Source: Candidatus Auribacterota bacterium
Lineage (GTDB): Bacteria > Auribacterota > JAFGBW01 > JAFGJP01
Direction: 5' to 3'
Assembly: GCA_023144635.1 (NCBI GenBank)
Contig: JAGLFH010000062.1
Span: 62,001 to 126,000, forward strand
DNA: 64,000 nt
Shown here: positions 1 to 64,000 of the stretch, piece after piece
How positions within the stretch are numbered: the first letter of the stretch is position 1
Layout: every line of letters starts with the position of its first letter
Translations under genes and position numbers: made by a program
Notes under the pieces: model-generated
Databases searched by the model: none
Told to the model about the DNA's origin: nothing
Seen by the model: the letters and a program-made list of their open reading frames with translations, nothing else

Positions 1-689
1 TAAACAAATGCATAAAGATGTATGGGAAAAAGGCAAAAAAACAGCAGGCATCTTTAAAAGAATTTCCATCAAAGGAAAAAACATTTGATTACTGGGCACT
101 TAATGATGTAGGAACATGCCTTTATATTAAAGCAAAATCTCTCCTGAAGCAGGATAAGCAGGAAGCAGCAAAAAAAGTATTTAAAAAGATAATTGATGAA
201 TTTGGTTATACACAATGCTGGGATCCTCAAGGGTGGTTCTGGAAAGTAGCTGAGGCGTCACAAGACCAGATATTGATAGTTGATGCAGGAATAGATTTCG
301 GAGACTATACATCAGAAACATTAGCAGGAAAAGCATGGCAGGCATTAGGCTCAGGTGATAATGATGCTGCAATCGTCTATGCTAGAAAATGCATACAGCT
401 TTATCGTAAGAAAGCAGCTGAAGACCAGGCAAAATTAGACGGATATGCACCAAAGGAAAAAGCATTTGATTACTGGGCTCTTAATGATGTTGGGTCATGT
501 TTTTTTATAATGGGTGATGCTTATGTACTAAAAAAAGATTCTAAAAAAGCACTGGAAGCCTACAAAAAACTTGTAGAAGAATTTTCTTATGCTCAATGCT
601 GGGACCCTAAAGGATGGTTCTGGAAACCAGCTGTTGCAGCACGCGGAAAAATAAATAAAATAGCAGCTGAGGCAGGACTTATGTATTAA
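1..689 (+). CDS. TPR-like modular protein, 5' end outside window
   Basis: The reading frame is open from position 3, and the residues before the first ATG (position 18) match the start of the second internal repeat. The gene therefore begins upstream of the window and the ATG at 18 is not its start. Two modules of about 110 residues are visible. Each has a KCIxxYxKKA helix, the block KxFDYWALNDVGxC, a TPR-like helix pair with an EAAKKVFKKI-type segment, and the signature QCWDPxGWFWK. Conserved Trp, Cys and Pro in every module suggest a fixed fold rather than a generic TPR. From memory, similar WDPxGWFW modules occur in proteins of candidate phyla such as Omnitrophota. The function is unknown; a periplasmic or binding role would be a guess. 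A strong terminator follows. Confidence 0.8.
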   Translation, partial: NKCIKMYGKKAKKQQASLKEFPSKEKTFDYWALNDVGTCLYIKAKSLLKQDKQEAAKKVFKKIIDEFGYTQCWDPQGWFWKVAEASQDQILIVDAGIDFGDYTSETLAGKAWQALGSGDNDAAIVYARKCIQLYRKKAAEDQAKLDGYAPKEKAFDYWALNDVGSCFFIMGDAYVLKKDSKKALEAYKKLVEEFSYAQCWDPKGWFWKPAVAARGKINKIAAEAGLMY

Positions 690-720
690 TATCTGCTCCC
701 CCTTGTCTTTGCAAGTTATA

Positions 721-750
721 GGCGTCCGGTTAATTCCGGACGCCTTTTTA
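721..750 (+). terminator. Rho-independent terminator
   Basis: Perfect 9-bp GC-rich stem GGCGTCCGG/CCGGACGCC with the loop TTAATT, followed by TTTTTA. It lies 32 bases after the stop codon of the TPR-like gene and is the clearest intrinsic terminator in the window. Confidence 0.92.
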
Positions 751-800
751 TATATATATATTTTTTGACAGGATAGACGAGATAAATTGGAAATTCAAGT

Positions 801-860
801 ACGGGTTTGATTCATCAAACCCGTTTAATAATCACAAAGGGCATGATAAATCATGCCCTT
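801..860. repeat. Two tandem intergenic hairpins
   Basis: The first is ACGGGTTTGA/TCAAACCCGT with loop TTCA (801-824), the second AAGGGCATGA/TCATGCCCTT with loop TAAA (837-860). Both arms are perfect 10-bp matches. They lie between convergent genes and could stop transcription coming from the lipoprotein gene on the minus strand. Their form (short GC stem, tetraloop, flanking GTA/TAC) resembles the hairpins at 7171-7190 and 32980-33004. Next to them, near 873-887, is a GTGGTTCGTG-type fragment that recurs near 4278. Confidence 0.7.
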
Positions 861-898
861 ACAATGTTCACACATTGAATCACGAACCACTTTTTTTA

Positions 899-1609
899 TT
901 ATTGCTGCGGTAAAGGAGCCTTTGGAGAAAATGTCTTGATCATCTCATAAAAATAGAAATTCGAAAAATCTTTCATTGAGTTAAGAATAAACTCCCATTT
1001 AAGAGATGGATTCAAAGAAGTATCATAATTTTCATAATAATACGCACGGGCAAGATTTTTAATATCATCACGAGCTGCATCAAAAATCTCATCAACAGCC
1101 CACACTATGGTTCCTCTTCTTATATGTATCAAATTAATCTTTACACCAAGAAGTATTGGTTTTTTCGGATTATATTCAGATATTGAGCCAAAAAGAATAC
1201 CCTGAACATTTACCTTACGCCCTATTTCATAAAGAGTATCTGCATCATAACTTCCCTTACGCTCTATATCCATAGAATCAATAAATTTTTTCTGTTCTTC
1301 ATTGAGGACCTGTTCATAGGGAACAATATCAAATTTTTTTGATCTTCTAAGCTGTTTTAAAAAAACTGAATCAATCTCAGATAAAAAATCTTCAGACTGA
1401 TAACCGGAGATATCTTTACAAGGCACAAAAAGTACTCTTCTTACAACACCCTCTACCAAAACATCATCAACATAATAATTATCAACAACATACTTTTTGC
1501 TGAGTGCGCCTGCAACCCTGTCACGAATATGAAAGTCTCCACAACCGGAAATACATAAGCAAATTATTAATAAAAGGCATGAAGCAAAAGATTTATTAAG
1601 GCTTTTCAT
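899..1609 (-). CDS. Lipoprotein, CsgG/GNA1162-like
   Basis: The 236-residue product starts with a lipoprotein signal peptide: basic MKSLNK, a hydrophobic core, and the lipobox CISGC with the acylated Cys at about position 23. The mature part has a VLFVPCKDISG strand and a region (FDIVPYEQV, then ADTLYEIGRKVNVQGILFGSISEY) typical of the CsgG/FlgO/GNA1162 class of envelope lipoproteins, in which an alpha/beta domain binds or builds outer-membrane assemblies. It is the last gene of the PilZ-cheY-cheX run, 12 bases after cheX. A role in the cell envelope near a motility system fits the context, but the exact family is uncertain. Confidence 0.65.
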   Translation of the reverse strand: MKSLNKSFASCLLLIICLCISGCGDFHIRDRVAGALSKKYVVDNYYVDDVLVEGVVRRVLFVPCKDISGYQSEDFLSEIDSVFLKQLRRSKKFDIVPYEQVLNEEQKKFIDSMDIERKGSYDADTLYEIGRKVNVQGILFGSISEYNPKKPILLGVKINLIHIRRGTIVWAVDEIFDAARDDIKNLARAYYYENYDTSLNPSLKWEFILNSMKDFSNFYFYEMIKTFSPKAPLPQQ

Positions 1610-1621
1610 AATAGTTTTTTA

Positions 1622-2095
1622 TTATTCGCCATTTTTTAAACAGATTTCAAGATAAAATTTTTGATCATCAATAATAAACGGAATTGCTTTTACTGTAATA
1701 CCCGTCGGATAAGAAAGGGTATGGTCACTTCCTAAGATTACAGTTGGGATCGCCAATTTATAACTTATTTCATGTAATTGTATTAGAATACCTTTTGCCC
1801 CACCTGTAACCATATTTGCTATTTCACCAATGGCATCCTTAACAACATTATTTATTTCATGTATTTCCGTTCCCATCATAAGGGAAGCAATTCGGCAGGC
1901 GAGAGCCCTGGGAAAGCGAACAGAAGCCGTCCCTGTAATATCTCCAATAACACCTATTGTACCTGTTATATCTGATGTAATCTCTCTTTCCAATACATTG
2001 ATGGCATCCTCTGCTAAAGGCTCAAGATTTAACATCGTATTAAAAACATGTATAACAGAGTCTTTAAAAGGGTTTAATATTTTATCTATTTCCAT
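1622..2095 (-). CDS. cheX: CheX/CheC-type chemotaxis phosphatase
   Basis: A 157-residue protein with the signature DAIGEIANMVTGGAKG near residues 86-101. In the CheC/CheX/FliY phosphatases, the Glu and Asn of the E-I-x-N motif act on phospho-CheY, so the likely role is dephosphorylation of the response regulator encoded just upstream. There is one catalytic helix, as in CheX; the second helix of CheC is not seen. AAAGGAG lies 10 bases before the ATG, directly after the cheY stop. The short distance (22 bases) and the shared pathway support one operon. No cheA, cheW or receptor gene is in the window. Confidence 0.85.
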   Translation of the reverse strand: MEIDKILNPFKDSVIHVFNTMLNLEPLAEDAINVLEREITSDITGTIGVIGDITGTASVRFPRALACRIASLMMGTEIHEINNVVKDAIGEIANMVTGGAKGILIQLHEISYKLAIPTVILGSDHTLSYPTGITVKAIPFIIDDQKFYLEICLKNGE

Positions 2096-2117
2096 CGGTG
2101 CAGGGCTCCTTTAAATA

Positions 2118-2480
2118 TTACAATTTCTGAAGTGTTTGATCTATTTTTTGTTTTAGTATCTCAGGAGTAAACGGTTTGACAATATAATTATTAACACCAT
2201 TCTTTATTGCTTCAATTATATCTTCACGTCCTGCTTCAGTTGTAACCATTATTATGGGGATCTTTTTATATACAGGATCTTTGCGAAGAGTTGTAACAAG
2301 AGTAAGACCATCCATATTCGGCATGTTCCAATCCGTAATGACAAAATCAATGCCTTCCATTTTAGTTAAAGCCACTGCACCATCAGGAGCCTCATCAAAA
2401 TTATCATAGCCCAGACGCCTGAGGGTTGTTTTAAGAATGCGCCGCATTGTTAAGGAATCATCTACGACAAGAATTTTCAT
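2118..2480 (-). CDS. cheY: CheY-like response regulator
   Basis: A single receiver domain of 120 residues with no output domain. All key residues are present: the acidic pair in LVVDDS (about 6-7), the phospho-acceptor Asp in FVITDWNMPNMDG (about 52), Thr in MVTTEAG, and Lys in YIVKPF. AGGAGA lies 4-5 bases before the ATG. It is flanked by a PilZ gene upstream and cheX downstream on the same strand, so it is probably the substrate of the CheX phosphatase. Whether it acts on a flagellar motor or on pili cannot be told from this window. Confidence 0.88.
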   Translation of the reverse strand: MKILVVDDSLTMRRILKTTLRRLGYDNFDEAPDGAVALTKMEGIDFVITDWNMPNMDGLTLVTTLRKDPVYKKIPIIMVTTEAGREDIIEAIKNGVNNYIVKPFTPEILKQKIDQTLQKL

Positions 2481-2498
2481 ATTTCTCCTGATAAGATA

Positions 2499-2933
2499 CT
2501 ATTTTGACAATAGCTTTTGTATATAACGGAAAACTGAAGTACGCTGTGATTCATCTACACCCACAAAATCAATTCCAACAACTATTTGTTTTCTGCTATC
2601 AGTCTCAAAACGGATTATTTTTCCTAAAACTGTAAAAGGCTCTCTATGGTAAAAATAATCGAAAGGTTTATCTGTTGCCTTGATCTCGTTCCACTTTCCT
2701 ATTTCAAGCTCCATATGTAGTGTATTTCCGACTTCAAATTTCTGATCTAAAGCATCATTTTCAAGCGTTACAAGTATTCCTCCGGCAGACAAGTTTTCAA
2801 TAATACCAATTTGCCAAGAATCATCAGAAGGAACAGGAAACACAAATTTTCGTAAACGTATTTTAAAATCTTTTCTTATTCTCTGGTATCGTCGACGTTC
2901 TTCTTGAATGATTTTTTTCAGCTCTTCTGCCAC
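2499..2933 (-). CDS. PilZ domain protein (c-di-GMP receptor)
   Basis: 144 residues. It carries the two PilZ signatures: an Arg-rich stretch RRRYQRIRKDF near residues 13-23 and ENLSAGGI near 46-53, which match RxxxR and D/NxSxxG. Both are known to bind cyclic di-GMP. The start is GTG at 2933, supported by AGAGG six bases upstream. It is the first gene of the leftward set with cheY, cheX and a lipoprotein gene, which points to c-di-GMP input into motility or the envelope. The 147-base gap upstream separates it from the divergent glycosyltransferase gene and should hold both promoters. Confidence 0.82.
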   Translation of the reverse strand: MAEELKKIIQEERRRYQRIRKDFKIRLRKFVFPVPSDDSWQIGIIENLSAGGILVTLENDALDQKFEVGNTLHMELEIGKWNEIKATDKPFDYFYHREPFTVLGKIIRFETDSRKQIVVGIDFVGVDESQRTSVFRYIQKLLSK

Positions 2934-3155
2934 ACTACACCTCTTTGTATATAAATATTATCATTATTTTTTTAAATATGTAAGAAAAAATTTTGAGAAA
3001 GTTAATATAATTTTCTCACTTTTTACGCAATCTTAGATTTTTGGTATAACTAAAACTTTTACATCGCTCTCTTTTAAGTTATGATTAAAATAAAATATTT
3101 TACTTCAATTTTTTTATTTAAACATTCAACACATAATCTACATAAAAATCCGGTC

Positions 3156-4250
3156 ATGCTTAATAAAATAAAAATATTACATCTTACTACTGATGCTAAA
3201 ATGGGCGGAACAGAAAAGATGATACTTGCATTTGTTAAGAACTGTTCCGGAGACTTTCAAAATACAGTTGTCACATTAAAAGGAAACGGCCCTTTACTTG
3301 AGGAAGCTTTAAAATACAATGCCTGCTGCTTATCACTTAATCTAAAAAAACCACTGGATATATGGAAGAGCTTCAAGCTGTACAAGATATTAAAAGAACA
3401 AAAACCGGATATTCTCCATACTTACCTGTTTCATTCAAATATTGCTGGTAAAATAATCGGGAAAAGTGCTGGAATAAAACACATCATATGCGGACAAAGG
3501 AACATTGATAGCTGGAGAAAGTGGTACCATATTTTGATAGATAGATTTACGTCTTCTTTTTCAGAAGCTGTCATATCAAACACAAAGGCTGGAAAGAAAA
3601 GACTTATTGAAAAAGAAAAAATCCCCCCACACAAAATAACAGTTATTTACAATGGTATTAATGAACCAGACACACCTCATTCCTTAATCAAAAAAGGCCT
3701 TAAAATAGATAAAAATGCCAAACTGCTTCTTAATATTGGCAGTTTTTTTGAAAAAAAAGGCCATTCTATTCTTATACGTTCTTTTGCCGAAATTTTGAAA
3801 AAAAACAAGAACTTACATCTAATTCTTGCTGGTGAAGGGCCTTTAAGATCTGAAATGAAATCACTGGCAACGGAACTATCAATTAAAGACAACATACATT
3901 TTCTTGGATTCAGGAAAGATATTTTTGAACTCTTATCTTCAAGTATTCTTTTTATATTACCGTCATTATGGGAAGGCATGCCAAATGTAGTTCTTGAGGC
4001 TATGTCACAAGGAATACCTGTTATTGCTTCCTCAGTAGGTGGAGTACCTGAAATAATAGAAGATAATATAGATGGCTTTCTTATTCCTCCAAACGATCCG
4101 AAAGAATTAACAAAAAAAATACTTTATGCTCTTGATAATCCCGAACACTGCAAAGAAATATCCCTAAAAGCGCAAGAAAAAGTCAAAACCAAGTTCTCAA
4201 TGAAAAAAATGATAACTTCCCTGGAAGAGTTTTATAGGAAAACCATTTAA
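3156..4250 (+). CDS. Glycosyltransferase, GT4 family
   Basis: A GT-B fold retaining glycosyltransferase of about 364 residues. The N-terminal domain has HLTTDAKMGGTEKM, the glycine-rich acceptor loop. The C-terminal domain has LLNIGSFFEKKGH and the EX7E element in LWEGMPNVVLEAMSQG, which holds the nucleotide sugar. The frame extends upstream to 3081, but the usual family start (hydrophobic strand just after Met) fits the internal ATG at 3156; neither start has a good ribosome site. Donor and acceptor are unknown. It lies apart from the main polysaccharide locus and is transcribed divergently from the PilZ-cheY set. Confidence 0.85.
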   Translation: MLNKIKILHLTTDAKMGGTEKMILAFVKNCSGDFQNTVVTLKGNGPLLEEALKYNACCLSLNLKKPLDIWKSFKLYKILKEQKPDILHTYLFHSNIAGKIIGKSAGIKHIICGQRNIDSWRKWYHILIDRFTSSFSEAVISNTKAGKKRLIEKEKIPPHKITVIYNGINEPDTPHSLIKKGLKIDKNAKLLLNIGSFFEKKGHSILIRSFAEILKKNKNLHLILAGEGPLRSEMKSLATELSIKDNIHFLGFRKDIFELLSSSILFILPSLWEGMPNVVLEAMSQGIPVIASSVGGVPEIIEDNIDGFLIPPNDPKELTKKILYALDNPEHCKEISLKAQEKVKTKFSMKKMITSLEEFYRKTI

Positions 4251-4520
4251 AAAGCGTGAAGCGTCGTTAGTGATTTGTGGTTCGTGAATGGAACGCTTCG
4301 CTGATCATTAAAAAAGCAGAAAAAAGAAGGCAAAGGTTAAAGCGTTAAAGGGTTATGACGTTCAAGGAGTTTCTATTTAGACAAAAACGAATGATTGTAA
4401 TTTTTACCACAGAAAAGGACACAGGGGGGAGAGTAGAAGGCAGAAAACATAGAACAAAAGATATCTAGGGAAGATAACATTCCCTGTCACTAGCTTAAAA
4501 CTAAATAAAAATAAAGAAAT
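4251..4520. repeat. Intergenic space with degenerate repeat fragments
   Basis: 270 bases between convergent genes, with no credible gene. It holds an inverted pair GAAGCGT (4258-4264)/ACGCTTC (4293-4299) around a GTGGTTCGTGAATGG fragment that is also seen inverted near 873-887. It also holds a CCACAGAAAAGGACACAG tract (about 4409), one of the CACAGA-type fragments found in many gaps of this window. Confidence 0.5.
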
Positions 4521-6212
4521 TTACATTTTTTCATGTTTGAGAATAGAAATCAACAACCAGAAGCCCAGTACCCCGGCTCCCAGAAAACCCACAATGCCAA
4601 TAATAGGTATTTCATGCCACTTAGGCGGAATGCGCGATAAAACGATAAGGGAAGAACCTATAATCAAAGAAGCCAGCACTATAGCAAAAGCAATACGATT
4701 ACTTATCTGATCATGTTTTTTCAGCATGGGATCTAATCCTTTATGCTTAAATTCAATGCCAAATTGCCCAAGCTTTATCTGATCCATTATTTCTTTAATT
4801 TCCGAAGGAAAGTCACGCAATAAAAGACTGAACTCTGCTGCGGATTCATACATTTCTTTTGTTAACCTGCGTGGACTCAAACGGTCTTTTATTAATCTTC
4901 TCGCAAACGGTTCTATCTGTTTAACCATATCAAAATCAGGATGCAGTTTTCTTGCCACACCCTCAATAGTTACCAATGCTTTTAATAACAAGTAAATATC
5001 CGGAGATATTTTAAGCTTATAGGTAATGAGTATCTTTATTGTCTTATTTAAAAACTCTCCCAGATTTATGTTTTTTAATGGCTGATGAGAATACTGATCG
5101 ACCAGCCTAAACACTTGATTTTCCAACTCTTCAACATTTTCTATTCGTCTGCTGTTCGAGAGCCGCAAAAGAGCTTTAGTTATCTTCTCTGCATCTTTAT
5201 TTCGGATTCCAAGAATAACACTGCCGAGATATTCTCTGTGTTTCGGCAATAAAATGCCCATCATGCCAAAATCAAGAAAGCAGATAATATTATTACTCAA
5301 GATCAATATATTTCCAGGATGAGGGTCAGCATGAAAAAAACCATGTTCAAAAATTTGTTTTAAAACAAGATCAGCTCCCCTGCTGGCAATAAGTTCAGGA
5401 TCATATACTTCCTTCTGTGCTCCGTTAACACTGGAAACTTTTACACCATTAATAAATTCCATGGTCAAAACTTTTTTTGTTGTCAAATCTCTATATACCC
5501 TGGGAACATAAACTGTCGTATCTCTCTGGAAGTTTTTAGCGAATCGTTCCATATGCACAGCCTCCAGAGTAAAATCTGTTTCCTGCTTAATAGAACGCTC
5601 AAATTCATTGACAATACCAACAGGATCGATGATATTCATTCCTTTAATATGCTGTTCCAATAGCATAGCCAGATGAAGCATGATTTCCAGATCAACCTCG
5701 ATAATTTTTTCTATGTCTGGCCGCTGAACTTTAATAACAATTTCTTCACCTGCAATTAAAATAGCTTTATGAACCTGTGCAATAGAAGCCGAAGCCATTG
5801 GCGCACTCGTGAATTCCGTAAAAAGGATGGAAACGGGTTTGCCTAATTCACTTTCAATAATTTCCTTGGCCTCTTGTTCTGAAAAAGGAGGAACTGAGTC
5901 TTGCAATTTTTCAAGTTCCACAAGCAATTCCTGAGGCAATAGATCCGGCCTGTTGCTCATAATCTGGCCAAGTTTTATAAACGTCGGGCCTAGCTCTTCC
6001 AGTGTCATCCGTATACGTTCATAAGGGGAAAAAGATTCAATTTTTATATCACCTATGACCGGAAGGATTTTTTTTCCAAAATCAACGTACTTTTCCAGAT
6101 CGATTTTGGTCAACAGGTCACCAAAGCCATGCCTGGCCAGAACAAAAATGATCTCTTTGTAGCGGTTTATCTGGCGATAAGTACGGCTTATAAGTCCGAT
6201 TTTTTGAATCAT
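4521..6212 (-). CDS. ubiB: UbiB/AarF (ABC1) family atypical kinase
   Basis: 563 residues. Family motifs are present in order: KLGQ (80-83) in GPTFIKLGQIMSNRPDLLP, the Ala-rich nucleotide loop PMASASIAQVH (138-148), the ATP-site Lys in VIKVQRP (161), HADPHPGN, and the metal-binding Asp in CFLDFGMMG. Two C-terminal membrane helices follow (about 508-556), separated by RIPPKWHE. The family supports ubiquinone or other isoprenoid lipid metabolism, with ATPase activity at the membrane. No other quinone genes are nearby. The gene starts 5 bases after the phasin-like gene, and a UbiB-phasin pair is a recurrent neighbourhood. Confidence 0.9.
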   Translation of the reverse strand: MIQKIGLISRTYRQINRYKEIIFVLARHGFGDLLTKIDLEKYVDFGKKILPVIGDIKIESFSPYERIRMTLEELGPTFIKLGQIMSNRPDLLPQELLVELEKLQDSVPPFSEQEAKEIIESELGKPVSILFTEFTSAPMASASIAQVHKAILIAGEEIVIKVQRPDIEKIIEVDLEIMLHLAMLLEQHIKGMNIIDPVGIVNEFERSIKQETDFTLEAVHMERFAKNFQRDTTVYVPRVYRDLTTKKVLTMEFINGVKVSSVNGAQKEVYDPELIASRGADLVLKQIFEHGFFHADPHPGNILILSNNIICFLDFGMMGILLPKHREYLGSVILGIRNKDAEKITKALLRLSNSRRIENVEELENQVFRLVDQYSHQPLKNINLGEFLNKTIKILITYKLKISPDIYLLLKALVTIEGVARKLHPDFDMVKQIEPFARRLIKDRLSPRRLTKEMYESAAEFSLLLRDFPSEIKEIMDQIKLGQFGIEFKHKGLDPMLKKHDQISNRIAFAIVLASLIIGSSLIVLSRIPPKWHEIPIIGIVGFLGAGVLGFWLLISILKHEKM

Positions 6213-6217
6213 TGTTT

Positions 6218-6523
6218 TTATTCGCTTTGTTTTTGCTTCGCATTTTCCAGTTCTTCTATGCGGCTTTCTAACTTTTTTATATCCTCCTGAGAAAGAATCT
6301 GTAACTTTTCTAACACACCCTTTACTAGTCTTTCCACCTGTGCTTCCAAGTCTTTCTTTGCTTCGTTTGAACGATTTAATAATTCTTCAACCAACTTTTT
6401 ACCTTCTTCTTCAGAAAGTTTACTTTCTTCCGCAATTTTTTTGCCTAGTTCTTCCACTTTATCTTTAGTCAGGGAAGCCAGACCAATGCCTGTCAAGACA
6501 GTCTTTTTTAATAACTCTAACAT
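6218..6523 (-). CDS. Phasin-like coiled-coil protein
   Basis: 101 residues: a short hydrophobic N-terminus (MLELLKKTVLTGIGLASL), then highly charged heptad-rich helix to the end. This is the layout of the poly(hydroxyalkanoate) granule-associated (phasin, PhaI/PhaF) family, which coats lipid-like surfaces. AAGGAG eight bases before the ATG gives a firm start. No PHA synthase is in view, so a granule role is unproven. A lipid-surface or membrane accessory role for the UbiB kinase encoded next is a reasonable inference from the gene pair. Confidence 0.7.
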   Translation of the reverse strand: MLELLKKTVLTGIGLASLTKDKVEELGKKIAEESKLSEEEGKKLVEELLNRSNEAKKDLEAQVERLVKGVLEKLQILSQEDIKKLESRIEELENAKQKQSE

Positions 6524-6574
6524 GATATCTTCTCCTTTCTGTTTACATGTTTTTTTATATATAATATTCTACTG

Positions 6575-6973
6575 CTACTCAATATCCTTTCCTAAAGCCA
6601 CCCATATAATTGCTTTTTCCAAACCGTGAGCATTTTCAGTTGTATTAAAATATTTTTCCTCTCCAGATATTCCGGATTCTCTTGTAATACGTTTATACTG
6701 CATCAACAAAAGAGCATTGTCTGAAATAATCGCTGAGCGCTGCATACCCTTTTCTTTATAAAGCTGCTGACCTTTTAACAAAACATCTTGCGCTTTTGGT
6801 AAAAGCAGTTCAAGATTTTCCATATTAATAATCAACCCAAACGGATCCAACTCCGTTTCTAATATATCTTTGGATTTCTCATACCACTTCTCTGCCTCTT
6901 CTATTTCAACATTGCCTTTAAAAGTAAGCAGATAATATTTTAAAACCGTAGATTCTTTTTCAATCGTGTACAT
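6575..6973 (-). CDS. Unknown protein, possible SpoIIAA/STAS-like fold
   Basis: 132 residues, soluble, no signal peptide. The alternation of strands and helices (YYLLTFKGNVEIEEAE, FGLIINMENLELLL, RSAIISDNALLLMQYKRI, ending near KAIIWVAL) resembles small SpoIIAA/STAS-like proteins, but no signature residue proves it. AAAGGAG five bases before the ATG supports the start. It precedes the phasin-like and UbiB genes on the same strand, 51 bases away, so the three may be one operon. The function is unknown. Confidence 0.6.
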   Translation of the reverse strand: MYTIEKESTVLKYYLLTFKGNVEIEEAEKWYEKSKDILETELDPFGLIINMENLELLLPKAQDVLLKGQQLYKEKGMQRSAIISDNALLLMQYKRITRESGISGEEKYFNTTENAHGLEKAIIWVALGKDIE

Positions 6974-7283
6974 TGCAACTCCTTTCTTATTAGTTAAAGC
7001 GATTATAGCATTTGGCCTACAAAATTCTACTGATTTATCATTTTAAAGGACATGGAAAAAAGTAAAAAGCAGTTGAATTAATAGCACTTTTACTAAATAG
7101 ATAACTCTTTATTATTGCTGGGTTCTTTCCGTGGTAAGTTTTGCGCGAATGCCTGCTAGAGTTACTACACGGGCGAATGATTATTCGCCCCTACATTTTA
7201 AAATAAATCTTTAAAATCTGCGTTCTCAGCGTTTATCTGCGTCCAATTTTATAATATCAGCGAAGCATTCAATTAGTCTTGCG
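6974..7283. repeat. Intergenic region with hairpin and TCTGCGT repeats
   Basis: 310 bases without a gene. A perfect hairpin GGGCGAAT/ATTCGCCC (7171-7190, loop GATT), flanked by CAC and CTAC, matches a small palindromic repeat type common between genes in many bacteria. From 7218 to 7260 the text CTGCGTTCTCAGCG, TTTATCTGCGTCCAATTTT belongs to the degenerate family also seen at 32803-32850, 37195-37240 and 41990-42055. The promoter of the 6575-6973 gene should also lie here. Confidence 0.55.
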
Positions 7284-7607
7284 TTAGTTTTTGCTAGCGC
7301 TATCTTCTGTAAAACGTACTTCACTAAGTAGTGTATGTGAAACAAAAAAATCTTTCTTTGCCTTATCAAACTCTTTTAAAGCATTGTAAACAGCAGCTCT
7401 TCCGTAATATGCTTTTGCAAAATCATCCTTTAATGATATTGAATGCGTAAAATCTGCGAGCGCCAGATCATAAACTCCCTTCTGGCTCCATTCAAGGCCT
7501 CTTTTGTAATAAAACAGAAAATCCTCTTTAACTTTCTGGAAGCTAAGCTTATTACTCCTTTTGCAAGTATTTCTGCTATTTTTTTCTGGTTTTACAGCCC
7601 TTTTCAT
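7284..7607 (-). CDS. Small TPR protein
   Basis: 107 residues. After a basic N-terminus (MKRAVKPEKNSRNTCK), two tetratricopeptide repeats are visible: FYYKRGLEWSQKGVYDLAL followed by KAYYGRAAVYNALKEFDKA, each with the Gly/Ala and Pro-position spacing of the TPR helix pair. No signal peptide or membrane segment was seen. It should be a protein-binding adaptor; the partner is unknown. No clear ribosome site precedes the ATG. It lies alone between repeat-rich gaps, on the same strand as its neighbours. Confidence 0.65.
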   Translation of the reverse strand: MKRAVKPEKNSRNTCKRSNKLSFQKVKEDFLFYYKRGLEWSQKGVYDLALADFTHSISLKDDFAKAYYGRAAVYNALKEFDKAKKDFFVSHTLLSEVRFTEDSASKN

Positions 7608-7692
7608 AACATTACCATTTTAATATAGATAGAATAAATTACCAAGTTAATTTTCGATTAAAATCATATTAAAGATCAGTCTGTGGATTTTA

Positions 7693-8253
7693 TTATATTG
7701 CATACCAGCATGTTACAGTAATTGCAACAGATGTTAACATACCTAATAGTCCAATGTGAATTTGATACTTAAACAGCGCTTCATCAACATTCAATGCAAC
7801 ATCCAGCCTCTTATAAGCCTTTCTTGTAGAAAACCAGGAATTCAATATAGCATTAACACTTTCAAAAGATTTAGGGCTTAGAAATAAAAGGAAAGAAATT
7901 ACTATTACTGATAGTAATAAGAAAATGATCGTTAGCTGAAATGAATCAATAATTGTTTGCAAAAATGATACATGATTTGCATCGTTTGATAGAAAAATAG
8001 CTAAAGTGTTATTTCCAAGATACTTGAAAGAATAGAAAAGACTTATCGATGAACACAATATAACTAAAACAAATACTGTTTTTACATTTAGAAAAGAAAA
8101 AATATCTATGGAACGCTTTATATCGAAAACTTTAAATATTCTTCTTATTGAATAACTTTTATTAAAGAAACGGTTTAAACTTTTAAATAAAGGCTTTGAT
8201 AAGACCATTATCATGGAAACTACAAAAACAATAGCTGCAAAAACTATGATCAA
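7693..8253 (-). CDS. Integral membrane protein, unknown
   Basis: About 186 residues with four hydrophobic segments: the N-terminal IIVFAAIVFVVSMIMVL, then VFVLVILCSSISLFYSF, LTIIFLLLSVIVISFLLFL, and GLLGMLTSVAITVTCW at the C-terminus. A basic cytoplasmic loop (FNKSYSIRRIFKVFDIKR) follows the first. No family is recognised. The start is uncertain: TTG at 8253 is the first standard option, without a ribosome site, and the frame stays open upstream into the MerR-type gene. It begins directly after that gene's stop, so the regulator and this protein are probably co-transcribed and may sense and act together. Confidence 0.6.
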   Translation of the reverse strand: MIIVFAAIVFVVSMIMVLSKPLFKSLNRFFNKSYSIRRIFKVFDIKRSIDIFSFLNVKTVFVLVILCSSISLFYSFKYLGNNTLAIFLSNDANHVSFLQTIIDSFQLTIIFLLLSVIVISFLLFLSPKSFESVNAILNSWFSTRKAYKRLDVALNVDEALFKYQIHIGLLGMLTSVAITVTCWYAI

Positions 8254-8279
8254 GTATCTGAAAAAATCTATTATGATAA

Positions 8280-9065
8280 TTATGCCTGCTTTCTGTTATA
8301 AATAATACTCCGCGTAAATATATTAGCTGCAGTTTTTAATATTGTAATATCTTCACTGTTCCATTCTCTTATATTTTGATTGTCATCAAAACCCATAAAA
8401 CCGAATAATTTTTCTCCATAAAATAAAGGAATAATTAATAGTGTTTTAAGCTTTATGTTTTTAAGTTCTTTTTTACCATCTAAATTTTCCATAAGTTCAA
8501 CATCATTAATGATAATACTTTCTTTTCTACTTACAATTTCTATCACTTTTGCGAACCAACTAATATTATCTACTGGCATATTTTTGTATTTGCTATTTAT
8601 AGGTTCACCATCTTTACTAAACTTATATGTTTCAGTTATTTCAGCGAGATTATCGTTGTACTCAAAAATGTATACTCTGTTTACACCAATCACTTCACGA
8701 ATAACTCCCAAGCTTTTATTGACAGCTAAATCAAAATTATCAGGATCAACAAAATTATCAGATACATTGTAAAGAGCTTCTTCTATTCTTAAACGAAATT
8801 TTAGTTCTTCCTCTATCTGCTTTCTTCTTAAGATAAGCTCCAGCATCTTCAGGTTAGGTAAAGCATACCCCTCATCCAACAGCTCTCTTATAAGCATAGC
8901 TGTATCAAGATCCTTTTGCCTGTAACGCTTAAATTCTCTGCTTCCAAGCTTGATATGAAAAGGTGCAAGAAGTCCCTTTGACTCCCAGTGATATAATTGC
9001 CTGTAACTTATCCTCGCATTACGTAAAAGATCAGCACTTGTATATACATTACTTTTTATATTCAT
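8280..9065 (-). CDS. MerR-type regulator with GAF domain
   Basis: 261 residues. The N-terminal 75 residues form a MerR winged helix: TSADLLRNARISYRQLYHWESKGLL, then REFKRYRQKDLDTAMLIREL. A short helix (LRRKQIEEELKFRLRIEE) links it to a GAF-like sensory domain (about 95-255) with RVYIFEYNDN, LLIIPLFYGEKLFGFMGFDD and a final ILKTAANIFTRSI helix. GAF domains bind small ligands or sense redox state, so this looks like a one-component sensor-regulator. A perfect inverted repeat lies 20 bases upstream (9085-9111), probably its own operator. A four-helix membrane protein gene follows directly. Confidence 0.8.
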   Translation of the reverse strand: MNIKSNVYTSADLLRNARISYRQLYHWESKGLLAPFHIKLGSREFKRYRQKDLDTAMLIRELLDEGYALPNLKMLELILRRKQIEEELKFRLRIEEALYNVSDNFVDPDNFDLAVNKSLGVIREVIGVNRVYIFEYNDNLAEITETYKFSKDGEPINSKYKNMPVDNISWFAKVIEIVSRKESIIINDVELMENLDGKKELKNIKLKTLLIIPLFYGEKLFGFMGFDDNQNIREWNSEDITILKTAANIFTRSIIYNRKQA

Positions 9066-9084
9066 AGTAATAACAGCATAACAG

Positions 9085-9111
9085 ATTTTACATTATACAT
9101 CAATGTAAAAT
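9085..9111 (-). promoter_or_regulatory. Inverted-repeat operator of the MerR-GAF gene
   Basis: Perfect 10-bp arms ATTTTACATT/AATGTAAAAT with a 7-base spacer. On the minus strand the spacer and right arm contain TATAAT (a perfect -10) with a weak TTAATA 17 bases before it. MerR proteins bind symmetrical sites inside their promoters, so autoregulation is likely; the exact geometry (operator over the -10) is inferred. Confidence 0.6.
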
Positions 9112-9194
9112 ATTTATTAAATTCTATAACGCAATTCTGTTTTAATATACTGCGTGGGTGGATGTTATGCGTTTATGGAGCTTTTATGAAAAAT

Positions 9195-10010
9195 TTAAAG
9201 TTCCTTTTTTTTATTCTGTTCTTTTACTCTTTCTCTAAAATAATCCCTTCTTAAAATAAGAAGCTGATACATTTTTGAATCTTTAGGAGGGTCATTTATT
9301 ATTTTCCACCATGTGTTTTTAGCCCGGTTTGTATTTTCATTTTTTTTAGGAGCATCTTCTTTCATATCTATTGGTACATAACCAAGAGCATCTTTTTCAA
9401 AATACATTTTAATTCCACAAAAGAACATACGCTGTCCAAGCTCAATGTCCTCATACCCAAACTCATTTTTTCGCGCAAACCTCTCATCAAACCCCCCTGT
9501 AAGATCAAAAACGTCTTTTTTTACAGAAAAGTTTGAACTTATAAGCTCCATAAGCTCACCTTTTTGACTCTCTCTTTCAAATCTTTTTGGTACATCTTCT
9601 TCAACTTTTACAGGAGGAATATCTTTAAGCTTTTTTCGTATATTTGTAACGTGCCCCTGAACAATTAGATTTTTTTTCAGAGCTTTTAGGTGAAAAGATA
9701 AAAAGTACGGATAAACAAAAAAATCATCATCAATAAAAATAAGATTATTACTAATTGACTCTTTTATTCCTATATTTCTTGCAACAGATACTGCATTAAC
9801 TTCTGTAAGTCCGGTATTAAAATATCTTAGATTAAAAGGATACTTTTTAATAACCGACTCTACAAACTTATCGGTGCCGTCTTTTGACCCATCATCAACA
9901 ACAAGCACTTCAAAAGGTTCTTCAATATCTTTTTGATCTCGCAAGAACGCAAGATTTTCTTTAAGTATTTCTTTTCTATTAAAGGTCGGAATAATTACCG
10001 AACAAAGCAT
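9195..10010 (-). CDS. Glycosyltransferase, GT2 family
   Basis: A GT-A fold inverting transferase of 271 residues. The N-terminus is VIIPTFNRKEIL, the first Asp pair is VLVVDDGSKDGT, the metal-binding triplet is LIFIDDDFF (DXD), then GGFDERFARKNEFGYEDIELG carries the general-base ED. AAAGGA six bases before the ATG supports the start. There are no membrane helices, so it is a cytoplasmic enzyme adding a sugar to a lipid-linked or protein acceptor. It is divergent from the next gene and may be regulated apart from the long leftward cluster. Confidence 0.88.
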   Translation of the reverse strand: MLCSVIIPTFNRKEILKENLAFLRDQKDIEEPFEVLVVDDGSKDGTDKFVESVIKKYPFNLRYFNTGLTEVNAVSVARNIGIKESISNNLIFIDDDFFVYPYFLSFHLKALKKNLIVQGHVTNIRKKLKDIPPVKVEEDVPKRFERESQKGELMELISSNFSVKKDVFDLTGGFDERFARKNEFGYEDIELGQRMFFCGIKMYFEKDALGYVPIDMKEDAPKKNENTNRAKNTWWKIINDPPKDSKMYQLLILRRDYFRERVKEQNKKKEL

Positions 10011-10083
10011 TTTTTGTCCTTTATTTAAATTATTATTTAAGAATATTCTTTCAAAAATATACGACTTTGTCTATCATTAAGCT

Positions 10084-11250
10084 ATGCAGGCAGTTCAAAA
10101 AAATGATAAAAACAACTTAAATCCTGATCCATTGTCTTTCATTTTCTATATTAATACTTTTTATCCTGTTATAGGCGGAGCCCAGACGCAAGCTATAACA
10201 CTTGCAAGTCAATGCACAGCACAAAACACAAAAGTAACTATTGTAACTCGTCAGATAAAAAAAACAAAAAAATTTGAGAAGATTGACACCATTGATATTG
10301 TCCGGCTTTTTTCTTTTGGTGGTCATTATTTGAAAGCTTTTTCGTTTGCCCTTTCATCGCTTCTTTACTTTTTCAAATCACGTCATAATTTCAGCGTTAT
10401 TCAGACTTTTCAAATGGATTCAAACGCTTTAACTGCAAGTATTGCTGGAATGCTTCTTAGAAAAAAAGTTATTATTAGAATCGCTGGATCAGGCAAAACA
10501 GGTGAGTTTGCTACTCATGATAATTTTCTGGGAAAATTAGCTTTTACAATTATAAGGAAACTGGCAAAAGGTTTTATTGTTCTTAATAATCAATCCAAAG
10601 ATGATTTGCTTAATAGACAGGTACAATCTGAAAAAATTTGTCTTCTGAGAAATGGCGTTAATATTAAGCTACACCATCCTGTACAACAAGAAGAAGTAAA
10701 CAATTTAAAAACTCATTTAAAAATATCTCAAAAGTTTATATTCCTTTTTGTCGGGCGCCTTGCATCCCCTAAAAAACTTAACCTATTACTCAATGTATGG
10801 AAATCAATTGAAGATGAAAACAGCTTTCTCTTCATTCTTGGAAAAGGCCCAGATAAAGATAAATTACAAAGCAAAATAATAAAAGAAAACATTCCCCGCG
10901 TTCTAATAACATATTCCTCGAATCCAGCTGATTACTACAAAATATGCGATATATTTGTTTTTCTCTCTGATGCAGAGGGAACACCCAATGCCCTTTTGGA
11001 AGCAATGGCACACAAAAAGATCATTTTCTGCAGCAATATTCCTGGCATCAATGAAATCATTCAAGACGGCTACAATGGAATTCTTGTAAAAAACGACAAA
11101 AAAAACATTGCCCAGAAAATACAAACAGTAAGAAAAAACATTTCAATATATAATAAAATGAGAGAAAAAACTCTTGAAACTATACTTTTAAAATATACTA
11201 TCGATAAAATTGCTATAAATTATATTCAATTTATTAAAAACACAAATTAA
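10084..11250 (+). CDS. Glycosyltransferase, GT4 family
   Basis: 388 residues, GT-B fold. The N-terminal domain has INTFYPVIGGAQTQA, the acceptor loop; the C-terminal domain has LFVGRLASPKKLN, and the EX7E element is in DAEGTPNALLEAMAHKK. A weak start region precedes the ATG at 10084, but the family N-terminus (about residue 18 onward) supports it within a few residues. It is followed 17 bases later by asnB on the same strand, and the two form a rightward unit within the polysaccharide locus. The sugar is unknown. Confidence 0.86.
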   Translation: MQAVQKNDKNNLNPDPLSFIFYINTFYPVIGGAQTQAITLASQCTAQNTKVTIVTRQIKKTKKFEKIDTIDIVRLFSFGGHYLKAFSFALSSLLYFFKSRHNFSVIQTFQMDSNALTASIAGMLLRKKVIIRIAGSGKTGEFATHDNFLGKLAFTIIRKLAKGFIVLNNQSKDDLLNRQVQSEKICLLRNGVNIKLHHPVQQEEVNNLKTHLKISQKFIFLFVGRLASPKKLNLLLNVWKSIEDENSFLFILGKGPDKDKLQSKIIKENIPRVLITYSSNPADYYKICDIFVFLSDAEGTPNALLEAMAHKKIIFCSNIPGINEIIQDGYNGILVKNDKKNIAQKIQTVRKNISIYNKMREKTLETILLKYTIDKIAINYIQFIKNTN

Positions 11251-11267
11251 CGATACAAAGGTAAAAT

Positions 11268-13139
11268 ATGTGTGGAATATTCGGTTTTCTAAAATATAGA
11301 CATGTTGACATAGATGCGGAAAGTGCTCATATGTCTTTACAGCATCGCGGTCCTGACGATAAAGGGATTTATCAAGATGAAAGTATTTTTTTAGCACACC
11401 ATAGATTATCTATAATAGATCCCTCTTCAGGAAAGCAGCCCATGTTCGATGAGAATAAATCTCTTGTTCTTATCTACAACGGTGAAATATATAACTATAA
11501 AACTCTACGACAAGAACTGATAAATAAAGGCCATCGATTCAGAACAAACTCTGATACCGAAGTTTTGGTGTATCTATACAAGGAATTTGGAGAAAAATGC
11601 CTTCAAAAGATTAATGGAATGTTCTCTTTTGCCATTTGGGATAAGGAAAAAAGAAAACTCTTCTGTGCAAGGGACAGGCTGGGCATCAAACCTTTCTATT
11701 ATTCAGAAACAGATAATGCCTTCTTTTTTGCCTCTGAAATCAAAGCGCTTATACAAACCGGACATATATCTAATAAAATTCATATTCCATCATTTTTTAA
11801 TTTTTTGTCTTTTAAATACAATCCCGGACCAGACACTTTTTTTTCAAATATTAAGGAACTAAAGCCCGGTCATTTCCTTATCTTGACTGCAACTAAAAAA
11901 GAAAATGTACAATACTGGAATCCTCCAAGACAAAAAAATATATGTGACAACAAAACTGAAGCCATTGAAAATGTTGAAAGCTTGCTTAGACAATCTGTTA
12001 AAGAAAGACTTATCTCAGATGTTCCTTATGGCATCTTTTTAAGCGGCGGCATTGACTCTTCTCTTATTCTTTCGTATATGCAGGAGTTTCTAGGCAACAA
12101 TATCAAAGCATTCAATGTTTCCTTTAAAGAATCTTCTCACAATGAACTTCCATACGCCAAGCTCGCTGCAAAACACTTTGGTGCCGAGCTAATCAACCTT
12201 ACGTTTACACCACGTGAAATGATGGATACCGTTTTGCCTGTCTTATCACACTTTGATCAACCCTTTGCTGATGAAGCGTCCATTCCAACATATCTTCTTT
12301 CCCGAGAAACAAAAAAACATGTCAAAATGGTTTTATCAGGAGAAGGCGGAGATGAACTTTTTTTAGGATATGTCCGCTACAGCACGTTTAAAAAAAATCT
12401 TTTACTTAAAAAATATTTGCGCTTTTTACCTGATTCTGTATTAAAAATATCTAATGCATTTCAGCATTCTAATATTGAAAAGTTAAGAGTATATGCAAAA
12501 GCTCTTCAAAATTTAAAACATCCACCTTATATTATGTACTACAACTGGATTTCCTCGAACATAGCATTAAACAATGTTGTACATCAAAACCTGAAAGAAG
12601 AACTTGCTCATTACTCCTTTGAAAAACATATTAAACCATTCTTTTCATCTTCTGATCCGGTTATCGACTCACGCTATTTTGATCTTTCACAATACCTTCC
12701 CTATGATCTTCTAAAGAAAGTAGATATGACAACAATGGCTTTTGGCCTGGAGGCTAGAGTACCCTTTTTAGACCACCGTCTCGTTGAATATGTTTTACAA
12801 TTCCCTGCCAGCTGGCATGCATCTTTTTTTTCCCAGAAAAAAATGCTAAAACAAATAGCTAGTAGGCGTCTCCCTAAAGCCATCTGGGACAGAAAAAAAC
12901 ACGGGTTTCTTATACCCCTTGGCAAATGGTTCCGAAAAGAAATGAAAGATATTCTTTTTGACACCCTTTTTCAAAAAGATGCAAAATGGATTCATTACTT
13001 TAATGAACAATACATACGATCTCTTTTAGAAAAACACGTAGAGCAAAAAGGAAATTATACACAGATAATCTGGATGACTTTTGTTTTTGAACAGTGGCTG
13101 CAAGGATTGGAAAAGCATATAGATATACAATCTTCCTGA
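11268..13139 (+). CDS. asnB: Asparagine synthetase (glutamine-hydrolysing)
   Basis: 623 residues. The N-terminal class II amidotransferase domain starts with the catalytic Cys2 (MCGIFGF) and has SLQHRGPDDKG and the glutamine-site YNGEIYN. The synthetase domain has the PP-loop FLSGGIDSS, SGEGGDELFLGY, and the substrate motif EARVPFLDHRL. AAAGGT before the ATG and Cys2 fix the start. The enzyme makes Asn or, in surface polysaccharide loci, amidates sugar acids such as uronates. Its position between glycosyltransferase and methyltransferase genes makes the second role plausible. The 3' end is 6 bases from the convergent methyltransferase gene. Confidence 0.92.
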   Translation: MCGIFGFLKYRHVDIDAESAHMSLQHRGPDDKGIYQDESIFLAHHRLSIIDPSSGKQPMFDENKSLVLIYNGEIYNYKTLRQELINKGHRFRTNSDTEVLVYLYKEFGEKCLQKINGMFSFAIWDKEKRKLFCARDRLGIKPFYYSETDNAFFFASEIKALIQTGHISNKIHIPSFFNFLSFKYNPGPDTFFSNIKELKPGHFLILTATKKENVQYWNPPRQKNICDNKTEAIENVESLLRQSVKERLISDVPYGIFLSGGIDSSLILSYMQEFLGNNIKAFNVSFKESSHNELPYAKLAAKHFGAELINLTFTPREMMDTVLPVLSHFDQPFADEASIPTYLLSRETKKHVKMVLSGEGGDELFLGYVRYSTFKKNLLLKKYLRFLPDSVLKISNAFQHSNIEKLRVYAKALQNLKHPPYIMYYNWISSNIALNNVVHQNLKEELAHYSFEKHIKPFFSSSDPVIDSRYFDLSQYLPYDLLKKVDMTTMAFGLEARVPFLDHRLVEYVLQFPASWHASFFSQKKMLKQIASRRLPKAIWDRKKHGFLIPLGKWFRKEMKDILFDTLFQKDAKWIHYFNEQYIRSLLEKHVEQKGNYTQIIWMTFVFEQWLQGLEKHIDIQSS

Positions 13140-13145
13140 AAATCA

Positions 13146-13952
13146 TTACCTTTTTTTTATAAAAACAAACTCATTACAACCTCGACCGCTGCCACAGGTC
13201 TTGAGATTTTCCAATTCCAATCCTTTTGTATGATAAAAGCGAAAAATCTCTTCTGGTTTTGCCACTTCAAAAGGATATCCACCGATCCAGTCAATCCAAT
13301 CTATAAACATGGACATACCTCTCGTTTTTTTCCTTTCACGATAACGTTCAAAAGGATTACGAAATAGCAATATATCCTTTATAAAACCTTTTACAAATTG
13401 GAAAGAAATATAAGATCCTGCAATAATCCATTTTCCAAATACCGGAGAAGATACATATAACTTTTTGATAAACCGGTAAAAATACGACCAGTATAACTGA
13501 TGGTTATAAATTGCTATAAATAATTTTCCCTGCGGCTTCAGCAGTGGTACAACATTACCTAATGCTTCCCACATTTTTCCAGTATGATGCAAAACTCCCC
13601 ATGAATATATTATGTCAAACTGTCCCAACTTTTTTAAATAATTCTTATCAAGAATAGAACCCTGCTCAATAATCCAGCCTTTGTTATCAGAATAAAATCT
13701 CTTCTTTAGCTCTCTCGCACAATAGACAGAATCTCTGTCATAGTCAAAAGAGTGGACAAAAGCTTTCATGCGCTTTGCTGCAAGGCTGAATAAACCACTT
13801 CCGCAGCCAATATCGAGAAAAGTCTTTCTTTCTAACGCATCAACATTAAGTCCATTTTTAAGGCTAACGACTGCTCTGTCAATTCGCTCTTCATCAATCT
13901 CTGATATAAATCTTTTCCAATTCTTTCCAAATTCAAAACGCTTATCATCCAT
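13146..13952 (-). CDS. SAM-dependent methyltransferase
   Basis: 268 residues, class I Rossmann fold. Motif I is FLDIGCGSGLFSLAA (about 42-56), the acidic strand-2 residue is in VHSFDYDRDS, and motif IV/post is IIYSWGVLHHTGKMWEAL, with VVPLLKPQGKLFIAIYN after it. AGG seven bases before the ATG supports the start. It is the last gene of the 11-gene leftward polysaccharide run, so methylation of a sugar or lipid intermediate is the likely task. The longer C-terminal part (FRNPFERYRERKKTRGM) is shared by methyltransferases of such loci. Confidence 0.85.
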   Translation of the reverse strand: MDDKRFEFGKNWKRFISEIDEERIDRAVVSLKNGLNVDALERKTFLDIGCGSGLFSLAAKRMKAFVHSFDYDRDSVYCARELKKRFYSDNKGWIIEQGSILDKNYLKKLGQFDIIYSWGVLHHTGKMWEALGNVVPLLKPQGKLFIAIYNHQLYWSYFYRFIKKLYVSSPVFGKWIIAGSYISFQFVKGFIKDILLFRNPFERYRERKKTRGMSMFIDWIDWIGGYPFEVAKPEEIFRFYHTKGLELENLKTCGSGRGCNEFVFIKKR

Positions 13953-13963
13953 TATGGACCTAT

Positions 13964-15211
13964 TTATTTTCTTTGAGTTAATATCTGATTAAACAGCTTA
14001 ACAAGTTTTTTTGCTGTAAAAACAATATCATATGGTTTTATATCTGCATGCTTCAAAAAACAATTCTGCAACTTATTCTTTTTATACTTTTTATAATAAA
14101 AAAGAATTCCCTTTGCTATTCCTTCTATATCTTCCGTTGCTACTACCACTCCACCTGTCTTCCTGATGAGTTCTGCAGAAGCACCTTTTTCAGGTGTAAT
14201 TCCAAGAATTGGATTCTCAGCAGCTATATATTCAATTAGCTTTGAAGGTAAAAAAACACTTTCTTTATCAGCAAAAGCATCTATCAGAAGCAGCACATTA
14301 GCATTCACAATGTAATCAAGGCTTTTCAAATAAGAAATTTTCCCAACAACATCAATAATGTTATCTATTTTAAGTTCTGCTATAACTTTTTTATACTCAT
14401 CATCAAGTTTTCCAACAATCTGAATGGTAATATGCTTATGCAGATCAGGATTTTCTTTGATAAGAAATTGTACAGCCTTAAAAAGAGCTAATGGCGTCCG
14501 GATACCCCGATAAAAACTGCCCGTATATGTAAATGTCAGTTTTTTATTCTTTCTTTTTTCTCTCTGAGAGATAAGATAAGCATCATAGGCATTTGGAATA
14601 ACATGAGCTTTACCTAACCATTCCGAAGGATACTTTTTCATGACAAGCTGCCGTGTTTCTTCTGTTACAAAAACTACAGCATCTACATTCTCAATAACAG
14701 CTTTTTCCATTCTCCTATTTATAAAACCAGCTAGTTTCCCATAATCATGATAGGGATTATCTGCCCAGGGATCACTGAAATGAGCAACCCACGGCAATCC
14801 TGTTTTTTCTTTAATCTTCAATGCTGTCAGGTGACTTGTAAAATAACAGGCTCTGGAATAAATAAGATCAAAGCTAACTTTCTCCATCATATACATTGCT
14901 TTTTTGCATGCAAAAGGATACCATCCAATCTTGCTGTCAGGAAGATGAAGAATCTCAGAAAAAACATGATAAAAGATTTTTGACAGAAAAGGACTCGGCT
15001 CTAAAGAAAAAGATCTTGTTATATTTATTTCTTCTGAAATTAGTTTCAAAAGACTATCATCTTTGCTGACCTGCGCTCTGCTCTCACTTGCAGTCAAAAC
15101 AGAAGGACTCCACCCATAGTTTTTTAAATTTTGTGCATATCTTGCTGCCTGAATAGTTTCTGGAAAATCAAATGGAGGAAAAGCATATGAAATAAATAAT
15201 ACATTGGACAT
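13964..15211 (-). CDS. Glycosyltransferase, GT4 family
   Basis: About 415 residues from the ATG at 15211, chosen because AAAGG lies seven bases upstream and the protein then begins MSNVLFISYAFPPFDF, the family start. A longer frame to 15286 would overlap wecB by 65 bases and adds a stretch unlike the family. The N-terminal domain has ETIQAARYAQNL; the C-terminal domain has FTYTGSFYRGIRTPLALF, IQIVGKLDDEY and SVFLPSKLIEYIAA, the position of the usual second Glu. It lies between wecB and a methyltransferase gene, so it probably uses a product of WecB or adds the next sugar. Confidence 0.85.
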   Translation of the reverse strand: MSNVLFISYAFPPFDFPETIQAARYAQNLKNYGWSPSVLTASESRAQVSKDDSLLKLISEEINITRSFSLEPSPFLSKIFYHVFSEILHLPDSKIGWYPFACKKAMYMMEKVSFDLIYSRACYFTSHLTALKIKEKTGLPWVAHFSDPWADNPYHDYGKLAGFINRRMEKAVIENVDAVVFVTEETRQLVMKKYPSEWLGKAHVIPNAYDAYLISQREKRKNKKLTFTYTGSFYRGIRTPLALFKAVQFLIKENPDLHKHITIQIVGKLDDEYKKVIAELKIDNIIDVVGKISYLKSLDYIVNANVLLLIDAFADKESVFLPSKLIEYIAAENPILGITPEKGASAELIRKTGGVVVATEDIEGIAKGILFYYKKYKKNKLQNCFLKHADIKPYDIVFTAKKLVKLFNQILTQRK

Positions 15212-15221
15212 AAAATAGCCT

Positions 15222-16388
15222 TTACTTGAAATTAAAATATGATAAAAGAGAATCCGCAATCTTTTCTGCAGCTTTTCCGTCTCCAAAAGGATTCCGATCC
15301 GTAAGCATGCTATTATATTTCTTTTTATCGCTAAGCAGTTGACTTACTTCTGATAAAATAAAATCTCTGTCTGTACCCACTAAAAGCGCTGTCCCTGCCT
15401 CTATGGCTTCTGGGCGTTCTGTGCAATTTCTCATAAGCAAGAGTGGTTTTTTAAGAGTTGGTGTCTCCTCCTGAAGGCCACCGGAATCACTCATCACCAA
15501 ATATGACTTGTTCAGCAAATAAATAAAAGACTCGTATGATAAAGGCTTAATAAGATGTATACGCCCGCTAGAGTCTGTTGTTTTTTCTCCGTTTTGTGTA
15601 ACTCCAAGAATACGATAAACCGGTTCTTGAACATTGGGATTTAAATGCACAGGATAAACAATCTCTACATTCGAATGCTTTTCTATAATATCTTTTAATG
15701 CCAGACATATGTTTTCAATCCCTTGTCCAAAATTTTCTCTACGATGTGCTGTAACAAGTATCAACTTATAATCATCCCGTAGATAATCAAATAAAGATGT
15801 CAGCCTATTTTGTATAGAAGAATCATCCTGTATTTTTTTATTTGCCATTAAAAGCGCATCTACAACAGTATTCCCGGTCACATAAATTTTTGATTCTTGA
15901 ATTCCTTCAGTAATTAAATTCTTTCTGGCAATTTGGGTAGGAGCAAAATGAATATCTGCAATATGCGTTGTCAATCTTCTATTGATCTCTTCAGGGAAAG
16001 GCTGGTACTTATCTTGAGTTCTCAAACCAGCCTCTATGTGTCCAATAGATATATTTAAATAAAAAGCTGCCAGACTCGAAACAAAACTAGTTGTGGTATC
16101 ACCCTGAACAAGGACCATATCCGGTCTCTCCTTCTCAAGGACACCTTTCATTCTCAATAAGATCCGAGATGTTGACCTGAAAAGTGTTTGATTAATTTTC
16201 ATAACATTCAAATCATAATCAGGCTGTATACTAAAAAACCTTATGACCTGATCAATCATTTCTCGATGCTGCGCCGTAACACAGACTTTAACATCAAAAA
16301 AACTATCTCTTCTTTTTAAGCAGTCAACAACAGGAGCCATTTTTATGGCATCCGGTCTCGTTCCTAACATCACCAATATTTTTTTCAT
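15222..16388 (-). CDS. wecB: UDP-N-acetylglucosamine 2-epimerase (non-hydrolysing)
   Basis: 388 residues, the usual length. N-terminus MKKILVMLGTRPDAIKMAPV, then VQGDTTTSF, IGHIEAGLRTQDKYQPFPEE, VTAHRRENFG, and SDSGGLQEETPTLKKP near the C-terminus, all family hallmarks with the catalytic acids and the UDP-binding His. It turns UDP-GlcNAc into UDP-ManNAc, a precursor of ManNAc(A) units in surface polymers. The ATG overlaps the stop of the deacetylase gene (ATGA), which indicates translational coupling. Confidence 0.95.
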   Translation of the reverse strand: MKKILVMLGTRPDAIKMAPVVDCLKRRDSFFDVKVCVTAQHREMIDQVIRFFSIQPDYDLNVMKINQTLFRSTSRILLRMKGVLEKERPDMVLVQGDTTTSFVSSLAAFYLNISIGHIEAGLRTQDKYQPFPEEINRRLTTHIADIHFAPTQIARKNLITEGIQESKIYVTGNTVVDALLMANKKIQDDSSIQNRLTSLFDYLRDDYKLILVTAHRRENFGQGIENICLALKDIIEKHSNVEIVYPVHLNPNVQEPVYRILGVTQNGEKTTDSSGRIHLIKPLSYESFIYLLNKSYLVMSDSGGLQEETPTLKKPLLLMRNCTERPEAIEAGTALLVGTDRDFILSEVSQLLSDKKKYNSMLTDRNPFGDGKAAEKIADSLLSYFNFK

Positions 16389-17320
16389 TCTTTTCCCCGA
16401 TAATTTTGTTCAAGATCAGAATCTAAAATCATAGAAGTATTTTTCTCAAGCAAATTTCTATAAGAATTATTATATATGTGCTCTCTTATGTTGTCGATAT
16501 GATTTAGACTTTTTCTGAAACCTTCAAATTCTACAATATGACTGGGATCAACATAAATATTAATAAGAATTGGATCTTTTGATTCTAAAGCATATTTAAA
16601 CATTTTTTTAAATAAAACAAAAAAATCGTTTAGTGTCCTTTTCTTGGATTTCATTAAACTCCAGGAATCAAATACAGATAATGGAAAACCTGGAAGAGGT
16701 GTGAGAGGAAACTCTTTAATGATTCCGGATGTTAACAGATCAAATTTCTTTGCATTGACCATAAGCATTGAAGAGTCATAAAGATATCCCATATTTCCAA
16801 GAATTCTGTTTATGACTTCTATTTGTTCTTTCCCCTGATATGTTCCAAAATGAGGAACACGAAATCCAACCATTTCATAATCTAAAAGAGCCTTAACAAT
16901 CTGATGGTTGTCACCAATTTCTTTTCTGATTTGAACTTCATCAAGTTCGTTATAGAAAATTGTAGATATGACTTTACCATCTTTCTGTATTTCAGCATGC
17001 TTTGAAAAACCATGATTTATAATTTCATGTCCGTGGTGAATCAAACTACCGTAAATTTGAGGATTTTCTTTCACCATTTGACCGCAAACAGCAAAAGAAC
17101 TTTTTAAGTCATGACATTCCAATATTTCTATTATCTTCGGCAACGCAGCTGTATCTTTTTCTGTATCACAGTCAAAAGAAAGACAAAATGTAATTTTTTT
17201 CTGTGTCCATGGAAAACTATTTGCAGGCCATCTGCTGATGTTTATAAAAGATCTTCTTTCAAATATTTTAGCAAACAAACGACAAAATAATTTTTCAGGG
17301 GCAAAATTGAATATGCTCAT
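16385..17320 (-). CDS. Polysaccharide deacetylase (NodB/CE4)
   Basis: 311 residues. The NodB domain is recognised from ITFCLSFDCDTEKDTAAL (catalytic Asp and metal Asp), SSFAVCGQMV, and HGHEIINHGFSKH, the metal-binding HxxxH block. VGFRVPHFGTYQG holds the arginine loop. No signal peptide is seen, so it may act in the cytoplasm on lipid-linked or nucleotide sugars rather than on peptidoglycan. It overlaps both neighbours by four bases (ATGA at each end), so it sits firmly inside the operon. Confidence 0.88.
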   Translation of the reverse strand: MSIFNFAPEKLFCRLFAKIFERRSFINISRWPANSFPWTQKKITFCLSFDCDTEKDTAALPKIIEILECHDLKSSFAVCGQMVKENPQIYGSLIHHGHEIINHGFSKHAEIQKDGKVISTIFYNELDEVQIRKEIGDNHQIVKALLDYEMVGFRVPHFGTYQGKEQIEVINRILGNMGYLYDSSMLMVNAKKFDLLTSGIIKEFPLTPLPGFPLSVFDSWSLMKSKKRTLNDFFVLFKKMFKYALESKDPILINIYVDPSHIVEFEGFRKSLNHIDNIREHIYNNSYRNLLEKNTSMILDSDLEQNYRGKE

Positions 17321-18468
17321 AATTCCTTTCTTTCAGAAATCACTTTATCAAAAAGTTCCTGATAAAGTTCGGTTTCTTTTCTTTCCATAATTTCTCCGTC
17401 AAGCTGTTCAGCTCTTTTCCTTGCTTTTTTTCCGAGCGTCAAGCGCAACTCGTCATCGCATATCAACTTTTTTAAAGCTTCATTAAAAGATTTCGTATCA
17501 TTTCGTACAACAATGCCAGTTCCCCCCAACACTTCAGGAAGCGGCTCTTTATCATTTACTATAATAGGAAGAGAAGCTGCCATTGCTTCTAGTACTGGAA
17601 TGCAAAATCCCTCATAAAATGAAGATATAGCAAAAATGTCAGATTTCTTGTATAACTTACAAATTTCCTGATTAGGAACAGATCTTATAAAACGAACTTT
17701 ATGATCTATCTTCAATTCTCTGACGAGATTACTCAGACTTTTATAATTCCTTCCGTCACCAATTAGTGTTAATTCAACATCAAGATCCTTAATAGCTTTT
17801 ATAATACATTCTTGATTCTTTGGCGGATCCAGCCGACCCACAGTCAATATCTTGAGAGGCCTTTTTTTCTCTTTAGAATCCTCACTTGTCTTATAATCTT
17901 GAGTATAAACCTTATTGTAAATTACTTTCAAATCTCTGGCTCCATACTTTCTTGCATAAGCCTCTAAAAAATGAGAAGCGCAAATTGTTTTGTCTACATA
18001 AGAAAGTGCATAGGGTTCAAAAAAAAACTTCGATATAAACAGATGAAGCCCTCTTCTGAACTGACAGCTCTTATGATCTCTGCATTCATCTAAATTCGTA
18101 TGTAAAGACAGTACAGAAGGTACTCTCAGCCGCTTACCTGCATAGGCAGCCAGATAACCGGCCAGCTGGGAATTATAAGCCCTTATTGTATCCGGATTGA
18201 TTTGCCTTAACAGCTCAATTATTTTTTCTCGCTTCAAAAAAAACAAAAAGAAAGATTTCAAGGAGAACGGATTATCGATCGAATGAATTTTTAAACGTGC
18301 ACTCCCCGCCAATACGCTTACTTTTTCCTCCTCGACTTCTTTCTTTGCAAAAGAGATTATGTGAACCTCATCAAAGAAATTTCCCGGATTAAAATAGCGC
18401 GGCTTGATCTCCTGCTTTTTGTAATACGACAATATCGCATCATTTGAAAAAACGACTAATCTTTTCAT
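17317..18468 (-). CDS. Glycosyltransferase, GT4 family
   Basis: 383 residues from the ATG at 18468, five bases after the methyltransferase stop; the longer frame would need a TTG at 18492. The protein starts MKRLVVFSNDAIL. Motifs: LTVGRLDPPKNQECIIKA, LTLIGDGRNYKSL and the EX7E element SSFYEGFCIPVLEAM. An HxCxxHKxC-like patch (NLDECRDHKSCQF) before the middle is unusual. The stop overlaps the deacetylase start by four bases. A cytoplasmic sugar transferase of the surface polymer is the likely role; the sugar cannot be predicted. Confidence 0.85.
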   Translation of the reverse strand: MKRLVVFSNDAILSYYKKQEIKPRYFNPGNFFDEVHIISFAKKEVEEEKVSVLAGSARLKIHSIDNPFSLKSFFLFFLKREKIIELLRQINPDTIRAYNSQLAGYLAAYAGKRLRVPSVLSLHTNLDECRDHKSCQFRRGLHLFISKFFFEPYALSYVDKTICASHFLEAYARKYGARDLKVIYNKVYTQDYKTSEDSKEKKRPLKILTVGRLDPPKNQECIIKAIKDLDVELTLIGDGRNYKSLSNLVRELKIDHKVRFIRSVPNQEICKLYKKSDIFAISSFYEGFCIPVLEAMAASLPIIVNDKEPLPEVLGGTGIVVRNDTKSFNEALKKLICDDELRLTLGKKARKRAEQLDGEIMERKETELYQELFDKVISERKEL

Positions 18469-18473
18469 AACAG

Positions 18474-19328
18474 TTATCTCTTTTTCGAGCAAATATTGAT
18501 AACACTTTTGAATGGATTAAAATAGTTCAGCATTATCAATTTCTTTAAAAATGGTTTTAGATACATTTTCTCTATTAAATTAATAAGTTTTGCTTTCCAT
18601 TTTGAATGACATAGAGCCGAATTATCCAGCTTTAATATATTATCTACACCCAAAACATAGCCTTTTCCTTTAAGATAGCCAGATACTCCGGGACCGGTTA
18701 CATAAAATATATTATTCAAAAAAAACTTCGGATCTTTTCCTCTCATTTTTAAATAGGATATTGCCAATCTTCTCGGAATGACAGAAAACCACATAATATG
18801 ATAATGCGCTTCTTCTCTTATAGTTAAATAATTCGGAGCAACAAGAAAAAGCGTCCCTCCTTTTTTCAGAACCCTGTCCGCCTCATCCAAAACCTTTTTA
18901 TAATCAGGAACGTGCTCCAGAAGGTTCCACAACGTCACAACGTCAAAAGAATCCTTTTTAAAAGGAAGCGCTTCTGCAGATGCTCTCTGATAAATCCCGC
19001 CTAAAGAAACGCTGGTCTCTCTAAAAAACCTTCTTTTCGCAAAATTTATCTCATAATCACTGGAATCGATGCCATAAGCTGCAAAACCTTTTTTTCTGCA
19101 GAAAAGCACAAAACTTCCAAATCCGCAGCCAATATCAAGTATTTTTGAATCCCTGTTAATATCAGCACTGATCTTTACTGTTTCAAAAAGTTTTTCACTG
19201 GCTTCCAACTTGATATTATCATCAAAATGCCTTTCAAATTGACCTTTGTTTTCAGGAAATATGTCTTTATAAAAAATGCGAAAATGCTCTTTAACTTCCG
19301 CATAAATATTTTTATCTTTTCCTTGCAT
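18474..19328 (-). CDS. SAM-dependent methyltransferase
   Basis: 284 residues from the ATG at 19328, chosen because AGGGA lies five bases upstream; a longer frame begins with TTG at 19349. Motif I is ILDIGCGFGSFVLF, then YGIDSSDYEINFA (acidic residue), FDVVTLWNLLEHVPDY (motif IV) and VLKKGGTLFLVAPN. It overlaps the DegT gene by 17 bases. It is the second of four methyltransferases in the leftward run, each with a different C-terminal part, so they likely act on different positions or steps. Confidence 0.85.
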   Translation of the reverse strand: MQGKDKNIYAEVKEHFRIFYKDIFPENKGQFERHFDDNIKLEASEKLFETVKISADINRDSKILDIGCGFGSFVLFCRKKGFAAYGIDSSDYEINFAKRRFFRETSVSLGGIYQRASAEALPFKKDSFDVVTLWNLLEHVPDYKKVLDEADRVLKKGGTLFLVAPNYLTIREEAHYHIMWFSVIPRRLAISYLKMRGKDPKFFLNNIFYVTGPGVSGYLKGKGYVLGVDNILKLDNSALCHSKWKAKLINLIEKMYLKPFLKKLIMLNYFNPFKSVINICSKKR

Positions 19329-20595
19329 TATATTCCCTGTTTTTTTCAAAATATTCTTTTATAACTTCTCCTATATAAAACATATTTTTCTCACTCAGTT
19401 TTGGCTGAACAGGTAGTGTAAAAGAGTTTAGGTAAAGATCTTCCGTAACAGTCAACTTTTCATCAGCATATTGTTCAAAACCTTCTCTCAAATGCAAAGG
19501 GATATAGGTCCCTTCCGTCTCTACGCTTTTTTGTGTTAAAAATCTGGCCAGTTCAATGACCTCTCTGCTAGGACCAATAGTACCCGATACTTTTGTTTTT
19601 TTTAGAGTAATAATAAACTTTGTAAAAACATGATCTTCATCCCATTCCGGCAGGAGAATTTCTTCCACATCAGATAATTCTTTATAGAGTATTTCTGCAT
19701 TTCTTCTACGCCTGGCTATGATATCTTCCAGTTTTTTCAGCTGAATGCGAAGGATCGCAGCATCAAGGGACGACATTTTTAACATTTTATAGCTACCTCT
19801 GTCACATGAACTTTTAATCCCTGACAATGAAACCAGCCTGTCAAAAGCAAGATAAAACGGAAAAGTATATTTTCTCAAAAACATCCTGAAAAAACAGTAG
19901 TACAGTTTTTTTAAAATATCCGTTAACTTCTGTTTTTCCAGAGGCAGACCACACATCTTTTGATATATCTTTTCAGAATCTGTTACAACCATGCCTCCAC
20001 TACATGCCATCATGTTCTTGCCCATACCAAAAGAAAAGATACCGACATCACCCAGAGTCCCCAGATATTTCCCCTCCTTACGCCCCCCTGTAGCCTGACA
20101 GGCATCATCAATTATAATAATATTTCTGTCTTTGACAGCTTCTTTGATCTTATCTATTTCTGCGGCTTTACCGGACAGATGAGGAACAATTATAGCTTTT
20201 GTTTTTAATGTTATTTTCTTTATGCAGCTCTCCACGCTTATATTGAAATTTCTATCAATGTCCACCATGACAGGCCTGCAGCCAGCGTTAAGTACAGGCA
20301 TAAGTATTCCCTTGCAACAAAAAGATGGTAGGATAACCTCATCACCTTCTTTTATTTCCATGGCTCTTAAAATTAATTCGATAGCACTTCTCCCAAGATT
20401 CGTCACAATTCCATACTTTACTCCAATGAGATCACAGAATTCTTTTACAAAAAGATCAATACTTTTCCCTTCAACAAGCCTTCCTTTTAAAGATGACTTT
20501 AGAATCTCGAAAAGCTCCTTCCAGTTCCAATAAGGAACAAGAAATGGAACTTTCCAAAAATATTGATAGCATTTTTTTAATTTATTCTCAGACAT
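19312..20595 (-). CDS. DegT/DnrJ/EryC1-type sugar aminotransferase
   Basis: 427 residues, PLP-dependent fold type I. Visible residues: VTNLGRSAIELILRAM (cofactor phosphate loop), VILPSFCCKGILMPVLNAG, IIIIDDACQATGG (the Asp that holds the pyridine N), and SFGMGKNMMACSGGM with the Schiff-base Lys. Such enzymes aminate keto-sugars on nucleotides. The matching dehydratase is not in the window. AAGGA lies seven bases before the ATG, and the upstream methyltransferase stop is directly adjacent, so translation is coupled. Confidence 0.9.
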   Translation of the reverse strand: MSENKLKKCYQYFWKVPFLVPYWNWKELFEILKSSLKGRLVEGKSIDLFVKEFCDLIGVKYGIVTNLGRSAIELILRAMEIKEGDEVILPSFCCKGILMPVLNAGCRPVMVDIDRNFNISVESCIKKITLKTKAIIVPHLSGKAAEIDKIKEAVKDRNIIIIDDACQATGGRKEGKYLGTLGDVGIFSFGMGKNMMACSGGMVVTDSEKIYQKMCGLPLEKQKLTDILKKLYYCFFRMFLRKYTFPFYLAFDRLVSLSGIKSSCDRGSYKMLKMSSLDAAILRIQLKKLEDIIARRRRNAEILYKELSDVEEILLPEWDEDHVFTKFIITLKKTKVSGTIGPSREVIELARFLTQKSVETEGTYIPLHLREGFEQYADEKLTVTEDLYLNSFTLPVQPKLSEKNMFYIGEVIKEYFEKNREYNARKR

Positions 20596-21375
20596 TCAAC
20601 TATCCTTCTTGCAGATAAAAAGATATCTGAAAGCAAAAAACCTTAACAAATAAAAAGAACTTAAAATCTCATCAAACATCTTCCCCTTAATCTTTAATGA
20701 AAATATCCTTTTCTCTATCCTTCCCTGCATTGTTACCAAACGGGTCAAAAACCGCCCATTTTTCCATGAAAAAATATTCCCTCCATACATAGGAAAAAGC
20801 TGAAAACATCTAAGACTTTCTACTCGCAGCCTGCTTTGAGAGATCATCTTTCTCATCATAACTGGTGAAACATGATAAGATCTAAGACCGCTATCGGCAT
20901 TCCGAGCCAGTAGTGTATTAATACTCCATAAATTACCTAAAGAAAAGATTGCATGACCACCAGGTTTTAAAACCCTGTACATCTCACTGATCAAGCTGCT
21001 TAAATTTGAGATATAATATAAAGTTGCAAACGAATAAACCGTATCAAAAGCAGCATCCTTCAAGCTGAACTTACTTTCCATGTCATTCTGCATCAAATAT
21101 ACATTATTAATCTTTTTATCATTCAATCTTTCTTTTAATTTTATTAACATAGCTTCACCAAAATCTAATCCTATAACTTCCTTTGCAAATTTGGCTGTTA
21201 AACAAGTATACTCTCCAGATCCGCATCCCATATCTAAAACTGTTTTTTCGGAACAGAACTGCTTAATTAACTTCATACGTAAATTTCGCATCTCCTGCTG
21301 ATACAGATCCTTTATATCATGCGAAAGAGAATTCTTAAGTGTAGTATTAAAAATATGTCTATTGTTTTCTATCAT
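20596..21375 (-). CDS. SAM-dependent methyltransferase
   Basis: 259 residues. Motif I TVLDMGCGSGEYTCLTAKF, acidic VIGLDFGEAML, motif IV FDTVYSFATLYYISNL, and MYRVLKPGGHAIFSLGN identify the class I fold with UbiE/Methyltransf_11 type sequence. The C-terminal half (MIEKRIFSLKIKGKMFDE) is not diagnostic. The stop TGA touches the ATG of the aminotransferase gene. In this locus it likely methylates a sugar or the lipid carrier product. Confidence 0.84.
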   Translation of the reverse strand: MIENNRHIFNTTLKNSLSHDIKDLYQQEMRNLRMKLIKQFCSEKTVLDMGCGSGEYTCLTAKFAKEVIGLDFGEAMLIKLKERLNDKKINNVYLMQNDMESKFSLKDAAFDTVYSFATLYYISNLSSLISEMYRVLKPGGHAIFSLGNLWSINTLLARNADSGLRSYHVSPVMMRKMISQSRLRVESLRCFQLFPMYGGNIFSWKNGRFLTRLVTMQGRIEKRIFSLKIKGKMFDEILSSFYLLRFFAFRYLFICKKDS

Positions 21376-21384
21376 GTTTAATGA

Positions 21385-22452
21385 TTAAGCTTTTTTAAAA
21401 TGTTTTTTAACAGAACTTGCAAATACTTTTAACTGCATCTTCATGGGACTATATATCTTTCGAGCTTTATAACGAGGATAAATAGTCCCTCCCATACCTT
21501 TTTTATATCTGTAAATGCCAAATAATTTGCTTTTCGGATCAGCATTTGGAAAAACTTCTCCTATATCGATCCACTTATATCCGTTCATCTTAGCCCATTT
21601 AAATATGTGATAAACAACAAGAGAATCGCTTCGTAAATGCCTTTTGCTGGAAAGAGAACATTTTGTCCAGAACTTTAATCCTTCTTTTAATGAAGCCAGA
21701 TTAATGAAATCAATTTTCTCTCCTTCATGCTGTGCATAGAAAATATTTACCAATCCTTTCTCTCCAAAGTATTTCCATATTAACTCAAAATATTTAAAAG
21801 GATGAGGCTTCACGCCTGTTCTTCTATATGTATTTACATGCAATTTGTAATATTCTTCCATTTCACTAAAAGTTTCTACCTTGCCCACTGTTATTCCATT
21901 TTTTTCTGCATGCTTTATATTCTTTCTGAAGGCATGACTCATATTGGAAAATATTTTTTCCATATCTTGAGAGAGATCTAACATATATGTATAGTTTGGC
22001 AGATCTTCCAGACCATAAAAGATATATGGATTAACATTTGATAATCTATTTGGTCGATTATTAGGAACAAGTGGAGGCGTCTGCATAAAAAAACAGTCTA
22101 CTTTTATTTTTTTTGCAAGATTATCAATATGCTTGAATATCTCAACCAGAATTTTTTTCTGTTGTTCTTTGCCAAGGCCAGGCTTTAATGCAGGATTAGC
22201 ACTGCCAAATCCTGTTGTTAAGTATCTTAAAGGCATAAACCAAGATGTACGCTGTTTTTCCAGAAACAGAGGAAATATAGCTAAGATCTCACCTTGATCG
22301 TTTTCAACAAAAAAAGAAAATGTTTCATAATGCCAAACTTCTTTATTAAGTTTTATCCAATCATAGAGATGAAAGAACCAGGCATCGTCTGATTCTTTAA
22401 CAAATTTATCCCAGATTTCTTTATGGGTTTCCTCTAACAAGATGATTTTCAT
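21385..22452 (-). CDS. FemAB/GNAT-fold acyl- or aminoacyltransferase
   Basis: 355 residues from the ATG at 22452; AAAGGA lies eight bases upstream of this ATG and only two from the earlier one at 22458. Two GNAT-like halves are visible: residues 1-175 with WFFHLYDWIKL, and 180-345 with SHAFRKNIKHAEKNG, LKFWTKCSLS and YKWIDIGEVFPNAD. This arrangement is that of FemX/BioF2-type proteins, which transfer amino acids or acyl groups to cell-wall or sugar acceptors. Within a surface-polysaccharide run, N-acylation of an amino sugar made by the DegT enzyme is a fair hypothesis. Confidence 0.75.
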   Translation of the reverse strand: MKIILLEETHKEIWDKFVKESDDAWFFHLYDWIKLNKEVWHYETFSFFVENDQGEILAIFPLFLEKQRTSWFMPLRYLTTGFGSANPALKPGLGKEQQKKILVEIFKHIDNLAKKIKVDCFFMQTPPLVPNNRPNRLSNVNPYIFYGLEDLPNYTYMLDLSQDMEKIFSNMSHAFRKNIKHAEKNGITVGKVETFSEMEEYYKLHVNTYRRTGVKPHPFKYFELIWKYFGEKGLVNIFYAQHEGEKIDFINLASLKEGLKFWTKCSLSSKRHLRSDSLVVYHIFKWAKMNGYKWIDIGEVFPNADPKSKLFGIYRYKKGMGGTIYPRYKARKIYSPMKMQLKVFASSVKKHFKKA

Positions 22453-22536
22453 TATCATAATCCTTTCTAATTACAAAACATAATGAAATCGACTAAAATT
22501 TACAAATTTATCTACCTATATCCAACAAGTCATCTT

Positions 22537-23490
22537 TCATTTTTTTTCAGCTATAATATAAAATTGATCACCACTTTTTTTCGGAAAAATAAAAAGCATA
22601 AGTCGGCAGAAAAACGTATCTGATGTATAATAATATTTTGTTTCCTTTATAAGATATTTTTCAACGGGCAATAACTTTTTAGGATCAAAGCTTTCCTGTG
22701 CAGTTGTTTTTCTATTATACTCCTCCATCTTTTTAGAAGCTTCGTCCTTTTCAACTCCAAATATTTTTCCAGCATAATCTTTGATCTTTTCTTCTCTTTT
22801 AACATCTTTCTTATATTTAGGAAAAAATATGCGCAGCGCTTTACGTACAACTCTGTAGATCATACCTCGCGGAGACTCTGCAGGTTCATGAAAAATGAAA
22901 AGTATGCCTTTAGGTTTAAGCACTCTGTAAATTTCATCCAGCGCTTTTGCAGGATCAGGCAAATGGTGAAGCACAGAAGATAATGTTATCATATCAACAC
23001 TGCTGTTCATTAAAGGGATCTGTTCCGAATCAGCTCTTAGGCCTAAAATGACATTATTATGTTTTTTTAAGTTTCTTTTTAGCATGTTAGCTGAAATATC
23101 CAGGATAATAAACCGGGCATCCTTATGAAAGTTATCCAGCACAAAACCAGTTCCGGTACCAATGTCCAAAACGGTTTTCCCACCAAAGTCAAATCTTTCT
23201 ACCAGGCCTTGATATAATTTAGAATCCGCCTGCATATGCATGTGTATATTATCATAATACTCTGCTTCCATATCATGATACTTTATATTGACAGATTTCA
23301 CTTCCTTCAGATCTTTATCTTCTATAAAATCAATTATTCCATCTTTTGATGTAAATCTGCGCTCACATTGTCTGCAATCTAAAAATGATTCCTTACTGCT
23401 AACAGCTAAAATTGAATCTTCACAGTAAGGACACCTGACCATATTCATAAGTTCCTTTTTCGTTATTTCATCAACTACTCTTTTTTCCAT
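22537..23490 (-). CDS. Methyltransferase with N-terminal zinc ribbon
   Basis: 317 residues from the ATG at 23490, where GAGAGG precedes by six bases; the upstream extension lies inside the flippase gene. Residues 15-55 form a Trm112-like ribbon with CPYC and CRQC pairs. The class I methyltransferase domain follows: TVLDIGTGTGFVLDNF, FIILDISANML, VDMITLSSVLHHLPDP and VLKPKGILFIFHEP. The start overlaps the 3' end of the flippase gene by 16 bases. The ribbon-methyltransferase pairing is common in methylases of antibiotic or surface glycan pathways. Confidence 0.83.
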   Translation of the reverse strand: MEKRVVDEITKKELMNMVRCPYCEDSILAVSSKESFLDCRQCERRFTSKDGIIDFIEDKDLKEVKSVNIKYHDMEAEYYDNIHMHMQADSKLYQGLVERFDFGGKTVLDIGTGTGFVLDNFHKDARFIILDISANMLKRNLKKHNNVILGLRADSEQIPLMNSSVDMITLSSVLHHLPDPAKALDEIYRVLKPKGILFIFHEPAESPRGMIYRVVRKALRIFFPKYKKDVKREEKIKDYAGKIFGVEKDEASKKMEEYNRKTTAQESFDPKKLLPVEKYLIKETKYYYTSDTFFCRLMLFIFPKKSGDQFYIIAEKK

Positions 23491-24941
23491 AAAAGCCCTC
23501 TCAATAATTTGAATTCCTTTTGACTTATTCCTTTTAAACTGAATAAAACTGTAAAATATATAATACTTCCCCAAAAGACAGACAGCAAAATATCTTTTAA
23601 TCCCATAGGCTCAAACAGTAAGATCACAAAAATCATTACTGTGGCTGATAATAAGCATTTCAAAATAAACATGAAATTTAAAGAAAACTTTAAATACCTT
23701 CTTGATACCTTAAAAAACACTAAACCCATGGTTATATATGTAATACATGTTGTAACAGCAGCCCCCAGTATACCCCATACAGGCACAAAAATAATATTTA
23801 ACAGCAGATTTTCTATAGCTCCAAAAAAAGACAAAAAGAAGATAACCTTTGTTTTTTTTGCCAGAGTTAAAACATATTCAGCAGAACCAAGAGTTTGATA
23901 AACCAACATTCCTGCAACAATAAAAGGTATTAAGAACCAGCCTACTTCAAAATCCGCTGTTGACAGGATCCTGATAACCCGTTTACCTAAGACAGTCATT
24001 CCGAAAGCAGCAGGAATCCCTATCATCAAGAAATATTTTATAGAATAACTTAAATATTTCTTAACCATTTCTATTTCCTTGTTTTCCCAGTATTTTGAAA
24101 TAACAGGCAATAGCACAAAATAAATCGGAGTAGAAATGACTATGATAAGATTCGATAATGTATAAACTCCTGAATAAATACCAACTGCCTTAATATCCAT
24201 AAAATAGCCTATAACATAGCGATCGCCTGAACTTATCATCCAGTATGCATATCCTGACATAAACAAAGGAAAACCAAGATAAAAATAGGATTTTAATCCT
24301 GAAAAAGATGGAATGCAAATACCAATTTGTTTAAAAATAATAGTAAAAGCAATAATACTGCTTACAAATATAGTAAATATCGAAATGAGAATTACTGTTA
24401 ATAATCCTTGCCCGTGCAGCAAAAAATAAATTATCAGCACCATAGTAACCATATCTGTTGCGGCCCTGAAGAATGTATATTTTTTTGACTGGCCAAAAGT
24501 AACAAAAAACTCAAGAAAAACTTGATTGATGGAACTCAACGGAAGAAGAACGGCAGCTATCCTTAACAAAAAAACTGCATCATCGGCTTTGAACAATTTC
24601 GAAACAATATAAGGTGAAAAAAAATAAATTACGCCCAGAAGCAAAAAACCATTAAAAAAAGCCAGTGCAACCACAGCCCAAAAATTATTCTTGATATTTT
24701 GTTTCTCTTTTTCAACCGGCAAAAACCGCCTCATCGCTGTATTGGTTCCTAATAAAACAAGCGGTGAGAAAAGGCAAAGCGTAACCTGTATTTGCGCCCA
24801 GATACCATATTGAGCTGCTCCCAAAGCTTTAGTCAAAATAGGAAAGGTTAAAAAACCTTTAACTTTTGGGATCAGCTGAGCTACAGCAACCCACAGGACT
24901 TCCCTGGAAAATTTTCTATATTCTTTTACCCGTTCAGCCAA
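23475..24941 (-). CDS. Oligosaccharide flippase, Wzx/MATE-like
   Basis: 488 residues with about 12-14 hydrophobic helices and the family N-terminus WVAVAQLIPKVKGFLTFPIL followed by LGAAQYGIWAQ. Wzx proteins move lipid-linked oligosaccharides across the inner membrane, which fits the head of an operon with glycosyltransferases. The start is TTG at 24941 with GAGG nine bases before it; the nearby ATG is out of frame. No Wzy polymerase is recognised in the window, so chain assembly may be of another type or be encoded elsewhere. Confidence 0.87.
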   Translation of the reverse strand: MAERVKEYRKFSREVLWVAVAQLIPKVKGFLTFPILTKALGAAQYGIWAQIQVTLCLFSPLVLLGTNTAMRRFLPVEKEKQNIKNNFWAVVALAFFNGFLLLGVIYFFSPYIVSKLFKADDAVFLLRIAAVLLPLSSINQVFLEFFVTFGQSKKYTFFRAATDMVTMVLIIYFLLHGQGLLTVILISIFTIFVSSIIAFTIIFKQIGICIPSFSGLKSYFYLGFPLFMSGYAYWMISSGDRYVIGYFMDIKAVGIYSGVYTLSNLIIVISTPIYFVLLPVISKYWENKEIEMVKKYLSYSIKYFLMIGIPAAFGMTVLGKRVIRILSTADFEVGWFLIPFIVAGMLVYQTLGSAEYVLTLAKKTKVIFFLSFFGAIENLLLNIIFVPVWGILGAAVTTCITYITMGLVFFKVSRRYLKFSLNFMFILKCLLSATVMIFVILLFEPMGLKDILLSVFWGSIIYFTVLFSLKGISQKEFKLLRGLLWKKE

Positions 24942-25031
24942 AACTCATTACCTCACATGGAAAAATGTTATAAAGCATTAATAGCCACCCTCTCCGTCCT
25001 GAATATCTCAATATTCTGTAAATAATAATGT

Positions 25032-25538
25032 TTATGTTAGAGTTTTTTTTAATATCTGTTTCAAAAAGCTATGTTTCTCCAAATTTTTTATGTTATGCAG
25101 CAGTTTACCAAGAGAACGCGCCATTTTCTTAATATTTTCCATTCTTTCTGCAACAAATTTCTCATCACTGTCTTTTGCAACTTTTTTTTCTTTTATTTCC
25201 GAAACTGCTGCTTCTTCAAAAATATTTACTCTTCTTAATAAAGCATCAACAAGCCGTGTATTAAATATTTTCATAAAGTCAGCTTCTGCCTCATAGTAAT
25301 CGCGCCTTGTTCCTGCCTTCCATATTCTTTTAACTGCCCCCCATTTTAAAAGCTCCCTTACAGTAAGAGACACGGTTGCCTTGCTTACACCAAGACTATC
25401 TTTGATATCATCAAGACTTAGTTCATTAGGTGTTAAATACAAAAGGCCGTAGATCTGGCCAAGAACATGGCTGAAGCCAAAAAGGGTGCTAAGCTCACCC
25501 ATTTTTAAGATAAAAGCATATTTTTTTTTACTAGTCAT
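25032..25538 (-). CDS. GbsR/MarR-type transcriptional regulator
   Basis: 168 residues. The N-terminal part FSHVLGQIYGLLYLTPNELSLDDIKDSLGVSKATVSLTVRELLKWG is a winged helix of the GbsR type (split here: FSHVLGQIYGLLYL, then VSKATVSLTVRELLKWG). The C-terminal 70 residues are a charged helical dimerisation region. GbsR-type regulators are one-component repressors of osmoprotectant or envelope genes. The promoter just upstream has a highly ordered operator (25540-25573). The gene is 90 bases upstream of the flippase on the same strand, so it might regulate the polysaccharide run. Confidence 0.8.
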   Translation of the reverse strand: MTSKKKYAFILKMGELSTLFGFSHVLGQIYGLLYLTPNELSLDDIKDSLGVSKATVSLTVRELLKWGAVKRIWKAGTRRDYYEAEADFMKIFNTRLVDALLRRVNIFEEAAVSEIKEKKVAKDSDEKFVAERMENIKKMARSLGKLLHNIKNLEKHSFLKQILKKTLT

Positions 25539-25539
25539 A

Positions 25540-25603
25540 TTTAATACGTTTAATATGTATTAAACGTTCAATACATTATACAACAAAATAAGTACAAGTG
25601 CAA
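25540..25603 (-). promoter_or_regulatory. Promoter and phased operator of the GbsR-like gene
   Basis: On the minus strand, TTGCAC (25598-25603) and a perfect TATAAT (25575-25580) are spaced by 17 bases. Between the -10 and the ATG, four 7-base half-sites start at 25540, 25549, 25558 and 25567, exactly nine bases apart: TTTAATA, TTTAATA, TATTAAA, TTCAATA. The middle two are part of a perfect inverted repeat ACGTTTAATA/TATTAAACGT with a 2-base centre. A bound repressor would block the start site. The predicted leader is only about 30 bases and has no ribosome site. Confidence 0.65.
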
Positions 25604-25625
25604 GTATGCAGTCAGAAGGGTTTAA

Positions 25626-25810
25626 TAACAAAGTGGAGGGTAGCACAATCGACTTGCCTTTAGGTAAACACAGCTGAAATAATTATTCCGGTTTCCTTAA
25701 GAAAAGCATGGTGACAATGTGTAACTAGGGAAATATCTTCTGTATCTGTTTATTACCTTGTTATGAATGAGTATAAATTCATATTCAGATGTGTTTACAA
25801 AAATTTCAGG
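25626..25810. repeat. Small repeat element, copy 1 (uninterrupted)
   Basis: About 185 bases between the GbsR-like gene and the stop codon of the small membrane protein gene. It contains GCCTTTAGGTAAACACAG (from 25656), an inverted end pair GTAAACACAGCTGAA (25664-25678)/TTCAGATGTGTTTAC (25784-25798), an internal CCG at offset 24 and GGAAATAT at offset 65. The same blocks occur in the same order at 26291-26646, where GCCTTTAG is split by an insertion. It ends 12 bases from the stop codon, as the other copy does. Confidence 0.6.
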
Positions 25811-26044
25811 CTAGTTCAAAACATACTTAATAAGATGATATACAGAGAAGAACATAAAAATACTTACCAGTAAAAGTGACAGACCAAGCCCATAACGGTA
25901 TTTTATAGCATTTTCATCTGTTAAAAAAACACGGTTAGAATGTTCGCTGAGTTTTAAAAAAAGTTCCGGAAAAAATAACAGCATCATTGCAGAAAAAAGT
26001 GCAATAAAACCGGTAATGAAAAAAACTATATATATGGCGCCCAT
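25811..26044 (-). CDS. Small two-helix membrane protein
   Basis: 77 residues with two hydrophobic segments, IYIVFFITGFIALFSAMMLLF (about 4-24; first 20 shown by IYIVFFITGFIALFSAMMLL) and LGLSLLLVSIFMFFSVYHLI (about 52-71), joined by a charged loop SEHSNRVFLTDENAIKYRYG. No family is recognised. AAAGGA four bases before the ATG and a promoter-like pair at 26071-26100 support expression. It stands alone, between two related repeat elements. The function is unknown. Confidence 0.6.
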   Translation of the reverse strand: MGAIYIVFFITGFIALFSAMMLLFFPELFLKLSEHSNRVFLTDENAIKYRYGLGLSLLLVSIFMFFSVYHLIKYVLN

Positions 26045-26070
26045 AGTGTCCTTTCTTTTATAATTACTAG

Positions 26071-26100
26071 ATTATACATCTAAAGGATAACTTTTGGAAA
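26071..26100 (-). promoter_or_regulatory. Promoter of the small membrane protein gene
   Basis: On the minus strand TTTCCA (26095-26100), an 18-base spacer and a perfect TATAAT (26071-26076), about 27 bases before the ATG at 26044, with AAAGGA between. The -35 is only a 4/6 match. Confidence 0.45.
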
Positions 26101-26225
26101 GCGCTTTTTGAAAATATAATAGAACTATATAATTTACTTACTGAACTTGAAACATAAAGAGTATTAAATACATTTTTACTGTTAATTAAATATTTAACGA
26201 GTTTAGTGTATCATAAATGCGAGGC

Positions 26226-26292
26226 ATCAAATACGACGTTGTAAGTTTGTCCGCCAAAGGCGGATCCGTCCTTCGGCGGACAAGTATTTGAT
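26226..26292. repeat. Nested palindrome with CCGCC core
   Basis: Outer arms ATCAAATAC (26226-26234)/GTATTTGAT (26284-26292) and inner arms TTGTCCGCC (26247-26255)/GGCGGACAA (26275-26283), around AAAGGCGGATCCGTCCTTC. The CCGCC/GGCGGATCCG text recurs at 62485-62516. Copy 1 of the neighbouring repeat lacks this block, so it looks like a separate small insertion. Confidence 0.6.
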
Positions 26293-26646
26293 AACAAAGC
26301 AGATGTGATGCAATAGGTTCGCCTTTAGCCCATACTTCTCACCAATTGTTGTTGCGAAAAGAAGTAAATGGTTGTAGATGCGAGACATGTGAGTGGAAAC
26401 GATCGAAGGCGTATTTAACATACGTCAAGGAGTTTGCATGAGCATAACGACGCAAATGCAGACAGTTACTTCTTTGCAGTAGATAATTGGTGAGAAGCAT
26501 GGGTTAGGTAAACACAGTCAAATTAAACATACCGTTTACTTATAAAGCATTGAAAGTTTTATATGCTTTGGAAATATAATCTTTTATGTTATTTCTAATC
26601 ATAAAAATTATAACTTGTTTTTGGCTGTGTTTATAAAATATTTAAG
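26291..26646. repeat. Small repeat element, copy 2 (interrupted)
   Basis: Left part ATAACAAAG to GCCTTTAG (26291-26328) and right part GTAAACACAG to TGTGTTTAT (26508-26634) match copy 1 (25626-25810): CCG at offset 24 in both, GGAAATAT at offset 62 versus 65, and 12 bases between the element end and the stop codon of the neighbouring gene in both. The 175 bases at 26329-26503 interrupt it. Identity is moderate, so the two copies diverged long ago. Confidence 0.6.
26329..26503. mobile_element. 175-bp fold-back (MITE-like) insertion with TTAG duplication
   Basis: Terminal inverted repeats of about 38 bases begin CCCATACTTCTCACC (26329) and end GGTGAGAAGCATGGG (26503). The interior is also weakly palindromic, with the tip GCGTAT/ATACGTC near 26411-26426. 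It is flanked by TTAG on both sides (26325-26328 and 26504-26507), whereas copy 1 of the surrounding repeat has a single TTAG at this point. It encodes no protein. This pattern is what a transposed non-autonomous element leaves; the mobilising enzyme is not in the window. Confidence 0.7.
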
Positions 26647-28284
26647 TCACTGACGTTCTATAATTGTAGGCGTTACAAAGATCATAAGGTTTACTTTTTC
26701 TACAGCATCACGCTTATTTTTAAAAGCCCATCCAAGAATCGGAATATCACCAAGAATCGGAAGTTTAGAGATTTTTTTAACGGTTCTTTCTTTTATAAGC
26801 CCTCCTATTACAACAGTTTCACTGCTTTTTACAATTGCCTGAGTGCTGGCCTCACGCGTTAATAGTCGGTTAACAGTATATCCCGTAGATCCTTTCACTT
26901 CAGGCCCGATAGAAGTTACAGAAGGACGTATAACAAGCTTTACATACCCATCAGCCATTACCTGCGGGACTACCTGTAGATAAACACCAACAGGTTCATA
27001 ACGATCAAGTGTCTCTGTTGTAGTCGTATCTACAGTAGTCGACTTCAGAATAGGAACTCTTTCACCGACAAGAATACTTGCCTCATGATTATGAAGTGTC
27101 AGTATTGTCGGGTTTGATATTATTTCTGTATTATCGTTTGCTTTTAAAGCATTTAACACCACATTAAAATCACTTACACTTAAAGTTGCTGTTTCTACAT
27201 TTGATAAAGACAATGTCCTACCAATACTAGTAATATCTATAATCTCTTGCTCACTATCAAACATTTTTCCTGACGTAGTATAATCCACTATAGAATAACC
27301 AGTAACTGGATCTGTCATAAGTTTCACACCTGTTGAATCTTTAAATAATTCTTCAGAATCATAAGAAAGAGGATTATCTCTCTTATCCTTACTACTAAGA
27401 GAAATCAAATCTGCATTTGTATTTGGAGAAACCTTTCTTGTGTCATTACCACTTAGAGTTCTTTCTTTAGTATTAGTTAAATCATCTGATATAACTTTTG
27501 AAGCTTTTGAAGATCCAATAATTAAACCACCATCACCCTTTTCACCACCTCCAAGAAAATCCCACTTAATACCAAAGTCAAAGGTATCATCCATTGTCAT
27601 TTCAACTATTTTTGTATCAATCAGGACCTGAGGAGGAAGAAAATCAAGACGGCTTATCAGCATCTGTATTCTTTCTATCTTTTCAGGTATATCAGAAACA
27701 ACAAGAATACGTGTTACTTCTTCTTTTTCTGATTTTTCTCTTTCTGAAGATTTCAAACCTGGAGCTGAAGCAGATAACTCTCCGCCTTTATAACCACCGC
27801 GTATGGTTTTTTTAAGAGAAAAGATCTTTCCGCGAGATGACAATTCATTTTTTAGTATAGGGATCACATCATCAGCATTTATATATTTTAACTCAAAAAC
27901 AAAAGTAAGGAGCTCCTGTTTTGAAACTATCATCTGTTTTATATCTGCTTGTTCTTTAAGTTTAGAAATGGTATTAACAGTTAAAACATTTTCAACTATC
28001 TTGTACCCAAATCCGTTTGAAGTTATAACTGCATCAAGTGCTGAGTTAAAAGATACATCATCAAGCTTAATTGTTACCGTTCCTATGACCTGCTCTCCGA
28101 TAATATAGTTTAGGTTTCTTGCTGTTGCAAGCACACGGATGACATCAGCAATATCTGCATCTACAAAATCAATGGAAATACTATCCTCTTCCTGTCCATT
28201 CAAGTTCGATACAGGAATCAAAAAACTAATAGAGAAAACAATAAGAAACACTGTCATCAGTCTATTTTTCCATTTTAATTTCAT
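26647..28284 (-). CDS. pilQ: Type IV pilus secretin PilQ
   Basis: 545 residues from the ATG at 28284, which has GGAGG five bases upstream; the track start at 28296 lies at that ribosome site and is rejected. A signal peptide (LMTVFLIVFSISFLIPVS) is followed by a secretin/TonB short N-terminal domain (SIDFVDADIADVIRVLA), an N1-type domain (TFVFELKYINADDVIPILK), and the C-terminal secretin channel with VGERVPI, VGVYLQVVPQV, SSETVVIGGLI and LPILGDIPILGWAFK. It forms the outer-membrane ring for the pilus. It overlaps the pilP-like gene by 23 bases. About 100 polar residues (GGGEKGDGG to MFDSEQ) are inserted before the channel, longer than usual. Confidence 0.92.
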   Translation of the reverse strand: MKLKWKNRLMTVFLIVFSISFLIPVSNLNGQEEDSISIDFVDADIADVIRVLATARNLNYIIGEQVIGTVTIKLDDVSFNSALDAVITSNGFGYKIVENVLTVNTISKLKEQADIKQMIVSKQELLTFVFELKYINADDVIPILKNELSSRGKIFSLKKTIRGGYKGGELSASAPGLKSSEREKSEKEEVTRILVVSDIPEKIERIQMLISRLDFLPPQVLIDTKIVEMTMDDTFDFGIKWDFLGGGEKGDGGLIIGSSKASKVISDDLTNTKERTLSGNDTRKVSPNTNADLISLSSKDKRDNPLSYDSEELFKDSTGVKLMTDPVTGYSIVDYTTSGKMFDSEQEIIDITSIGRTLSLSNVETATLSVSDFNVVLNALKANDNTEIISNPTILTLHNHEASILVGERVPILKSTTVDTTTTETLDRYEPVGVYLQVVPQVMADGYVKLVIRPSVTSIGPEVKGSTGYTVNRLLTREASTQAIVKSSETVVIGGLIKERTVKKISKLPILGDIPILGWAFKNKRDAVEKVNLMIFVTPTIIERQ

Positions 28285-29014
28285 AAGTACCTCCATTTGA
28301 TTCTAAAATAACTTTATCTTTTTCTATTGTCTTTATTTTGTAAGTTCTCTTTCCATCACTCAACGTATCACCAACACGCAGCATTTTTCTATCAATAACC
28401 GCGATAAAAGTACTTCCTATTCTTGATATACCTGAAAGAGAAAACAATGCTTTTCTTAAGTCATACTCTATGCCATCTTTCTCAAGTATAACTGAATCCA
28501 TTAATATTTTTTTTACTTTATATGATCTTGCTCCGCTTGAAATAGTATTTCCTTCAATGAACTTTTGTCTGTTTATTTCAGCTGTATAACCATTTGCTGT
28601 TCTTGTAATATTGGTCAATTTAAAAAGTGAATCAATATCACTATCAGGCTGCAGCACATGAGTTTCATCTATATGCTCAATATTATCTTCAGAAATTTTG
28701 TGAAAAAACGGATCCTGCCCCCATCCAGCTTTTGCTATTCTTTTCTGCTCTTCCATTGCTTCTTTTTTAAGAGTTGCTTTGCTTGATCTTGTGCTTAAGG
28801 GAATGGCAGAGTCATCAACTGTAGTTGTTGCAGATACCACTTTCTGAGCGTCCTTAACTATCTCTTCAGAAGTTTTTCCGCCTTCAGGCGATTCAGCAGG
28901 CGTGCTTACAGGCTTTTGTTTTTTAATTGTACTCATTGCATTAAAAATAAAATAAATAAGGACAAAAACAAGAACTACAGTAATTGAGATATTTCTTTTA
29001 TCTTTTTTAGTCAT
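28262..29014 (-). CDS. PilP/GspC-like inner-membrane protein with duplicated domain
   Basis: 250 residues: a short cytoplasmic start, one membrane helix (ITVVLVFVLIYFIFNAM), a long flexible linker, the motif GWGQDPFF (about 98-105), then two related domains of about 55 residues. Each has an LF-L-x-I-R strand, an IDR/INRQ turn, xVGDTLSDGxRTYKIK and VILExDGxxYxI. Similar beta domains occur in PilP and in the GspC homology region, which contact the secretin. Its place between pilO and pilQ fits a periplasmic linker. The duplication is unusual for PilP. Confidence 0.75.
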   Translation of the reverse strand: MTKKDKRNISITVVLVFVLIYFIFNAMSTIKKQKPVSTPAESPEGGKTSEEIVKDAQKVVSATTTVDDSAIPLSTRSSKATLKKEAMEEQKRIAKAGWGQDPFFHKISEDNIEHIDETHVLQPDSDIDSLFKLTNITRTANGYTAEINRQKFIEGNTISSGARSYKVKKILMDSVILEKDGIEYDLRKALFSLSGISRIGSTFIAVIDRKMLRVGDTLSDGKRTYKIKTIEKDKVILESNGGTYEIKMEK

Positions 29015-29015
29015 T

Positions 29016-29570
29016 TTATTCTACCAGTGAAATATATGTTTCCAGTTCCATATCAACGCGCAAAGCTGGCGAAGCAAGATTTTTTTCATCTTTATTAACA
29101 ATGAGACGCCTTATATTAACAGCTATACCTACTTCTTCAAGAGCAAGCAGATAATCACCAAGTGTTTTATAATCTATAACAATATCAACAATCATTGGAA
29201 TACGTTTTAATTTCAACTCATCATCCAATACTTCATCAAGCCTGTTTCTAGCCATTACATCAACTTTAAGATTTTCTGTTTTTTTAGATATCTGATTAAG
29301 AAGTTCCGGATAGGAATCTTTACTTGGAAGTTTTTTGCTCAAAGCCTCATATTCATTTTCAAGATCCTTAAACTCTCTTTTAAACTGCTTCATACCGTTC
29401 ACAATAGTTTTTGTGACATTATCTACCTTTTTCTGCAGCACCTTCATCTCTTCTCGTTTTGCACGCATATCTTTTAGCGTAGGATAAAAAAACATCATGC
29501 AAAATACAATTAGCGATACAATCAGCACAAAAGCTATTACTATAGATTGTAGATTTCTTCCAAATTTCAT
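29016..29570 (-). CDS. pilO: Type IV pilus assembly protein PilO
   Basis: 184 residues: one N-terminal membrane helix (IVIAFVLIVSLIVFCMMFF), a coiled coil (KREEMKVLQKKVDNV to EYEALSKKLPS), then a ferredoxin-like domain with YPELLNQISKKTENL, IVDIVIDYKTLGDYLLALE and NIRRLIVNKDE. This is the standard PilO plan; with PilN it forms the inner-membrane alignment complex. AAGGA precedes the ATG by about five bases. It lies between the pilMN fusion and the pilP-like gene, 1 base from the latter. Confidence 0.88.
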   Translation of the reverse strand: MKFGRNLQSIVIAFVLIVSLIVFCMMFFYPTLKDMRAKREEMKVLQKKVDNVTKTIVNGMKQFKREFKDLENEYEALSKKLPSKDSYPELLNQISKKTENLKVDVMARNRLDEVLDDELKLKRIPMIVDIVIDYKTLGDYLLALEEVGIAVNIRRLIVNKDEKNLASPALRVDMELETYISLVE

Positions 29571-29578
29571 ATTTTTCC

Positions 29579-31336
29579 TTAATATAATAATTCAGCATTA
29601 ATGCTGAAAAGTGTCTGAGTGGAACCTCGCTTATACTTTGTGTTTATGTTTTCCAGATTCACTTTAGTAAAGTAAGATGAATTTTTCATATCAAGAGAAA
29701 GCTGGGATACAGTAAAATCAACGCTTTTTTTGCCCCTGTAGATCTCACCTGAAATATTTACATTTATAATTTTTGTCTCTTTCTCGTACTCGAACGATAT
29801 CTTCTCAAGATATACATTGTCAGGAACGATATGAGAGATCTCCTTTAAAACTCCATGCCAGAGTGGTCTTGTACCTATTAAAGTATTTAAAACTTTCTTC
29901 TTGCGGTTCACTTTATTTTTATATCTATTAAAAGTTTCTACCTGTTGGTTTTGTTCTGAAATATTCTTGAAGTTAGCATTTAACCTGTTTATTGTACTTT
30001 CAAAATCCTTTACCGTAAAAAATTTAATATATGCAAAAAGCGAAATAAATATCATATATAACATAAAAAGAGCAAAATTATATACAGATTTAAAGGAGGC
30101 TATTTTACTTATCATCCGTGTTACTTTTGGAACAAGATTTATTTTTGCATTTAACTCTTCTAAAGCTAAACCACAAGATGGAAGCACAAAAGATAAATTA
30201 GAAGGTTCTGCCTCAAGCTTTTCATTTACAACAGGTGATACTTTAAAATACTTTTTGAAAGGAAAAGGTTCTATGGATATTTCTAACTGCTCTTTAAAAA
30301 ACTGAACAATATTTTTAGTGTTTGCTCCACCGCCGCAAATATACACGGCATCAAGTGAACTTATTTTTGTCATACGCATAAAATACCCGAGAGACCTTTT
30401 TATTTCAGTAGCCATTTTTTCATAAGTAGAACGTGATTTTGCCACTAACTGATTCAGAACAAGATTCTCTTTATGAACAGATTGATCCAGAACAACACCA
30501 TATTTCCTTTTTATAACTTCAGCTTCTTCAATAGAGATCTCTACCTTTTTCTCCGGTGTATTAACAACACCTGAAAAGGCTTTATTTATATCCTTTCCGG
30601 AAGCCGAGACTTCACGCGTGAACATAAAAGTGCCGTTACGAAAAAAGTCAATTCCCGTTGTTTCTTCACCTATAGTGATTATTACCATATTTTCGGGAGT
30701 CTCTTCTATATTAGTGGAAAAGATGTTTTCATATGCAAAAGGAAGTACTGTTATACCAGCAGCCTGTAGCCCTGATTGCTCTAAAAGCCATATTTTTCTA
30801 TTTACAACATCTTTATGAGCAAAAACAGCAGCAATTTCCAGTTCCTGACCTTTCCTGCCGGTTGTTTTGCCAATAATACTATATCCTAAAAATGACTCAT
30901 CTGTAGAAAAAGCAAGATCCTTAGAAGCATCCATTTTAATAGCATCTACTATTTCATTTTCAGCAGTCTCCGGTATAGTACACGAATGAACGACAACAGA
31001 ATTACCTGAGACAAAAGATACAGCTAAAGAATTTTTTAACTTAGCTTTTTTAACTATGCTTCTTAGCTTCTTTATTATATAAATTTCTGTAACTTCCCCC
31101 CTATCCCTTTTATCAATAGGTATCTCTTCAATATGAATACCGCGAATAACTGCGGGAAGCTTCTTTATATCTATTTGTACTACTTTTATATGGCTGCTTC
31201 CAATATCAACACCGACTATCTCCCTATTTGCAAAAACAAGCCCCTTTCTCTTTTGAAGCACAAAGAAAGAATCTAGCGGTCTTTTATTATCGTTTATATT
31301 TTCTTCCTTTAAAGAAGGATTTGTCTCTTTTTTCAT
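29579..31336 (-). CDS. pilMN: PilM-PilN fusion, pilus alignment complex
   Basis: 585 residues from the second ATG (31336), which has AAAGG five bases upstream; the first ATG leaves only two. Residues 40-390 form the actin-like PilM with GVDIGSSHIKVVQI, an MVIITIGEETTGIDFF phosphate loop and VYICGGGANTKNI. Residues 420-442 are a membrane helix, and 450-585 are PilN-like: coiled coil, then RPLWHGVLKEISHIVPDNVYL. PilM normally binds the PilN N-terminus in the cytoplasm, so here both are joined in one chain. The N-terminal 35 residues are an extra polar tail. It is the first gene of the leftward pilus operon; pilB, pilT and pilC are not here. Confidence 0.9.
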   Translation of the reverse strand: MKKETNPSLKEENINDNKRPLDSFFVLQKRKGLVFANREIVGVDIGSSHIKVVQIDIKKLPAVIRGIHIEEIPIDKRDRGEVTEIYIIKKLRSIVKKAKLKNSLAVSFVSGNSVVVHSCTIPETAENEIVDAIKMDASKDLAFSTDESFLGYSIIGKTTGRKGQELEIAAVFAHKDVVNRKIWLLEQSGLQAAGITVLPFAYENIFSTNIEETPENMVIITIGEETTGIDFFRNGTFMFTREVSASGKDINKAFSGVVNTPEKKVEISIEEAEVIKRKYGVVLDQSVHKENLVLNQLVAKSRSTYEKMATEIKRSLGYFMRMTKISSLDAVYICGGGANTKNIVQFFKEQLEISIEPFPFKKYFKVSPVVNEKLEAEPSNLSFVLPSCGLALEELNAKINLVPKVTRMISKIASFKSVYNFALFMLYMIFISLFAYIKFFTVKDFESTINRLNANFKNISEQNQQVETFNRYKNKVNRKKKVLNTLIGTRPLWHGVLKEISHIVPDNVYLEKISFEYEKETKIINVNISGEIYRGKKSVDFTVSQLSLDMKNSSYFTKVNLENINTKYKRGSTQTLFSINAELLY

Positions 31337-31594
31337 CATAGCCTTTTGAGTTTCAACTTTTTATATTTTTGCACACAAAATGCGCATACGCTATATCTTA
31401 CCTAAAACAAACCAGTTATGTATTCTACTTTGAAAATATACCTTTTTTATGATATATATAGAAAGTATTGATATTTCGCAAGAATTTACAGAAGCATTTT
31501 AAGTGCCAATATATATTTATAATTAATAAAAAATCAGTAACTAATGTTACTATAAGACAAACTTAAAACCATAACAACAACTTATCACTATTGA

Positions 31595-32776
31595 ATGAAG
31601 TATATTAAAACAAATAAAACACTTTATTTTCTGTTTTTTATCGGTTTATCGGTTTATTTAACTACTTTTTTTATAAAAGATATATATTCTGCTACCCTTA
31701 AAACAAGGATTTCGCCGCCGCAGTTTGAAAATATCCGTATTTTACTGGATTCAGGGATCAAAAAAAACTTACTTATCTCATATAAATCAGAACATCCTCT
31801 TGATGTGATAATTAATGATGAGCTTGTTTTTCAAATAAAAAATAAGAAATTCAATATAAGAACAGAAAAGGAAAAAACACTTTTAGGAACGGTTGAAGTA
31901 AATGATGATCTAGTCATTTTAAAGCTAAAAGAAAAAACAGATTATTTTACGTATAAAGGGCATAAGTTATTTAATTCCATAATGTTATCCAAAAATTCAA
32001 CAGGAAAATCTTTTCTTGTTCATTTGATCCCTCTCGAAGAATATATTACAAGAGTACTTCCTGCAGAAATGCCTTTAAGAGCATCCCGAAACGCTTTAAA
32101 AGCTCAAGCAATAACAACACGAACTTATTCCACATATAACATTCTTGAAAGAAGAATAATGCCTTATGATCTAACCATTGAGGCTCAGGCCTTTGGGCCT
32201 CCGAGGGAAGAACTTAAACCCGTAAAAGAAACCACAGGTATGGTGATTTTGCTAAAAGGCCACATAATACCTGCTTTTTTCCATACAAATTGCGGAGGTT
32301 TTACAGAATATTCAGTAAATGTCTGGCGTACACATTATTATTATTCACATATTATTAAATGTCCGTATTGCAGCTTGGCAAAGCATTTTTCATGGAAAGC
32401 AAGTTTTACATTTAAAAAAATAGAAAAGTCTCTGCAAAAAGCAGGATATAAAATAAGGGACATCTCTGGTATATATTCTCATTCAGTCACTCCGGAAACG
32501 CACAGAACAACTAAAGTAATGATAAGATCTAGAAGACGAAAACCTCTTATAATGACAGCTAACACTTTTCGTCTTCTAATAAGTCACAGAGACCTTAAAA
32601 GTACTTTTTTTACAATTAAAAATTATAATGACCATGTTGAATTTATTGGAAAAGGCTATGGCCACGGGGTAGGAATGTGTCAGGACGGCGCCCAGGAAAT
32701 GGCGCGTCAGGGAAAAACTATAGATGAAATAATTCAGTTTTATTTTCCTGAAACAAAAATACAAAAAATTTATTAA
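31595..32776 (+). CDS. SpoIID/LytB-type lytic transglycosylase
   Basis: 393 residues with an N-terminal signal or anchor helix (LYFLFFIGLSVYLTTFFI). The SpoIID domain is recognised from VHLIPLEEYITRVLPAEMP with the catalytic Glu, LKAQAITTRTYS, FHTNCGGFTEYSVNVW, the pair CPYC, and GKGYGHGVGMCQDGAQEMA near the C-terminus. The enzyme cleaves denuded peptidoglycan glycan strands. In non-sporulating bacteria such proteins act in cell-wall remodelling or division. No ribosome site is clear before the ATG. It is divergent from the pilus operon. Confidence 0.88.
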   Translation: MKYIKTNKTLYFLFFIGLSVYLTTFFIKDIYSATLKTRISPPQFENIRILLDSGIKKNLLISYKSEHPLDVIINDELVFQIKNKKFNIRTEKEKTLLGTVEVNDDLVILKLKEKTDYFTYKGHKLFNSIMLSKNSTGKSFLVHLIPLEEYITRVLPAEMPLRASRNALKAQAITTRTYSTYNILERRIMPYDLTIEAQAFGPPREELKPVKETTGMVILLKGHIIPAFFHTNCGGFTEYSVNVWRTHYYYSHIIKCPYCSLAKHFSWKASFTFKKIEKSLQKAGYKIRDISGIYSHSVTPETHRTTKVMIRSRRRKPLIMTANTFRLLISHRDLKSTFFTIKNYNDHVEFIGKGYGHGVGMCQDGAQEMARQGKTIDEIIQFYFPETKIQKIY

Positions 32777-33044
32777 ACGGTGCGCTAAAGCGCGACATTA
32801 TAAGTAATTGGACGCAGATTAAAAAAGATCAGAAGGGATAAAAAAACAAAAAAAGAAATTAGTCACCCACCTTCGCCAAGGCTACGGTGAGGCAGGCAAA
32901 GACACCCCATGATGGTTTTCAACCAAACGGGACACAACACGGATTAACACAGATGTTCATCTTCTGCAAAAAAGTATGTAGGGGAGGGGCTTGCCTCCTC
33001 CCCTGTAAAGAAGTAAAAAGTCATCATTACAAGGACAAATCATT
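32777..33044. repeat. Intergenic repeats and hairpin before queA
   Basis: 268 bases. A GCGC-TAAA-GCGC stem (about 32782-32793) starts a segment with AAGTAATTGGACGCAGAT and GATCAGAAGGG that recurs in reverse at 41995-42060. CACCTTCGCCAAGGCTACGG (from 32868), and CACGGATTAACACAGATG (from 32938), are degenerate repeat fragments. A strong hairpin AGGGGAGG/CCTCCCCT (32980-33004) lies 40 bases before the queA start. Confidence 0.6.
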
Positions 33045-34106
33045 TTGAATCCCGTTAAAAAATACAGTTTAAGTGATTTTGATTACTCCTTACCGAATAA
33101 TTTAATTGCAAAATACCCGGCCCGCCCAAGAGATTCTTCCAGGCTTTTTGTTGTTGATACAAAAAAAAATGTTTTTTATCATGATTCATTTTTTAATCTA
33201 GATAAATATCTTTCACCTCATTCTTTATTGGTAGTAAACAATACTAAAGTTTTTCATGCACGTCTTATTGCAATCCGAGAAAAAGACTCAAAATCTTTTG
33301 AGTTCTTACTTCTTCATTCATCTAAAAAAAATCACCTTATATGGAATGTGCTTGTAAGCTCATTAAAAAGATTAAAGACAGGTGATCTTTTTAAAACAAC
33401 AAAAAACAATTTTCATTTTCGGTTTTTGGCAAGAAAAGATGATGAAGGTATAATTGAGTTCCTGGAAGGTAATGATCCGTTTGATGCTATGGAAAAAGAA
33501 GGTATGCCTCCGCTTCCTCCTTATATAGATCGTGATACAACTAAAAAAGATATTTCTTACTACCAGACTATTTATGCAAAAGAATCGGGATCTTCTGCAG
33601 CACCTACTGCAGGACTTCATTTTACAAATCGCGTATTTGAAAAACTGGAAAATAGAAAAAACATAAAAACCACATTTGTAACGCTTCATGTAGGACGAGG
33701 AACTTTTTCACCAGTCCGTAACGAAAAACTTGAAATGCATAATATGCATTCAGAATTTTATACAGCATCAAAAGAGGCATGCAATAGACTTAATCACCAG
33801 TTAAAGAATAATAAAGATATTATTTCCGTAGGCACAACATCCCTTCGCACATTAGAAACTATTTTTAACTCAAATAAAAACACTTTCACTCCAAAAGCAG
33901 GTGAAACCGATATTTTCATACATCCTCCTATGAAAATAAAAAGCTGTAATCATATGCTTACTAACTTTCATCTTCCTAAATCGACACTTCTTATGCTTGT
34001 ATGCTCCTTTGGAGGTTATGACCTTATAATGAAAGCCTACAGGGAAGCTGTTAAGATGAAATATAGGTTTTATTCTTATGGGGATGCTATGCTTATCTTA
34101 AGATAA
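33045..34106 (+). CDS. queA: tRNA preQ1(34) ribosyltransferase-isomerase QueA
   Basis: 353 residues, the family length. Start is TTG at 33045 with AAGGA nine bases upstream; the family N-terminus YSLSDFDYSLPNNLIAKYPA follows directly. Other signatures: SRLFVVD, VVNNTKVFHARL, EGMPPLPPYI, SSAAPTAGLHFT, LHVGRGTFSPV, MHSEFY and TNFHLPKSTLLMLVCSF. It transfers the ribosyl part of SAM to preQ1 in tRNA to form epoxyqueuosine. Its pathway partner tgt is 3.2 kb away in convergent orientation, with the AbiE-like pair between. Confidence 0.95.
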   Translation: MNPVKKYSLSDFDYSLPNNLIAKYPARPRDSSRLFVVDTKKNVFYHDSFFNLDKYLSPHSLLVVNNTKVFHARLIAIREKDSKSFEFLLLHSSKKNHLIWNVLVSSLKRLKTGDLFKTTKNNFHFRFLARKDDEGIIEFLEGNDPFDAMEKEGMPPLPPYIDRDTTKKDISYYQTIYAKESGSSAAPTAGLHFTNRVFEKLENRKNIKTTFVTLHVGRGTFSPVRNEKLEMHNMHSEFYTASKEACNRLNHQLKNNKDIISVGTTSLRTLETIFNSNKNTFTPKAGETDIFIHPPMKIKSCNHMLTNFHLPKSTLLMLVCSFGGYDLIMKAYREAVKMKYRFYSYGDAMLILR

Positions 34107-34991
34107 AGCATCAAAAATAGTAAAAGCTATTTAGCCACAGATTCACACAGATAAACACAGATTAGAAAAGAAGGTTCTTGCAAAGGACTAACAATTAAAA
34201 GCAAATAGCTAATATGCTGGCAAAGCATATTCACCACAGAAAGAGAGATTTTTAGACAATATTTTCACCTTTAGCAAGTTTTTTCTACCAGTTTTATTTT
34301 TTCTTTCTGTCCTCTGTTATCTATCTTCTGTTTTCTGTTCTTCCATACGCCTGCTTGCCCGCCTCAGGAGGGCGTCATAAAATATTCACAAGCCTCACAT
34401 CTTCAGCACACTTATTATCAACAAAGCTGCGGGTGGGATACTTTTTTATAAAGAAGAGTTTAATACAAATTGTCCTGCCACCTGTTTAAAGTTAGCTTGC
34501 CAAACTGAGCAAAGCCAAAAGAAATAAAATCAAAGGAGATACATGCAGATTTAGACATCAATTTTTTTTTATAACAACTAACGGCTAATTACTAGCGAAG
34601 CTTATTCACCAAAGAGAAACAAAATAAAAAGTTGTCATCCCTGCGAAAGCAGGGATCCATACAAAAATAAATTCAAAAAAGCTAACAGCCTCAAGCCTAT
34701 CTCAGGGAAAAGCATCTTTATCCACATTTAGAGAAACATTTTTCGAAGATCCGCCAGTACTTTGCAAGGTCCCTAATGCAAGTTTTAGCAATAAAACTAT
34801 AGTGGGTGGAGGACAACACACTTATTATCAAATAGAATACGGGGGTATATTTTTTGTAAATTATATATATTTCTCTTTAGCAAATAGGATAAACTAGAAA
34901 ATATAAAAGTACATTTGGATAAATCTCTATTTTGATATAGCCAGTTTAAAACTAAAATAATTTAACACGTATTATACCGAATTTTAAAAAC
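34107..34991. repeat. 885-base gene-free region with degenerate repeats
   Basis: No gene is credible here. It holds CCACAGATTCACACAGAT (34133), a CCTCTGTTATCTATCTTCTG tract (34311), a GCCCGCCTCAGGAGGGCG fragment (34355), and a TCTGTTTTCTG-type text. Two copies of CACACTTATTATCAA (34407 and 34817) are each followed by CGGG and then a T-run and TAAA about 30 bases later, so they are copies of another small element. A TTATCCACA (34718-34726) is isolated. The AbiEii-type gene begins directly after, with no clear promoter. Confidence 0.5.
34637..34656. repeat. Small hairpin repeat (CCCTGCGAAAGCAGGG)
   Basis: Perfect 8-bp arms ATCCCTGC/GCAGGGAT with a GAAA tetraloop, preceded by GTC and followed by CCAT. 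This GTCATCCCTGCGAAAGCAGG-type motif is a well-known intergenic palindrome in many bacterial genomes. Confidence 0.75.
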
Positions 34992-35876
34992 ATGAAAATA
35001 GAGTTAAAACAGTTAGAAAATATCAGGAAATTAGCCATTATTGCTATGGTTTCTGACGATGATCTATTTCAAAGATTGGTTTTAAAAGGTGGTAATGCCA
35101 TTGATTTTATTTACCATGCAGCAGGAAGATCTTCTTTAGATGTTGATTTCTCGATGGAGAAAGACTTTAAAAAAAATGAAATAGAAATATTTGGGGGAAA
35201 AATAAGAAAAAGTATAGAAAAAACATACCTTGAAAACGGATATTATCCATTTGATATAAAGTTCACCCAAAGACCAAAAAGAAAATCAGAACAACAGCCT
35301 AATTTTTGGGGTGGATACCTAGTTGAATTTAAACTTCTTGATAAAAATGAATATGAAAGCCTAAAAACAAATATAGAAAAGCAACGTAGAGAAGCAATAA
35401 TTATTGATAAAGAAGGAAAAAGAATATTTAAAATAGATATCAGCAAATATGAATTTTGCTCAAAAAAAGAAAAAAAACAATTAAATGATTATACGGTGTA
35501 TGTATACACCCCCACGATGCTTATTTTTGAAAAATTAAGAGCACTTTGTCAACAAATGCCAGAATATAAAAAGATTATTCATTGCGCAACATCACCAAGA
35601 TCAAAAGATTTTGTAGATATATATTTTCTAAACCAAAAATATCCAATAAATATTAAAGCTAAAGAGAATAAAAATCTGTTATTAAATATATTTAAGATCA
35701 AAGACGTCCCTTTGAACTTTTTAGAGAAAATAAAGAACCATAAAGAGTTTTACAGAAGAGATTATGATTCTGTTAAAGATACGGTTAAAACAGGGATAAA
35801 GCTAAAAAGCTTTGATTTTTACTTCAATGAAGTTCTAGAAATAATTGAAACATTAAAAATCTTTTGGATAAAATAG
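34992..35876 (+). CDS. AbiEii-like nucleotidyltransferase toxin
   Basis: 294 residues. Nucleotidyltransferase signature: LKGGNAIDFIYH (31-42), the GG/GS element, then SLDVDFSM (48-55) with the two metal Asp. A later PTMLIFEKLRAL (about 173-184) and SPRSKDFVDIYFL carry the conserved Lys and Asp of motifs III and IV of AbiEii-type enzymes. The family includes phage-abortive toxins that block tRNA function by adding nucleotides. The partner is the antitoxin-like gene on the opposite strand, with which it shares 24 bases at the 3' end. No ribosome site is seen before the ATG. Confidence 0.8.
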   Translation: MKIELKQLENIRKLAIIAMVSDDDLFQRLVLKGGNAIDFIYHAAGRSSLDVDFSMEKDFKKNEIEIFGGKIRKSIEKTYLENGYYPFDIKFTQRPKRKSEQQPNFWGGYLVEFKLLDKNEYESLKTNIEKQRREAIIIDKEGKRIFKIDISKYEFCSKKEKKQLNDYTVYVYTPTMLIFEKLRALCQQMPEYKKIIHCATSPRSKDFVDIYFLNQKYPINIKAKENKNLLLNIFKIKDVPLNFLEKIKNHKEFYRRDYDSVKDTVKTGIKLKSFDFYFNEVLEIIETLKIFWIK

Positions 35877-36728
35877 ACGCCACTTTTTTGAATAAGATGT
35901 TTTTCCCATCTGGTGGGTAAGATAAAAATCATAATCCATACCAAGCTCAACAAGAAGATCTAACAACTTTTGTTTGCAGCCAGCACGATCAAGATAAAAG
36001 CCTATAACTTGATGATAAGGGTAAATATAATTTATTTTTTTAAGTAGCGCTGTTAGCTTATTAACAGAAACTTGCTCTAATGCTCTTTTGAAAGCTTGTT
36101 GAACCTCATAAATTCCACCAGCATAGACAGGACGAACAGCAATATCAATTAATGTCCTCTCAATATCCGTTACTTTTAAATTACTCAATGAAGGATCTTT
36201 TAACTCACAAACGCCCAAATGACCTGTATGTTTTCCATTTAAAACACAAATATTGTGATCGCTGCATGAATAAATATTATGAGAAACCCTGACAGGTTTT
36301 TTAAAGGCATCATCTATACCTTTCTGTTTAAGAGAAACATTTCCCGTATTTTTACGAGATTGCTCATAGTTCACATAAATTGTTTTAGGTATTTGGTCTG
36401 TAAGGCCATAAAAAAATACAGCAGTATAATGTGATAAATATGAGCGAGACCTAATGGATAATGCTATCTCATAAAGAAAATCATCCCCACGATAATAGCG
36501 AACAATATCTCCTCTCTCAGATTTTAATTTTGCAATATTCAATATTCTTTTTTTAATAAGGAACTCGATTAATTTACCAGTAGTGATGTTTTGGCCAAGA
36601 CGCCAAAAATCTGAATGCTCTAAAAGAATCCCAGTCAGATCAGACTCAGAATAAGCTTTCTTATTACTATTCTCAAAGACTGATATTATGTCTTTTTTAG
36701 ATATTTCAAGACGGCTTCTATTACTCAT
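35853..36728 (-). CDS. AbiEi-like antitoxin / winged-helix regulator
   Basis: 291 residues. An N-terminal winged-helix region (about 8-75, ISKKDIISVFENSNKKAY, ITTGKLIEFLIKKRILNI) is followed by a domain with YLSHYTAVFFYGLTDQIP and KVTDIERTLIDIAVRP, both typical of AbiEi-type proteins that repress their promoters and neutralise AbiEii. AAAGG lies seven bases before the ATG. The promoter upstream is overlapped by a perfect 28-bp palindrome (36739-36766), as expected for autoregulation. Unlike the classical bicistronic AbiE operon, the gene is convergent with its toxin. Confidence 0.8.
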   Translation of the reverse strand: MSNRSRLEISKKDIISVFENSNKKAYSESDLTGILLEHSDFWRLGQNITTGKLIEFLIKKRILNIAKLKSERGDIVRYYRGDDFLYEIALSIRSRSYLSHYTAVFFYGLTDQIPKTIYVNYEQSRKNTGNVSLKQKGIDDAFKKPVRVSHNIYSCSDHNICVLNGKHTGHLGVCELKDPSLSNLKVTDIERTLIDIAVRPVYAGGIYEVQQAFKRALEQVSVNKLTALLKKINYIYPYHQVIGFYLDRAGCKQKLLDLLVELGMDYDFYLTHQMGKTSYSKKWRLFYPKDF

Positions 36729-36738
36729 ATTAATACCT

Positions 36739-36786
36739 TTGTATAATGTATATATACATTATACAATGATTTATTTAAAAAGTCAA
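36739..36786 (-). promoter_or_regulatory. Antitoxin promoter with 28-bp palindromic operator
   Basis: Minus-strand TTGACT (36781-36786), 17-base spacer and perfect TATAAT (36758-36763). The palindrome 36739-36766 has perfect arms TTGTATAATGTATA/TATACATTATACAA and covers the -10 and start site. The leader would be about 20-25 bases with AAAGG before the ATG. Confidence 0.8.
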
Positions 36787-36828
36787 TACCATTTCAATAT
36801 AAATATGAGATCTATTGAGAATAACTTC

Positions 36829-36858
36829 ATACTGAGTAGTATATATACTACTCAGTAT
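36829..36858. promoter_or_regulatory. Perfect 30-bp palindrome upstream of the antitoxin promoter
   Basis: Arms of 15 bases, ATACTGAGTAGTATA/TATACTACTCAGTAT, with no spacer, 43 bases upstream of the -35. The sequence differs from the 28-bp operator except for the TATATA centre. It could be a second regulator site; nothing shows which protein binds. Confidence 0.6.
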
Positions 36859-36868
36859 ATACCTTAAA

Positions 36869-37303
36869 CATAAAATTGTCAATAAAAAATTTAAATATAA
36901 TTTAGGGTGAAACTCCTCACCTTCAGTTTACCACGGTTGGGCTGAATTTCGAAAGAAACGAGGCAGACACAGGCAAACCCTTTTCTCTTTTGTATTTCTT
37001 CGCGTCTAAAACCTCTGTGATCTCTGTGTCCGTGCTGAAAGTCCGCCCCGAAGTGTACAGCTTCACAATTACGGTAACAAATCAGCTTTTCTTAAAAACT
37101 AGGATGAACAGGAATTTAGAAAAGACGAAAATACCAGCCAACTTGTGCGCCACTGAAGTAAGAAGGAAGGCTAATTAGCTTCTCAGTTGTTAGTAAACAA
37201 ACTCTGATCCTTTTTTATCCTGTAAATCTGCGTCCCATTTCTCTTTTCTCTTCTGTTACTGAAATTGTGAAAAACTAAACGAAAGAGGATGGTGAGTTCA
37301 AAT
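36869..37303. repeat. Gene-free region with degenerate repeats between antitoxin and tgt
   Basis: 435 bases without a gene. It contains TTTGTATTTCTTCGCGTCTA, CCTCTGTGATCTCTGTGTCC (37010) and CTGATCCTTTTTTATCCTG with AAATCTGCGTCCCATTT (37203-37240). The last matches, degenerately, the tract at 42000-42050. A 62-codon frame across the first of these is only a translation of the repeats. Confidence 0.5.
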
Positions 37304-38425
<1,122 letters not shown>

Positions 38426-38472
38426 TTATATTAAATGAAGAGTGAAAGTTTGGCAACACACAGTTTATTATT

Positions 38473-40182
38473 ATGACAATCTTTAAGAAAAATCTGGAAG
38501 CATTAAAAAAATACGATAAAAGGTTGCATGACATACTGCGCAATTTTAAGCCTGACCCAGCTTATCAGGTAGAACCTTCCGCTAACACCGACATGCCTAC
38601 ACTTATCTGCAAAAGAGGAAGCAAAAAACATGCTATAACAAGCACCTATGATCCATCAAAACAGGCAAAAAAAATCGTTGGTGAATTTCTTGAGAATAAT
38701 AAAAGCGAAAACATCATAGTACTCGGATTAGGGCTTGGTTATCATATAATTGAATTATTAAGTAAAAAAAAGAACATCTTCTGTGTTTTTGAAAAAGATA
38801 TCTCTATTATTTTTCATGCTTTTTCAAATATGGATCTAAGTGAGATTCTAATAAAAAAAATACCGATTATTACAGGAGATCTTGAACTTTTAAATAAGAA
38901 TATAATAAATAACACCCGCGCAATTATACTTTCTAAACCGGATATCTTTTCATATTTTCCTGTTACTCAAGATGATATTGATTATAAAGAAGCTGAAAAA
39001 ATTATACTTAGCGAAATCATCTCTATATTTGAAAGCAATGCTTTTTTAAAAGAATATCCATATATAAGTGAAAAAAACATAGCAAAGAATTTCCCCCTTT
39101 ACTGCAACTCTCCCGGTGTAAAATCACTTAAAAATATTTTTAAAGGACTGCCTGCACTCGTTGTTGCCTCAGGCCCTTCCTTAAACGCTTCCATTGAATT
39201 AATAAAATTAAATAAAAATAAGTTTATTATCTTTTCTGTAGATACATCTTATAAATACCTACTTCATCACGATATTGAGCCGCATTTTGTTATAAGTAAT
39301 GATATTGGAAAGGAAAATTTTGAGAGGCATTTAAAAGATGTCACCGGTAATGCTTTTTATATTGCACCGCCCACAATACATAATAAATCCTTTGATGCTT
39401 TTAAAAATAAAACTTTTATGACTGATGCTTCTACAATTGGTTTTCAGCAATGGATATCAAAATACTTGTTATCAAAAGGAGCATTAAATCCTGCAACAAA
39501 TTCAGGATGCTTTGCAGCTGGAGCAGCAGTCTATGTAGGATGCAACCCTGTAATACTTACAGGAGTTGATCTTATTAGCGAAAGCACAAAAAAACATGCA
39601 GACGGTGTTTTCGACTCACCATCTCGAGAAGAAAACACAATTTCAATAACTGATGTTTTAGGAAATAAGAGAAAAACAAACAGGCTCTGGTCGCTCTACC
39701 ATAATGATTTTGAAAATATGGTAAAAAATTCTCCTGATACTTGCTTTTATCAAACATCATTTGGCGGAGCTTTGATTTCAGGCGCACATAATAAATTCAT
39801 TAAAGAAATATCAGAAAATTTCACTGATATCAAAAAAGATATTTGCAGCATTATCTCTGAAAAGATTTCACAAAACACATATGAAAAAGAGCATGATAAG
39901 ATTAAGACAATAGTTAAAAACATAATCTCTGATCTTCAGATTTTAAATAAAATAGATGATAAAATAGTATTTATTGAAAATGTCTTAGAACTATTAAAAA
40001 AAGAATCGCTGAAAGAAATTATAGAGATCTTTGCTAAAAATGAACTTGTCCATGTTTCATCATTTTTAAATTCACAAACATCTGTTAAAAATGATATTTC
40101 GGATTTAGAATCAGCTGTAGAGCCTTTAATAGAAAAAATAGATTTTATCAAATCATTATTAAATACTATGATAAGCAAATAG
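38473..40182 (+). CDS. Maf-type motility accessory factor (DUF115)
   Basis: 569 residues. The central domain has LPALVVASGPSLNASIELI, FIIFSVDTSYKYLL, PHFVISNDIG, then NSGCFAAGAAVYVG and PVILTGVDLI, the block of the MAF_flag10/DUF115 (MptE-like) family. Members of this family transfer nonulosonic acids to flagellin in several bacteria. The N-terminal 190 residues (SENIIVLGLGLGYHIIELL) form a second Rossmann-like part. No flagellar gene is in this window; the chemotaxis set at 899-2933 is the nearest motility cue. A repeat copy starts directly after its stop. Confidence 0.8.
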   Translation: MTIFKKNLEALKKYDKRLHDILRNFKPDPAYQVEPSANTDMPTLICKRGSKKHAITSTYDPSKQAKKIVGEFLENNKSENIIVLGLGLGYHIIELLSKKKNIFCVFEKDISIIFHAFSNMDLSEILIKKIPIITGDLELLNKNIINNTRAIILSKPDIFSYFPVTQDDIDYKEAEKIILSEIISIFESNAFLKEYPYISEKNIAKNFPLYCNSPGVKSLKNIFKGLPALVVASGPSLNASIELIKLNKNKFIIFSVDTSYKYLLHHDIEPHFVISNDIGKENFERHLKDVTGNAFYIAPPTIHNKSFDAFKNKTFMTDASTIGFQQWISKYLLSKGALNPATNSGCFAAGAAVYVGCNPVILTGVDLISESTKKHADGVFDSPSREENTISITDVLGNKRKTNRLWSLYHNDFENMVKNSPDTCFYQTSFGGALISGAHNKFIKEISENFTDIKKDICSIISEKISQNTYEKEHDKIKTIVKNIISDLQILNKIDDKIVFIENVLELLKKESLKEIIEIFAKNELVHVSSFLNSQTSVKNDISDLESAVEPLIEKIDFIKSLLNTMISK

Positions 40183-40322
40183 AAGTTTGAAATTTAAAGT
40201 GAGCTAAAATGCCTAAAATTAAGGAGTGCTTCGCACAATATAAATAAGAAACACTTAATAAAATGTGCGTTTTTTGCACACCATAACTTTAAGTATTTTA
40301 AACTTTAGGCACTTGTAAATTT
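40183..40322 (+). repeat. 140-bp 3'-end repeat, copy A
   Basis: Starts directly after the stop codon with AAGTTTGAAATTTAAAGTGA and ends with TTTAGGCACTTGTAAATTT. The ends are imperfect inverted repeats (AAATTTAAAGTG/CACTTGTAAATTT). Inside are a small GTGC-TTC-GCAC stem after TTAAGGA, and TGTGC-GTTTTTT-GCACA. Two further copies are at 58570-58643 (partial) and 62466-62657, each just after a stop codon and in the sense of that gene. Confidence 0.7.
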
Positions 40323-40337
40323 AGAGGTTTTAATATT

Positions 40338-41411
40338 ATGGGAATTTCAACTGTACTTATTGTAAAGAACGAGGCAACTGATCTTGAAAAATGTTTGTCT
40401 TGCGTTGCGCCTTTTTCTGATGAAATAGTTATTGTTGATACCGGATCAACAGATGGATCAAAGGATATTGCAAAAAAGTTTAATGCATCAATTTTTGATT
40501 TTGATTGGTGCGATGATTTTTCCAAAGCAAGAAATTTTGCTATTTCAAAAGCACAGGAAAATATTATCTTTAGCATAGATGCTGATGAACGGGTAGATCT
40601 AAAAGACCACTCCAAATTCTTCGAGCTTAAAAAAGATACTCCACCTGATAAGATATGGGGATTCTCTCTGCCTATTAGACATTATATAAATGAAAGAGTT
40701 ATAGATTTTGATTATTTCGCTTGCTTAGGCGAGTATAGCGACATGGAAACAACTAAAGGATATATACAAACATTTAAGACTCTTCTTTTCCCAAACTGCC
40801 CTCAAATATTTTTTGAAGATTCTATTCATGAAACAGTAGAACAATCGATTTTAAAAAATAATGGCAAACTTGTAAAAGTAGATATTCCTGTCCACCACTA
40901 CGGATATCTTAAAGAGATCAATGAAAATAAATCTAAAAGTGAGAATTATGCAAAATTGCTTCTTAAAGAAATTGGTAAAGATGATTCAAATTTTAAGAAA
41001 AACTTTGATTACGGTCATTATCTTTTATCTAAGAAAAGATTTAAAGAAGCACTTATCTATATAAAAAAGGCTTATGACTTAAGCGGAAATTCGCATGGAA
41101 GGATCGCATACTTTCTGGGAGTTATTTATTTTTCATTAAAGCAGTTTGATGAAGCTAAAAAGATTTTTGAAGAACTTTGTGATATAAAACAACCCAGTGT
41201 TTATTATCATCTCATACAAATAGCTTTAATAAAAAATGACCGTGAAAGCGCTCTTAAGTTATCACGCGAAGCCTTACGTCTTTTTAAAGATGATATTACT
41301 TTTTTAGAATTCACTTATAAAATATATATTGACCTTGGAAAAGATAATTTGGCAAAAAAGTATCTCCAAAAACTTGAAAATATATTAAAATGTAAGAAAA
41401 GGAATTTATAA
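40338..41411 (+). CDS. GT2 glycosyltransferase with C-terminal TPR
   Basis: 357 residues. The N-terminal 230 are a GT-A domain: STVLIVKNEATDLEKCL, IVIVDTGSTDGSKDIA, FSKARNFAISKA and the DXD region IFSIDADERVDL. From about 232 the protein becomes TPR-like helices (FDYGHYLLSKKRFKEAL, IAYFLGVIYFSLKQFDEAKK, DNLAKKYLQKL). GT2-TPR proteins of this kind are often found near surface or flagellin glycosylation genes. AGAGG lies ten bases before the ATG. The stop overlaps the ispF start by one base, although the two functions differ. Confidence 0.85.
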   Translation: MGISTVLIVKNEATDLEKCLSCVAPFSDEIVIVDTGSTDGSKDIAKKFNASIFDFDWCDDFSKARNFAISKAQENIIFSIDADERVDLKDHSKFFELKKDTPPDKIWGFSLPIRHYINERVIDFDYFACLGEYSDMETTKGYIQTFKTLLFPNCPQIFFEDSIHETVEQSILKNNGKLVKVDIPVHHYGYLKEINENKSKSENYAKLLLKEIGKDDSNFKKNFDYGHYLLSKKRFKEALIYIKKAYDLSGNSHGRIAYFLGVIYFSLKQFDEAKKIFEELCDIKQPSVYYHLIQIALIKNDRESALKLSREALRLFKDDITFLEFTYKIYIDLGKDNLAKKYLQKLENILKCKKRNL

Positions 41412-41893
41412 TGAAAGTAAAAACAGGTATTGGTCAGGACAGCCATAGATTTGATTTTGATAATAAAGAAAAAGATCTTGTCCTTGGCGGCGTTATTATT
41501 CCGGATTCTCCTCCATTAAAAGGAAACAGTGATGCTGATGTTATTCTGCATGCAGTTACAAATGCCGTATCAGGCATCACAGGAATAAATATACTTGGAA
41601 AGATCGCAGATGATCTTTGTTTAAAACAAGGTATATCGGATAGCAGCGTATTTTTAAAAGAAGCATTGAAACATCTTAATGATTATTCTATAACACACGT
41701 AAGCATTAGCGTTGAATGTTTAAAACCAAAATTATCCCCTCATATTGATAAAATAAAAAAATCCATCAGCGACATCTTGAGCCTCACAACTGATGACATT
41801 GGACTTACTGCAACAACAGGTGAGGGACTCACTGAATTTGGAAGAGGTAATGGCATCCAGGTTTTTTCTGTTGTTACTGCAATATCAGATTAG
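41411..41893 (+). CDS. ispF: IspF-family 2-C-methylerythritol 2,4-cyclodiphosphate synthase, divergent
   Basis: 160 residues. Conserved: GIGQDSHRF with the metal DxH (10-12), GNSDADVILHA with the metal His, and TATTGEGLTEFGRGNGI near the end. Where usual enzymes have HAxTDALLGA and GDIGxxFPDTD, this one has HAVTNAVSG and INILGKIADDLC, so two acidic residues are replaced. A similar variant is known, as I recall, from Chlamydiae and relatives, so it may still be active. AAGGA seven bases before the ATG. It makes the cyclic diphosphate of the non-mevalonate isoprenoid route. Confidence 0.85.
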   Translation: MKVKTGIGQDSHRFDFDNKEKDLVLGGVIIPDSPPLKGNSDADVILHAVTNAVSGITGINILGKIADDLCLKQGISDSSVFLKEALKHLNDYSITHVSISVECLKPKLSPHIDKIKKSISDILSLTTDDIGLTATTGEGLTEFGRGNGIQVFSVVTAISD

Positions 41894-42170
41894 AAGAAAA
41901 GAAAACTCACCACGAAGGACACGAAGAAAAATAAATAAAACACAGTCACAGAGACACAAAGAAGATAGATAGTTTTCTTATCTTTGATAAGGAAACTGAC
42001 TATCCCCTTCTGATCCTTTTTCATCTGCGTTTATCTGCGTCCAATTACTTAAAATTATCGCGCTTTCCTGTCTCGCCATAGTTTTAACGAAGGCGGAAGC
42101 GCACCTTACTTTTTCGCCGAAGGCGAACATCTGTGTTAATCTGTGTGTATCTGTGGCTAATTTCTTTTTT
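41894..42170. repeat. Intergenic region made mostly of repeat fragments
   Basis: 277 bases: CACCACGAAGGACACGAAG (41909) and ACAGTCACAGAGACACAAAG (41942); then CCCCTTCTGATCC with CATCTGCGTTTATCTGCGTC (42003-42042) and TCGCGCTTTCC, the reverse of the segment at 32786-32850. A TTCGCC-GAA-GGCGAA stem (about 42112-42126), then ATCTGTGTTAATCTGTGTGT (42128). No gene was seen. Confidence 0.6.
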
Positions 42171-43445
42171 TTACTTTTCTATTCTTTTCATGCCACGCAT
42201 GTAAGGGATAAGTGCATCAGGTATGGTAACAGAACCATCTTCATTCTGGTAGTTTTCGAGAATTGCTATAAATGTGCGGGGAAGTGCAACACCGGAGCTG
42301 TTAAGAGTGTGCACAAATTCTGTTTTATTTTTACTTTTTCTCTTAAAACGTATATTAGCGCGCCTTGCCTGAAAATCTTCAAAGTTAGAGCATGATGAAA
42401 CTTCTAAATATCTATCAAGTCCTGGTGACCATACTTCTATATCATAACACTTTGCTGCAGCAAAACTGATATCTCCTGAAGCAAGTAAAAGTACGCGGTA
42501 GGGAAGTTTTAATATCTTAAGTATTTTTTCACTGCATTTTAAAAGCTCTTCGTGTTCTTTATAAGAATCTTCAGGTTTTACAAATTTGACAAGCTCAACT
42601 TTGTCAAACTGATGTACGCGCGTAATACCTGATGTATCTTTTCCGTAAGAACCTGCCTCCCTTCTAAAACACGGGGTATATGCGACATACCTTACAGGCA
42701 ATTTATCCTCCTGCAAGATTTCATCCCTGTGAATATTTGTAACAGGAACTTCTGCTGTAGGAATAAGAAAGAATTTTTTATCCTCGAGATCATACATATC
42801 TTCTTCCATCTTTGGGATCTGTCCTGTCCCGAACATCGATTTTCTGTTTACGATAAAAGGAGGAGCTATCTCTTTAAAGCCATGATCCTCTACATGAACA
42901 TCTATCATAAGGTTTATAAGAGCTCTTTCAAGAAGAGCACCTGCTCCCTTAAAAAGAGCATATCCGCTTCCTGTTATTTTAGAAGCCCGTTTTATATCTA
43001 AAATATCAAGATTTTCACCGATCTCATCATGGGGTTTCGGTTTAAAATCAAAAGTTCTTTTTTCTCCCCAACTCATTATCTCTTTATTAAAAGAAGCATC
43101 TTTGCCAACAGGAGTACTCTCGTGAGGCAAATTAGGAATGCGTATCATTATTTCATAGATCTCTTTTCCCCTTGAAACAACTATTTCATCCGCTTCCTTT
43201 ATCTCATCAGAAAGTTTTTTCATTTTATCAAGTATATCGCCAGCATCTTTCCCTTCACGCTTTAAAACACCGATCTCTTTTGAAGCAGAGTTTCTCTCAT
43301 GCTTTTTTTCTTCCACTTGAACAAGCAAAGACCTCTTCTCTTCATCAAGCACCAAAAGATGATCTATATCAGTTTGCGTATTCTTTGCTCTGCAGCCTTT
43401 TTTTACTGCTTCCGAGTTCTCACGGATAAAATGCATATCAAGCAT
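42171..43445 (-). CDS. serS: Seryl-tRNA synthetase
   Basis: 424 residues. The N-terminal helical arm (about 30-105) is the tRNA-binding coiled coil; motif 2 is CFRREAGSYGKDTSGITRVH, and motif 3 is near LNSSGVALPRTFIAILENYQ. AGAGG lies six bases before the ATG. It charges tRNA-Ser. It follows gyrA by 20 bases on the same strand and may be read through from the replication gene cluster. Confidence 0.96.
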   Translation of the reverse strand: MLDMHFIRENSEAVKKGCRAKNTQTDIDHLLVLDEEKRSLLVQVEEKKHERNSASKEIGVLKREGKDAGDILDKMKKLSDEIKEADEIVVSRGKEIYEIMIRIPNLPHESTPVGKDASFNKEIMSWGEKRTFDFKPKPHDEIGENLDILDIKRASKITGSGYALFKGAGALLERALINLMIDVHVEDHGFKEIAPPFIVNRKSMFGTGQIPKMEEDMYDLEDKKFFLIPTAEVPVTNIHRDEILQEDKLPVRYVAYTPCFRREAGSYGKDTSGITRVHQFDKVELVKFVKPEDSYKEHEELLKCSEKILKILKLPYRVLLLASGDISFAAAKCYDIEVWSPGLDRYLEVSSCSNFEDFQARRANIRFKRKSKNKTEFVHTLNSSGVALPRTFIAILENYQNEDGSVTIPDALIPYMRGMKRIEK

Positions 43446-43465
43446 AAAAAACCTCTTTATAAAAA

Positions 43466-46000
43466 CTATTCTTTACTATCTTCTTCATTATTTTCACTAG
43501 CAGAAGAATTTTCAGCATCAACATCATTTGCATCAGCATCAATGCCATTCTCACCGTCAACCGCAGCCTCTTTATCCTCTTCAACCTGTGTCACGGCAAC
43601 TACCTTATCAGTTTTACTAAGTCCTACTATTTTAACACCTTGAGTGTTTCTTCCTATAACTGAAATACCTTTTACAGGCATCCTTACCATTTTACCTAAA
43701 AGCGTTATAACCATTATCTCATCAGGATCATTGACTTTTAAAGCACCTACAACATGGCCGTTTCTTTCCGTTGTCTTTATGGCAATAATACCTTTACCGC
43801 CTCTTCCCTGAAGACGATATGCTTTAGCTTCCGTCCTCTTACCATGTCCATTTTCACAAATAGCAAGAAGAGAACCTTGAAGATCATGTCCTACAATTTC
43901 AGAAGCAACAACGTGATCTTTTTTGCCAAGTCTTATACCGATTACACCTGCAGCAGTTCTTCCCATCTCACGGATAGCATCCTGCGCAAAATGAATACTC
44001 AGCCCGTTTCTGGAAAGAAGTAGTATTGAATCACCTTCCTCACAAAACTTTGCCGATATAAGCTCATCATCTTCACGTATATTAATTGCACGTATACCAT
44101 TTTTACGAGGATTCGAAAATTCTTTTAGATTTGTTTTCTTTACTATTCCTTTTTTTGAACACATGAAAACAGAATATTTCTCATCAAATTTACGAACCTT
44201 TATCATGGCCGCAATAGAATCATCATTTGGAAGCGACAGTATATTTACAAGAGCTTTACCTTTCCATGTTCGGCCGCCTTCCGGTACCAGATAGACTTTT
44301 AGCCAGTGGAGCTGTCCCTTTTTTGTAAAAATAAGTATGTAATCATGCGTAGATGCGGTGAATAAATGCTCGACATAATCCTCACTTATCATGTTTACAC
44401 CAGAAACACCTTTTCCGCCTCTTTTCTGCTGGCGGTAAACGCTTACAGGTGTACGTTTGATATAACCACGATGACTTACTGTTATTACGCAACCCTGATC
44501 AGCTATAAGATCCTCAATATTAATATCTGTCTCATCAGCAACGATCTCAGTTCTACGCTCATCTTTATACTTCCTTTCCATATCATCCATATCTGTTTTT
44601 ATGATATTCAAGACTTTTTGTTCACTTGCAAGAATAGATTGAAGCCTTTCGATCTCTTTTATTAGGTTTAAATATTCCTTCTCTATTTTGTCAGATTCAA
44701 GATTTGTAAGCTGATATAAACGCATATTTAAAATAGCTTCTGCCTGCTCTTTACTTAAATCATATTTTGCTATCAGCTTTTTCTCTGCTAACTGACGATC
44801 ACCTGCCTTTTTTATGATCTTTATTATTTCATCAATGTTAGCAAGAGCTACCTTAAATCCTTCAAGGATATGCGCCCGCCTTTGTGCTTTATCAAGATCA
44901 AACTGCGTTGCTCTCCTGATAACATTTTTCCTGTGGTCGATAAATGCAAGGATCATATCTTTTACAGGCATTACTTTTGGCCGTCCATTATCTATAACAA
45001 GCATTATGGCATTAAAAGTTGTCTGCAGCTGAGTATGCTTGTAAAGTTTGTTAAGAACAACTTTACCATTTTCACCACGCTTCAGCTCAATAACGATCCT
45101 CATACCATCTTTATCCGACTCATCCCTAATATCAGAGATGCTTGTTATTACTTTACTGCGAACAAGAGATACCATCTTATCAAGAAGTGATGATTTATTT
45201 ACTGCGTAAGGTATTTCTGTTATTATTATCTGGTCTTTATTGTGCTTTCCTGGTTCTATACCTGCTTTACCGCGAAGCTTTATATGTCCTCTTCCGGTTT
45301 CATACATCTTTAGAATAGGATCTCTTCCGCAAATAATACCTCTGGTCGGAAAATCAGGACCTTTTAATACCTGCATGATATCTTTTACTCCAACATCAGG
45401 GTTCTCAATTATTAATCTCACCGTCTCTGCCAGTTCTACAACATTATGCGGCGGAATATTTGTTGCCATTCCTACGGCTATACCCGATGAACCGTTCAAA
45501 AGAAGAGTCGGTATTCGTGTAGGAAGGACTTTGGGTTCTTCAAGCGAACCATCAAAATTAGGCTGAAAATCAACGGTATTCTTTTCAATATTGTTCATCA
45601 GCTCTTCAGCAATACGCTCCATACGTGATTCTGTATAACGCATGGCCGCTGCATTATCTCCATCGATCGAACCAAAATTCCCCTGACCATCCACAAGAGT
45701 ATATCTCATAGCAAAACTCTGAGCCATCCTTACAAGAGCACCGTAGACCGATGAATCTCCGTGAGGATGATACTTACCTAAGACCTCTCCTACAACACGG
45801 GCACATTTTTTATAAGGTTTATTATGTAAAAGCCCTAATTCATGCATGGCATAAAGAACTCTTCGGTGTACCGGCTTTAGCCCGTCGCGCACATCAGGAA
45901 GAGCCCGCCCAACAATAACGCTCATAGAATAATCTATGTACGACGTTTTCATTTCCTCTTCAATAGAGATGGGAATTATTCTTTCGTTCCTTGTATACAT
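43466..46000 (-). CDS. gyrA: DNA gyrase subunit A
   Basis: 844 residues. Catalytic Tyr122 in [11 protein letters not shown], the DNA gate [14 protein letters not shown] (81-94), and the GyrA-box QQKRGGKG at the start of the C-terminal beta-pinwheel mark it as GyrA rather than ParC. The tail after about 805 is acidic ([13 protein letters not shown] to EEDSKE). AAAGGA precedes the ATG by ten bases. It lies 35 bases after gyrB. At the position of E. coli Asp87 there is Gly. Confidence 0.97.
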
Positions 46001-46035
46001 CGCTTTTTATTTCCTTTCTCTGTTAATAAATAATT

Positions 46036-48447
<2,412 letters not shown>

Positions 48448-48613
48448 TCATTTTCCTCCATTCACTTACAAATTCATTATTCAGTGGTAATGACTGTGAT
48501 ACTAAAAAGATGCAAACGATAATACTTTTTTGGCTTTTTGTAAAGTGCTTTATATATTTACCGTTATGATACCCGTATTTCTTGCAACTCATCTACTGCA
48601 AATAAGTAACGGG

Positions 48614-48925
48614 TTAGATCACGCCAATTTTAAATCTTATATCTTTTATCTTTTTATTCTTAACTTGTATCCTTTTTAAAATATCCATTTTTGAAAAATT
48701 ATTAAGCTCGTTAAGCCAAACAGGTGAATCTACTTTTACTATCAGACACCTGCCCACAACACCTGTTGGCTCTGAATGCTTAGCAATAACTTCACCCACA
48801 ATCTCCTTCCATGAAGTAGCTATAAAAACATAGCTCATTCTTTCTTCAAGTCCGAGCTTTGCATATACACCCGGAAGGATATCTCCTATTGACTTTTCTC
48901 TGTTATTTTTGCCAATTCTTCTCAT
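48614..48925 (-). CDS. DUF721/DciA-like protein
   Basis: 103 residues. The N-terminal part (SIGDILPGVYAKLGLEERM, ATSWKEIVGEVIAKHSEP) and the later LIVKVDSPVWLNELNN fit the DUF721 family, including DciA, which loads the DnaB helicase in many bacteria. The gene overlaps the recF stop by one base (TAATG), so it is translationally coupled to recF. The 166 bases after it, before gyrB, hold a weak inverted pair ACCCGT/ACGGGT that may end the transcript or shape the gyrB leader. Confidence 0.78.
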   Translation of the reverse strand: MRRIGKNNREKSIGDILPGVYAKLGLEERMSYVFIATSWKEIVGEVIAKHSEPTGVVGRCLIVKVDSPVWLNELNNFSKMDILKRIQVKNKKIKDIRFKIGVI

Positions 48926-50025
48926 TATTTGGCAATATTACCTTTTTCAACTTTAAAAACATTTACCGACTTTCTACTTTTTAAGATCTCATTTAAAATA
49001 CTTTTTTCTGTTGTCATACAAAATATCTGCCTTTTCTCTCCAAAGATCTTATATAGATTTTCACGTCTATCCTCATCAAGCTCATTAAATATTTCATCCA
49101 AAAGCAAAGCAGGTTCGCTTGCAGAAAAAGATTTAATATTCTCTGCCTCAGCAAGTTTAAGAGCTATTCCTATACTTTTCCTTTGTCCGGCTGAAGCAAA
49201 TTTATTTGCAGGCCTTTTGTCTAATAAAAAACAAAGATTATCACGATGCGGACCTACAAGGGTATATTTCCTTTCCCTTTCCTTTAGGGAAGATTCTTCT
49301 AATTTCTTTTCATAATTTTTTGCTAATGCAACCTCATCTTCTCCGTCTACCTGAGAGACATATTGCAACTCAAGTTCTTCTCTTTCATAAGAGATCTTTT
49401 TAAGATTAAGCCTTGCAAATATACTAAGACGCTTTATCGCCTGTATTCTTGCTTTATAGATGCCTGAGCCAAGAGATATAAGTTTCTGTGTCCACACCTT
49501 TAACTGCCTGCGCGCAGAAGCCCCTTCCTTTTTAAGAAGTACATTCCTGAATCTCAATACCTTTTCATACTGAATAAGGGTTTTAAGGTAATCCGGTATA
49601 CTCTGTGAAAGCTGTATATCTAAAAAACGCCTTAAAGCTAAAGGTGACTGCATTACAAGATCAAGGTTGTCATTTGTAAAAAGAACTATAGGGAAAAGCC
49701 CTATAATTTTTTCTATTGTCGTAATAGATTCACTGTTTAAAAAAAAATTCTTCTTACTTTTTCCGTATAAAGCTTTGATCTTTTTAGGTGTTGTTGCAGT
49801 TTCTACTTGAGCCTGTAACAAAAACGATTCCACACCATAGCGTGGAATCTCAGAGATATTTTTTGTCTTAAAAGATCTCAATGTCGACAAAAAATATATT
49901 GCCTCCAGTATGTTTGTCTTACCTTGAGCATTTTTTCCAAAGAACACGTTCCAACATGGGCACAATTCCAATTCTGCCCTATATATATTTCTAAAATCTA
50001 TAATTGTAAAATCTTTTATCCACAA
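48925..50025 (-). CDS. recF: DNA repair protein RecF
   Basis: 366 residues from a TTG at 50025, chosen because GAGG lies five bases upstream and the protein then begins as M-WIKDFTIIDFRN, the normal RecF start. The GTG at 50046 would overlap dnaN and add seven residues. Walker A is FFGKNAQGKTNILEAI, the signature is KFASAGQRKSIGIALK, and Walker B is PALLLDEIFNELDEDRR. RecF binds DNA near gaps and helps RecR/RecO load RecA. It starts 8 bases after the dnaN stop. Confidence 0.95.
   Translation of the reverse strand: MWIKDFTIIDFRNIYRAELELCPCWNVFFGKNAQGKTNILEAIYFLSTLRSFKTKNISEIPRYGVESFLLQAQVETATTPKKIKALYGKSKKNFFLNSESITTIEKIIGLFPIVLFTNDNLDLVMQSPLALRRFLDIQLSQSIPDYLKTLIQYEKVLRFRNVLLKKEGASARRQLKVWTQKLISLGSGIYKARIQAIKRLSIFARLNLKKISYEREELELQYVSQVDGEDEVALAKNYEKKLEESSLKERERKYTLVGPHRDNLCFLLDKRPANKFASAGQRKSIGIALKLAEAENIKSFSASEPALLLDEIFNELDEDRRENLYKIFGEKRQIFCMTTEKSILNEILKSRKSVNVFKVEKGNIAK
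50016..50024 (+). promoter_or_regulatory. DnaA-box consensus match in recF start
   Basis: TTATCCACA, an exact match to the DnaA-box consensus, lies next to the recF start codon, within its codons 2-4. Single boxes occur by chance and also serve as control sites; no cluster of boxes was seen near it. Confidence 0.35.
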
Positions 50026-50032
50026 ATTGACC

Positions 50033-51133
50033 TCAGTTTGAAACACGCATTGGCATTATAACGTGCAAAAATTCTTTATCGGTAGTAATAACACCTGCTG
50101 TTGAATTTTCAGGGAACATTATTGTAAATTCTTTTTCCTCAATATTTTTCATAACATCCATCAGGTATCCAGGATTAAATGCTGTAATAAAATCGCCCCC
50201 GTCATAATCAATGGATATTTCTTCCTTAGCCTCACCAAGTTCCGGTGTATTTGCTGAAAGAACACAGCTACCTTTTGAAAAAGTAAGCTTTACGGAGTTT
50301 GCCCTTTCACTTGTAAAAAGCGAAGTTCTTGTCAAAGCATCCAAAAAAGTCTGTCTATTTATTTTTATAGGAACACCTGTACCCTTAGGAATAACAGCGT
50401 CATAGTTAGGGAAATTACCTTCTATTAATTTTGTTATAAGAGAAAAATTTCCCACCGAGAACTTTACCTGATTTTCACGAAAATATACTGTAAGATCTTC
50501 TTCCGAATCAAGAAGTTTTGAAAGTCCCTGTACTGTTTTTGAAGGAATAATAAAATCTGCTTTTACATCTTTTCTTTTACTTGTCTCAATACTTACGAAA
50601 GAAAGTCTTCTGCCGTCTGTAGAAACAGCTGTTATCTTATTTCCGTTGAAAATAAAATAAATACCATTTAAAACATAACGAGATTCATCCTTTGATACAG
50701 CAAAAGCAGTCCGCTTAACTATTTTCTTAACATTTTTTGTGTCCATAGTCCACGAATCAGCCTTGTTAAACTCAGGAAGCTTAGGAAAATCCTCACCCGG
50801 AAGCCCAAGAAGCTTTAACTGAATATGAGGTTTACAAATTATTTCTGCGACATTACTGTCATTAATATCAATAGTTATTGGCTGATCAGGAAGAGATTTG
50901 ATTATATCAAAAAGCTTTTTCGCAGGAAGAGCTGCTTTACCTGGTTTTATTACTTCTGCAGGACATAATGAGTTAATGCTTATCTCAAGATCAGTTGAAA
51001 CTATCTCCAATGTCTTGTCTTTTGCATCAAGAAGTATATTTGCAAGAATAGGTAATGTGCTTTTTGGATTAACGATATTCTGAGCATGCTGTAAATGATT
51101 CAAAAGATCGCCTTTTGAACAAATAATCTTCAT
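50033..51133 (-). CDS. dnaN: DNA polymerase III sliding clamp (beta)
   Basis: 366 residues, three clamp domains of equal size. Signatures: MKIICSKGDLLNHLQHAQNI, STLPILANILLDA, DESRYVLNGIYFIF in domain two, and the C-terminal VIMPMRVSN, close to the usual MPMR end. GGAGG lies six bases before the ATG. It gives processivity to the polymerase. The canonical order dnaA-dnaN-recF is broken, since upstream of dnaN lie an AT-rich gap and the divergent glyS. Confidence 0.96.
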   Translation of the reverse strand: MKIICSKGDLLNHLQHAQNIVNPKSTLPILANILLDAKDKTLEIVSTDLEISINSLCPAEVIKPGKAALPAKKLFDIIKSLPDQPITIDINDSNVAEIICKPHIQLKLLGLPGEDFPKLPEFNKADSWTMDTKNVKKIVKRTAFAVSKDESRYVLNGIYFIFNGNKITAVSTDGRRLSFVSIETSKRKDVKADFIIPSKTVQGLSKLLDSEEDLTVYFRENQVKFSVGNFSLITKLIEGNFPNYDAVIPKGTGVPIKINRQTFLDALTRTSLFTSERANSVKLTFSKGSCVLSANTPELGEAKEEISIDYDGGDFITAFNPGYLMDVMKNIEEKEFTIMFPENSTAGVITTDKEFLHVIMPMRVSN

Positions 51134-51608
51134 GAAAATCCTCCAATTCTAAGTAATATAAAGTAAATATTATTAAGTAATATATATATAATAAATACTA
51201 AAAAAATACTAGTAAAATTATGTATATATTAGATAAAAAATCGTAGTATTATTATACATTGCAATAAAGAAAGTTAATGAATACAATATAAAGCTTTTAT
51301 ATCCTGTATTTTTCATAAAAATAGACGATTGGGAGTTTTTATTACTTTTTAGCAGAAAATTTTAGGAAAAGCATAAGACAAAAGATTTGTATACACTTTG
51401 TTCTCGTGCTATTTTATAGGAAAAGGAAGATTTTATTCGTCTCTTTTTACCAGAGGCAAACGGATTATACCGCATCTCCTTCGTTGTCAGTCATTCGCAG
51501 TATGTTATACAGCTTCTTGTCTGACGCCTTGTATCTGCGATATACTCCATTCGTGAAAAAAACAGAACGTTTTTTTATAGTTTTTTTAAGGATAAAATGG
51601 AGGATTTA
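51134..51608. other. AT-rich divergent gap dnaN/glyS, weak origin candidate
   Basis: 475 bases. From 51140 to 51260 nearly all bases are A/T (for example TAATATATATATAATAAATA), a possible unwinding zone. Genes point away on both sides (dnaN to serS left, glyS onward right). No cluster of TTATNCACA boxes was found. Near glyS, TCGCAG (51495)/CTGCGA (51535) with ATACAG/CTTGTAT inside forms a stem that may be part of the glyS leader. A T-box was not recognised. Confidence 0.35.
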
Positions 51609-52925
51609 ATGAGCAAAATAAAACCAGTTGATCTAATGAGCGAACTTGTATCTCTTTGCAAGAGAAAAGGATTCATTTTTCAATCAAGTGAGATCTATGG
51701 CGGCATAAATAGCTGCTATGACTTTGGACCCTTAGGAGTTGCTTTAAAAAACAATATAAAAAAGCTCTGGTGGGAAACGATGACATTCCGGTCTGATATT
51801 GAAGGGATCGATGCAAGCATTATAATGCACCCCAGAGTCTGGGAAGCATCAGGACATGTAGAAAATTTTACTGACCCCCTTATTGACTGCAAAAAATGTA
51901 AAAAAAGATTCCGTGAAGACAATATAGAGGATAAAAAACAATGCCCTGAATGCGGGGGAGAACTAACTGAAGCCCGCAACTTTAACCTAATGTTTAAAAC
52001 TTTTATCGGTCCTGTTGAAGATAAGGCATCAATAGCATATTTAAGACCCGAAACAGCTCAGGGTATCTATGTTAATTTCCTTAATGTCCAAGGATCATGC
52101 AGACAAAAACTTCCATTTGGAATAGCACAAATAGGTAAAGCATTTAGAAATGAAATAACTCCAGGTAACTTCATCTTCCGCACCAGAGAATTCGAGCAAA
52201 TGGAAATGCAATATTTTGTCTATCCTGAACAAGCAGATGAAAAGTTCGAATACTGGAAAGAACAGCGAATAAAGTGGCATAGAGATGTCCTTGGCCTTAA
52301 TGGAGAGAGTTTACGCTTTCATCAGCATGGCGCAAATGAACTTGCTCATTATGCAAAAGATGCTTTTGACATAGAATTTAAATATCCTTTCGGATGGCAG
52401 GAAATAGAAGGAATACACAACAGAACAGACTATGATCTGAAACAGCATATGGAATATTCAAAAAAAGATCTTAAGTTTTTTGATGAAGGGAAAAAAGAAC
52501 GCATTACTCCTTACATTATTGAAACATCTGTTGGAGTAGAAAGGACACTTCTGACTATTCTGGTAAATGCTTTCACAAAAGAAGATGATAAAAACGGAGA
52601 AAGAATAGTACTTAAACTCCATCCTCGTGTCGCCCCGTATAAAGCTGCAATATTCCCTCTTGTTAAAAAAGACGGAATGCCTGAAATAGCCAGAAAGATC
52701 GAAGATGATCTCAGAAGCGAATTTCATATCTTTTTTGACATGTCAGGTTCAATAGGAAGACGCTACAGAAGACAGGACGAGATCGGTACTCCTTTCTGTT
52801 TTACAGTTGATGGTGAAACATCAAAAGATGAAACAGTGACCATTAGGGATAGAGACACTATGGAACAAAAAAGAATAAATATAAGCGATATTAGAGAGAC
52901 TCTTCGAAAAAGGATAGCATTATGA
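51609..52925 (+). CDS. glyS: Glycyl-tRNA synthetase, one-chain class II type
   Basis: 438 residues from the ATG at 51609, five bases after GGAGG; the earlier ATG at 51597 lies in that ribosome site. Signatures: GFIFQSSEIYGGINSCYDFG, the zinc-like pairs CKKC and CPEC, RPETAQGIYVNF, the motif 2 RNEITPGNFIFRTREFEQME, and SVGVERTLL (motif 3). This is the alpha2 type of archaea, eukaryotes and some bacteria, not the alpha2-beta2 type. The stop overlaps the next start by four bases. Confidence 0.96.
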   Translation: MSKIKPVDLMSELVSLCKRKGFIFQSSEIYGGINSCYDFGPLGVALKNNIKKLWWETMTFRSDIEGIDASIIMHPRVWEASGHVENFTDPLIDCKKCKKRFREDNIEDKKQCPECGGELTEARNFNLMFKTFIGPVEDKASIAYLRPETAQGIYVNFLNVQGSCRQKLPFGIAQIGKAFRNEITPGNFIFRTREFEQMEMQYFVYPEQADEKFEYWKEQRIKWHRDVLGLNGESLRFHQHGANELAHYAKDAFDIEFKYPFGWQEIEGIHNRTDYDLKQHMEYSKKDLKFFDEGKKERITPYIIETSVGVERTLLTILVNAFTKEDDKNGERIVLKLHPRVAPYKAAIFPLVKKDGMPEIARKIEDDLRSEFHIFFDMSGSIGRRYRRQDEIGTPFCFTVDGETSKDETVTIRDRDTMEQKRINISDIRETLRKRIAL

Positions 52926-53266
52926 AGCAAAAAGGGTATTTTCTTATCATGATGTTTTTTATTATGATCATCCTTTCTGCACTTGCAGCAGCATACTCGA
53001 CATTTGTTATAAGACAGCTAAAAACAGCAAAGATACTGGAAAATAACGTAGTTAAACAGCATATAGCGATGAGCGGTATAAGATACGCCAAGTACTGCCT
53101 TAAAAAAGATGTTACTTTCAGAAAAACACCTTCGCCTGTCGCTTGCGGAACCGGATATTTTTCTCTTCAAATATCTTCAAAAGATAAACACTTTATAATA
53201 GAAAGCAAAGCTTTTTTAAATGACAAGGACGAACCCAAAAACATAAAACATATTTATAAAAAATAA
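52922..53266 (+). CDS. PilX-like minor pilin or membrane-anchored protein
   Basis: 114 residues. It starts MKQKGYFLIMMFFIMIILSA, a short basic head and hydrophobic helix of the type IV pilin N-terminus class seen in PilX-like minor pilins (the GxxL/F processing position after MKQKG). After it come LKTAKILENNVVKQHIAMSG and an RYAKYCL helix, then a small Cys-containing domain (SPVACGTGYFS). It overlaps glyS by four bases (ATGA). It would be a subunit or regulator of the pilus built by the PilMNOPQ set; the family is only a resemblance. Confidence 0.6.
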   Translation: MKQKGYFLIMMFFIMIILSALAAAYSTFVIRQLKTAKILENNVVKQHIAMSGIRYAKYCLKKDVTFRKTPSPVACGTGYFSLQISSKDKHFIIESKAFLNDKDEPKNIKHIYKK

Positions 53267-53268
53267 TC

Positions 53269-54111
53269 ATGAAAAAGATTTCTTCCGAACAAATTATTGA
53301 TGCTCTACAAAAAGCCGTTATTCGTGCAAATGTTTCTCTTGATGCAAATATAATAGCAATGCTGCGTAATGCAATTAAAAAAGAGGAAAATGAACTTGCA
53401 TTAAAAATATTGAACATACTGCTTGAAAACGCTGAAATTTCACTTTCAAGAAACACTCCACTTTGTCAGGATACAGGTGTTGCTGTTTTATTTGTAACAA
53501 TAGGAAGTAACGTCAGCATAAAAGGCATGCCTCTTGAAAAAGCCATTAACGAAGGAATAAAAGAGGGATATGAAAAGGGCTTTCTTAGAAAATCTATTGT
53601 ATCCTCACCTATTAAAAGGATCAATACCAACACAAACACACCAACTATAATTCATTACAATTATACAGAAGGAGAAGAGTTTATTATTGATCTTCTCATA
53701 AAAGGAGGAGGATGCGAAAATAAAAGCGCTTTAAAGATGCTAAAGCCCTCCGATGGCATTAATGGTATAAATGATTTTGTTATTGATACCGTTAAATGCG
53801 CAGGAGCTGCCGCTTGCCCTCCATTTTTTATAGGTATTGGCCTTGGAGGAAATTTTGAAAAATGTGCACTTCTTGCAAAAAAGGCACTTCTTCGAGATGT
53901 GGGTGCTTTTAATTCAAAAGAGTATTTAAAGAGTATGGAAGTGGAGTTATTATCTAAAATAAATAAGTTATCAATAGGCCCAATGGGTGTGTCTGGAAAA
54001 ACAACAGCTTTTTCTGTAGCAATTGAAGAAGCGCCCTGCCATATTGCATCCTTACCTGTTGCTGTTAATATAGATTGCCATAGCCACAGACACAGAAGGA
54101 TAGTATTTTGA
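53269..54111 (+). CDS. Fumarase/tartrate dehydratase alpha subunit (Fe-S class I)
   Basis: 280 residues of the TtdA/FumA N-terminal domain. Three Fe-S Cys are visible: SRNTPLCQDTGVAV, KGGGCENKSAL, and GAAACPPFFIGIG, which hold the [4Fe-4S] cluster. PTIIHYNY and GPMGVSGKTTAFSVAIEEAP are family motifs. Together with the next gene it makes the two-chain form, in contrast to the fused FumA of E. coli. It starts two bases after the PilX-like gene. It should convert fumarate and malate, though tartrate or mesaconate cannot be excluded. Confidence 0.9.
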   Translation: MKKISSEQIIDALQKAVIRANVSLDANIIAMLRNAIKKEENELALKILNILLENAEISLSRNTPLCQDTGVAVLFVTIGSNVSIKGMPLEKAINEGIKEGYEKGFLRKSIVSSPIKRINTNTNTPTIIHYNYTEGEEFIIDLLIKGGGCENKSALKMLKPSDGINGINDFVIDTVKCAGAAACPPFFIGIGLGGNFEKCALLAKKALLRDVGAFNSKEYLKSMEVELLSKINKLSIGPMGVSGKTTAFSVAIEEAPCHIASLPVAVNIDCHSHRHRRIVF

Positions 54112-54659
54112 AGACCATTAAATTAGATCTTCCGTTAGCCGAAAAACAGATCATTCAGATACGATCAGGAGATTTTGTGGAATTAAGCGGTTTTGTATAC
54201 ACAATGCGTGATGCTGCTCATAAAAGAATCTCTGAAATGATAGAAAAAGGTGAGACTTTACCGTTTGAGCTAAAAGATTCATCCATATATTATGTAGGCC
54301 CCACCCCTTCGCCTGATAATGCATTCCCGTTTGGTGCTGCAGGACCGACAACTTCAGACAGGATGGATACATATGCACCCATTATGCTTTCAAATGGTGT
54401 AAAAATAATGATAGGAAAAGGTAAAAGAAGCTCCAATATTGTCAAACTAATAGAAAAGCACAATGCATTATATCTTGCAACAATAGGAGGAGCAGGATCA
54501 TTTCTTGCCAAAAAGATCATCTCTTCAAAAAACATAGCTTTTAAGGATCTGGGCACAGAAGCAATACAGCTAATTGAAATAAAAGATTTTCCATGCATAG
54601 TAATTAATGATTCACATGGAAATGATTTTTATAGAGGTCTGAGTGCTATCGCACCATGA
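54108..54659 (+). CDS. Fumarase/tartrate dehydratase beta subunit (Fe-S class I)
   Basis: 183 residues of the FumA C-terminal/TtdB domain: RDAAHKRISEMIEKGE, YYVGPTPSPDNAFPFGAAGP, TTSDRMDTYAP, IGKGKRS and the ATIGGAGSFLAKKI loop, ending FPCIVINDSHGNDFY. The start is TTG at 54108, overlapping the alpha stop (TTGA), with AAGGA seven bases upstream. It forms the substrate lid of the cluster in the alpha chain. No other tricarboxylic acid cycle gene is near. Confidence 0.9.
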   Translation: MKTIKLDLPLAEKQIIQIRSGDFVELSGFVYTMRDAAHKRISEMIEKGETLPFELKDSSIYYVGPTPSPDNAFPFGAAGPTTSDRMDTYAPIMLSNGVKIMIGKGKRSSNIVKLIEKHNALYLATIGGAGSFLAKKIISSKNIAFKDLGTEAIQLIEIKDFPCIVINDSHGNDFYRGLSAIAP

Positions 54660-54742
54660 TTATAATAAATTTGCGAGTACACAGAGAGCACAGAGACAAC
54701 ACGAAGAAAAGTTATCATGGGATAGTAGTGCATTTTAGGCAC
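54660..54742. repeat. Short repeat fragments after fumarase
   Basis: ACACAGAGAGCACAGAGACA (54675) belongs to the CACAGA family, and GTGCATTTTAGGCACTTAT (54728) is like the end part of the 140-bp repeat (copies A and B). Confidence 0.5.
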
Positions 54743-55198
54743 TTATTCCTGACCTGAATCGTCTTTTGCAATATTATCCGAAAAGAAACTCGTTCGAGTT
54801 TCTCCGTTTATTTTTAAAAGGCCGTCATTATATATAATCTTAAGTCCCTGTTCACGCGTTAGTGTCATGTAAGTCAAACACTCTATTATTTTATAATATG
54901 TTTTTTTAAGATTTATTGTTTCAGAAAGGGTGGATTTTACTTTTTCACGAAAGTGAATATATTTTCCACCTTTAATTCGTAAATAAACCAAATAAACATT
55001 GCTTTGACCTGTAAAACAGGAATAAAGCCATTCATCTGTTTTTATATTCAAGAATTTTTCCCATCCAAAAGGAGAAATATACTCTTCTTTATATAAAGCA
55101 GCATTATCTGTTATAAAATCCTCATCCTCTATAAAAGTAATTATTCCATCAGCCGGGAATATTTCTTGAAACAATTCCTGAAATTTTCTCTTAAACAT
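54743..55198 (-). CDS. Unknown soluble protein following rnc
   Basis: 151 residues from the ATG at 55198, which overlaps the rnc stop by eight bases and has AAAGGA 11 bases upstream; the longer frame to 55312 would run inside rnc. No domain is recognised. Features are an FPADGIITFIEDEDFI strand pair, FGWEKFLNIKTDEWLYSCF, VYLVYLRIKGGKYIHF and a helical YYKIIECLTYMTLT. No signal peptide or membrane helix. Translation coupled to rnc. Confidence 0.6.
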   Translation of the reverse strand: MFKRKFQELFQEIFPADGIITFIEDEDFITDNAALYKEEYISPFGWEKFLNIKTDEWLYSCFTGQSNVYLVYLRIKGGKYIHFREKVKSTLSETINLKKTYYKIIECLTYMTLTREQGLKIIYNDGLLKINGETRTSFFSDNIAKDDSGQE

Positions 55199-55916
55199 CT
55201 TTTTCTTTTTCCTTTGAGATCTTCTCAAGTGCCTTTCTTGCAGCTTTCCGCTCAGCCTGCTTTTTGCTAAATCCGCTACTAATAGCATATTTTTTGTTGT
55301 CGATATAAACACCTATTGTATACTTTTTTTTGTGTCCGGGGCCTTTTTCTTCTATTACCCTGTATTCAGGAAGAATGTGAAAATTAGTCTGTGTATAGTT
55401 TTGAAGACTGCTTTTATAATTAAACTCATCTTTTAAATGATCTGCATCTTCTACCAGTTTTTGAAAATATCTCCTGCAAAAATTAAGTGCTGACTCGTAC
55501 CCGCCATCCAGATAAATTGCAGCGATCAATGATTCAACAAAATCACTCATAAGCGATTTGCTAAGCTCAGATATTCTGTTCTTTTCACTATTTCCTAAAA
55601 GCATAAAACGATCTATATTAAGAACCCTTGCAATATCATATAGCATGTTCTTCTGAACGATCACAGATCTTTTTACAGATAACCTTCCTTCATCATCATT
55701 TGGAAAGTCAACAAAAAGCATCTCAGAAATTATCATCTGCAATATAGCATCACCTAGAAACTCCAACCTCTGATAACTTGGAACAGGATGTTCGGGATGC
55801 TCATTTATAAAAGAATTGTGCGTTACAGCTTCAAGCAAGTAAAGCTTATTCTTAAAGTTATAGGAAATAATACCTTCTAAAACAGCGAGATTTTTTATCG
55901 CATCATCTGTTGCCAT
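55191..55916 (-). CDS. rnc: Ribonuclease III
   Basis: 241 residues. The catalytic domain has YQRLEFLGDAILQMIISE, with the Glu and Asp of the signature, and SDFVESLIAAIYLDGGYE with the second Asp/Glu pair. The dsRNA-binding domain (about 165-235) has YKSSLQNYTQ and KKYAISSGFSKKQAERKAA. It cuts rRNA precursors and structured mRNAs. The start overlaps the PilZ gene by 14 bases, and the unknown gene follows with overlap, so the three are one transcript. Confidence 0.95.
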   Translation of the reverse strand: MATDDAIKNLAVLEGIISYNFKNKLYLLEAVTHNSFINEHPEHPVPSYQRLEFLGDAILQMIISEMLFVDFPNDDEGRLSVKRSVIVQKNMLYDIARVLNIDRFMLLGNSEKNRISELSKSLMSDFVESLIAAIYLDGGYESALNFCRRYFQKLVEDADHLKDEFNYKSSLQNYTQTNFHILPEYRVIEEKGPGHKKKYTIGVYIDNKKYAISSGFSKKQAERKAARKALEKISKEKEKDV

Positions 55917-56295
55917 ATTTTTCTAAGACTTTCTTCAGTTTCTCTTTCTTTGTAGAATATAAAGTAAGAAATTGTATTCCTATAAGATAAGCTTTATTTG
56001 GATCCCCGCTATCACTAACCGGCTGATCAAGCTCATTTGCTTCATCTTCTATTTCTCTGATCCAGGTAACCCTACCAGATATTTCAACTTGCTCTTGCTC
56101 GTCTATCACTACCTTTAACTTTACAATCGTAAATACCTTTATCTGTGAAACTATTAGACAGCTTGCTCCCCCAAGGCTTAAATCTCTGGTAATACCCTTA
56201 ATAGGGGTAAGAGCTGATGTTTCTTTCTTAAGAGTAATATCCGTTTGAAAATTAAACCGCTTACTTTGTCTTCTATTAATACCGCCAAAAGCCAT
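55903..56295 (-). CDS. PilZ domain protein
   Basis: 130 residues from the ATG at 56295 with AAAGGA nine bases before it; the longer frame to 56346 adds an unlikely MKKQLFYVK tail. The motifs are INRRQSKRFNFQ (RxxxR region) and TRDLSLGGASCLI (D/NxSxxG), so c-di-GMP binding is expected. It is the second PilZ gene of the window. It is the first gene of the PilZ-rnc-unknown run; whether it acts on motility cannot be said. Confidence 0.8.
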   Translation of the reverse strand: MAFGGINRRQSKRFNFQTDITLKKETSALTPIKGITRDLSLGGASCLIVSQIKVFTIVKLKVVIDEQEQVEISGRVTWIREIEDEANELDQPVSDSGDPNKAYLIGIQFLTLYSTKKEKLKKVLEKYGNR

Positions 56296-56418
56296 AATAA
56301 TTGTTCCTTTATTTAATATTTTTACATAAAATAATTGCTTTTTCAATAACAGATGACAAAAACCAAGTAAAATGCGATATGCTGTTTTGCTAAAACCTTG
56401 TGCTGTAATAATAATAAT

Positions 56419-57060
56419 ATGAGCATAAAAGACTATTATTTCATTTTTGACCTTGATGGTACTATTGCAAATACTTTACCTGATATCATACCGGCAGTAA
56501 ATTATATGCTTAAAAAAGCAGGAATATCGCCCAAAGATCCTTACGAAATTGAACGATCTATAGGTTCAGGCATCGAAGAAGTAGTTAAAAAACTGACCAA
56601 TTTTAAAGACTATAATAAAATAAAGAGCTCTGTTAACGATTTTCGAGTCCATTATGAAGAGCATCTGATTGATAATACATCTCTTTATGATGGTGTAATG
56701 GATTTTCTTAAAAAAACCTGTTTTGCAGGAAGCATAATAACAAACAAACCAGAATATTATGCAAAAAACCTTGTTCGTAAACTGGGTATTCTTGACTATT
56801 TTGATATATGCATAGGCGGACTTGAAAGATTTCCCCATAAACCTGACAGCTCATCAACAAAATTTGTAATGAATACTTATTCTGGAAACCGTAAAACTAT
56901 TTTTGTCGGAGATTCTCCTATCGATCAACAAACGGGCGCTAATGCAGACATAATATTCTGTTTTGCAGAATACGGATATTCTACAATTGAGGAAAAAAAT
57001 AATATAAAATATGATCATATCTTAAAAAAATTCATAGATATCAACAAAATCTTTATATAA
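56419..57060 (+). CDS. HAD-family phosphatase, phosphoglycolate phosphatase-like
   Basis: 213 residues from the ATG at 56419; the longer frame begins with TTG and adds only MCCNNNN. HAD motifs: FIFDLDGTIANTLPD (motif I with nucleophile Asp), GSIITNKPE (motif II Thr), the Lys of HKPDSSSTKF, and IFVGDSPIDQQTGANAD (motif III Asp). The cap is of the helical C1 type, as in Gph. Substrate uncertain (phosphoglycolate or pyrophosphate ester). It is 5 bases before rsmD. Confidence 0.82.
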   Translation: MSIKDYYFIFDLDGTIANTLPDIIPAVNYMLKKAGISPKDPYEIERSIGSGIEEVVKKLTNFKDYNKIKSSVNDFRVHYEEHLIDNTSLYDGVMDFLKKTCFAGSIITNKPEYYAKNLVRKLGILDYFDICIGGLERFPHKPDSSSTKFVMNTYSGNRKTIFVGDSPIDQQTGANADIIFCFAEYGYSTIEEKNNIKYDHILKKFIDINKIFI

Positions 57061-57065
57061 AAAAC

Positions 57066-57632
57066 ATGAGAATCATTGCAGGAACATACAAAGGAAGAAA
57101 AGTAATCCCTCCGCAGGGGGATGGATCGCGCCCCACGCTTGACAGAGTAAAAGAAGCCCTGTTCAGTACTCTCGTAAACGATATAGAAGAAAGCACTTTT
57201 GCTGATCTTTTTGCAGGCTCGGGCAGTATAGGGATCGAAGCATTAAGCCGCGGAGCAGAACACGTTATTTTTGCAGAATCAAATGATCTAAACAGAAAAA
57301 TCATTAAAAAGAACTGTGAAACTATTCTTTTTGAAGAAGATCTAACCCATTTTGATATTTTTGATAATGCTTCCTTTTTTTTCAATAATCCTAACTGCAA
57401 AGAATCATTTGATCTTCTGTTTCTTGATCCTCCTTATAATTACCTTAAAACGCTTGTAGAAGAAAAAACTTTAGCTTCTTTTTTTAATAATGCTTTTTCT
57501 CTTGTTAAAGAAAACGGAATACTTATCCTGGAAGCACCGGATTTTTTTTACTATTCCCTTAAAGATGAAAATATCATTGCTTACAAGGAAAGAAAATACG
57601 GAAAGATACATCTTTTGTATTTTTATAGATAA
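57066..57632 (+). CDS. rsmD: 16S rRNA m2G966 methyltransferase RsmD
   Basis: 188 residues. Family start MRIIAGTYKGRKVIPPQG, then RPTLDRVKEALFSTL, motif I FADLFAGSGSIGIEALSRGA, acidic FAESNDLN, and the catalytic DPPY in LLFLDPPYNYL. It methylates guanine 966 of the small-subunit rRNA. Downstream, TrpF is convergent 50 bases on, with a possible small stem CCTCT/AGAGG near 57652. Confidence 0.94.
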   Translation: MRIIAGTYKGRKVIPPQGDGSRPTLDRVKEALFSTLVNDIEESTFADLFAGSGSIGIEALSRGAEHVIFAESNDLNRKIIKKNCETILFEEDLTHFDIFDNASFFFNNPNCKESFDLLFLDPPYNYLKTLVEEKTLASFFNNAFSLVKENGILILEAPDFFYYSLKDENIIAYKERKYGKIHLLYFYR

Positions 57633-57682
57633 GAAGAATAGTAAGTTGGATGCCTCTATCGAAAGAGGGCAAGATATGAGGC

Positions 57683-58327
57683 TTAAGAAGAAAACTCTCT
57701 TACTTTATCGATAAAGGCTCTTACTTTTTCGATGTCCTTTATGCCAGGCACTGATTCTAATTTGCTCGATGCATCAACAGCAAAAGGAGAAAAACAAGTT
57801 AATACTGATGCAATATTGTCTGCATAAAGTCCACCGGAAATAAATATATCCTTTTTACTCAAAAACTCATCTTCATTTAAGATAGATAACAGATCTTTTT
57901 GAATAGTTCTTCCGGTTCCACCATACATGTCCTTTTGAAAAGCATCAAAAAGAAATAATTCATTAGAATACTTCTTTGCGCTTTCTATAGTATGAGAATC
58001 TTTAAGATTAAAAGCTTTTATCACTTTTATTCCGCGCGCTATATAATTTTCTACTTCATCTGCTGTTTCACTTCCATGAAGCTGAATTAGATCAAAACCA
58101 CAAAAATTTACATATTCATGTACTTTTTTAGGATCTTCGTTTACAAAAACTCCAACAGAAAGGACTTTCCCTTTAATCAAAGAAATAATATTTTTTACCT
58201 TTTCAGGCTCAGCATATCTGGTACTTTCAGGATACATAACAAAACCCATATAATCAGGCTTCATTTCAAGAACATCACTCGCATTATCAAGATCCGTCAT
58301 ACCGCATATTTTAATTTTTATGTTCAT
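57683..58327 (-). CDS. trpF: Phosphoribosylanthranilate isomerase
   Basis: 214 residues from the ATG at 58327, just before the family start MNIKIKICGMT; an upstream frame adds MTFVIWDLIFL that does not fit. The catalytic Cys is in KICGMTD, the Asp in FLFDAF; YMGFVMYPESTRYA, LIQLHGSE, FISGGLYADNI and FAVDASSKLE are family motifs. It catalyses the third committed step of tryptophan synthesis. trpC follows the repeat-rich gap of 320 bases on the same strand, but trpA and trpB are not here. Confidence 0.95.
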   Translation of the reverse strand: MNIKIKICGMTDLDNASDVLEMKPDYMGFVMYPESTRYAEPEKVKNIISLIKGKVLSVGVFVNEDPKKVHEYVNFCGFDLIQLHGSETADEVENYIARGIKVIKAFNLKDSHTIESAKKYSNELFLFDAFQKDMYGGTGRTIQKDLLSILNEDEFLSKKDIFISGGLYADNIASVLTCFSPFAVDASSKLESVPGIKDIEKVRAFIDKVREFSS

Positions 58328-58470
58328 AAGAAATATTAAATCCCAAATAACAAATGTCAAATTACAAAAAACAAATTCAAAAGATCAAATAAAAACATAA
58401 AACATTTCCACATTTTACACGGTTCAGGCAGGCCAAAACCCTACTCACATTTTCTTTTTTACTTTTCTTC

Positions 58471-58540
58471 TCTGTGTTTTATTTCCGTGCCACCTTGCAG
58501 GAAGGCGACTTCGCGCCCACCTACAAGGTGGGATAGCGGT
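58471..58540. repeat. 70-bp hairpin repeat, copy 1
   Basis: TCTGTGTTTTATTTCCGTG, then CCACCTTG (58490-58497)/CAAGGTGG (58524-58531) around GCGACTTCGCG, ending GGGATAGCGGT. A second copy at 62365-62435 is nearly the same, but its stem is CCCACCTCG/CGAGGTGGG: T-A becomes C-G, a compensatory change. The upstream part, 58340-58400, is a low-complexity CAAATAACAAATGTC-type tract. Confidence 0.7.
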
Positions 58541-58569
58541 GAACTTTATACAGCAGCTCAACATTCAAC

Positions 58570-58643
58570 ACTTTTTTATTCTTATATTATGCGCCAGCAC
58601 TCCTTAACTTTAGGCATTTTAGCTCACTTTAAATTTTAAACTT
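58570..58643 (-). repeat. 140-bp 3'-end repeat, copy C (partial)
   Basis: On the minus strand it begins four bases after the trpC stop: AAGTTTAAAATTTAAAGTGA, GCTAAAATGCCTAAAG, TTAAGGAGTGCTGGCGCAT, then stops matching after about 70 bases. Copies A (40183) and B (62466-62657) continue further. Confidence 0.65.
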
Positions 58644-58647
58644 TCCT

Positions 58648-59415
58648 TTATTTCGTCCAGTTTTTTAAAAGTCCTACGGCATCATTACTTTTCACCAACG
58701 TCTCTCCTACTAAAAAAGCATCTGCACCCGCGCTTTTAAGGCTAAGTATATCATCTTTATCTTTAATACCGCTTTCTGCAACTTTAACTATTTCTCCTGG
58801 CATCAGCGCAATAAGTTCTTTCATTTTTTCTTTATCTATTTTAAAGGTCTTAAGATCCCTGCTGTTTATCCCGATTATCTTTGCTCCACATGATAAAGCT
58901 TTATCAAGTTCACTTTCATTGTGCACTTCCACAAGAGCTGCCATATCCAGTTCATATGTGAGTTTCAAAAAATCCTTTAACTTTTTTTCATCTAATATCT
59001 TTACGATAAGAAGCAGTGCATTTGCACCAAGATAAGCTGATTCATATATCTGATATTCATCAATTATAAAATCTTTCCTTAAAAGAGGAAGCTTGGTGTA
59101 AGTCCTTAAATCTGCAAACATTTCAGGAGAACCAAGAAAATAATCAACTTCCGTTAGAATACTTACCGCTTTTGCACCACCTGCTTCATATTGCTTGATC
59201 ATCTTAACAGGCTCAAAATCCTCTAAAAAAATTCCCTTTGAAGGTGATGCTTTTTTTATTTCCGCTATGATATTAATAGAATTACTTTTAAGGTTATCAG
59301 AAAAAATACTTCCCGAATATTTTGTGCTGTTTACTTTCATGCAAGAAAAAGGAAGATCTTTTTTCCTATTGCTTAAATACTGCTTCTTTTTTTCTATTAT
59401 ATCATTCAAAAACAT
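58648..59415 (-). CDS. trpC: Indole-3-glycerol phosphate synthase
   Basis: 255 residues. Signatures of the TIM barrel: IIAEIKKASPSKG with the catalytic Lys and Glu, AVSILTEVDYFLGS, LLRKDFIIDEYQIYES, ALVEVHNESEL, IIGINSRDLKTF, and VAESGIKDKDD. It forms indole-glycerol phosphate from CdRP, the step after TrpF. GAGGA lies nine bases before the ATG. It starts two bases after apbE, so the two genes share a transcript, though their functions are not linked. Confidence 0.96.
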   Translation of the reverse strand: MFLNDIIEKKKQYLSNRKKDLPFSCMKVNSTKYSGSIFSDNLKSNSINIIAEIKKASPSKGIFLEDFEPVKMIKQYEAGGAKAVSILTEVDYFLGSPEMFADLRTYTKLPLLRKDFIIDEYQIYESAYLGANALLLIVKILDEKKLKDFLKLTYELDMAALVEVHNESELDKALSCGAKIIGINSRDLKTFKIDKEKMKELIALMPGEIVKVAESGIKDKDDILSLKSAGADAFLVGETLVKSNDAVGLLKNWTK

Positions 59416-59417
59416 CT

Positions 59418-60458
59418 TTAATTATCCTCATTTATAAGCTCAAATCCATTAACAGCAATTCTATCAACTTTCCCATCTTTGTGTACAATAAAAAAAACTT
59501 TTACCTTCTCTTTTTCGATCAGCTCTTTTCCTTTTTCAGGACCTAACACCATTAATGCCGTAGCAAGTGCATCACATTTAACAGAATCATCACCCATAAC
59601 TGTTACACTCAGAACACCATTTTTCAACGGATATCCGCTTATAGGATCTATTATATGAATATATTTTTTATTCTTGTACTCCCGATAACGCTCATATCCT
59701 CCTGAAGTAAAAATAGAAATATTCTTTCCTTTTACATAACCTATCACTGAATCTTTTTGCAAAGGATCACACATACCTATTTTGAATGCTTCTCTTTTAT
59801 TTTTTTGAAAACACCGGCAATCGCCTCCTATATTGACAATGCCTGAGATAATATCAGGATCATTTTTAAGATAATCTGTAATCTCATCTATTATAAATCC
59901 CTTTGCTATTCCTCCAAGATCTATAAGTAAAGTGTCATTTTCAAACCTAACTTTTTCATCCTGATTGATTTTTACTTTCTCCATTCCAAGTAAAGATAAC
60001 ATTGCCTCTATTTCGCTTTTACAGGGAAGCTCTTTTTTTTCTTCCTTGTTAAAAGAAGAAAGCCCCCAGAGTTTAAGAATCGGTAAAATGGTAGGATCAA
60101 AAGCACCATTTGTTTTTTCCCAGTAATCTTTTGAACGGCTTATCATTTTCAATAAACCGGGTGAAGGATAAAAAGATTTAGAAAAGGCCTCTTTATTCAG
60201 TCTGTTTATTTCAGAGTCCTTTTTATGAATACTAAAAGTTCTTTCTGCATCATCTATTTTGTTAAGACAACCCTCGCGCAAAGAATCAAAATCAATTTCT
60301 TTTTCGCTATAAAAAACAATAGAAATTACTGTCCCTAATTTAACTGTTGAAATATTATACTCTTTTGTATTTGCACTTGTTTTAAAAAATAATTTTGCAC
60401 TTAACAACAAAATCGCTAATAAAGCTAAAAGAAAAAAGATTGTTTTTCGAATATTCAT
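59418..60458 (-). CDS. apbE: FAD:protein FMN transferase ApbE
   Basis: 346 residues with an N-terminal membrane anchor (IFFLLALLAILLLSAKLFF) and no lipobox Cys. The ApbE motifs are LIDLGGIAKGFIIDEI, IVNIGGDCRCF, IHIIDPISGYPL, and KCDALATALMVLG with the metal Asp. It attaches FMN to threonines of flavoproteins such as NqrB/C or RnfD/G, outside the cytoplasm. The targets are not in this window. AGG lies four bases before the ATG. Confidence 0.92.
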   Translation of the reverse strand: MNIRKTIFFLLALLAILLLSAKLFFKTSANTKEYNISTVKLGTVISIVFYSEKEIDFDSLREGCLNKIDDAERTFSIHKKDSEINRLNKEAFSKSFYPSPGLLKMISRSKDYWEKTNGAFDPTILPILKLWGLSSFNKEEKKELPCKSEIEAMLSLLGMEKVKINQDEKVRFENDTLLIDLGGIAKGFIIDEITDYLKNDPDIISGIVNIGGDCRCFQKNKREAFKIGMCDPLQKDSVIGYVKGKNISIFTSGGYERYREYKNKKYIHIIDPISGYPLKNGVLSVTVMGDDSVKCDALATALMVLGPEKGKELIEKEKVKVFFIVHKDGKVDRIAVNGFELINEDN

Positions 60459-60531
60459 TACACCTATCTTTTAAAATACCAGTTTTTTATAAAAAAGACA
60501 TTAAAGGTAGTTATTATTTCTGAAGTCATTA

Positions 60532-60650
60532 GATAAGGTTTAGCCTGAGATATGATTTTTTCAGGATTAAGGATGAGGTTGTTTGAGGCGATGAAAGCCG
60601 AGTTCCTCATCCGCCTGAAAAAAGCTTAACTCACGGCGTTAAAAACCTTA
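60532..60650. repeat. Structured palindromic element before apbE
   Basis: Within a 228-base gap, three nested arm pairs are seen: TAAGGTTT/AAACCTTA (60534/60643), TTTTTTCAGG/CCTGAAAAAA (60556-60565/60614-60623), and GGATGAGG/CCTCATCC (60571-60578/60605-60612). The 26-base loop has a short GGC/GCC pair. It could be a mobile palindrome or a folded RNA. It lies upstream of apbE and downstream of pyrF. Confidence 0.6.
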
Positions 60651-60686
60651 GCAGACAAAGAAAGGATTAACTATCTTTAAAACAGT

Positions 60687-61403
60687 TCAACTGTTAATCT
60701 CATCAAGTATTTTTTCAAAAGCACCTTTTGGATCTTCGTTTTTTGTAACAGGACGTCCGATCACAAGAAAATCAGCCCCGTCTGTTATAGCATCTTGCGG
60801 AGTTTTAAATCTTTTCTGATCATCCGTAACTGACCATAAAGGCCTTATTCCCGGAGTAAGCACTATAAAATCGTTCCCACATGCTTCTTTGATCATTTTT
60901 GCTTCAAAAGGAGAACATACAACACCATCAAGGCCAGAATCTTTAGCAAGTTTTGCAAGATGAATAACCTGGTTATCTACACTGCAAAGTATTTTTAATT
61001 CTTCTACTAACATATCTGATGTCAAACTTGTAAGTATAGTAACGCCCAGAACAAGCGGAGGAGCTTGACCGTTTTTAACCGCTTCTTTTAAGGATTCCTC
61101 TTTAGCTTTTTTCATCATCTCGCTTCCACCGGAAGCATGAACATTAAATATTTTTACTCCAAGAGAAGTACTTACTTTTGCTGAAGCGCCAACAGTATTA
61201 GGAATGTCATGAAATTTCAGATCAAGAAATACATCTTTTCCCTTATCTCTTAGCTCTTTGACAATACCAGGCCCATAGGAAGTGAAAAGCTCGCTTCCTA
61301 CTTTGTAGATCTTAGCTTTTTCTCCCAATATATCTACAAGCGCAAAAGCTTTATCACTGTTCGGAAAATCAAGAGCAATTATAACTTTTTTCTGAACATC
61401 CAT
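60687..61403 (-). CDS. pyrF: Orotidine 5'-phosphate decarboxylase
   Basis: 238 residues. The start VIIALDFPNSDKA, the active-site block VFLDLKFHDIPNTVG with Asp-Lys-Asp geometry, VHASGG, and VIGRPVTKNEDP at the phosphate loop are all present. It makes UMP from OMP. It follows pyrD by 3 bases, and AGG precedes the ATG by seven bases, so it is translated with the pyr set. The downstream gap to apbE carries a palindromic element. Confidence 0.96.
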   Translation of the reverse strand: MDVQKKVIIALDFPNSDKAFALVDILGEKAKIYKVGSELFTSYGPGIVKELRDKGKDVFLDLKFHDIPNTVGASAKVSTSLGVKIFNVHASGGSEMMKKAKEESLKEAVKNGQAPPLVLGVTILTSLTSDMLVEELKILCSVDNQVIHLAKLAKDSGLDGVVCSPFEAKMIKEACGNDFIVLTPGIRPLWSVTDDQKRFKTPQDAITDGADFLVIGRPVTKNEDPKGAFEKILDEINS

Positions 61404-61406
61404 TTT

Positions 61407-62330
61407 TTAACCTGAAAACTTTCCTTTTACTTCAATAAGGCTTTTATAGTTATTTTCTTTTAAGTATTTTTCAATTCCATCAAGAATCTCTTTTGAGGCA
61501 AAAGGATTATACATGTTTGCACTGCCTATTTCTACTGCTGCTGCACCTAAAATAATATACTCAAGAGCATCTTCAGCAGTTTCTATTCCACCAATACCGA
61601 TAACGGGTATTTGAACAGCACTAACAATATCATAAAAGATCTTCTGAGACACAGGTTTTATGGCTGGTCCACTTAAACCGCCTGTAACATTTCCTATACG
61701 GCTTTTAAATGTTTTAACATCAACTGATATCGCAGGTATTGTATTTGTTGCAGCAAGCGCGTTAGAACCCGCACTCTCAGCTGATTGAGCTACCTTTTTT
61801 ACTAAATGCGTCCAAGGACTAAGTTTTGTTATAACATACACCCCTGTCCTTTTCTTAACCTGTCTTACTATTCTCTCCACACTGTCCGGATCTTCGCCAA
61901 AAGACACGCCGCCTTTTTTTATATTTGGACAAGATACATTTAGCTCCACTGCATCAAACTCCAGCTTTTCCTTTAATAAAGCACAAATTTCCGCATACTC
62001 TTCCTCTGTGTTACCTGAAACGCTGATTATTAATTTAGTTTTTATTTGCGAAAACCATTCTTTATTCTCTTTTATAAACTTCTCTGCTCCAGGGTTCTGA
62101 ATACCTATTGAATTAATAATGCCGGAACGTGTCTCACATATACGAGGAGGTTTGTTCCCATCTCTTTTATTCATCGTAATAGTTTTTGTAACAATCCCTC
62201 CAAGGACATTAATATCATAAAAATCCTGAAAATCTTTCCCGACACCAAAAGTACCGGAAGCTGTTAATACAGGATTTTTGAGTTTCATTCCAAAAAGGTC
62301 ACATGTTAGATCTATACTATTATCATTCAA
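61407..62330 (-). CDS. pyrD: Dihydroorotate dehydrogenase, class 1B
   Basis: 307 residues. FMN-binding: NPVLTASGTFGVGKDFQDF, GGIVTKTITMNKR; the catalytic Cys (class 1 base) in AVELNVSCPNIKKGG; and IPVIGIGGIETAEDALEYI for the phosphate loop. Class 1B enzymes work with the PyrK electron-transfer subunit, encoded 330 bases upstream on the same strand. The type of DHOD, together with PyrK, means NAD is the final acceptor. The start ATG at 62330 lacks a clear ribosome site. Confidence 0.94.
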   Translation of the reverse strand: MNDNSIDLTCDLFGMKLKNPVLTASGTFGVGKDFQDFYDINVLGGIVTKTITMNKRDGNKPPRICETRSGIINSIGIQNPGAEKFIKENKEWFSQIKTKLIISVSGNTEEEYAEICALLKEKLEFDAVELNVSCPNIKKGGVSFGEDPDSVERIVRQVKKRTGVYVITKLSPWTHLVKKVAQSAESAGSNALAATNTIPAISVDVKTFKSRIGNVTGGLSGPAIKPVSQKIFYDIVSAVQIPVIGIGGIETAEDALEYIILGAAAVEIGSANMYNPFASKEILDGIEKYLKENNYKSLIEVKGKFSG

Positions 62331-62364
62331 TCTAATTTACTCCAATATAGTTTTTACTTTACCT

Positions 62365-62435
62365 CTGTGTGTTTTATTTCCGTCCCACCTCGCAGGAAGG
62401 CGACTTCGCGCCCACCTACGAGGTGGGATAGCGGT
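62365..62435. repeat. 70-bp hairpin repeat, copy 2
   Basis: TGTGTGTTTTATTTCCGTC, then CCCACCTCG (62384-62392)/CGAGGTGGG (62419-62427), ending ATAGCGGT. Same as copy 1 at 58471-58540 except for a paired change in the stem. Confidence 0.7.
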
Positions 62436-62465
62436 CAAAATCAAATCAAAAGCTCCTATTAATTA

Positions 62466-62657
62466 ATAAGTGCCTAAAGTGCACTTCCGCCCGAGGCGGA
62501 TCCGCCTTTGGCGGAAAAGTTTTTATTAAAGTACTTAAAGTTAAAGGTGTGCAAAAAACGCATATACTTATTTTACTAATGTTCTCTCTTTATTTTTATA
62601 CTGTGCGTCAGCACTCCTTAACTTTATACACTTTAGCTCACTTTGAATTTTAAACTT
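62466..62657 (-). repeat. 140-bp 3'-end repeat, copy B, with CCGCC palindrome inside
   Basis: On the minus strand it begins two or three bases after the pyrK stop: AAGTTTAAAATTCAAAGTGA, TTAAGGAGTGCTGACGCAC, then GCGTTTTTTGCACACC and CTTTAAGTACTTTAA, ending near TTTAGGCACTTA. Between the last two blocks lies an extra CCGCC palindrome (TTCCGCC/GGCGGAA at 62485-62516), which copy A lacks. It therefore appears to have been inserted into the repeat. Confidence 0.65.
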
Positions 62658-62659
62658 TT

Positions 62660-63439
62660 TTACTCCCAATCTATTTCCTGGGAATCAAATACCGGTCCGT
62701 CTTTACATACCATCTTGTAAATTGGGTTAGTCTCCTTTGTTTTAATTTTTACAGCACATCCTAAACAAACACCAAAACCACATCCCATGACTTCTTCCAT
62801 AGAAACTTCGCACAAAATGTTTGCTTTATCTGCAACGCCAGCAACAGCCTTTAACATTGGCTTTGGCCCACAGGCATATATTCTATCAAAATTATTTTTC
62901 TCACAATCAGGTTCCAAACCGCAACAAACTGTCCCGCATATATTTTTACTTCCATCATCTGTCGTAACACAAACACTACATCCCATTTTTTTAAGATCAT
63001 CTTCAAAAAATAATTCTAACTCTGTCCGGGCGCCAAGATAAATAAAAACATCCTTTTCCATAGATCTAAGTCTTTTAGCTAAAAAATAAAGAGGTGCTAC
63101 ACCAATTCCTCCGGAAACAACAGCTAGTGATCTATCCTTATCATAAAAAGAAAAACCTTTTCCAAGAACTTCAAGAACATTTATTAATTCACCCTTCTTT
63201 TTCTCTGCAAGAATGCATGTTCCTTTTCCAACTTTTTTGTAAAAAACAGAAACTACGTTGGAGTTAACATCAAATATGCTGAACGGCCTTCTTAAAACCA
63301 TTGCCTCACTATTTAGACTTATTGATATAAATTGTCCAGGAACAATACTCTTTTCCGAGAACTGAGACTCATATTTTAAAAGGTAATAATCCTTACCTAA
63401 TTTTTCATTACCAATTATCTTTCTTTCACTACATTTCAT
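62660..63439 (-). CDS. pyrK: Dihydroorotate dehydrogenase electron-transfer subunit PyrK
   Basis: 259 residues of the ferredoxin-reductase type. FAD: MVLRRPFSIFD; NAD: AVVSGGIGVAPLYFLA and YACGPKPMLKA. The [2Fe-2S] Cys cluster is C-terminal: MGCGFGVCLGC and VCKDGP. AGGA lies ten bases before the ATG. With class 1B PyrD it passes electrons to NAD. It is followed by a 329-base gap of repeats before pyrD, unusual for a pair that acts as a complex. Confidence 0.94.
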   Translation of the reverse strand: MKCSERKIIGNEKLGKDYYLLKYESQFSEKSIVPGQFISISLNSEAMVLRRPFSIFDVNSNVVSVFYKKVGKGTCILAEKKKGELINVLEVLGKGFSFYDKDRSLAVVSGGIGVAPLYFLAKRLRSMEKDVFIYLGARTELELFFEDDLKKMGCSVCVTTDDGSKNICGTVCCGLEPDCEKNNFDRIYACGPKPMLKAVAGVADKANILCEVSMEEVMGCGFGVCLGCAVKIKTKETNPIYKMVCKDGPVFDSQEIDWE

Positions 63440-63451
63440 ATAATTAAGATC

Positions 63452-63574
63452 CTATAAGTCTAACCTCGCCGAAGCATCTGTCATTGCCCTATGATACACC
63501 CTTCCTGTTTTATCCACGGCCTCACAGTCGTGATTTTTGCGTAGGCGGGTATAACCAATTCTAAAATATTTCAT
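63452..63574 (-). CDS. Doubtful 40-residue frame between carB and pyrK
   Basis: ATG at 63574 overlaps the carB stop (ATGA) and the frame runs to a stop 12 bases before pyrK. The product would be MKYFRIGYTRLRKNHDCEAV and 20 more residues ending ARLDL. Codon use is GC-rich (CGC, GCC, GTG, GAC) compared with the neighbours, no clear ribosome site is present, and the DNA includes a GCGTAGGCGGGT fragment of intergenic repeat type. It may be a repeat in a chance open frame rather than a gene. Confidence 0.2.
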   Translation of the reverse strand: MKYFRIGYTRLRKNHDCEAVDKTGRVYHRAMTDASARLDL

Positions 63575-64000
63575 CCTAGTTTATTGTGAACATCCTGTAT
63601 ACATATTACATCCAGTTCATTTTTCTTTATGCGCTCAATGCCGTTTACCGCCGCACGGGCACCGCTTAGTGTTGTAATGCATGGAATCCTATTAATTACA
63701 GCAGTAGAACGAATAAGCACTTCATCTTCTTTAGCTCCTTTACCGCTTGGTGTATTTATAATAAGATCGATCTTATGGTTCTTAATGTGATCAAGAACAT
63801 CGGGCCTGCCTTCTTTTAACTTATAGACTTTTTTTACTTCTATACCATTATTTTGAAGTATTTGAGCAGTCCCTGATGTTGCTATTATATGAAAGCCCAT
63901 ATCACTTAATGATTTTGCAATAAGAACAACATTTCGCTTATCTTGATTTTTCACACTTACAAAAACATTCCCGCACAAAGGCAGTATCTGCCCTGCTCCA
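63571..64000 (-). CDS. carB: Carbamoyl-phosphate synthase large subunit, C-terminal part
   Basis: 142 residues visible, cut by the window end. The reading frame continues without stop to 64000, where GAGQILPLCGNVFVSV joins the end of the synthetase half to the MGS allosteric domain: VVLIAKSLSDMGFHIIATSG, LIINTPSGKGAKEDEVLIRS and CITTLSGARAAVNGIE. This is the domain that binds regulators such as UMP or ornithine. The carB gene heads the leftward pyrimidine set seen here. Confidence 0.93.
   Translation of the reverse strand, partial: GAGQILPLCGNVFVSVKNQDKRNVVLIAKSLSDMGFHIIATSGTAQILQNNGIEVKKVYKLKEGRPDVLDHIKNHKIDLIINTPSGKGAKEDEVLIRSTAVINRIPCITTLSGARAAVNGIERIKKNELDVICIQDVHNKLG

Follow-up and report, generated by a model that had tools for sequence, protein, structure and literature searches.

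We analysed a 64,000-nucleotide stretch of the genome of a Candidatus Auribacterota bacterium (contig JAGLFH010000062.1, positions 62,001 to 126,000; hereafter the window), in which two repeats adjoin the 3' ends of a short ORF and of a secretin gene (Table 1). An earlier note, made from the sequence alone, had placed the pair near two gene ends, and this is where they lie: copy 1 is at the stop codon of the 77-aa ORF, its right end overlapping the CTAG (25811-25814) that contains the TAG stop, and copy 2 ends with ...TATAAAATATTTAAG, a single base away from the secretin stop codon. They represent 3' parts of a single dispersed family, called here type C, and the right arm of copy 1 (...TTTCAGGCTAG) matches other type C right ends. 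Copy 2 is interrupted by a 175-bp hairpin, element A, of a second kind, type D. A third member is flanked by two divergent ORFs, whose 5' ends face it, and is an exception to the stop-codon rule described below. A search of the window for tRNAs found none.

Table 1. Features of the window (R1 and R2 are covariance models described in the text).
Feature	Position	Strand	Basis
Copy 1, decayed, internally deleted type C	25593..25814, left edge approximate	+ (folded/model strand)	R1 25525-25671, 26.1 bits, E 2e-4
77-aa ORF, membrane-like sequence; TAG stop coincides with copy 1 right end	25811..26044	-	translation
Copy 2, type C interrupted by element A	26182..26646	+	R1 26192-26336, 86.7 bits
Palindromic repeat TTGTCCGCCAAAGGCGGA...CGGACAA in copy 2 apical loop	26247..26283		inverted repeat I14
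TTAG, left copy of 4-bp target duplication	26325-26328		sequence
Element A, 175-bp type D hairpin inside copy 2	26329..26503	+	inverted-repeat arms, whole-element fold
Conserved hairpin core of element A	26356..26477	+	R2 90 bits, E 4e-19 (A is among the 18 R2 training sequences)
TTAG, right copy of 4-bp target duplication	26504-26507		sequence
Secretin gene (type II/III secretion-type, PilQ-like), ends at copy 2	26647..28296	-	ORF; Pfam Secretin PF00263, E 2e-45
Third member, type C hairpin core	51442..51559	-	R1 103.5 bits, R2 53.1 bits; ORFs

The sequence reading of the earlier note was exact, base for base. The empty site, the 18-mer GCCTTTAGGTAAACACAG, runs unbroken through copy 1 at 25656-25673 on the forward strand, with its TTAG at 25660-25663. 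In copy 2 the filled site consists of GCCTTTAG (26321-26328), then element A (26329-26503), which begins CCCATACTTCTCACC and ends GGTGAGAAGCATGGG, and then TTAGGTAAACACAG (26504-26517). Rejoined at the duplication, the flanks of copy 2 read ...GCCTTTAGGTAAACACAGTCAAATTA..., where the equivalent in copy 1 is ...GCCTTTAGGTAAACACAGCTGAAATA...; the uninterrupted junction also occurs in other members of the family, as GCCTTTAGGTAAACA, GCCTTTGGTAAAA and similar sequences. That a 175-bp inverted-repeat element was inserted here and duplicated 4 bp, TTAG, is supported by the empty sites of copy 1 and of these other members. One could suppose instead a coincidental hairpin and two unrelated short repeats, as outside the 18-mer copies 1 and 2 are only ~76% alike over 34-50 nt. 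We give this almost no credence: a family model built without either copy matches both (86.7 bits for copy 2 and 26.1 for copy 1), as well as element A, which refutes a chance origin and shows the two copies to be related. The interpretation given earlier was thus right about the insertion and its duplication; it missed the mobility of the repeats themselves, their systematic position and orientation at stop codons, and a superfamily that extends over many phyla.

Element A as a whole is predicted to fold into a single long hairpin (-76.7 kcal/mol), and its terminal arms pair over 22 nt with 91% complementarity. It was found independently by R1 (26354-26488, 25.5 bits, E 3e-4), a covariance model made from 11 aligned type C members, none of them from the window. 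Since this model was built from type C only, its match to element A indicates that the insert and its host element are relatives; the 175-bp insert is a small mobile hairpin that jumped into a hairpin of the same superfamily. Elsewhere in its own genome, element A was found by a genome search as only one partial copy (52 nt, 88%).

Types C and D are branches of one superfamily, with a common hairpin core of 100-125 nt and fixed internal loops. Type C elements are ~260-290 bp long, with 4-bp duplications that are mostly YTAR. Their hairpin of ~100 nt has conserved internal loops and, among the 11 members, compensatory changes in 16 of 33 pairs; beyond it lie a second branch and terminal arms CCTGNATATTTCAC...GTGAAATATNCAGG. 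A search that allowed up to 3 mismatches located the type C end pattern 103 times in the genome and a reversed control 14 times. Type D comprises longer members, including element A, in which the core GATRCGAGGC...ATAACGAAGCAGAT and the loops are kept and the closing stems vary from copy to copy. Compensatory changes affect 34 of 39 type D pairs, and the covariation score is 0.691, compared with 0.240 for shuffled and at most 0.16 for slid controls, which keep the relatedness of the sequences; these figures lean towards structure, because the same alignment also supplied the structure, but we think that the gap is too large for this bias alone. The elements carry terminal inverted repeats, are shorter than 500 bp, and contain neither a transposase ORF nor any internal ORF of 80 aa or more.

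Other repeats seem to use the apical loops of type C elements as insertion sites. One, a palindromic GTCCGCCAAAGGCGGA...GGCGGAC repeat present at 26247-26283 and 62486-62524, occupies this loop in several C elements; in other C copies the same loop holds a hairpin CATCCCGGAC...GATCCGGGATCC, and apical insertions of the same or different hairpins were seen in type C loci L025, L033, L055 and L056. There are also palindromic 'solo end' forms of 26-36 bp. Palindromes of ~34 bp made of two type C ends alone (TTAACCTGCATTTTTCATGAAATATACAGGTTAG) were noted at L303:2491-2524 and L306:1040-1073, one of which closely follows a long ORF; the solo-end forms probably arose by internal deletion. Some type D elements (L106, L109, L110, L111 and L115) end in a second palindrome, GGACAGACTCCGTCC, resembling the REP of another family. 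Close pairs of type D hairpins in the same orientation occur at L160:3412-3785, L156:7731-8056 and L154:8525-8778. At L158:4681-5763 and L158:9265-9993, RHS-repeat-like C-terminal pieces begin 3 nt past the right side of type D hairpins, and these hairpins may lie at a tip-exchange junction.

We analysed the flanks of the 29 type C elements with a recognisable outer stem. Identical 4-mers stand on both sides of 9 of them (2.34 expected by shuffling, P ~5e-5), a test that is somewhat idealised, as the boundary finder favours the consensus end and misplaced one clear CTAA/CTAA case (L217). The left and right 4-mers vary together among copies (CTAA/CTAA, TTAG/TTAG and TTCA/TTCA, with TTAA also seen), and YTAR is present at 13 of the 29 left ends and 15 of the 29 right ends. 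In type D, clean duplications are rare, being mostly absent or decayed, and this counts against a MITE-like reading.

About half of the elements have one end at a stop codon, and it is nearly always the same, right, end. In the element's own genome, the end nearest a gene end was the right one in 17 cases and the left one in 2 for type C, and in 18 and 6 cases, respectively, for type D; at these stop codons the gene is antisense to the model strand. Copy 2 obeys the rule once the 179 bp added by element A are subtracted, and the partial copy of A, on contig C24, lies directly after a TGA. Because the rule was derived from own-genome data, we examined a further 60 elements, drawn from four other genomes: 26 right ends and 3 left ends lay at most 15 nt from a stop codon (P=1.5e-5), and 31 and 15 at most 60 nt (P=0.026), a test that is nearly, not wholly, fresh, as single loci of these genomes were already in an earlier sample of 74 elements (26 right and 15 left ends at most 60 nt away). 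For ORF calling we simply took the longest frame. The model strand is also the one that folds better. G-U pairs far outnumber A-C pairs on it (36:0, 56:13 and 88:20), and its RNA fold was the more stable in 16 of 17 cases (mean -50.2 versus -37.5 kcal/mol).

The covariance models locate the superfamily at ~50 places in its own genome, where R1 gives 56 matches at E up to 1, including a few reverse-strand echoes of the near-palindrome. Of 43 genomes from the same phylum, 12 contain elements by model R2, which gave one weak match among the 15 genomes from other phyla in that sample. A first core pattern, searched over GTDB, was too strict and gave 0 matches; the exact core pattern then used was found in at least 119 stretches, which do not amount to a census, and single bins may be contaminated. 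Among the matches listed, the titles name Aminicenantes, Deltaproteobacteria, Rokubacteria, Pseudomonas, Verrucomicrobia, Omnitrophota, Selenomonadales, Clostridia, Bacteroidetes, Kaiserbacteria and others. In 20 of these genomes, picked because each contains a match, R2 found 1-131 places per genome; the isolate Geothermobacter hydrogeniphilus HR-1 has 92, and Guyparkeria hydrothermalis, another cultured carrier, has 14. Aminicenantes contain a full-length element of the type C plan, and the Rokubacteria copies are mostly 71-97% identical, with flanks near background. Viral contigs gave 0 exact matches.

With moderate confidence, we attribute the insertion, 4-bp duplications, shared conserved hairpin, dispersal and oriented stop-codon position observed here to non-autonomous MITE-like elements of one superfamily, whose movement is driven in trans by a transposase cutting with a 4-bp stagger and preferring YTAR. 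Such an enzyme, presumably of the DDE type, would duplicate the 4 bp between its cuts, and the conserved core may be bound by the transposase or by a host factor. Since YTAR contains TAA or TAG, insertion at the last codon would re-create the stop codon, leaving the gene intact and allowing the insertion to survive; this neutrality could account for the position. Element A would have used a TTAG within an older C element, leaving the readable filled and empty pair. A palindromic target cannot by itself give an orientation bias, and our best guess is that the bias comes from selection against a very stable hairpin in mRNA. The conservation of the loops across phyla exceeds what a plain MITE needs and counts against a plain-MITE reading. 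It is possible, though unlikely, that a strand-specific mechanism instead places the superfamily at stop codons in a single orientation, the antisense strand being recognized in folded, single-stranded form, as DNA or RNA, and a new enzyme serving the elements.

The earlier note had asked for a transposase with matching ends, and none was found: matches to the type C end pattern, viewed with 1-4.5 kb of context, lie among ordinary genes without a transposase, and a lost or distant parent is possible. We searched the 59 genomes scanned for elements for IS5-type (DDE_Tnp_1), Y1/RAYT and integron integrase genes, and no class co-occurred significantly with the elements. The 12 carriers include 6 with DDE_Tnp_1 and the 31 non-carriers 18 (P 0.74), and the own genome has a single partial match. 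The strand asymmetry would also suit single-strand transposition by a Y1 enzyme (IS200/IS605 or RAYT), which would excise the folded strand and insert it 3' of a YTAR, the right YTAR then being part of the element. One strand does fold much better, by both pair counts and energy, the own genome has eight Y1 genes, and the close same-orientation hairpin pairs recall REP clusters. However, the left and right 4-mers co-vary from copy to copy, a pattern better explained by a staggered-cut transposase than by a Y1 enzyme; REP-type GTAG/GGAG flanks were seen in 0 of 82 elements, the own RAYT genes are flanked by other palindromes, and 10 of 12 carriers have Y1 genes, as do 23 of 31 non-carriers (P 0.70), all of which makes this route doubtful. 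Still less probable is that an integron-type tyrosine recombinase uses the elements as attC-like sites, even though it is structure, not sequence, that is kept, and the folded bottom strand and the position after a stop codon are as in integron cassettes. Both integron integrase genes of the own genome (TIGR02249, 458 and 441 bits; L161:489-1644 and L162:2438-3785) each have a type D hairpin after them, in the same orientation, and these hairpins have arms in common (GTCCGYGGTTTTCAC). The integrase loci of relatives, however, lack the hairpin, 4 of the 12 carriers and 8 of the 31 non-carriers have an integrase, the RYYYAAC / GTTRRRY motifs were found at the ends of 0 of 82 elements, the neighbours are ordinary genes rather than cassettes, and 4-bp duplications are not an integron product. 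Same-orientation runs that might have been cassette arrays, such as that on contig C54, proved to be ordinary genes (MreB-like, signal-peptidase) with elements at their ends.

A role as RNA at gene ends, as a structured RNA, a mobile 3' UTR terminator or an antisense small RNA, was also considered. It would fit the strong covariation and the position right after stop codons, and similar Geobacter elements have been termed predicted short RNA elements (PMC2700814). Yet the stable fold belongs to the strand antisense to the gene, so that a main role in mRNA is unlikely, and the duplications and nested copies show mobility. T-runs were not enriched on either side of the elements (4.41 and 4.29 T per 12), and classical terminators were rejected on this ground. 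No element in the window or in loci from 13 further sources matched Rfam 15 at the gathering score, the matches in those further loci being only tRNAs and a fluoride riboswitch that lie away from the elements; permissive Rfam scans gave nothing credible, and the 'skipping-rope' RNA motif had no Rfam match on these loci. On balance we hold an RNA role to be improbable, and return to MITE-like elements moved in trans.

As such, we class the elements as a new variant. Like bacterial MITEs, for example Chunjie of Geobacter uraniireducens (reviewed in PMC10969869), they are under 500 bp, lack ORFs, have terminal inverted repeats and short direct duplications, and are intergenic, with many copies and size variants. 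Unlike MITEs, they share an internal-loop hairpin core among families with different ends, across phyla, and lie at an exact stop-codon position in one orientation; no parent IS was identified. IS5 makes a 4-bp target duplication with a YTAR preference (PMC10359306), as the elements do, but no IS5-type gene with these ends was found; the shared motif offers an IS5-like enzyme as a lead and falls short of an assignment. REP/BIME sequences with their RAYT are likewise palindromic, extragenic, often clustered and strand-asymmetric, but the present elements are longer, lack a GTAG-type flank and a Y1 link, and have 4-bp duplications. Integron attC sites also conserve structure over variable sequence, fold from the bottom strand and directly follow stop codons; the elements differ in having no R/L box consensus, cassette arrays or integrase link.

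Among the closest published counterparts are the predicted short RNA elements of Geobacter metallireducens, with the central palindrome GRCGTAGCGCTGCTACGCC (PMC2700814, Figure S1). This palindrome equals the apical stem of the deltaproteobacterial element L221 (GGCGTAGCAGCGCTACGCC), exactly in one copy, and by this sequence likeness the published elements are probably the same type D. They are multicopy and intergenic, as ours are; that paper gives them for Geobacter species and Desulfotalea only, as RNAs, and mentions no duplications, stop-codon rule or mechanism. The hairpins had thus probably been noted already in one lineage. A literature search for the core letters gave only three papers, all unrelated. 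The searchable literature, which excludes most subscription papers, seems to contain no description of the superfamily, its mobility or the stop-codon rule; the superfamily is apparently uncatalogued.

The nested pair in the window is a clean, readable insertion event of this hairpin superfamily. Abundant across phyla and without a curated family that we could find, the elements mark gene ends with base precision, and they are likely prone to misreading as terminators or small RNAs. If strand-specific recognition at stop codons were true, it would be a new kind of insertion specificity. The elements offer a direct test of how mobile DNA reaches stop codons in one orientation.

Follow-up and report, generated by a model that had tools for sequence, protein, structure and literature searches.

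A tail-to-tail AbiE-like toxin-antitoxin pair with twin palindromes in a Candidatus Auribacterota genome

Described AbiE and MenAT Systems

Published AbiE systems are bicistronic operons in which the regulator gene comes first, with two 23-bp repeats lying 3 bp apart (Dy et al., 2014, PMC3985639). AbiGI/AbiGII of lactococci is putatively bicistronic as well (PMC3985639). In the operonic Rv2827c-Rv2826c pair of Mycobacterium tuberculosis, the antitoxin autoregulates through several repeats (PMC7319586).

The pair studied here lies in a 64-kb window, the whole stretch of DNA analysed, from a Candidatus Auribacterota bacterium. It resembles AbiEi/AbiEii of Streptococcus agalactiae in its PF08843/DUF1814 toxin, its AbiEi-fold antitoxin (6y8q) and the paired repeats at its antitoxin promoter. 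It differs from AbiE in that the two genes are on opposite strands, and in that the antitoxin alone is preceded by perfect palindromes, whose centres are 57-155 bp apart across the pair's clade. MenA3-MenT3 (Rv1044-Rv1045) of M. tuberculosis offers the closest solved toxin fold, with counterparts of R-x-S-x-D-x-D and of the Lys, but identity over the structural alignment is ~14% and the window pair is opposite-strand. Rv2827c is the closest solved antitoxin fold (1zel), but its locus has four 23-bp repeats in tandem pairs, whereas the window has two loop-less palindromes. AbiGI/AbiGII (9hlo) is the best sequence-profile match in the PDB (toxin E=5.5e-7, antitoxin E=0.003), yet distant.

The Toxin and Antitoxin Proteins

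The toxin gene (34992-35876, + strand) encodes an AbiEii/MenT-like nucleotidyltransferase of 294 aa, as judged from the ORF, Pfam, the clade alignment and an AlphaFold fold match. Its Pfam family is PF08843 (AbiEii; E=2.5e-18), and PF08843/DUF1814 is matched by 17/17 toxins in the clade alignment. The AlphaFold models were built on five aligned sequences for the toxin and six for the antitoxin. That of the toxin is confident (pLDDT 86.7) and matches MenT3/TglT Rv1045 (E=3e-9) and JHP933. The AbiEii active-site motifs GG(N/S)A, RxSxDxD, K181 and RxxDxxD are kept unchanged across the clade alignment, in which the invariant residues are G33-G34, R46-x-S48-x-D50-x-D52, K181, R203, D206 and D209. 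By our own residue matching, R46, S48, D52 and K181 would be the counterparts of MenT3 R76, S78, D82 (a position taken from the PDB title of the structure match) and K189, and D50 that of a residue which we take to be D80. The catalytic and phosphorylation positions of MenT3 include R76, S78 and K189 (PMC11375011). Fold and motifs are compatible with MenT-type addition of nucleotides to tRNA acceptor ends.

The antitoxin gene (35853-36728, - strand) encodes an AbiEi-like protein of 291 aa with a predicted N-terminal DNA-binding region and an AbiEi C-terminal domain, as judged from the ORF, profiles and an AlphaFold fold match. The sole Pfam match above the cut-off is AbiEi_1 (PF09407) and is weak (E=5.6e-5), while PADLOC AbiEi models reach 1e-20. 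The Pfam AbiEi C-terminal domain is weak across the clade, with E<0.01 in just 6/18 antitoxins. The confident model (pLDDT 88.9) matches Rv2827c (E=5e-8) and S. agalactiae AbiEi (E=2e-6), and it is through these fold matches that the AbiEi architecture, a DNA-binding N-terminal domain plus an AbiEi C-terminal domain, is recognised. The earlier note on this DNA had named the two proteins AbiEii-like toxin and AbiEi-like antitoxin, and the Pfam, PADLOC and AlphaFold fold matches bear it out. Two more AbiEii toxins are encoded in the same genome (L082 3597-5559 and L083 3411-4653), both in ordinary antitoxin-first operons.

Convergent Layout and Overlapping Ends

The two genes are tail to tail and share a dual-coding stretch of 24 bp at 35853-35876, both stop codons included. 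They are read there in the same codon register, with the toxin ending in LKIFWIK and the antitoxin in LFYPKDF. This is the overlap that had been noted earlier, against a usual AbiE layout of two cistrons with the antitoxin first. That description of the usual layout agrees with the literature (PMC3985639) and with our controls, which are operonic. An upstream same-strand AbiEi-like gene is visible in 11 of 12 control AbiEii loci, two of them from the window's genome; the twelfth (L074) is at a contig end. The convergent layout had been taken for an oddity of this locus. It is instead the rule in the toxin's clade: the genes converge in 21/21 collected loci, the antitoxin is always the neighbour, and neither the window locus nor any of the 21 shows the bicistronic antitoxin-first operon of classical AbiE. 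The hosts are Bacillota, Bacteroidota, Planctomycetota, Betaproteobacteria and a phage-like contig. Both proteins align with their relatives over nearly the full length at 30-46% identity, which together with the constant layout argues that the pair is not a chance juxtaposition.

The overlap ranges from -8 to 49 nt across the clade and is exactly 24 bp, in the same register, in 8/21 loci, whose hosts include Bacillota, Betaproteobacteria, Planctomycetota and a phage-like contig. The 24-bp stretch holds the last seven codons and the stop of both genes. Opposite an invariant antitoxin Pro, the toxin has a Trp codon in seven of the eight loci; the eighth, L066, has Arg. The toxin stop sits opposite an antitoxin Leu. 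These in-register ends raise the alternative that the proteins and the autorepression are as we propose below, but that the layout has no regulatory role and the dual-coding ends lock the pair against recombination. The varying overlap elsewhere is what would be expected if its length were not regulatory. However, the head-to-head sister clade described below has no overlap, nor do some convergent loci, so linkage survives without it. We give this alternative somewhat less than an even chance. A parB-like gene precedes the toxin in L066 (4146-5899, genome G307); its stop and the toxin start have 1 nt in common, and the two genes may be co-transcribed.

A bidirectional terminator at the convergent ends was considered and rejected, as 19 loci showed no excess over shuffled sequences. 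The toxin and antitoxin transcripts therefore probably overlap. Antisense control between them is possible, given the layout and the missing terminator signal.

Relatives and Sister Clade

A tblastn search of plasmids found the toxin in 39 records and the antitoxin likewise in 39, and more loci came from genome and viral searches. Strong matches to the clade (E below 1e-100) came from two of 384 genomes, one of them the window's own; the next matches were at ~1e-9. None of the 43 other genomes searched from the window's phylum has a toxin of this clade. The toxin had no match in the phage database, and one locus was found in viral contigs.

A sister clade (L085-L091, L094 and L023) has a homologous antitoxin and palindromes containing GTATATATAC. 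It differs in that its genes are head to head and the palindromes fall within the common promoter region. On plasmids it occurs in Streptococcus, Lactococcus, Ligilactobacillus, Lactiplantibacillus, Staphylococcus and Brochothrix. In the tree, the convergent and divergent clades together are split from operonic AbiEii (91/85). The divergent group is nested within the convergent clade, beside a convergent toxin of P. citreus, with long branches that make the deep part uncertain. The simplest history, as read from these sequences, would be a convergent ancestor and a single switch to head-to-head genes. This opposite-strand branch of the AbiE family, found across several phyla and mostly on plasmids, appears to be undescribed. 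We recognised no paper on a convergent or divergent AbiE in the open-access literature; an earlier description elsewhere is possible.

Promoters and Palindromes

The earlier claim that each gene must have its own promoter is supported by sigma-70-like scoring. Two candidates scoring 11/12 precede the antitoxin on the - strand. Predicted promoter 1 (36758-36786, TTGACT-17-TATAAT) has its -10 inside the proximal palindrome, and predicted promoter 2 (36854-36882, TTGACA-17-TATACT) has its -10 at the edge of the distal one. There are just weaker candidates for the toxin, the best of which, a weak prediction, scores 10/12 (34932-34961, + strand, TTGATA-18-AATAAT). Upstream of the window toxin we found neither a palindrome nor a clear Shine-Dalgarno sequence.

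A palindrome scan located two perfect palindromes. The proximal one, with half-sites TTGTATAATGTATA and TATACATTATACAA (36739-36766), is putative operator 1, and its dyad is at the predicted antitoxin start. The distal one, with half-sites ATACTGAGTAGTATA and TATACTACTCAGTAT (36829-36858), is putative operator 2, its centre 91 bp from that of the first. Both predicted antitoxin start sites fall near palindrome centres. In the clade, long perfect palindromes (arms 11-21) with GTATATATAC or a variant at the core precede the antitoxin in 19/21 loci, the exceptions being L019 and L021. Before the toxin none of the 21 loci has a long palindrome; the best arm is 9, in one GC-rich locus. Shuffled sequence gives arms of ~6 on average and 11 at most. 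At the proximal palindrome the mean promoter score is 8.8, compared with 6.8 for random positions; 8/17 loci reach 10-11/12. Several loci, including GC-rich L008, L012, L013, L022 and L084, have no clear sigma-70 promoter there. The repeats and the promoters that overlap them fit autorepression by the antitoxin, as is known for AbiEi (PMC3985639) and Rv2827c (PMC7319586). The families, layout, conservation, palindromes and promoter positions given here are all read from the DNA itself.

The window holds two copies of GTATATATAC, both at the antitoxin palindromes. Five further copies in the genome have arms of just 5-8, none of them extended, and there is no enrichment over the reversed pattern. 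A wider palindrome regulon was rejected on these grounds. Helical phasing of the two palindromes was also rejected, by inspection, since the 57-155 bp spacings share no common phase.

The two copies of each locus were compared in 17 loci. Agreement between the copies exceeds chance at half-site positions 1-9, counted from the centre, and falls to or close to the chance level at positions 10 and 12-17; beyond position 14 there are few sites to compare. Thus, the inner ~9 bp per side match between the copies of a locus, and the outer arms differ, yet stay self-complementary; complementarity is perfect, mostly over 12-21 bp. Such differing arms are not expected from simple sequence-specific binding by one protein and count against the operator reading. 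Either shape recognition or template-switch repair could be the cause. If shape is what counts, the palindromes would act as hairpins or a cruciform of separated strands, with GTATATATAC at the tip recognised by the antitoxin or another factor. The chance-level outer arms with their perfect complementarity, and the unextended copies of GTATATATAC elsewhere in the genome, are in line with this. Template-switch correction of imperfect repeats could, however, keep the arms perfect without any function. In the divergent clade, where the palindromes lie between the genes, most loci carry two copies that match completely or almost completely over about 13 positions, as fits ordinary sequence recognition. 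An RNA hairpin is unlikely, because with the predicted start at the dyad just half of the palindrome would be transcribed. We consider such action by shape, in place of an ordinary double-stranded operator, improbable.

Long repeats are not unique to the opposite-strand clade, since long looped inverted repeats precede AbiEi in 2/11 operonic control loci. Before the operonic AbiEi of L079 (250 bp before 2910, reverse) are two inverted repeats with arms of 26-27 bp and loops of 3-4 nt, far above the usual length of an operator.

Genome Setting and Mobility

The pair lies between queA (33045-34106, + strand) and tgt (37304-38416, - strand), both of which are confirmed. The earlier note had called this setting notable, as queA and tgt serve tRNA modification and AbiEii-type enzymes can act on tRNA, and had proposed a search for other convergent AbiE pairs together with their queA/tgt context. 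Convergent pairs were found, as described above, but all related loci examined have other neighbours. In three relatives from the phylum, queA sits next to tgt on the same strand and no toxin-antitoxin pair is present; in the closest relative, the DNA after tgt is unrelated. A functional link to queA/tgt was rejected on account of these different neighbours, the absence of the clade from the phylum sample and the queA-tgt adjacency without the pair. The setting is thus incidental. Relatives of the pair are mostly plasmid-borne, often beside replication, mobilisation or recombinase genes. A search for direct-repeat scars of insertion at the window locus gave nothing convincing. An IMG/VR contig (L084 2305-8741) carries a convergent pair flanked by terminase-like and portal-like genes, named from their translations, which suggests carriage by a prophage.

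Some relatives are damaged. L095 (3356-4290) has a split antitoxin, L008 (6001-6872) a frameshifted toxin, and L023 (3004-3905) and L091 are split or fragmentary copies. These broken relatives, and the single copy in the phylum sample, would agree with the window locus being a decayed or domesticated remnant whose frames are open but whose toxin is inactive. Both frames are, however, of full length, every residue invariant in the clade is present, and promoters and palindromes are intact, so that we regard a remnant as very improbable.

Proposed Mechanism

Our preferred reading, to which we assign a probability of roughly 0.7 as a whole, is an acquired opposite-strand AbiE/MenAT module with a tRNA-acting toxin, an antitoxin autorepressed through the palindromes, and interference between transcripts. 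The pair would be a horizontally acquired, type-IV-like toxin-antitoxin module from a separate, opposite-strand branch of the AbiE/MenAT superfamily. For its toxicity, tRNA modification, neutralisation, DNA binding, autorepression and transcript interference, we infer the following. The toxin, most likely a nucleotidyltransferase, would extend tRNA ends with nucleotides and in this way block translation. Its partner, the antitoxin, most likely holds it inactive, possibly by modifying Ser48, as proposed for Ser78 of MenT3. It most likely also binds the two palindromes centred on GTATATATAC and so represses its own two promoters, while the toxin would be expressed from a separate weak promoter with no operator. 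Given convergent genes whose ends overlap, and the lack of a conserved terminator, transcription of the antitoxin gene would continue into the toxin gene. A drop in antitoxin protein would then simultaneously derepress antitoxin synthesis and raise antisense interference on the toxin.

A HipA Partner and Implications

On plasmids of Sulfurimonas and Aliarcobacter (L093 939-3286, L102 1297-3630 and L101 1271-3600), antitoxins of this family (profile E about 1e-50) lie head to head with a HipA-family kinase gene. Twin palindromes with arms of 10-12 bp lie between the kinase and antitoxin genes, in the common promoter region. The copy of this pair on Aliarcobacter pM830MA appears to be broken. 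We recognised no paper on HipA with an AbiEi-type partner in the open-access literature, and it may have been described elsewhere. A tentative and rather doubtful extension is that the antitoxin and its twin palindromes form a portable control cassette, recognised partly by palindrome shape, whose partners are AbiEii tail to tail, AbiEii head to head and, on plasmids of Campylobacterota, HipA head to head. The HipA pairing suggests that a single antitoxin type may serve two unrelated toxin chemistries.

Operon-based finders may miss this clade, most of whose antitoxins go by "hypothetical protein". The twin-palindrome promoter is a concrete candidate operator. A clade that consistently breaks the antitoxin-first rule must balance toxin and antitoxin differently, and its layout raises the question of whether overlapping convergent transcription has a part in controlling the toxin, in line with the excludon idea (PMC7154746).
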